20,544 nt of DNA from a virus. Below, piece after piece: positions 1 to 20,544 of the stretch. How positions within the stretch are numbered: the stretch's first letter is position 1; every line of letters begins with the position of its first letter. The notes beneath the pieces are model-generated. The model searched no databases, was not told where the DNA came from, and was given only the letters and a program-made list of their open reading frames with translations. A program made the translations under genes and the position numbers. The stretch is taken from IMG/VR virus record IMGVR_UViG_3300033571_002377, positions 1-20,544 of that record, one strand, 5' to 3'.

Positions 1-2
1 CA

Positions 3-638
3 TCATTTGAAGCTGCCAGCAGAGATGTCTTTAAAGAAGATTGGATAAAGATTGATGAAGAAGAACCTAGTGATGGTCGTTATTTTGTTACAGTTGACTT
101 GGCTGGTTTCATTAATGTCGATAAAGAGTCAGGTAATAAGAATAGTAAGCTGGATGAAACAGCTATAGCGATAGTAAAAGTCCATGAAGGTGGATGGTGG
201 GTAGCAGAAATTAAACATGGTAGGTGGGACATTAAAGAAACTTGTTCTCAAATTATGAGGGCAGTAGTTGAATATGAACCAGTTGCTGTAGGTATTGAAA
301 AGGGAAGTTTAAAGAATGCAGCCCTTCCTTACCTAATGGATTTGATGAGAACACATAATCACTATTTTAGAATTGATGATGTTACTCATGGAAACCAAAA
401 AAAAACAGATCGTATCGTATGGGCTTTACAAGGTAGATTTGAACATGGCAAAGTTACTCTTAACCAAGGAGATTGGAACAATGAGTTTATTGATCAGCTC
501 GTTAATTTTCCTAATCATTTGCTTCATGATGACTTGGTGGATGCTTTAGCTTACATAGATCAGATTCAGATAGTAGAGTATTTCCAGGATTATGAGCAAG
601 AAGAGTTTCAAGCAATAGATACAATAACAGGATATTAA
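3..638 (+). CDS. Terminase large subunit, C-terminal nuclease part (5' truncated by window)
   Basis: The frame is open from the left edge, so the gene starts outside the window; the TTG at 99 is internal. The visible 211 residues match the RNase H-fold nuclease domain of phage large terminases, which cuts concatemeric DNA during packaging into the prohead. Seen directly: a first acidic strand motif FVTVDLAG (Asp about residue 32), a strand-associated VGIEKG with Glu, and the C-terminal HDDLVDALAY motif with its Asp cluster, the usual third metal-binding site. The N-terminal ATPase (Walker A/B) lies upstream and is not visible. The next gene starts two bases after the stop. An A9 run at 397-405 lies inside the gene but the frame is intact. 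Function is inferred from motif order and from the adjacent portal gene. Confidence 0.88.
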   Translation, partial: SFEAASRDVFKEDWIKIDEEEPSDGRYFVTVDLAGFINVDKESGNKNSKLDETAIAIVKVHEGGWWVAEIKHGRWDIKETCSQIMRAVVEYEPVAVGIEKGSLKNAALPYLMDLMRTHNHYFRIDDVTHGNQKKTDRIVWALQGRFEHGKVTLNQGDWNNEFIDQLVNFPNHLLHDDLVDALAYIDQIQIVEYFQDYEQEEFQAIDTITGY

Positions 639-639
639 A

Positions 640-1119
640 ATGGCTAAAGCTTTTACAGAACTAGATGCGTGTCCGTTACCACTTCAAAGTAACTCTCTAA
701 ACATTAAGAACCATCTCAAAGCAATTGAGTATGATGGTCTTGGTCCAGCTAACCCTACTATCCCTAATGATGAATTTTGGCAAGATAAAGCATCTAAATG
801 GAATGTATCTATTGGAGATGCTAGAGGTAGACTATGTAACAATTGTCGTTACTATGTAAATGCTACCATCATTAAAGATTGTATTGCTAATCTTCCTGCT
901 AAAGATTTAAAAGCATCAGCACTTCCATTAAATCCTAAATGGAAAGACATCGAATCAACTCCACAAGCATATTGCACACTCTTAGATATTACTTGTTCTC
1001 CAGTTAGAACTTGTGACCATCAATTAATGGGTGGACCAATTGATGATGAAAAAATGCAACTCCCTCAATACAAAAATATTTTAACTGAAGACAAAGAGGA
1101 ATTAGATAATGGCGAATAA
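640..1119 (+). CDS. Cysteine-rich hypothetical protein between terminase and portal
   Basis: A 159-residue protein of no function I can name. It is soluble, with no signal peptide or membrane segment. It has seven cysteines at residues 11, 66, 69, 81, 112, 119 and 125; the CNNC pair (66-69) is followed by single cysteines and a CDH near 125, a pattern that could hold zinc or an iron-sulfur cluster. Trp and Pro are frequent. The gene starts one base after the terminase stop and its end overlaps the portal start by 11 bases, so it is translated with the packaging genes. The position would suit a packaging or head-assembly accessory protein, but that is inference only. It does not resemble a small terminase subunit: no N-terminal helix-turn-helix is apparent. 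Confidence 0.75.
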   Translation: MAKAFTELDACPLPLQSNSLNIKNHLKAIEYDGLGPANPTIPNDEFWQDKASKWNVSIGDARGRLCNNCRYYVNATIIKDCIANLPAKDLKASALPLNPKWKDIESTPQAYCTLLDITCSPVRTCDHQLMGGPIDDEKMQLPQYKNILTEDKEELDNGE

Positions 1120-3067
1120 ATTAGTTGATTGGATCATAGAGACTACAGACGAGTGGAGAGACCACCGAGATACTAATTACCTTGACGACTGGAAAGAGTA
1201 TGAAAGACTTTGGAGAGGTCAATGGGCTTCTGAAGATCGCTTAAGAGACTCTGAAAGAAGTCGTATTACTTCCCCTGCACTTCAACAAGCTATTGAGAAC
1301 CATACTGCTGAGATTGAAGAAGCAATCTTTGGTCAAGGAGATCACCTCTTTGATATTGAAGATGACATGGATGACAAAAATCCACAAGACATTGAGTACC
1401 TAAAAGCTTATATGAAAGAGAAGTTTAAAAAGAATAAACTTCGTAAAGCTGTTGGTGATGTATGTCTATTAGCTTCTATCTATGGTACAGGTATTGGTGA
1501 AATCACATTAAAGAAAGTTAAAGAGTTAGTACCTGCAACTAGACAAATGCCTGAAGTAGATGCTATGGCAGTTGGTGTAGAAGAGAAAGATGCAGTGATT
1601 GTCACTCTAAAACCTATCTCACCACAGAACTTCTTGATTGACCCTACTGCAACTTCTATTGAAGATGCTCTTGGTGTAGCAATCGAAGAATTTGTATCAG
1701 CACATAAAGTTGCTGAGAATGTTAAAGCAGGTGTTTATAAAGACACAGACATTGAAGATGACTCAACTCCTGAAAAAGACTTAGAACCTACATGGTTAGA
1801 TCAAGAGTCTAATGACGATAAGATTAAACTCTTACGCTATTATGGCTTAGTTCCTGTATCATTATTAGATGCACAAGAAGATGAAGTAGCTGATCTCTTC
1901 AAAAAAGAAGATGATGTATCAGACTTAATGGAAGAATATGGTGATTTAGTAGAGGCTATCGTTGTTATCGGTAATGATGACAAGCTATTAAAGGCTGAAA
2001 GAAGCCCTTACATGATGAAAGATCGCCCTATTATCGCTTATCAAGATGATACAGTGCCTAATCGCTTTTGGGGTCGTGGTGTAGCTGAAAAAGGTTACAA
2101 TATGCAGAAGGCTATTGATGCTCAATTGCGTAGTCATCTTGACTCTTTAGCACTTACAACAGTACCTATGATGGGTATGGATGCTACTCGCCTACCTCGT
2201 GGCTCTAAATTTGAGATTAAACCAGGTAAATCTGTCTTAACTAATGGCAATCCTGCTGAAATTTTGATGCCATTCAAGTTTGGTCAGACAGATGGTGGTA
2301 ATATTCAGACTGCACAAGCATTTGAAACCATGCTTTTACAAGCAACTGGTACTTTAGATACACAATCTACACAAAGTCAACCTGTAGGTGGTGAATTATC
2401 TATCACTTTATCATCAATCTTGAAGAAAAACAAGAGAACACTTGTTAATTTCCAAGATCAGTTCTTAATTCCATTCATTGAGAAGGCTGCATGGAGATTT
2501 ATGCAGTTTGACCCTGAACATTTCCCTGCTGCTGACTGGAAATTCATTTCATCATCAACATTAGGTATGTTAGCTCGTGAAGTTGAACAAGCACAAATCA
2601 TTAATCTACTCAAAACACTTGGTCCTGACAGTCCAATCGTACCTATCTTGTTACAAGGTGTGATTGCTAACTCAAGTCTACCAAATAGAAACGCTTTAAT
2701 GGCTCAAGTTCAACAATCAATGCAACCTGATCCACAACAACAACAAATTCAGCAAGCTACTTTACAAATGCAAATGCAAAAAGCTCAGGCTGATATTGCT
2801 AAGACTGTTTCTGAAGTGGAAGTTAATAAGTCTAATGCTACTAAGAATATGGTTGAGACTCAATTGCTCCCTGAAGAGACAAAAGCTAAACTTGCATCAG
2901 CTTTATCTAACAATTTAGATGCAGGTACTGCAGATGACAAAGAATTTGAGAGAAGAGCTAAGATTGCTGACCTTATGCTTAAGGAAAAATCTATCAAATT
3001 GAAAGAACAAGACATGGCTCAGAACGCTGAGATTGTTAAACTTCAAATGAATAAAAAGGCACAATGA
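1109..3067 (+). CDS. Portal protein (head-to-tail connector)
   Basis: A 652-residue protein of the size and layout of podovirus portals, the dodecameric ring at one capsid vertex through which DNA is packed and ejected. The N-terminus is rich in Trp, Arg and acidic residues (DDWKEYERLWRGQW near residues 26-39) and carries an RSRITSPALQ segment, as seen in this family. The middle has the WGRGVAEKGYNMQKAIDAQL segment (about residue 322 onward), also typical. The C-terminal 120 residues are Gln-rich then helical and charged, fitting the barrel that projects into the head. The start has a good ribosome site, AGAGGA at 1095-1100. It overlaps the upstream gene by 11 bases, and its stop overlaps the next ATG (ATGA at 3064-3067). 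Assignment rests on family recognition plus position after the terminase. Confidence 0.88.
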   Translation: MANKLVDWIIETTDEWRDHRDTNYLDDWKEYERLWRGQWASEDRLRDSERSRITSPALQQAIENHTAEIEEAIFGQGDHLFDIEDDMDDKNPQDIEYLKAYMKEKFKKNKLRKAVGDVCLLASIYGTGIGEITLKKVKELVPATRQMPEVDAMAVGVEEKDAVIVTLKPISPQNFLIDPTATSIEDALGVAIEEFVSAHKVAENVKAGVYKDTDIEDDSTPEKDLEPTWLDQESNDDKIKLLRYYGLVPVSLLDAQEDEVADLFKKEDDVSDLMEEYGDLVEAIVVIGNDDKLLKAERSPYMMKDRPIIAYQDDTVPNRFWGRGVAEKGYNMQKAIDAQLRSHLDSLALTTVPMMGMDATRLPRGSKFEIKPGKSVLTNGNPAEILMPFKFGQTDGGNIQTAQAFETMLLQATGTLDTQSTQSQPVGGELSITLSSILKKNKRTLVNFQDQFLIPFIEKAAWRFMQFDPEHFPAADWKFISSSTLGMLAREVEQAQIINLLKTLGPDSPIVPILLQGVIANSSLPNRNALMAQVQQSMQPDPQQQQIQQATLQMQMQKAQADIAKTVSEVEVNKSNATKNMVETQLLPEETKAKLASALSNNLDAGTADDKEFERRAKIADLMLKEKSIKLKEQDMAQNAEIVKLQMNKKAQ

Positions 3068-6000
3068 GTATATTAGATCAGGTTTTTAACCTAACTAAAG
3101 AAGAACAAATTGCTTTATTAGATGAGCTAGAGAAGAAGGCAACATCGTCTTCTCCTATTGCTCTACCTAAAGAAGTCATCGATACATTTGAACTTCCTCC
3201 TGAAATTGACATTGAAAAAGAACTTGCTATCATTAAGGAAACTATTTTAGCAGAAGTTCAAGCCATTGAGATTAATGCTCCTAAAGGTGATAAAGGAGAC
3301 AAGGGTGACAAAGGCGATAAGGGAGATGTTGGTCCTCAAGGTCCTAAAGGTCTAGATGGCATTGATGGTAAGCAAGGTAAAGATGGATCAGATGGTAAAG
3401 ATGGTATATCTGTCACTGATGCTCATGTAGACTTTGATGGCACATTAGTAATTACTTTATCTAATGGTAAAGAGATTAATGCTGGTGATGTAATTCCTAA
3501 TGATAAAAAAGAATTAGTTATACAGAGTTTAAAAAATGGTGCTCTATCACTTCTTGAACTTGGTATTGTAGAATATCTAGCAAGTCCTCCTCCAATTGGT
3601 AGTGTTACTCCTAACACAGGTAAGTTTACATCTGTCATTACACCTTCAGTCACATCATCATCTACTGACTTAACATTAAATACAACTTCAGCAGTTACAG
3701 TATTAAAAGTTCAAGATGATACTTCAGGAGGAAATGCAACAGCATCATCACTTTGGGTAACTGGAACTAGAGCAACCTTAGGAAGAGTTAGTTTAAAATC
3801 TAGTGGAGCTTTATGGTTTAACTCAGGTTCTACTAATGGAATACAATTTAATACTAATTCAAATTCAGGAGTTGGTAGTGATGGTTCTGCTCAATTTGCA
3901 GTAGCTAATACAACTTCTTCTGTAAATTTTCTACAAGCTCAAGGATCAGTTACAGGAAATGCTACAGGTCCTCTTTTAGCAGCTGTAGGCGCTGATACAA
4001 ATGTACCAATGCAAATTCAAGGTAAAGGTACAGGAAGTGTAGCTGTATTAACTCCAACAGCTCTTGGAGGAACAGTAGGTAATACTGCTGAACTATTTGC
4101 TGCTAAAGGATATAATACTAATGCAGTTTGGTTAAGAGCAAGTTCATATCGACATACTACAGGAACAGATTGGACAACAGCCAGTTTAAGACTTGGTCAG
4201 CGTATTGATGCAACTGATATGTCTTATATTGAATTTAATCCAAGTGGATTCCCACAAGGTATTGCTATTCAAACAGGTAATAATCAACCAATTAACTTTA
4301 ATACAACAGGTGCACAATTTAGAGTAGGTACTGCAGCATCATCTGTTAACTATGTTCAAGCATCAGGTGGAGCAGGAGGTATATCTCCTACAATATCATC
4401 ACAGGGTGCAGATACTAATGTTTCTTTATCTATTCAATCTAAGAATACAGGAGCAGTTAACTTAGCACCTGGTAGTAGTGGTGTAAATATAAGTAATGGT
4501 GGAACAGTAACAGCTATTACGAGAACAAGTGCAGGAACAGGGTATTCTTCATTTCCAACTATGGTTATATCAGCACCAACTACAGCAGGTGGTGTTCAAG
4601 CTACAGCTACATTTACTATGGGTTTAGCAGGTGTTCCAACAATTACATCAGGTGGAACAGGATATACAGTAGGTAATACTTTAACATTTGTTGGTGGCAC
4701 AGGTGGTGTTGCAACATTAACAGTAAGCACAGTATCAAGTGGTGTAATTACAGGTGTAACAGTAGCAGGTTTTGGTTTATATACAGCATTACCTAGTAAT
4801 CCAATTTCAGTTACAGGTGGAACAGGCTCAAGTGCTACATTTACTGCAACATGGGCAATCAATTCTGCCTTTACAATCACCAACGCAGGTTCAGGCTACA
4901 TAGAACAACCTACAGTAACCTTTAGTGGTGGCGGTGGAACTGGGGCTGCTTGTGTAGCTTCTATGGGTACAAGTACTTTATTAAAGAGTCTTAATAACTC
5001 AATGGTAATATCTGTACCAAATGGTGAAGCATTAAGATTACAAACAGATACAAATGGAGTATCAAACGGAGCTATAGGTATTATAGGAAGTTCAAACTCA
5101 TCTAATGGTTCTCATTTATACTCTACTTTTGGTCAGTTATATGTATCATCAGGTACATCTAGTGCTATTACCTTTTTTACAAATGGTGCAGGTAGTACAA
5201 GACAAGCTGTTATTAATCATACTGCCTCTGCAGTTAATTACTTACAACTTGCTGGAGGTACATCAGGTGTAGGACCAGTTTTATCTGCACAGGGTAGCGA
5301 TGCAAATATAGCTCTTGATATTAGATCTAAAGGTACAAGTAGTATTGCTTTTGCTAATTCATCAGGTCAATGGGGTTTCTATGTAACTCCTACAGCAAAT
5401 ACTGCTAATCAACTTCAAGCAGTAAGTGCAGTAGCAGGCGGTACACCTTCTTTTAGAAGTACAGGTACAGATACAGATATTAGTCTTAATTTAGTTCCAA
5501 AAGGTGCAGGAACAGTTCAACAAAACGGAACGCCATTAGCGCTATCAACTCACAAGTATCATGCATTTAATGTAGGCTCTTACTATTATGATACTTATGA
5601 GCAAACTAACTTTTTTAGATTATTTACTCAAAATGCTACGGCAGATACGATTCGTTACGGAACAGTAACAACACCTGAATATTATGATTATGGAACTTCT
5701 ACTTGGACATCATGGGCTGCTGGACAATCAGGAATACAAAACTTATTAGATGGAAATCCAAGCACTGGTATAGACATAGCTCACGCAAATAGAACTTTTA
5801 GATTTATTGTTAATGCTTCTGATGGATGGCCAACTAATTCTTTAGTTATGCTTCAATCAACTTGGTCAGCAATAACTTATACAACAGCTACAGTAACAAT
5901 TGAATCTTCTGCAACTATTGGCGGCACATATACATCTCGTCAAGTTATGGTATTTAGTGCAGCTAACTCTGGTAATAACTGGGGTATGCATGCTTATTAT

Positions 6001-6732
6001 ACAGGTTCAATTCATACAGGCGATACATACTATAGAATTACAATTGATCTAACAGACTGGGTAGATAACACAACATATACAACATACCCATTAAGAAACC
6101 TATCTATCTATTCTAACTATTCAGCAGTAGCTGGTAGACAAAATCCATTCTCAACTTCTTATGATAAGAGAACAACATTTGTAGGTGGTATTTCTGCAGC
6201 AGATGATGCAAATGGATCTTTATATGTAGGTAGATATAGTTCAAGTAATACTAATTCTTTTATTGATGCAGGTTCTGCTGCTTCAGGAATGGTATTTAGA
6301 ACACAATATACTAATCAACTTGTATTAAGTCATACAACATCAGCAGTTAATTATGTTCAAATATCAGGGCAAACAACAACAAATGCTCCGAGTATTATTG
6401 CAAATGGATCTGATGCTTCTATAGCTATGGTAGTTTCGTCAAAAGGTTCAGGCAATATATCATTTTGGAGTAATGCAACAGGAAACAGACAATTTGTTAT
6501 ATTAGGATCAACTGCATCAGTAAATTATCTACAAGTATCAGGAAGTACTGCAACTAATGCACCTTCATTAAGTTCAGGAGGAACAGATACTAATATAGAT
6601 TTAGCATTAACACCTAAAGGTACTGGTAGAGTTAAATTTGGTACTTATACAGCAAGTGCAGGATTAGTCACTACAGGATACATAGAAATTGTAGATTCAG
6701 GTGGCACAGTAAGAAGATTAGCAGTAGTATAA
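3064..6732 (+). CDS. Giant modular tail fibre or spike protein with collagen-like segment
   Basis: A 1222-residue fibre-like protein. Order: a helical acidic N-terminus (1-70); a collagen-like Gly-X-Y stretch of 13 triplets (residues 75-113); a PPPIG...TP..G.FT motif common in phage fibres (about 174-190); a Ser/Thr/Gly/Asn-rich shaft with six copies of a 45-50-residue module (see repeat entry); a Gly-rich block of GTGY/GSGY beta repeats (about 479-636); a distinct Tyr/Trp-rich globular domain (about 829-1050); and a C-terminus with GYIEIVDSGG ending RRLAVV, a common fibre end. Collagen-like and shaft repeats imply a trimer. It probably binds host surface structures; whether it attaches at the tail or to a capsid site is unknown. 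Translation is coupled to the portal by ATGA overlap. Its place between portal and scaffold is unusual for a fibre gene. Confidence 0.82.
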   Translation: MSILDQVFNLTKEEQIALLDELEKKATSSSPIALPKEVIDTFELPPEIDIEKELAIIKETILAEVQAIEINAPKGDKGDKGDKGDKGDVGPQGPKGLDGIDGKQGKDGSDGKDGISVTDAHVDFDGTLVITLSNGKEINAGDVIPNDKKELVIQSLKNGALSLLELGIVEYLASPPPIGSVTPNTGKFTSVITPSVTSSSTDLTLNTTSAVTVLKVQDDTSGGNATASSLWVTGTRATLGRVSLKSSGALWFNSGSTNGIQFNTNSNSGVGSDGSAQFAVANTTSSVNFLQAQGSVTGNATGPLLAAVGADTNVPMQIQGKGTGSVAVLTPTALGGTVGNTAELFAAKGYNTNAVWLRASSYRHTTGTDWTTASLRLGQRIDATDMSYIEFNPSGFPQGIAIQTGNNQPINFNTTGAQFRVGTAASSVNYVQASGGAGGISPTISSQGADTNVSLSIQSKNTGAVNLAPGSSGVNISNGGTVTAITRTSAGTGYSSFPTMVISAPTTAGGVQATATFTMGLAGVPTITSGGTGYTVGNTLTFVGGTGGVATLTVSTVSSGVITGVTVAGFGLYTALPSNPISVTGGTGSSATFTATWAINSAFTITNAGSGYIEQPTVTFSGGGGTGAACVASMGTSTLLKSLNNSMVISVPNGEALRLQTDTNGVSNGAIGIIGSSNSSNGSHLYSTFGQLYVSSGTSSAITFFTNGAGSTRQAVINHTASAVNYLQLAGGTSGVGPVLSAQGSDANIALDIRSKGTSSIAFANSSGQWGFYVTPTANTANQLQAVSAVAGGTPSFRSTGTDTDISLNLVPKGAGTVQQNGTPLALSTHKYHAFNVGSYYYDTYEQTNFFRLFTQNATADTIRYGTVTTPEYYDYGTSTWTSWAAGQSGIQNLLDGNPSTGIDIAHANRTFRFIVNASDGWPTNSLVMLQSTWSAITYTTATVTIESSATIGGTYTSRQVMVFSAANSGNNWGMHAYYTGSIHTGDTYYRITIDLTDWVDNTTYTTYPLRNLSIYSNYSAVAGRQNPFSTSYDKRTTFVGGISAADDANGSLYVGRYSSSNTNSFIDAGSAASGMVFRTQYTNQLVLSHTTSAVNYVQISGQTTTNAPSIIANGSDASIAMVVSSKGSGNISFWSNATGNRQFVILGSTASVNYLQVSGSTATNAPSLSSGGTDTNIDLALTPKGTGRVKFGTYTASAGLVTTGYIEIVDSGGTVRRLAVV
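3286..3402 (+). repeat. Collagen-like Gly-X-Y coding repeat
   Basis: Thirteen consecutive Gly-X-Y triplets (GDK four times, then GDV, GPQ, GPK, GLD, GID, GKQ, GKD, GSD, GKD). The first four are near-identical 9-base units differing at wobble positions, which indicates tandem duplication with synonymous drift. The alternating Asp/Lys triplets are typical of bacterial and phage collagen-like trimerisation segments, which fold without hydroxyproline by salt bridges. Confidence 0.9.
3910..6651 (+). repeat. Six dispersed copies of a 45-50-residue fibre module
   Basis: The module reads roughly T-x-S-x-V-N-Y-L-Q followed by a variable S/G loop, then P-x-(I/L)-x-x-x-G-(S/T/A)-D-(T/A)-(N/D)-(I/V), then a KG(T/A)G or close variant and a beta strand. 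Copies begin near residues 283, 424, 720, 778, 1091 and 1149 of the 1222-residue fibre. Pairs three-four and five-six are nearly adjacent; the others are separated by unrelated inserts. Copies differ substantially in DNA, so duplication is old. Each copy probably forms one interwoven beta layer of a trimeric shaft (inference). Confidence 0.8.
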
Positions 6733-6758
6733 CTTAACCCTTAAAAGGAGAATTAAAC

Positions 6759-7028
6759 ATGGCGTTATTAAAATTAGTAGATACAGACTTTGGTATTCCA
6801 GCAGAATATTGGAACATTGGAGCAGTGCAAGAGGACTTTAAAGGTAAAGGAACAGAAGTAACATTCTATGGCTACGCATCTAAAGAAGCTCGTGATGCAG
6901 GCAAACAACCTTTATCAGCAGGTAAAGTTCAAATTGGTGGTGATGAATATGTAGCAGGTGCTGATCGTTCTGTATTATACGCTATTATCAAGCAAAAGCC
7001 TGAATTTGAAGGTGCTGAAGACGCATAA
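6759..7028 (+). CDS. Small hypothetical protein downstream of the large fibre
   Basis: An 89-residue soluble, acidic-tailed protein with no signal peptide or membrane segment and no domain I recognise. It begins with MALLKLVDTDFG and has a central stretch predicted as beta (TEVTFYGYASKEARDAG) and an acidic end. The start is supported by a strong ribosome site (AAAAGGAG ending at 6750) and the gene follows the fibre stop by 26 bases with no promoter or terminator between, so it is co-transcribed with the fibre. A strong promoter lies immediately after it. It could be a fibre partner, head decoration or assembly factor; nothing in the sequence decides between these. Confidence 0.75.
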   Translation: MALLKLVDTDFGIPAEYWNIGAVQEDFKGKGTEVTFYGYASKEARDAGKQPLSAGKVQIGGDEYVAGADRSVLYAIIKQKPEFEGAEDA

Positions 7029-7036
7029 TAAATCTC

Positions 7037-7065
7037 TTGACTTTTTAAGAAATCTATGTTATAAT
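7037..7065 (+). promoter_or_regulatory. Strong sigma-70-type promoter with extended -10 (capsid unit)
   Basis: TTGACT at 7037-7042, a 17-base spacer, and TATAAT at 7060-7065, with TG at 7057-7058 giving an extended -10. Transcription should start near 7072, leaving a leader of about 40 bases before the ATG at 7114. It lies in the 85-base gap between two genes and reads into the scaffold and capsid genes. The sequence just after the -10 (TTGTTATATA) closely matches that of the promoter at 12440. Confidence 0.85.
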
Positions 7066-7113
7066 TGTTATATAAACTCACATTATACACTACTTTTATT
7101 AAAAAGGCAATAG

Positions 7114-7356
7114 ATGGATAGAGAATTACAAGATTATTATGAAAATAGATTTTCTATGATGTCTACTCAGGGATGGGTGGACTTCATAGAAGATACACAG
7201 CAATTATTTGATACATATAATAAGATTAATACGGCTGATTCGTTTGAAGAGTTTCATAAACGAAAAGGTCAGATAGATATACTTCAATGGATTCTGTCGC
7301 TTCGTGGAGCTTCAGAACAAGCCTATGAGGAGTTAAAACTTGAAACGGATGTATGA
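7114..7356 (+). CDS. Small acidic hypothetical protein, first gene of capsid unit
   Basis: An 80-residue protein rich in Asp/Glu and aromatic residues, mainly helical by composition (RELQDYYENRF, QQLFDTYNKI, ILQWILSLRG). No signal peptide, no membrane segment, no catalytic motif; I do not recognise a named family. It is the first gene after the strong promoter and has an AAGG ribosome site seven bases upstream. Its 3' end contains the GAGGAG site for the next gene and overlaps that gene, so the two are translationally coupled. The context suggests a role in head assembly or its regulation, inference only. Confidence 0.78.
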   Translation: MDRELQDYYENRFSMMSTQGWVDFIEDTQQLFDTYNKINTADSFEEFHKRKGQIDILQWILSLRGASEQAYEELKLETDV

Positions 7357-7573
7357 GTTCCAATGCTCTCAATGTAATCATTACTTTGAAGAGTTGACAG
7401 AATACACACAGACGCTACCTTGTCCTAAATGTAACGCTAACGCTGATAAACTTATTAGCACACCTAGAGTTAAATTAGAAGGATATTCAGGAAGCTTTCC
7501 AGGTGCAGCCGCTGCTTGGGAGAAAAAGCATAAACAACAGTTGGCTAAAGAACTTAAGCAGAATGCCGCTTAG
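7340..7573 (+). CDS. FmdB-type zinc ribbon protein
   Basis: A 77-residue protein (from the TTG start) with two CxxC knuckles, C9-x2-C12 and C28-x2-C31, preceded by MYEFQC, the signature of FmdB-family zinc ribbons; these bind one zinc and their role in phages is unknown. The C-terminal half is a basic, Ala/Lys/Gln-rich helix that could bind nucleic acid or a virion partner. Start choice: TTG at 7340 lies seven bases after GAGGAG (7327-7332), an ideal spacing. An ATG at 7349 would give the more family-like MYEF start but leaves the ribosome site 16 bases away. Either way it overlaps the upstream gene. It sits just before the scaffold gene, so it is transcribed with the head genes. Confidence 0.82.
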   Translation: MKRMYEFQCSQCNHYFEELTEYTQTLPCPKCNANADKLISTPRVKLEGYSGSFPGAAAAWEKKHKQQLAKELKQNAA

Positions 7574-7611
7574 ATTCTTTCCTAAAATGCTAATAGCACA
7601 GGAGAAATAAT

Positions 7612-8409
7612 ATGGCAGAATTTTTAGATGAGGTTTTAGAAAATACAACGGACACTTCTCCTTTAGAAGATCTTCAACCAAATGTTGCAAAAGATTTGAA
7701 AGAAGAACCAGCTAAAGAGGAACCGAAGTTAGAAGAAGTCCCTGAGAAATATCGTGGTAAGTCACTTAAAGACATTGTTGCCATGCACCAAGAAGCTGAG
7801 AAGCTCATTGGTCGTCAAGGTAGTGAAGTAGGTGAGTTACGCAAAGTAGTGGATGACTTCATTAAAACACAAACAGCTAAAGAATCAAAAGTAAACGAAC
7901 CGACAATTAGTGATGATGATTTCTTTGTTGAACCTAAGACAGCAGTAAATAAGGCAATTGATAATCATCCTGCAATTAAGCAAGCTCAAGAACAAGCATT
8001 AATGATGAAGAGAGAACAAACTCTTGCTCAGCTTAGAAGTGAGTTTCCTAATGTGCAAGATGTAGTTCAATCACCTGACTTTGCAGATTGGATTAAGTCT
8101 TCAAAAGTCCGAACAGAGTTATTCGCTAGAGCAGAAACACAGTTTGACTATGATTCTGCAAAAGAACTTCTCTCTACTTGGAATGACAGACAAAATATCA
8201 CTAAAAAGGTAGCAGAAACATCCAAAGTTGACCGAGAACAGCAATTAAAAGCTGCTGACATTGGTACTAACAATGGAACTTCTGAGACTGTCGCTAAAAA
8301 GAAGTATCGTAGAAGCGATATTATTAAACTTATGCAAACTGATCCTGATAGATATGATGCTATGTCCAATGAGATAATGGCAGCCTATCGAGAGGGTCGT
8401 GTAATTTAA
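7612..8409 (+). CDS. Putative capsid scaffolding (assembly) protein
   Basis: A 265-residue, highly charged, largely helical protein placed directly before the major capsid gene, where podoviruses encode the scaffold that guides procapsid assembly and then leaves. The N-terminal 40 residues are acidic and Pro/Glu-rich, likely disordered. Residues about 44-80 carry EKYRGKSLKDIV and KLIGRQGSEVGELRKV, a segment I recognise from phage scaffold-position proteins. The C-terminus (about 230-265) is a basic helical unit, KKYRRSDIIKLM...DPDRYDAMSNEI, reminiscent of the coat-binding C-terminal helices of scaffolds. Start supported by AGGAGA at 7600-7605. It shares the promoter at 7037 with the capsid gene. 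Function is inferred from composition and position. Confidence 0.78.
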   Translation: MAEFLDEVLENTTDTSPLEDLQPNVAKDLKEEPAKEEPKLEEVPEKYRGKSLKDIVAMHQEAEKLIGRQGSEVGELRKVVDDFIKTQTAKESKVNEPTISDDDFFVEPKTAVNKAIDNHPAIKQAQEQALMMKREQTLAQLRSEFPNVQDVVQSPDFADWIKSSKVRTELFARAETQFDYDSAKELLSTWNDRQNITKKVAETSKVDREQQLKAADIGTNNGTSETVAKKKYRRSDIIKLMQTDPDRYDAMSNEIMAAYREGRVI

Positions 8410-8432
8410 CACTATAGAAAAGGATTTATATC

Positions 8433-9344
8433 ATGGCTTTAGGCTCTAGTCAAGTAACAGTAACAACAGCAGCAACCTTCATTCCTGAAGTATGGAGTGA
8501 CGAGATTGTAGCAGCATACAAGAAAAACCTTGTTGCAGCTAATCTCTTTAAAAAAATGTCATTCGTTGGTAAGAAAGGTGACACAGTTCATATTCCTTCA
8601 CCAACTCGTGGTACAGCTTCATTAAAAACAGCTAATAACCAAGTTGCTTTACAAGCAGCTACAGAAGGTGATGTAGCAGTTTCTATTGATAAACACTACG
8701 AATATTCACGCTTAATCGAAGACATCGTAGAAGTTCAAGCTCTTTCATCACTCCGTCGTTTCTACACAGATGACGCTGGTTATGCTTTAGCTAAACAAGT
8801 TGATACTTCATTAGTACAATTAGGTCGTACATTCAATGGTGGTTCAGGTGCTACTTACAGTGGTGCTTACATCGGTGGTGATGGTACAACTGCTTATAAC
8901 TCAGGCACACCAAATGCTTCAGCTTTAACAGATGCAGCTATCCGTAGAACTATTCAAAGATTAGATGACAACGATGTTCCAATGGATGGTCGTTTCTTCT
9001 TAATCCCTCCTTCAGCACGCAATACATTAATGGGTCTTGCTCGTTACACAGAACAAGCATTCGTTGGTGAAGCTGGTGGTAACAACACAATCCGTAATGG
9101 TGAAATTGGTAACCTTTATGGTATCCCAGTGTTTGTTTCTTCTAACGCTGATACAGCAACTGGTGCTGCTAGAATCTGCTTACTTGGTCATAAAGACGCA
9201 GCAGTTTTAGTAGAACAACAAGGTGTTCGTTCACAAACTCAATACAAACAAGAGTACTTAGGTACACTTTACACTGCAGATACTCTCTATGGTGTTGCTG
9301 AGCTTCGTGACAACGCTTGCTTCGCTTTAGCAGTTCCTGCTTAA
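8433..9344 (+). CDS. Major capsid protein
   Basis: A 303-residue protein with the features of HK97-fold podovirus coats that assemble the icosahedral shell. Seen: N-terminal FIPEVWSDEIVAAYKKNL, then KKGDTVHIPSP strand, the EYSRLIEDIVEVQAL helix, AKQVDTSLVQLGRTF, and late strands ending ELRDNACFALAVPA. No long N-terminal delta domain is evident, consistent with a separate scaffold gene. Ribosome site AAAAGGA lies nine bases before the ATG. Codon use differs from its neighbours: Arg is mostly CGT/CGC rather than AGA, and Phe and Asn often end in C, as expected for the most abundant virion protein. A terminator follows immediately. The assignment is firm from length, sequence style and scaffold-coat order. 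Confidence 0.9.
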   Translation: MALGSSQVTVTTAATFIPEVWSDEIVAAYKKNLVAANLFKKMSFVGKKGDTVHIPSPTRGTASLKTANNQVALQAATEGDVAVSIDKHYEYSRLIEDIVEVQALSSLRRFYTDDAGYALAKQVDTSLVQLGRTFNGGSGATYSGAYIGGDGTTAYNSGTPNASALTDAAIRRTIQRLDDNDVPMDGRFFLIPPSARNTLMGLARYTEQAFVGEAGGNNTIRNGEIGNLYGIPVFVSSNADTATGAARICLLGHKDAAVLVEQQGVRSQTQYKQEYLGTLYTADTLYGVAELRDNACFALAVPA

Positions 9345-9350
9345 TGCAAC

Positions 9351-9380
9351 TTAGCCCTTCGCAAGAGGGGCTATTTTTAT
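9351..9380 (+). terminator. Rho-independent terminator after the capsid gene
   Basis: TAGCCC (9352-9357) pairs with GGGCTA (9368-9373) around a small loop, followed by a TTTTT run (9374-9378). It closes the transcript from the 7037 promoter, so scaffold and coat form a bounded unit. A weaker hairpin (ATGGGTA 9379-9385 with TATCCAT 9394-9400) follows directly and may stabilise the 3' end or mark the next leader. Confidence 0.85.
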
Positions 9381-9422
9381 GGGTATTATTTAGTATCCAT
9401 AAAGATAACTAAGGAGACCATA

Positions 9423-9602
9423 ATGCAATTTATCAATAAACAATCAGGTGAAATTCACTTTGCTCATAACAAAGAAGACATTAAATCTTATCAAGCTAAT
9501 CAATCTTGGGAAGAGGTGAAAGAAGCTGTTAAAACTCCTAAAGAAGAACCTAAAGAAAAGAAAGAAAAGAAAAGCATTATTGACAAAATCTTTAAGGACT
9601 AA
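9423..9602 (+). CDS. 59-residue charged small protein
   Basis: A short gene with a very clear ribosome site (AAGGAG at 9411-9416) and ATG at 9423, ending TAA at 9600-9602. The 59-residue product begins MQFINKQSGEIHFAH, has a helical middle with SWEEVKEAVK, and ends in a Lys/Glu-rich tail (KEEPKEKKEKK) and SIIDKIFKD. No family recognised. It fills the gap between the capsid terminator and the second fibre, and the next gene begins two bases after its stop. No promoter is visible between the terminator and this gene, so expression may depend on read-through. It may be a small head-tail or assembly factor, but the sequence does not show this. Confidence 0.75.
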   Translation: MQFINKQSGEIHFAHNKEDIKSYQANQSWEEVKEAVKTPKEEPKEKKEKKSIIDKIFKD

Positions 9603-9604
9603 TA

Positions 9605-10972
9605 ATGGCTATCTATAGAGGTGAGGGAGGTTCAGGTAATGCAACCACTGATTCAACCAATCAGGGTTATATTGCCACACAAGCTGCTGCAGATGCACAA
9701 GCTAGTGCTGTTGCCTCAGCTAATTATGCTTCTGATGCTGCAGCTAGTTTAGATAGTTTTACAGATTTATACCTTGGTGCTAAATCATCTGTCCCTACAG
9801 TAGACAATGATGGAAATACTTTACAAGTTGGTGCTATCTATTGGAATACTACTTCATCTCATTTATATGTATGGTCAGGAGCAGCATGGCAAGACGCTGC
9901 GTTTACAACAGTTGGTGCTGTAACATCCTTTAATTCAAGAAATGGTGATATTACTTTATCATCTTCAGATGTCACAAGTGCATTAACTTATACTCCATTA
10001 GCTCCTTCAGCTATTGGAACAACAGTTCAAGGGTATGATGCTGACCTAACTACTATTGGTGGATTAGATAAAACTAATGGTAATTTTATTGTTGCTAATG
10101 GAACTGCTTGGGTTGCAGAAGGTGCATCAACAGCTAGAACATCTTTAGGTGTAACAGCTACAGGAGCAGATACTACTTATGCTTATAGAGCTAATAATTT
10201 ATCTGACTTAAATGATGCTACAACAGCTAGAACTAATTTAGGTTTAGGATCTATTGCTACACAACCAGCAAGTAATGTTACTATCACTGGTGGTTCTATT
10301 ACAGGCATTACAGACTTAACAGTAGCAGATGGTGGTACTGGTGCTTCAACTATTACAGCTAACTCTGTTATCCTAGGTAATGGTACTTCTTCATTATCAG
10401 GTAATTTAGTAGCTCCAGGAACTTCAGGGAATGTCCTAACAAGTAATGGTACAACATGGACAAGTTCCTCTGCTCCAACATTAACATTAGGTACATCAAA
10501 AGCATATAACTGGAATGGTTTAACTACAAATACTTCCATAGATTTTTCAGGTATTCCATCAACAGCTAAAGAAATTAATATTAATCTTGCCGAAGTTTCT
10601 TTTTCAACTACTGCTGCTGCTATAAGAATACAAATTGGTGGATCTACAATTGAGACTACTGGTTATTTAGGATCTACAACTAGACAAGGTGGTAGTGCTG
10701 TAGCAACTTCACTTACATCTACTGCTGGTTTTGATATGCAAACTACTTATGCAGTTGCCAATGGAATGAGTGGAAGTGTGACTTTAAGACTAATTAATTC
10801 ATCATCTAATCTTTGGTCTTGTACATTTTTGTTTGGAGATACAGTTTCTACAGCTACATTTTTATTAGCAGGATCAAAAGCAACATCAGGAGCACTAGCA
10901 AATATCAGAGTAACTTCTGTAGCAGGAACACCTGCATTTGATGGTGGAACAATTAACATTTCTTATTTATAA
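9605..10972 (+). CDS. Second tail fibre-like protein
   Basis: A 455-residue fibre-like protein. The N-terminus (about 1-50) is Ala/Ser/Gln-rich and helical (AAADAQASAVASANYASDAA), then come YLGAKSSVP...GAIYWNT...LYVWSGAAW and FNSRNGDITLSSSDV...LTYTP, motifs common in phage side fibres. A middle shaft has TARTSLGV, LSDLNDATTARTNLGLG and VADGGTGASTITANSVILG-type repeats. Residues about 305-455 form a C-terminal domain that aligns with the end of the third fibre (14777-16024). Ribosome site AAGGAC is eight bases upstream. Probably a trimeric host-binding fibre; the shared C-terminal domain is the likely tip. No chaperone-type or enzymatic motif is visible. The assignment rests on motif style and repeats. 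Confidence 0.8.
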   Translation: MAIYRGEGGSGNATTDSTNQGYIATQAAADAQASAVASANYASDAAASLDSFTDLYLGAKSSVPTVDNDGNTLQVGAIYWNTTSSHLYVWSGAAWQDAAFTTVGAVTSFNSRNGDITLSSSDVTSALTYTPLAPSAIGTTVQGYDADLTTIGGLDKTNGNFIVANGTAWVAEGASTARTSLGVTATGADTTYAYRANNLSDLNDATTARTNLGLGSIATQPASNVTITGGSITGITDLTVADGGTGASTITANSVILGNGTSSLSGNLVAPGTSGNVLTSNGTTWTSSSAPTLTLGTSKAYNWNGLTTNTSIDFSGIPSTAKEININLAEVSFSTTAAAIRIQIGGSTIETTGYLGSTTRQGGSAVATSLTSTAGFDMQTTYAVANGMSGSVTLRLINSSSNLWSCTFLFGDTVSTATFLLAGSKATSGALANIRVTSVAGTPAFDGGTINISYL

Positions 10973-10976
10973 TATT

Positions 10977-11141
10977 ATGACACCAAATGAACAAAAAGAA
11001 GCAATTAAAGAGGCATTAGAAGAATGGTTAGATAAACAATTCTCTAAATTTGGTGTATGGTCTTTAAAGGGTATTGTAGCTATTGCGTTAGCTGGATTAG
11101 TTTATTTATGGGCTATGACGCATGGCTGGTCTATTAAATAA
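10977..11141 (+). CDS. Small single-pass membrane protein (lysis cassette)
   Basis: A 54-residue protein starting at ATG 10977, four bases after the fibre stop. Residues 1-25 form a charged amphipathic helix (TPNEQKEAIKEALEEWLDKQ), and residues about 30-47 are a single membrane helix (KGIVAIALAGLVYLWAM). The frame also opens at upstream ATGs (10938, 10941), but those would add residues encoded within the fibre gene and 10977 gives the more natural start; there is no clear ribosome site, so translational coupling is likely. The position before a protease, a holin-like protein and a peptidoglycan peptidase suggests an accessory holin, antiholin or other lysis regulator. This is inference from context. 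Confidence 0.7.
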   Translation: MTPNEQKEAIKEALEEWLDKQFSKFGVWSLKGIVAIALAGLVYLWAMTHGWSIK

Positions 11142-11469
11142 AAAGACTCTTAGACATCTCTATAGTTCATTTATAAGGCTTCCACCATTTAATAGGTATA
11201 AGATGCCTTCACCCCATAAGGTGAGATTTGAAGTGATGGATTCAGAGGATTGTGATGGACTATTTACTCCTGGTAATATGACAGTTCATATTGAGACTAG
11301 ACAAGATAGTTTTAAGAAAATGTCAGAAGTTCTTTTGCATGAGATGATTCATGTTCTTCTTTATGAAAGAAATAAATATACCAATGCTTATGCAGGACAT
11401 GATGGTAGTTTTAAAGAGTTAGCAGATGAAGTATGTAAACTTTATAAATTTAATAGGAAAACATTCTAA
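11122..11469 (+). CDS. SprT-like zinc metallopeptidase
   Basis: A 115-residue protein whose end carries HEMIH at residues 73-77 (His73 and His77 as zinc ligands, Glu74 as the catalytic base) and a third histidine at 93 in HDGSFKELA. HExxH followed by H-x2-[ST]-F is the arrangement of SprT/Spartan-type proteases. The N-terminal 45 residues hold basic and Pro-rich segments, with no signal peptide. There is no C-terminal zinc ribbon as in full-size SprT, so this is a minimal domain. It overlaps the upstream membrane protein gene by 20 bases and ends directly before the holin-like gene. Substrate unknown: it could process virion or host proteins, or act in lysis. The fold assignment is good; the role is open. 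Confidence 0.78.
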   Translation: MAGLLNKKTLRHLYSSFIRLPPFNRYKMPSPHKVRFEVMDSEDCDGLFTPGNMTVHIETRQDSFKKMSEVLLHEMIHVLLYERNKYTNAYAGHDGSFKELADEVCKLYKFNRKTF

Positions 11470-11835
11470 ATGGATCCATTAACCTTATTAGCAGCATTAG
11501 GTCCAGTAGCAGTTGACTTAGGTAAGTCTCTTATTAATAAATTTATTGCTCCTGACCAATTTAAACCAGCTACTATTGAGCAATATGTTCAAATGAAACA
11601 ACTCGATTTAGAGATGTTTAAAACGATTAATGAAGCAGGTAGTGGTACTACATCATATCCATGGGTAGAAGCTCTTGTAAGGCTTATGAGACCCATTGTA
11701 GGTATATTAGTATTGGTTACTTGGGCTTTCACTGTAGTATCAGGTAATATGAGTGAAGAAGTAAATAACTTTGCTAGTGCTATTGGTTTCTATCTCTTTG
11801 GAGAAAGAAGTCTATTTTATGTTAGGAAGAAATGA
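11470..11835 (+). CDS. 3TM holin-like membrane protein
   Basis: A 121-residue protein beginning immediately after the SprT-like gene (TAA then ATG). It has an amphipathic or hydrophobic N-terminus (DPLTLLAALGPVAVDLG), a helical charged middle, and the segment YPWVEALVRLMRPIVGILVL (63-82) continuing to TWAFTVV, which is the signature of the three-transmembrane holin family known from gene transfer agents and many phages. A further hydrophobic stretch lies at about 97-113 (NNFASAIGFYLFG). Holins form membrane lesions that let endolysin reach the cell wall and set lysis time. The M15 peptidase gene overlaps its stop (ATGA at 11832-11835), so the pair is coupled. Family match is by eye. Confidence 0.8.
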   Translation: MDPLTLLAALGPVAVDLGKSLINKFIAPDQFKPATIEQYVQMKQLDLEMFKTINEAGSGTTSYPWVEALVRLMRPIVGILVLVTWAFTVVSGNMSEEVNNFASAIGFYLFGERSLFYVRKK

Positions 11836-12266
11836 AACTAAGTCCAAACTTTAGTTTAGAAGAACTTACATTTAGTCAGGTAGCATCAAGAAGGGGATTA
11901 GATAATACTCCTTCAGAAAAAGTAAAAGATAATTTAGAACGACTTGCATTCTTTTTAGAACAAGTTAGAAAAATATTTAATAAACCATTCCTGATTAGTT
12001 CAGGGTATAGATCGAGAGAAGTCAATGAAACAGTGGGTGGAAGTAAAACATCACAGCATTGTGAAGGATGTGCAGTTGACTTTAATGTCAAGGGAATGTC
12101 TCCTAATGCAGTGGTTAGAGCCATTGTCGATAATGATGTTTCTTACGATCAGGTTATATTAGAGTTTGATAGTTGGGTACATTTATCAATACCAACAATT
12201 AAAGGTAATACTCCAAGGAAACAAGCATTAATTATAGACAATAAAGGAAAGAGAGACTTTAAATGA
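11832..12266 (+). CDS. M15-family peptidase, likely endolysin
   Basis: A 144-residue protein of the D-Ala-D-Ala carboxypeptidase (M15) family that cleaves peptidoglycan stem peptides. Seen: SSGYRSREVNETVGGS (56-71), SQHCEGCAVDF (74-84) giving zinc ligands His76 and Asp83, and WVHLS with the third ligand His117. Asp113 or Glu111 just upstream may be the catalytic acid. There is no signal peptide or separate cell-wall-binding domain, so it should need the holin for release. Start ATG lies within the holin stop and follows AGGAAG. Size fits single-domain M15 phage lysins. It could also act as a virion-associated wall hydrolase, but its pairing with a holin-like gene favours an endolysin. Confidence 0.88.
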   Translation: MKLSPNFSLEELTFSQVASRRGLDNTPSEKVKDNLERLAFFLEQVRKIFNKPFLISSGYRSREVNETVGGSKTSQHCEGCAVDFNVKGMSPNAVVRAIVDNDVSYDQVILEFDSWVHLSIPTIKGNTPRKQALIIDNKGKRDFK

Positions 12267-12439
12267 AGAAACCTACAACTAAAGCAGGTAAACAAGCTAA
12301 GATTGGTAAAGTAATGGCTGAATATAAAGCTGGTACATTAAACACTGGTTCTAAAAAAGGTCCTGTAGTTAAGTCTAAGAAACAAGCAATTGCTATTGCT
12401 CTTTCACAAGCTGGTATGTCTAAAAAGAAAAAGAAGTAG
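12263..12439 (+). CDS. Small basic DUF6496-like protein
   Basis: A 58-residue, very basic protein whose ATG overlaps the stop of the peptidase gene (ATGA at 12263-12266). It contains KIGKVMAEYKAGTLNTGSKK, then GPVVKSKKQAIAIALSQAG and a terminal run of five Lys; this pattern, G-K-V-M-x-E-[YF]-K-x-G-x-L then G-P-V-V-K-[SN]-[RK]-K-Q-A-I-A-I-A-L, is that of small DUF6496-type proteins found in phages and bacteria. Function unknown; the basic charge suggests nucleic acid binding. It ends one base before the -35 box of the next promoter, so it closes the lysis unit. Confidence 0.82.
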   Translation: MKKPTTKAGKQAKIGKVMAEYKAGTLNTGSKKGPVVKSKKQAIAIALSQAGMSKKKKK

Positions 12440-12468
12440 TTGACAAATAGCCATTCTTATGGTATAAT
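12440..12468 (+). promoter_or_regulatory. Perfect consensus sigma-70 promoter with extended -10 (tail unit)
   Basis: TTGACA at 12440-12445, a 17-base spacer and TATAAT at 12463-12468, with TG at 12460-12461 giving an extended -10. Transcription should start near 12475, leaving only about 18 bases of leader before the ATG at 12493. Downstream genes are adaptor, nozzle, fibre and ejection proteins. No terminator separates it from the lysis genes upstream, so it adds to rather than replaces read-through. Confidence 0.9.
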
Positions 12469-12492
12469 TGTTGTATATATAGGGATATTATA

Positions 12493-13137
12493 ATGACTTA
12501 TTTAGAAATTGTCAATAGGGTTTTAAGAAGACTTAGAGAGGATAGTCCTGTTTCTACAGTGACTGCTAACTCTTATTCTACTCTTATTGGTGACCTTGTT
12601 AATGTAGTTAAAAGAGAAGTAGAAGATGCTTGGAATTGGAGTGTTCTTAGAGATACTCTTACAGCAACTACTACCCAAGGCTTCTTTAACTATGTGTTAG
12701 AGGGTTCAGGAACTCGCTTTAGAATCATTGATGTGATTAATGACACTTCTAACATCATTATGGATTCAAAATCATTAGAGTGGTTTAATAAACAATTCCT
12801 ACTAACAGATGTTCCTCAAGGACAACCTATCTATTATAACTTTAATGGTGTAGATAGTAATGGGGATACTCAGATTGATGTATACCCAATACCTGATGGT
12901 GCATACAATTTAAGATTTAATATGGTTCTTCCACAACCTGACTTAGAGAATGATACAGATGTCATTCAAGTACCAGGTAATTTAGTAATTGAAGGTACAA
13001 TTGCTAGAGCACTCTCTGAAAGAGGTGAAGATGGTGGACTGCAAGAACAAGAAGTAAGATATAGAAATATGCTAAGTGATATGATTGCTATTGAAGCTGG
13101 TAATAGACCTGAAGAAACAGTGTGGTTTCCAAGCTAA
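12493..13137 (+). CDS. Tail adaptor protein (T7 gp11-like tail tube A)
   Basis: A 214-residue protein resembling the gatekeeper/adaptor of podovirus tails, twelve copies of which bind the portal and seat the nozzle. The N-terminus TYLEIVNRVLRRLREDSP, followed by a Lys/Arg-Glu-Val-Glu-Asp-Ala-Trp-Asn-Trp segment (about residues 41-51), is the recognisable signature of this family: helix, Thr/Ser loop, then a V-x-x-E-V-E-D-A-W helix. The rest is beta-rich (FRIIDVIND, IDVYPIPDGAYNLRFN). Length is close to T7 gp11 (196). It is the first gene after the consensus promoter and its stop overlaps the next ATG. Role is from family knowledge and its order before the nozzle gene. Confidence 0.85.
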   Translation: MTYLEIVNRVLRRLREDSPVSTVTANSYSTLIGDLVNVVKREVEDAWNWSVLRDTLTATTTQGFFNYVLEGSGTRFRIIDVINDTSNIIMDSKSLEWFNKQFLLTDVPQGQPIYYNFNGVDSNGDTQIDVYPIPDGAYNLRFNMVLPQPDLENDTDVIQVPGNLVIEGTIARALSERGEDGGLQEQEVRYRNMLSDMIAIEAGNRPEETVWFPS

Positions 13138-14777
13138 TGGCTGGTCAATTAAAAACTTTATCAATAGCAGCCCCTGGATTCTTAGGTTTAAATACTCAAG
13201 AGTCAGGTGTTACACTTGAAAATGGTTATGCTACTATAGCTAATAACTGTGTTATAGATAAATATGGTCGTCTTGGTGCTAGAAAAGGTTGGTCTAAGAT
13301 TACAACCAATAATAACTCATTGTCTGATACTGACCCAATTGAAAGTATATTCGAGTTTAAAGAAGTAAATGGGTCTATTCAATATCTCTCTGCTGGTGGA
13401 TTAAAACTATACTCAGGGACTACTACTTTAAACCTAGAGACTATTAAAAGTTCAGGTGGAAATCCATCAACAGATTTATCACCTCAACCTACATTTACAG
13501 GTAATAGATGGCAGTGGGCTTCTCTTCCTGAAGGATCAGGTCCTGATGCAAATTCTTATGCTTTTGCTGCACAAATAGGAAATCCTTTATTAGTATGGAG
13601 AAGAAAAGGAACAGTAGATCCACATACTGGTAATTTTATTCTACAAAAAGTAGATCAAACTACTGGATATGGAAATAGACCAAGTGGAGTTACAACATTT
13701 GATCCTGATTGCTGTTTAGCATCTTTTGGTAGAATATGGGTAGCTAATTTAACAAGTAATAAATCAACTATATATTATAGCAAACTTGTTGATCCTACTC
13801 AATTTTCAGGAACTGGGTCAGGTCTAGTTGATATTAGTTCAGTAGTTGGTAATAATGATGAAGTTGTAGCCTTAGCTCAACATAATAATTATTTAGTTAT
13901 CTTCTTAAAGAATAACATTGTAATCTATTCAGGTGCATCAGATCCTGCAACAATGGTATTAGCAGATGTTATTAAAGGTATTGGATGTATTGCTCGTGAT
14001 TCAGTACAAGGTACTGGAACTGATTTAATATTCTTATCTAAGAGTGGAGTAAGAAGTTTAAACAGAACAATACAAGAAAAGTCTATGCCAATGAGAGAAC
14101 TATCTCTTAACATTAGAGATGACTTAGTTGGATATATTAATATTGAGACTTTAAATAATGTTAGAAGTGCTTATTTTGAAAGAGACTCATTCTACCTTAT
14201 TACATTTCCTGGATCTAAACTTATGGTTTATTTTGATCTAAGGAATACTCTTCCTAATGGTGCAGCTAGAACTACTATTTGGAATAATACATTAGGAACT
14301 AATTACTCTGCATTTTGTTCTACAGAAGATAGAAAACTTCTTATAGGTACTCCTGGAGCAATTTCAGAATACAATGGATACAATGACAATGGTAATGTTT
14401 ATACTTTAAAATATTATGGATCTACAACTGATTTAGGTGCTCCAACAACTAATAAGATGCTTAAAAAAGCATCATTTATGGTTATAGGTAGTGGAGATCA
14501 AGATTTTGTATTTAAATATGGATATGATTATACATTAAATCCTATGTCACAAAATATAGTTAAATCATTAGGTAGTGCTACTTATTCTAAATATAATACT
14601 ACTGCTAAGTATAACTCAGCTAAATATGCTTCAGTAGGTTTAGGTATTAAGAGTATCTCTGTACCTTTAACAGGTTCAGGTAAAGTCATTCAATTTGGTA
14701 TTGAATCAACAATTAATGATGCTGCTTTAAGCATACAAAAAATAGATGTTTATTTACAAACAGGGAAAACATTATAA
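13137..14777 (+). CDS. Tail nozzle / stabilisation protein (T7 gp12 / P22 gp10-like)
   Basis: A 546-residue protein starting at ATG 13137, which shares its A with the TAA of the adaptor gene; a GTG at 13122 in frame would add five residues but lacks support. The N-terminus APGFLGLNTQESG followed by NCVIDKYGRLGARKGW (about 42-58) is the family hallmark of hexameric nozzle proteins that form the lower tube below the adaptor. The body is beta-propeller-like in composition, with repeated FGRIWVANL, YLVIFLKNNIVIYSG and LIFLSKSGVRSL blades. Length is between P22 gp10 (472) and T7 gp12 (794). The next gene's ATG overlaps its stop, so adaptor, nozzle and third fibre are translated as a coupled set. 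Confidence 0.83.
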   Translation: MAGQLKTLSIAAPGFLGLNTQESGVTLENGYATIANNCVIDKYGRLGARKGWSKITTNNNSLSDTDPIESIFEFKEVNGSIQYLSAGGLKLYSGTTTLNLETIKSSGGNPSTDLSPQPTFTGNRWQWASLPEGSGPDANSYAFAAQIGNPLLVWRRKGTVDPHTGNFILQKVDQTTGYGNRPSGVTTFDPDCCLASFGRIWVANLTSNKSTIYYSKLVDPTQFSGTGSGLVDISSVVGNNDEVVALAQHNNYLVIFLKNNIVIYSGASDPATMVLADVIKGIGCIARDSVQGTGTDLIFLSKSGVRSLNRTIQEKSMPMRELSLNIRDDLVGYINIETLNNVRSAYFERDSFYLITFPGSKLMVYFDLRNTLPNGAARTTIWNNTLGTNYSAFCSTEDRKLLIGTPGAISEYNGYNDNGNVYTLKYYGSTTDLGAPTTNKMLKKASFMVIGSGDQDFVFKYGYDYTLNPMSQNIVKSLGSATYSKYNTTAKYNSAKYASVGLGIKSISVPLTGSGKVIQFGIESTINDAALSIQKIDVYLQTGKTL

Positions 14778-16024
14778 TGTCAAACTATAGCAAAAGTACA
14801 AACTTCTTAGCAAAAGACTCTTTAGCAGACTCAGATCCAGGTAAAATTATTAAAGGTTCTGAATTTGATACAGAATTTAATAGTATTGTAACTGCTGTTA
14901 ATAGTAAAGCTAACACAGCTTCTCCAGCATTAACTGGAGTTCCAACAGCCCCTACTGCATCTTCAGGCACTAATTCAACTCAATTAGCTACAACAGAGTT
15001 TGTTCAAGCTGCAGCAGATACTGCAAGGACTTATTCTACTGTTCAAACATTTAAAGATACTACATTTAGTATTATAGACAATACAGATGCAACTAAAAAG
15101 ATTGCTTTAGAGCTTGGTAATATTACTACAGCTACTACTAGAACACTTACAGTAGCAGATAAAAGTGGTACTATTGCTTTAACAAGTGATTTACCAGTAG
15201 TTGATCCATTAAATAGTGCTACAAATACAGTAGTGACAGGTACTTATGCAGCTACATCAAGTACAACAATTACAATTACAGCTACAAATACATATACAGC
15301 AGGTCAAATAGTTTATATTACATTTACTAAATCTTCAGGTAGTGATTTAACTGCAGGTAATTATACTATTGCAACTGCTACTGGAAGTGGATTTACAATT
15401 ACTTATGGAAGTTCAGTAACCTCAGCAGGCTCAATGACTTCATCAAGATATGGTTATGCAGCAATTGCTACAACTACAGAGATTATTGCTGGAACAGATA
15501 CTACTAAATTTATAACTCCAAGTAGATTAAAAGAAGCTAATTTATCTCCATCTAGTCCAACGACAATGACTGGTGAAATAGTTACAATTTCTAATGTACC
15601 CTCTTGGGCTAGAAGAATATCTTTATTATTTAAAGAAGTTTCAACAAGTGGTGGTTCAAATAAACCATTCATTAGATTAGGAACCTCTAGTGGAGTAGAC
15701 TCTACATCTACCTATTTAGGAACAACTGGTAGTACTAAAAGTATTACTACTGGTACTGATACAAGTAACTGGTCAGATAGTATCCTTATTGTTGGTGCAG
15801 GAGCTCTTCATGCAGCTGCTAATAAATTAAACGGAATTATCACTTTAGTTAATGGTGGTAATTACGACTGGTATGTTACAGGATCACTTGGTGTTTCACA
15901 AAATAATGGTATTTTTTATTTAGGTGGTAGTAAAACTCTTGCAAGTGCACTAACTCAGTTAGAGTTTAATATTGAAAGTTCAGATACATACGATAATGGT
16001 ACAGTTATTGTAATTTATGAATAA
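14777..16024 (+). CDS. Third tail fibre-like protein
   Basis: A 415-residue protein. The N-terminus SNYSKSTNFLAKDSL followed by GSEFDTEFNSIVTAVNSKA is a common tail-attachment segment of podovirus fibres. It is followed by the phage fibre repeat SPALTGVPTAPTAS...TQLATTEFVQ (about residues 55-80), a beta-rich shaft with IALELGNITT and LTVADKSGTIALTS, and from about residue 265 a C-terminal domain aligning with that of the fibre at 9605. Being encoded directly after the nozzle and coupled to it (TAATG) makes it the best candidate for the fibre anchored to the tail hub. Its stop overlaps the next gene by eight bases. Host-binding role inferred. Confidence 0.83.
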   Translation: MSNYSKSTNFLAKDSLADSDPGKIIKGSEFDTEFNSIVTAVNSKANTASPALTGVPTAPTASSGTNSTQLATTEFVQAAADTARTYSTVQTFKDTTFSIIDNTDATKKIALELGNITTATTRTLTVADKSGTIALTSDLPVVDPLNSATNTVVTGTYAATSSTTITITATNTYTAGQIVYITFTKSSGSDLTAGNYTIATATGSGFTITYGSSVTSAGSMTSSRYGYAAIATTTEIIAGTDTTKFITPSRLKEANLSPSSPTTMTGEIVTISNVPSWARRISLLFKEVSTSGGSNKPFIRLGTSSGVDSTSTYLGTTGSTKSITTGTDTSNWSDSILIVGAGALHAAANKLNGIITLVNGGNYDWYVTGSLGVSQNNGIFYLGGSKTLASALTQLEFNIESSDTYDNGTVIVIYE

Positions 16025-16376
16025 AGTATTTTATGCTGATCTTCTATATAAGATATATGGAAGTCCAAAAGAAGGTAAGAAACAGTTTTTAGAAGAAGCA
16101 CTAACTTGGGACTACTACCCAATTTATCGTAATAATGAAACAGTTGCTTTATTCGTAGTAAAAGGTAATAGAATACATTGTGGATGCCTCCCTGAGTATA
16201 AAGGTAAGTGGTTTCCCATGAAGATGTACAAAAGGTTATGTAAAAATATAATCTTAAAATATGGAAAAGCTGAAGCAGCTACATTCCATGAAGCAAAAGA
16301 TTTTGTAGAGAGACTAGGGTTTAAAGAAATAAGTAGAAATGAAAATATTATTAATTTTATAAAGACTGAGGTTTAA
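16017..16376 (+). CDS. GNAT-like small virion protein in the T7 gp13 position
   Basis: A 119-residue protein whose sequence resembles a reduced N-acetyltransferase (GNAT) fold: a strand region ALFVVKG and HCGCLPEYKGKW (54-65), a helix KRLCKNIILKYG, and FVERLGFKEISR (96-107), the usual late GNAT strand-turn motif. No convincing acetyl-CoA-binding R/Q-x-x-G-x-G/A loop is seen, so catalysis is doubtful. T7 gp13, an internal virion protein of similar size and related style, occupies the same place after the tail genes and before the large internal proteins. A structural or morphogenetic role is therefore more likely than acetylation, but this is inference. It overlaps the fibre gene by eight bases. 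Confidence 0.65.
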   Translation: MNKVFYADLLYKIYGSPKEGKKQFLEEALTWDYYPIYRNNETVALFVVKGNRIHCGCLPEYKGKWFPMKMYKRLCKNIILKYGKAEAATFHEAKDFVERLGFKEISRNENIINFIKTEV

Positions 16377-16377
16377 C

Positions 16378-17301
16378 ATGAGTTTTTTTTCGGATGCAAT
16401 TGGAAGTATATTTGGAACTAATGATGCTGCAGATCAATATGCTGCTCAAGTAGCTCAGAATGCTGAATTAGCTGCATTTAACCCTAAATCATTTACAACT
16501 GGTTTTGGTAAAAGCAAGTTTGATAAAGGAAAAGGTACTTATACTTTAGACCCTAGACTCTCTGCTATGAGAGATATATTCTATGGTGGTGCTATGCAAG
16601 CACTTCCTGGTCAAGCTGGAGTTGATTTCTCTAAAGGCATTCAACAATATGGAATAAACTTATTTAATCGTGCTCAAGGCACTGATATTGGTCAAAAGAC
16701 ACAAGATTACTATAATCAAGTATTAGCTGGAATGGCTCCATCAAGAGCAGAAGAAGAGAGTAGACTTGCTAATACTCTATTTAGTCAAGGTCGCACTGGT
16801 TTAGGTACTGGTGTAGAAGGTGGTTATGTTAACCCTGAACAATTTGCTTTATTAAAAGCTCGTGAAGGTCAAAATCAACAACTCTATTTAGGTGCTGAAG
16901 ATAGAGCAAGACAACAACAATTAGATGACATTAAACAAGCTCTTTCAACTTATGGTTTAGGTGGTGAAATACTAGCTAACCCATATAAAACAGCTTCAGG
17001 TTTATTTGGTTTAGGTACTAACTTAGAGCAACTTGGGATGACTCCGTTAGATTTAAGTTATAAATTTGGTACAGCAGCATCAAATGCTGGAGTAAATCAA
17101 GCTAGTATGCTTAATCAAGGTGCTGGTGCTCAATATAATGCTAACCTTGCTAATGCAGGTATATTCTCTAATCTACTAGGTAGTGTATTCCCTGCAAGTT
17201 CAATTCAAAGTGGAATGAGTAGTTTAGGTAACTGGGCTGGTGGCTTATTTGGTAGTCCTTCATCAGGCAGTGGTGCTTATACTGGCGGTATTAAATTCTA
17301 A
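16378..17301 (+). CDS. Putative internal virion protein (T7 gp14-like position)
   Basis: A 307-residue protein rich in Ala, Gly, Gln, Asn and Leu, mostly helical. It opens with FFSDAIGSIFGTNDAADQYA, a weak amphipathic or hydrophobic start, and ends in a Gly/Ser/Ala-rich segment with SIQSGMSSLGNWAGGLFG that could insert into a membrane. Middle helices are rich in QNAE, LANTLFSQGRTG and REGQNQQLYLG. No enzymatic motif seen. GAGG at 16368-16371 provides the ribosome site. It is the first of three long proteins after the tail genes, the place where podoviruses encode core proteins that leave the head with the DNA and make a conduit across the cell envelope. Function inferred from position and composition. 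Confidence 0.68.
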   Translation: MSFFSDAIGSIFGTNDAADQYAAQVAQNAELAAFNPKSFTTGFGKSKFDKGKGTYTLDPRLSAMRDIFYGGAMQALPGQAGVDFSKGIQQYGINLFNRAQGTDIGQKTQDYYNQVLAGMAPSRAEEESRLANTLFSQGRTGLGTGVEGGYVNPEQFALLKAREGQNQQLYLGAEDRARQQQLDDIKQALSTYGLGGEILANPYKTASGLFGLGTNLEQLGMTPLDLSYKFGTAASNAGVNQASMLNQGAGAQYNANLANAGIFSNLLGSVFPASSIQSGMSSLGNWAGGLFGSPSSGSGAYTGGIKF

Positions 17302-17310
17302 GGAAAAATT

Positions 17311-18570
17311 ATGGCTGACATCGTTGGAAGTTTATTTGGTTTATCTCCTGATTTAGTTAGGGCTAATATAGCTAAAGAGAATGAAGCTAGAGCACAATTT
17401 ATGGCTCAAAATGCTCCTACTGGCTATGGAAACATTGTATATGGTGCCTCTAAATTAGGTCAAAATATTGGTGGAGCAGTGCAAGGGTTACTTGGTATTG
17501 AAGACCCTACTTTAAAAAAAGCAACTAAATTAGAGCAAGTATTACAAATTACTCAAAATAATTTAGGTGAGGGTGTTACTGATCCTACTAAGCTCTATCC
17601 TGAACTTGTTAAAAATTTACGAGATGCTGGATTAGAAAGAGAAGCTACACAAGCATCTATTGCTGGTTATGGTGAAATACAAGATTGGAATAAAACTCAA
17701 GCTGCTATTAAAAAAGATGAAGCACTTGCTACAAAAACTGCTAAAGAAAATGATCCAAAAGAAAAAGCATTTTGGACATTAGCAGGATCAGGAAAAGTAT
17801 CTCCTGAATCAATTAAATTAGCAATTGAAAATGGTATGGATTTCTCAAAGTTAGATATTAATGATAGAGAAAAGAAATCTGCTATGGCTCAGCAATTAAT
17901 AGATGCTGGGTATAAAGAAGGATCTGCTGAATATCAAGCTAAAATGAAAGAATTTATTGAGTCAGAAATTAAAGGTAAATCTAAAGGTGAAGGTAATGTA
18001 ACTATTGGTGGTATTAATGTAGATACAGGAAAAGCATCTGAAGCTGCTGGTAAAGTAATTGGAGAAGCAGTAGCTAATATTGAAAATAAATATTCTGCAT
18101 TAGATAGTTTACAAGAAGCAAAAGTAGTTTTATCTAAAGGTATTAATGGTGGTATTTATGGACCTGCTAAACAATTTATTACAAAAGCCACAGGTGGTTT
18201 AATAGGAAGTCCTGAGAAAGTAAGAAATACCGAAGAATTCCTATCATATATTGGTAATACAGTAGTTCCTAGACTTAAAGAATTTGGTGGTAATGACTCT
18301 AATGAGGAACTTAAATACTTACAAAGTATCATGGGTGGTCAGCAATCACTAGAGCCTGAATCTATGAAAAATATATTAGAGTCAGCAGAAAGAAAAATTA
18401 ATCGTGGTATTGAAAGATTAAAAAGACAAGCTGAATCTGCAAATAAAAAAGAAAATGGAAAACCACTTCCTTTACCAATTGATGCAGGACCATCAAGAGA
18501 AGAATCTAATATACCTAAACCTAAGAAAAGAAAATATGTTATTGGAGTAGGTTTTCAGGAGGCAGACTAA
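17311..18570 (+). CDS. Putative internal virion / DNA ejection protein
   Basis: A 419-residue, helical, Lys/Glu/Ala-rich protein. N-terminus: ADIVGSLFGLSPDLVRANIA. Residues about 310-350 contain NTEEFLSYIGNTVVPRLKEF and GGNDSNEELKYLQSIMGG, a segment I have the impression recurs in podovirus internal virion proteins, followed by a charged helix (ERKINRGIERLKRQAE) and a Pro/Lys-rich tail. Long low-complexity helical stretches suggest coiled coils. No catalytic motif or signal peptide. Start after AAGGAA (17301-17306). The AGGAGG for the next gene lies inside its last codons and its stop shares a base with the next ATG. Probably ejected with the genome; not proven. Confidence 0.68.
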   Translation: MADIVGSLFGLSPDLVRANIAKENEARAQFMAQNAPTGYGNIVYGASKLGQNIGGAVQGLLGIEDPTLKKATKLEQVLQITQNNLGEGVTDPTKLYPELVKNLRDAGLEREATQASIAGYGEIQDWNKTQAAIKKDEALATKTAKENDPKEKAFWTLAGSGKVSPESIKLAIENGMDFSKLDINDREKKSAMAQQLIDAGYKEGSAEYQAKMKEFIESEIKGKSKGEGNVTIGGINVDTGKASEAAGKVIGEAVANIENKYSALDSLQEAKVVLSKGINGGIYGPAKQFITKATGGLIGSPEKVRNTEEFLSYIGNTVVPRLKEFGGNDSNEELKYLQSIMGGQQSLEPESMKNILESAERKINRGIERLKRQAESANKKENGKPLPLPIDAGPSREESNIPKPKKRKYVIGVGFQEAD

Positions 18571-20255
18571 TGGCTAATGAACCACAAATTATAGAATTTA
18601 ATGGAGTTGAATATGAGTTTCCTGCAGAAATGTCTGATGCTCAAATTGAACAAGCTTTAAAAGGACAAAAGCCTGAAACACCTTCAGGATGGAAAAAGGG
18701 TTGGGAAGATTCATTTGTTGGTGCAGCACAAATTCTTCGTCATGCTGCTGGAAGTGACCCTGAAAAAATTAAAGCCTCTGATGAACATATTAAACAACTT
18801 GAAAAAGATTACCAATTAGCTCGTAAACTTTCAGGTGAAACTGGCTTTGATTGGGATAGACTTGGTGGTAATTTACTTAATCCTGTAACTTTAGCTACTA
18901 CAGCAGCTTCAGGTGGTCTTGGTACATTTTTAAATTTAGGTAAACTAGGTACTTCAGCATTAATTGGAGGTACAACGGCTGCAGTTGAGCCAGTTACTGA
19001 AGGAGATTTTGCTACTGAAAAAGCTAAACAAGTTGCTATTGGCACTATAGCAGGTCCATTAGGTGAAAAAGTAGTGAGTGGTGTTGGTAGAGTATTAAAA
19101 CCTGCTGTTGGTAAAGCAGAAGAATTACTTCGTAAATCAGATATTATTCCTACACTAGGTCAAACATTAGGTGGTAAGTATAAGTCATTTGAACAGTTCT
19201 TAGAGAATCTTCCATTTGCTGGTAATGTTAGAACTGCTCAAGATGAGGCTACAAAACAATTTAATAAGGCTATTTATAATAGAGCACTTTCTAAAATAGA
19301 TCAAAAACTTCCTGATAATAAGATGGGATTTGAGGCTTTTGATTCTACAAATAAAATTATTTCAGATGCTTATGATGAAGTATTAAAAAAAGTTAATTTT
19401 AGTCTTGATGTCAAAACAATGGCTAATATTAACCAAACAATTAAAAAAGGAACACTTCTTCCTGACCAAGAAACTAAAGTAAATCAAGCTGTAAATGCTA
19501 TTATTTATAAGCATTTCCCTAATGTAAGAAGTGCTTTAGCTGAAAGTACTCAACCTATTACTGAAGTTAGAGATAGTTTAACTAATATTATTAAGAATAA
19601 ACCAAAAGAATATGGTAATGTTTTAGAAACAGTAGATGGTGCTACTTATAAAGGAATTGAATCTGACTTCCAAAAAGAAATTAATACCTATCTAACAAGT
19701 ACTACTGCAGACGATAGAAAAATTGGAGTTGCTCTTAAAGAGGTGCTAAATACAATAAAGTCTAATTTAAATAAACAAAATCCTACTGAGAATAGTAGTT
19801 TAAGAAAGATAGATAGTGCCTATAGAGATTTATTCTCTATTAATAAAGCTATTCAATCTACTGGCGATACTAATGGAATATTTACTCCTAAAAACTATAG
19901 GAATGCAGTTAAACGAACTGCTACTGGATCTAAAACATACGCATCAGGTAAGGCTTTAAATCAAGATATTGCTTTAGCTGGTGAAGAAGTATTAACTGCT
20001 CCAGCAGGTTCTATGGCAGAGGGTAGACAAACTGGTATATTAGCTTCTTTATTTAGCCCATTAGTTGCTATTCCTTCAGGTATTGCTGCAGCAACTATAT
20101 ATTCACCTACAGGTCAAAAAGTTACTAATGCTCTATTAAGGCAAAGACCTGAGATAGTTAAGAATTTTGGTGCTTTACTACAAGAGTATTCCCCATATCT
20201 TGGAGCTTTGGTTGGTAAAGATACTGTAGAGGAATATAATAGATCAGAGAAATAA
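18570..20255 (+). CDS. Putative internal virion / DNA ejection protein with membrane-prone segments
   Basis: A 561-residue protein. It starts with IIEFNGVEYEFPAEMSDAQI (residues 7-26), a short beta-hairpin motif at the N-terminus of many phage virion proteins. Residues about 100-175 are Gly/Ala/Leu-rich and membrane-prone (LLNPVTLATTAASGG, IGTIAGPLGEKVVSGVG), followed by IIPTLGQTLGG and FEQFLENLPFAGN. The middle (220-470) is helical and charged, and a second hydrophobic stretch lies at about 490-514 (LFSPLVAIPSGIAAATIYS). No lytic transglycosylase motif is visible, unlike T7 gp16. A perfect ribosome site AGGAGG (18557-18562) is seven bases upstream. Last gene of the + strand unit, ending two bases before a terminator. 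Function inferred from position and hydrophobic profile. Confidence 0.68.
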   Translation: MANEPQIIEFNGVEYEFPAEMSDAQIEQALKGQKPETPSGWKKGWEDSFVGAAQILRHAAGSDPEKIKASDEHIKQLEKDYQLARKLSGETGFDWDRLGGNLLNPVTLATTAASGGLGTFLNLGKLGTSALIGGTTAAVEPVTEGDFATEKAKQVAIGTIAGPLGEKVVSGVGRVLKPAVGKAEELLRKSDIIPTLGQTLGGKYKSFEQFLENLPFAGNVRTAQDEATKQFNKAIYNRALSKIDQKLPDNKMGFEAFDSTNKIISDAYDEVLKKVNFSLDVKTMANINQTIKKGTLLPDQETKVNQAVNAIIYKHFPNVRSALAESTQPITEVRDSLTNIIKNKPKEYGNVLETVDGATYKGIESDFQKEINTYLTSTTADDRKIGVALKEVLNTIKSNLNKQNPTENSSLRKIDSAYRDLFSINKAIQSTGDTNGIFTPKNYRNAVKRTATGSKTYASGKALNQDIALAGEEVLTAPAGSMAEGRQTGILASLFSPLVAIPSGIAAATIYSPTGQKVTNALLRQRPEIVKNFGALLQEYSPYLGALVGKDTVEEYNRSEK

Positions 20256-20256
20256 A

Positions 20257-20287
20257 AAAGGGGCACTTAAGCCCCTTTCTTTATTCT
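20257..20287. terminator. Bidirectional intrinsic terminator at a convergent gene junction
   Basis: AAAGGGGC (20257-20264) pairs with GCCCCTTT (20271-20278) around an ACTTAA loop: an eight-base perfect stem. Rightward the stem is followed by CTTTATT; leftward, read on the minus strand, it is followed by TTTTTTATTT, the stronger U-tract. It ends the + strand structural transcript just after the 561-residue gene and the minus-strand transcript whose last gene stops at 20281, so the same hairpin serves both strands. Confidence 0.9.
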
Positions 20288-20436
20288 CCATCTTCATCCC
20301 ATTCAATCATCAGTCGAATGATTAGAAGATCAAGCAAGAGTATCCAACCTTTACCTTTCCTGCCTATCTGCTTATAACTCATGTGTTCAATACCTACATT
20401 AACACCACTGATTAGTTCTGATCCAAAATAAAACAT
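20281..20436 (-). CDS. Small hypothetical protein, opposite strand
   Basis: A 51-residue protein on the minus strand, ATG at 20436 down to TAA at 20281. It starts MFYFGSELISGVNVGIEHM and has a hydrophobic, Leu/Ile-rich stretch GWILLLDLLIIRLMIEW before an acidic end (DEDGE). The stretch contains an Asp and an Arg, so it is likely a buried beta or helical core rather than a clear membrane helix. GAGG seven bases upstream supports the start, and the ATG shares its A with the stop of the preceding gene, so the two are coupled. No family recognised. It belongs to the leftward transcript that meets the structural genes head-on at the terminator. Confidence 0.7.
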   Translation of the reverse strand: MFYFGSELISGVNVGIEHMSYKQIGRKGKGWILLLDLLIIRLMIEWDEDGE

Positions 20437-20543
20437 TAGTTTACCTCACAAGTTCCGCCACTGCAAGCCAAATTATCTTTAGCTTCCGTATGGTCGTCAG
20501 TTTCAATTACTTTCGTTAAGTCTATCTCTTGAAGATGTTTAAA
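20436..20543 (-). CDS. C-terminal fragment of an unidentified gene, opposite strand
   Basis: The last 35 residues of a minus-strand gene that continues beyond the right edge, ending TAA at 20438-20436. The visible end is charged (FKHLQEIDLTKVIETDDHTE) and finishes with ACSGGTCEVN, a Cys-x4-Cys pair close to the C-terminus. Such a flexible cysteine tail occurs in some redox enzymes, but 35 residues do not allow a family call. The stop overlaps the start of the next small gene. It shows that a leftward module adjoins the structural genes. Confidence 0.6.
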   Translation of the reverse strand, partial: FKHLQEIDLTKVIETDDHTEAKDNLACSGGTCEVN

Positions 20544-20544
20544 C

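Follow-up and report, generated by a model that had tools for sequence, protein, structure and literature searches.

A mosaic fibre gene and an almost constant small companion gene in a recurrent insertion slot between the portal and scaffold genes of uncultured podoviruses

What is the role of a long mosaic fibre gene that lies directly behind the portal gene of a virus of bacteria? This question was raised by a first-pass annotation of the viral DNA analysed here (20,544 nucleotides, hereafter the window), which described a 1222-residue mosaic at 3064-6732 with a collagen-like segment, six shaft modules, GTGY/GSGY repeats and a Tyr/Trp-rich domain, translationally coupled to the portal gene. 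All of these elements were recovered in our analysis (Table 1). We argue that the gene probably encodes an additional receptor-binding fibre, very likely a trimer and carried in a mobile two-gene cassette (the fibre gene and g89, which encodes an 89-residue protein) that occupies an insertion slot between the portal and capsid genes.

The reading frame begins with ATG, is intact in the window and overlaps the portal stop codon in the sequence ATGA. The shaft modules, which have the form N[YFQ][LV]Q...G[SAT]D[TA][ND][VI]...KGTG, number exactly six (motif starts at residues 288, 429, 725, 782, 1096 and 1154), and chance is ruled out for this motif because it was found in 0 of 561 control ORFs from related loci in which the slot is mostly empty. 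Three AGTGY/GGTGY/GSGY units begin at residues 490, 526 and 609, and Tyr and Trp account for 9.5% and 2.6% of residues 829-1060, compared to 0-3% Tyr in the other fibre segments. Collagen and shaft modules together make up a stalk of repeats of the trimer type, from which we infer that the fibre is trimeric. The possibility that the ORF is a chimeric assembly was rejected, as two independent contigs (L165 and L002) show the same junction.

The large terminase gene ends upstream of the portal gene. The annotation had placed the fibre between portal and scaffold, and the position holds, but the scaffold gene is reached only after three small genes, of 89, 80 and 77 aa, and a promoter. The window also contains a fibre-like gene (at 9605), a gene for an endolysin-type peptidase and tail genes. 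The N-terminus of the tail fibre at the usual place is found in empty-slot relatives as well, the usual tail fibre being a gene additional to that in the slot.

Table 1. Features of the mosaic fibre gene and its surroundings in the window (nucleotide positions; residue numbers are those of the fibre).
Feature	Position	Strand	Evidence
Portal protein, SU10/P22-type, 652 aa	1109..3067	+	Pfam SU10_portal E 6e-16; PHROG 1216 E 2e-41
Mosaic fibre, 1222 aa	3064..6732	+	ORF; ATGA overlap with portal stop
Residues 1-74, short leader of slot-specific type, putative virion anchor	3064..3285	+	73% identity in L165 and L018
Residues 75-116, collagen-like Gly-X-Y segment	3286..3411	+	Pfam PF01391 (Collagen), residues 74-114, E 4.6e-7
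Residues 119-180, conserved post-collagen segment, SVTDAHVDFDGTLVITLSNGKEINAGD	3418..3603	+	77% identity to L165
Shaft module 1, ~residues 284-330	3913..4053	+	Motif comparison
Shaft module 2, ~residues 426-470	4339..4473	+	Motif comparison
GTGY/GSGY repeat block, ~residues 484-632	4513..4959	+	Block also in L166 and L170 fibres
Shaft module 3, ~residues 722-766	5227..5361	+	Motif comparison
Shaft module 4, ~residues 780-822	5401..5529	+	Motif comparison
Tyr/Trp-rich domain, residues 829-1072	5548..6279	+	72-79% identity in L165, L166, L249
Possible galactose-binding-like beta-sandwich core, ~residues 862-1023			Low-confidence model
Shaft module 5, ~residues 1092-1137	6337..6474	+	Motif comparison
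Shaft module 6, ~residues 1150-1194	6511..6645	+	Motif comparison
C-terminal tail GTYTA..TGYIEIVDSGGTVRRLAVV	6646..6729	+	Common to many fibres
g89, 89-aa protein, phrog_5084, second cassette gene	6759..7028	+	PHROG match
Sigma-70-like promoter TTGACT-17-TATAAT, 3' end of insert	7037..7065	+	11/12 consensus positions
80-aa gene, first after promoter, flank of empty site	7114..7356	+	ORF and empty-slot relatives
77-aa gene, FmdB-like zinc-ribbon type	7340..7573	+	PHROG 1076 E 5e-6
Scaffolding protein	7612..8409	+	PHROG 19777 E 2.6e-5
Major capsid protein	8433..9344	+	PHROG 267 E 4.5e-53
Tail fibre at usual place, widespread KSTNFLAKDSL..G N-terminus	14777..16024	+	PHROG tail fibre matches

Two sets of 80 viral contigs each were fetched, one by the portal of the window and one by that of a sister clade, and we compared the interval from the portal to the next conserved gene; empty and filled states both exist among these relatives. 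Counted over these samples, in which clade proportions are rough because each consists of the best-scoring 80 matches with some near-duplicates, the clade of the window (clade A) has 71 empty intervals (small genes only) and 2 with a large gene, with about 4 filled in all, and the sister clade (clade B) has about 55 filled with one or several large genes and 20 empty. The first large gene carries collagen in nearly all filled slots of clade B, and in L002, a clade A contig, the same collagen ORF begins before the contig ends. A portal tree of 155 rows implies at least seven changes between the empty and filled states, six of them forced by well-supported branches, and the filled members of clade A, among them L165 (added for carrying the Tyr/Trp domain) and L094, stand at separate places in it. 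Slots among the relatives are empty, hold this cassette or hold other fibres. A leader and collagen arrangement related to that of the window follows the portal in 92 loci, and six different leader families occupy the slot, some of them on closely similar portals, which does not speak for a single dedicated docking site. The portal-scaffold interval is a recurrent insertion slot, and its occupancy is neither unique nor fixed. A 46-kb contig with two cassettes (L195, L217) was left out as evidence, since it has two different portal genes and may be a joined assembly. In the part of the literature that we covered, no description of this slot in these phages was found.

The ends of the insert can be read from the promoter. 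In empty-slot relatives the portal gene leads directly into TTGACA-17-TATAAT, which is situated some 78 bases ahead of the 80-aa gene; in many of them the final codons of the portal gene and the -35 box overlap. This promoter is present in 66 of the 71 empty-slot relatives and in both readable filled members of clade A, and the same promoter was found in none of clade B. Since it follows the portal in the empty state whereas it directly follows g89 in the window, the clade A insert consists of exactly two genes, the fibre gene and g89, placed between the portal stop and a promoter that is left intact. Judging from its match to consensus, this sigma-70-like promoter probably drives the scaffold and capsid genes.

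The first-pass annotation took the arrangement as exceptional, a view that our comparison does not support, since the arrangement recurs in clade B and in two more distant phages. The podovirus L170, whose scaffold and capsid families differ from those of the window and whose portal is only distantly related, has terminase, portal, ATGA, fibre and g89, followed by scaffold and capsid. In crAss001 the portal gene (gp20) is followed by genes for a head fibre (gp21), a tail fibre (gp22) and further fibres, and then by the capsid gene (gp32); cryo-EM located gp21, a trimeric head fibre bound via its first 38 residues, on hexons of the capsid and gp22 at the tail hub (PMC10172136). The gp20-gp26 block resembles the window in that its fibre genes start right behind the portal gene and precede the capsid gene, and gp21 and gp22 are virion fibres with short N-terminal anchors (PMC10172136), as is proposed for the window fibre. 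Fibre anatomy differs, however, sequence kinship is without support, and the window slot is often empty and its insert comprises two genes. SU10 and MQM1 have one small gene only at the portal-scaffold place, and gp49 of HMO-2011, which lies at the same place, was rejected as a fibre on sequence. The fibres of L170 and crAss001, set against these three phages, make the order neither universal nor unprecedented.

Comparison with its relatives shows the fibre to be a mosaic. L165 carries this cassette at the corresponding position, and its fibre matches that of the window at 73% identity over the leader, 87% over the collagen segment, 77% over the post-collagen segment, 41-56% over the middle of the shaft and 79% over the Tyr/Trp domain. 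L018 has only residues 1-198 (74%) and shaft modules in common with the window. Conversely, residues 277-1222 recur in L166 and L167 at 58% over 978 columns within a 1684-aa fibre that has a different N-terminus, L166 coming from a phage with a capsid protein of a different family from that of the window, and residues 704-1130 recur in L249 at 58% in a fibre with a different C-terminus of YadA-like repeats. C-terminal modules, the Tyr/Trp domain included, thus recur in fibres of unrelated phages (L166, L249, L170). By these alignments, the leader and collagen end belongs to the slot and the remaining modules circulate among phages; receptor-binding fibres usually show just this combination of an N-terminal end fixed to its site and circulating C-terminal modules. 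Together with the empty and filled sites in close relatives, this supports the suggestion that a host-range-type module was inserted after the portal gene. Collagen-like side-tail proteins of prophages, EPclA and EPclB, which are trimers (PMC3368898), have a similar build, in which an N-terminal part and a helical segment are joined by a collagen stalk and a C-terminal domain, but their terminal domains are others and their gene lies in the tail module. Likewise, the hypervariable host-recognition cluster of pelagimyophages (PMC7029224) is a variable fibre region within structural genes with collagen and YadA-type repeats, but it belongs to T4-like phages, is much larger and has another position.

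The first-pass annotation suggested that the Tyr/Trp domain may be a new carbohydrate-binding fold. Besides the window, it is carried by four other contigs only, two of them near-duplicates. No Pfam, PHROG or PDB sequence match was obtained, a PDB profile search gave no convincing match, no further families were found in viral contigs or 84,980 genomes, and the domain was absent from the bacterial genomes searched. An AlphaFold2 model from four sequences (mean pLDDT 39, pTM 0.45) has an all-beta core, and the search with this model returned mostly CBM61, Fbs1, CBM32, DOC domains, CBM22 and F5/8C; at a pLDDT of 39 these fold matches are a hint only. Foldseek ranked CBM61/Fbs1 best (E 0.005), and in VIA-align, where the galactose-binding-like superfamily dominates the list, Z was 6-7.4 over about 110-125 residues, below the caution level of the tool itself. 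Galactose-binding-like beta-sandwiches (CBM32, CBM61, DOC and F5/8 type C) therefore hold the top ranks for a low-confidence domain model, but without a sequence match to their Pfam families (no Pfam model of the superfamily at E≤10 for four domain members) and with a best Z of 7.4 and a Foldseek E of 0.005. On this model we lean towards a known, galactose-binding-like beta-sandwich, and a new fold finds no support; carbohydrate binding by the domain is plausible and weakly supported by the model. The annotation had held that a confident match to a known fold and the same gene order in all relatives would make the gene ordinary; a confident fold match is absent, and the gene order differs among relatives.

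The second gene of the cassette, g89, is unusually constant, and this is the most surprising item of the cassette. Identity of the protein ranges over 87-97% among the best 80 of at least 219 contigs and averages 91%, even though fourfold sites differ at 51% (saturation 70%). In pairs with a silent divergence of 0.49-0.69, identity is 91-92% for g89, 66-75% for the capsid protein and 57-58% for the portal, so that g89 is far more tightly constrained than the capsid protein. A role of g89 as a DNA anchor for recombination was rejected, as the DNA averages 81% identity and the protein 91%. An ORF with the shaft motif lies within 4.5 kb upstream of g89 in 54 of 68 testable loci and directly upstream in 37; g89 thus shares with tail-fibre chaperones the place right behind a fibre gene and the joint movement with it. 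Profile searches gave no family name beyond phrog_5084, a family with no assigned function, and at the sensitivity used g89 was absent from the phage isolates and bacterial genomes searched. Foldseek, run with its model (pLDDT 71), matched nothing at E≤0.001 in PDB or among viral models, and SecB-type chaperones came up at Z ~4 only. By analogy, the natural guess is that g89 may be a fibre chaperone or cap. In Alteromonas phages A5 and V22 a module of tail fibre and chaperone is common to distantly related phages (PMC10579305), similar to the fibre and small downstream gene described here, but those chaperones have 240 and 195 aa compared to 89 aa for g89, homology is without support, and the A5/V22 module lies in the tail genes. 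More tentatively, g89 could act across many lytic phages as a small all-purpose partner (chaperone or tip cap) to many fibres that are otherwise unrelated to one another, held near-constant by a feature common to all those fibres or by a host factor, and moving as a plug-in cassette after the portal gene.

On the reading that we favour, the trimer would be attached to the virion by its 74-residue leader, probably at the portal vertex or on the tail. The stalk would consist of the collagen segment and the six shaft modules, interspersed with beta-rich modules that serve as binding parts, the Tyr/Trp domain would be a beta-sandwich that binds a sugar on the host surface, and g89 would help the fibre fold or cap it. 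The portal is present in 12 copies, and translational coupling to its gene would hold the fibre near this low number, which fits an appendage on the tail side better than a capsid decoration.

The alternative with the best standing, though we regard it as unlikely, is a head fibre that decorates the capsid, as phi29 gp8.5 and crAss001 gp21 do, and serves weak, non-specific attachment to the host surface or the environment. The gene does lie directly after the portal among head genes while a usual tail fibre exists elsewhere, and in crAss001 the trimeric head fibre gp21 comes directly after the portal (PMC10172136); however, the tail fibre gp22 occupies the same slot, so position alone is silent on tail versus head. 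Coupling to the low-copy portal and a promoter that separates the capsid operon would make the protein scarce, and no PHROG head-fibre family is among the matches. On balance we clearly prefer the tail or portal vertex. A structural protein of the portal vertex (plug, collar or assembly factor) without a part in host recognition would accord with the tight genetic coupling, but it is very improbable given that the fibre gene is missing from 71 close relatives that have the same portal and that fibres with no such portal nearby carry its modules too. An accidental or selfish insertion acting outside the virion would explain the patchy distribution, yet it has next to no likelihood in view of an intact reading frame of 3.7 kb, a leader conserved in the slot and collagen-bearing genes that recur there across many contigs.

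Taken as an additional receptor-binding fibre, the product of this gene belongs to the familiar kind of exchangeable fibres, and the slot is an uncommon but recurrent place for them; the fibre most likely serves for gripping host cells. The points that deserve attention are the recurrent insertion slot and the unusually unchanging g89, which is a candidate common helper of phage fibres, so far unnamed, and, if this is true, would be useful for fibre production in the laboratory. For uncultured podoviruses, the locus provides a defined plug-in site for host-recognition genes with clean empty sites, exact cassette ends and an intact promoter, so that a change of host range by gain or loss of a cassette can be read from metagenomes.

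The 89-residue protein g89, encoded by the second gene of the fibre cassette, is approximately 91% identical among many phages with silent sites near saturation, and a fibre gene usually lies upstream (the window and loci L168-L247 on other viral contigs, the best 80 of at least 219 contigs). It was not found in the phage isolates or bacterial genomes searched. A second small protein family (L249, L200, L212), also located 3' of fibre genes and sometimes immediately 5' of g89, is 27-29% identical to g89 and shares with it the pattern EAR..G..P...Y..LK.

Coordinates of the features
Feature	Location	Strand	Remark
g89	window 6759-7028	+	phrog_5084; relatives at L168-L247
Second small family	L249 6098-6367		phrog_18037
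Second small family	L200 1921-2190
Second small family	L212 5172-5441
Predicted sigma-70 promoter	window 7037-7065		near-perfect; also in 66 relatives
SprT-like metalloprotease gene	window 11122-11469
Predicted sigma-70 promoter	window 12440-12468	+	12/12 consensus positions
Predicted sigma-70 promoter	window 12515-12487	-	12/12 consensus positions

The near-perfect promoter precedes the scaffold/capsid operon, and in many relatives the last bases of the portal gene lie within a predicted promoter of this type. The two perfect-consensus promoters are convergent and lie 5' of the tail genes; the SprT-like gene is flanked by a fibre-like gene and lysis genes.

The 46-kb contig IMGVR_UViG_3300042516_001195 (L195, L217, L335, L336) carries two portal genes that differ from each other as well as two fibre-g89 cassettes; it may be a joined assembly or else an unusual genome. 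The slot between portal and scaffold/capsid genes often contains several large genes in the sister clade, reaching about 6.8 kb (L275, L276, L296, L298, L303, L306); such content is an island, not a single fibre.
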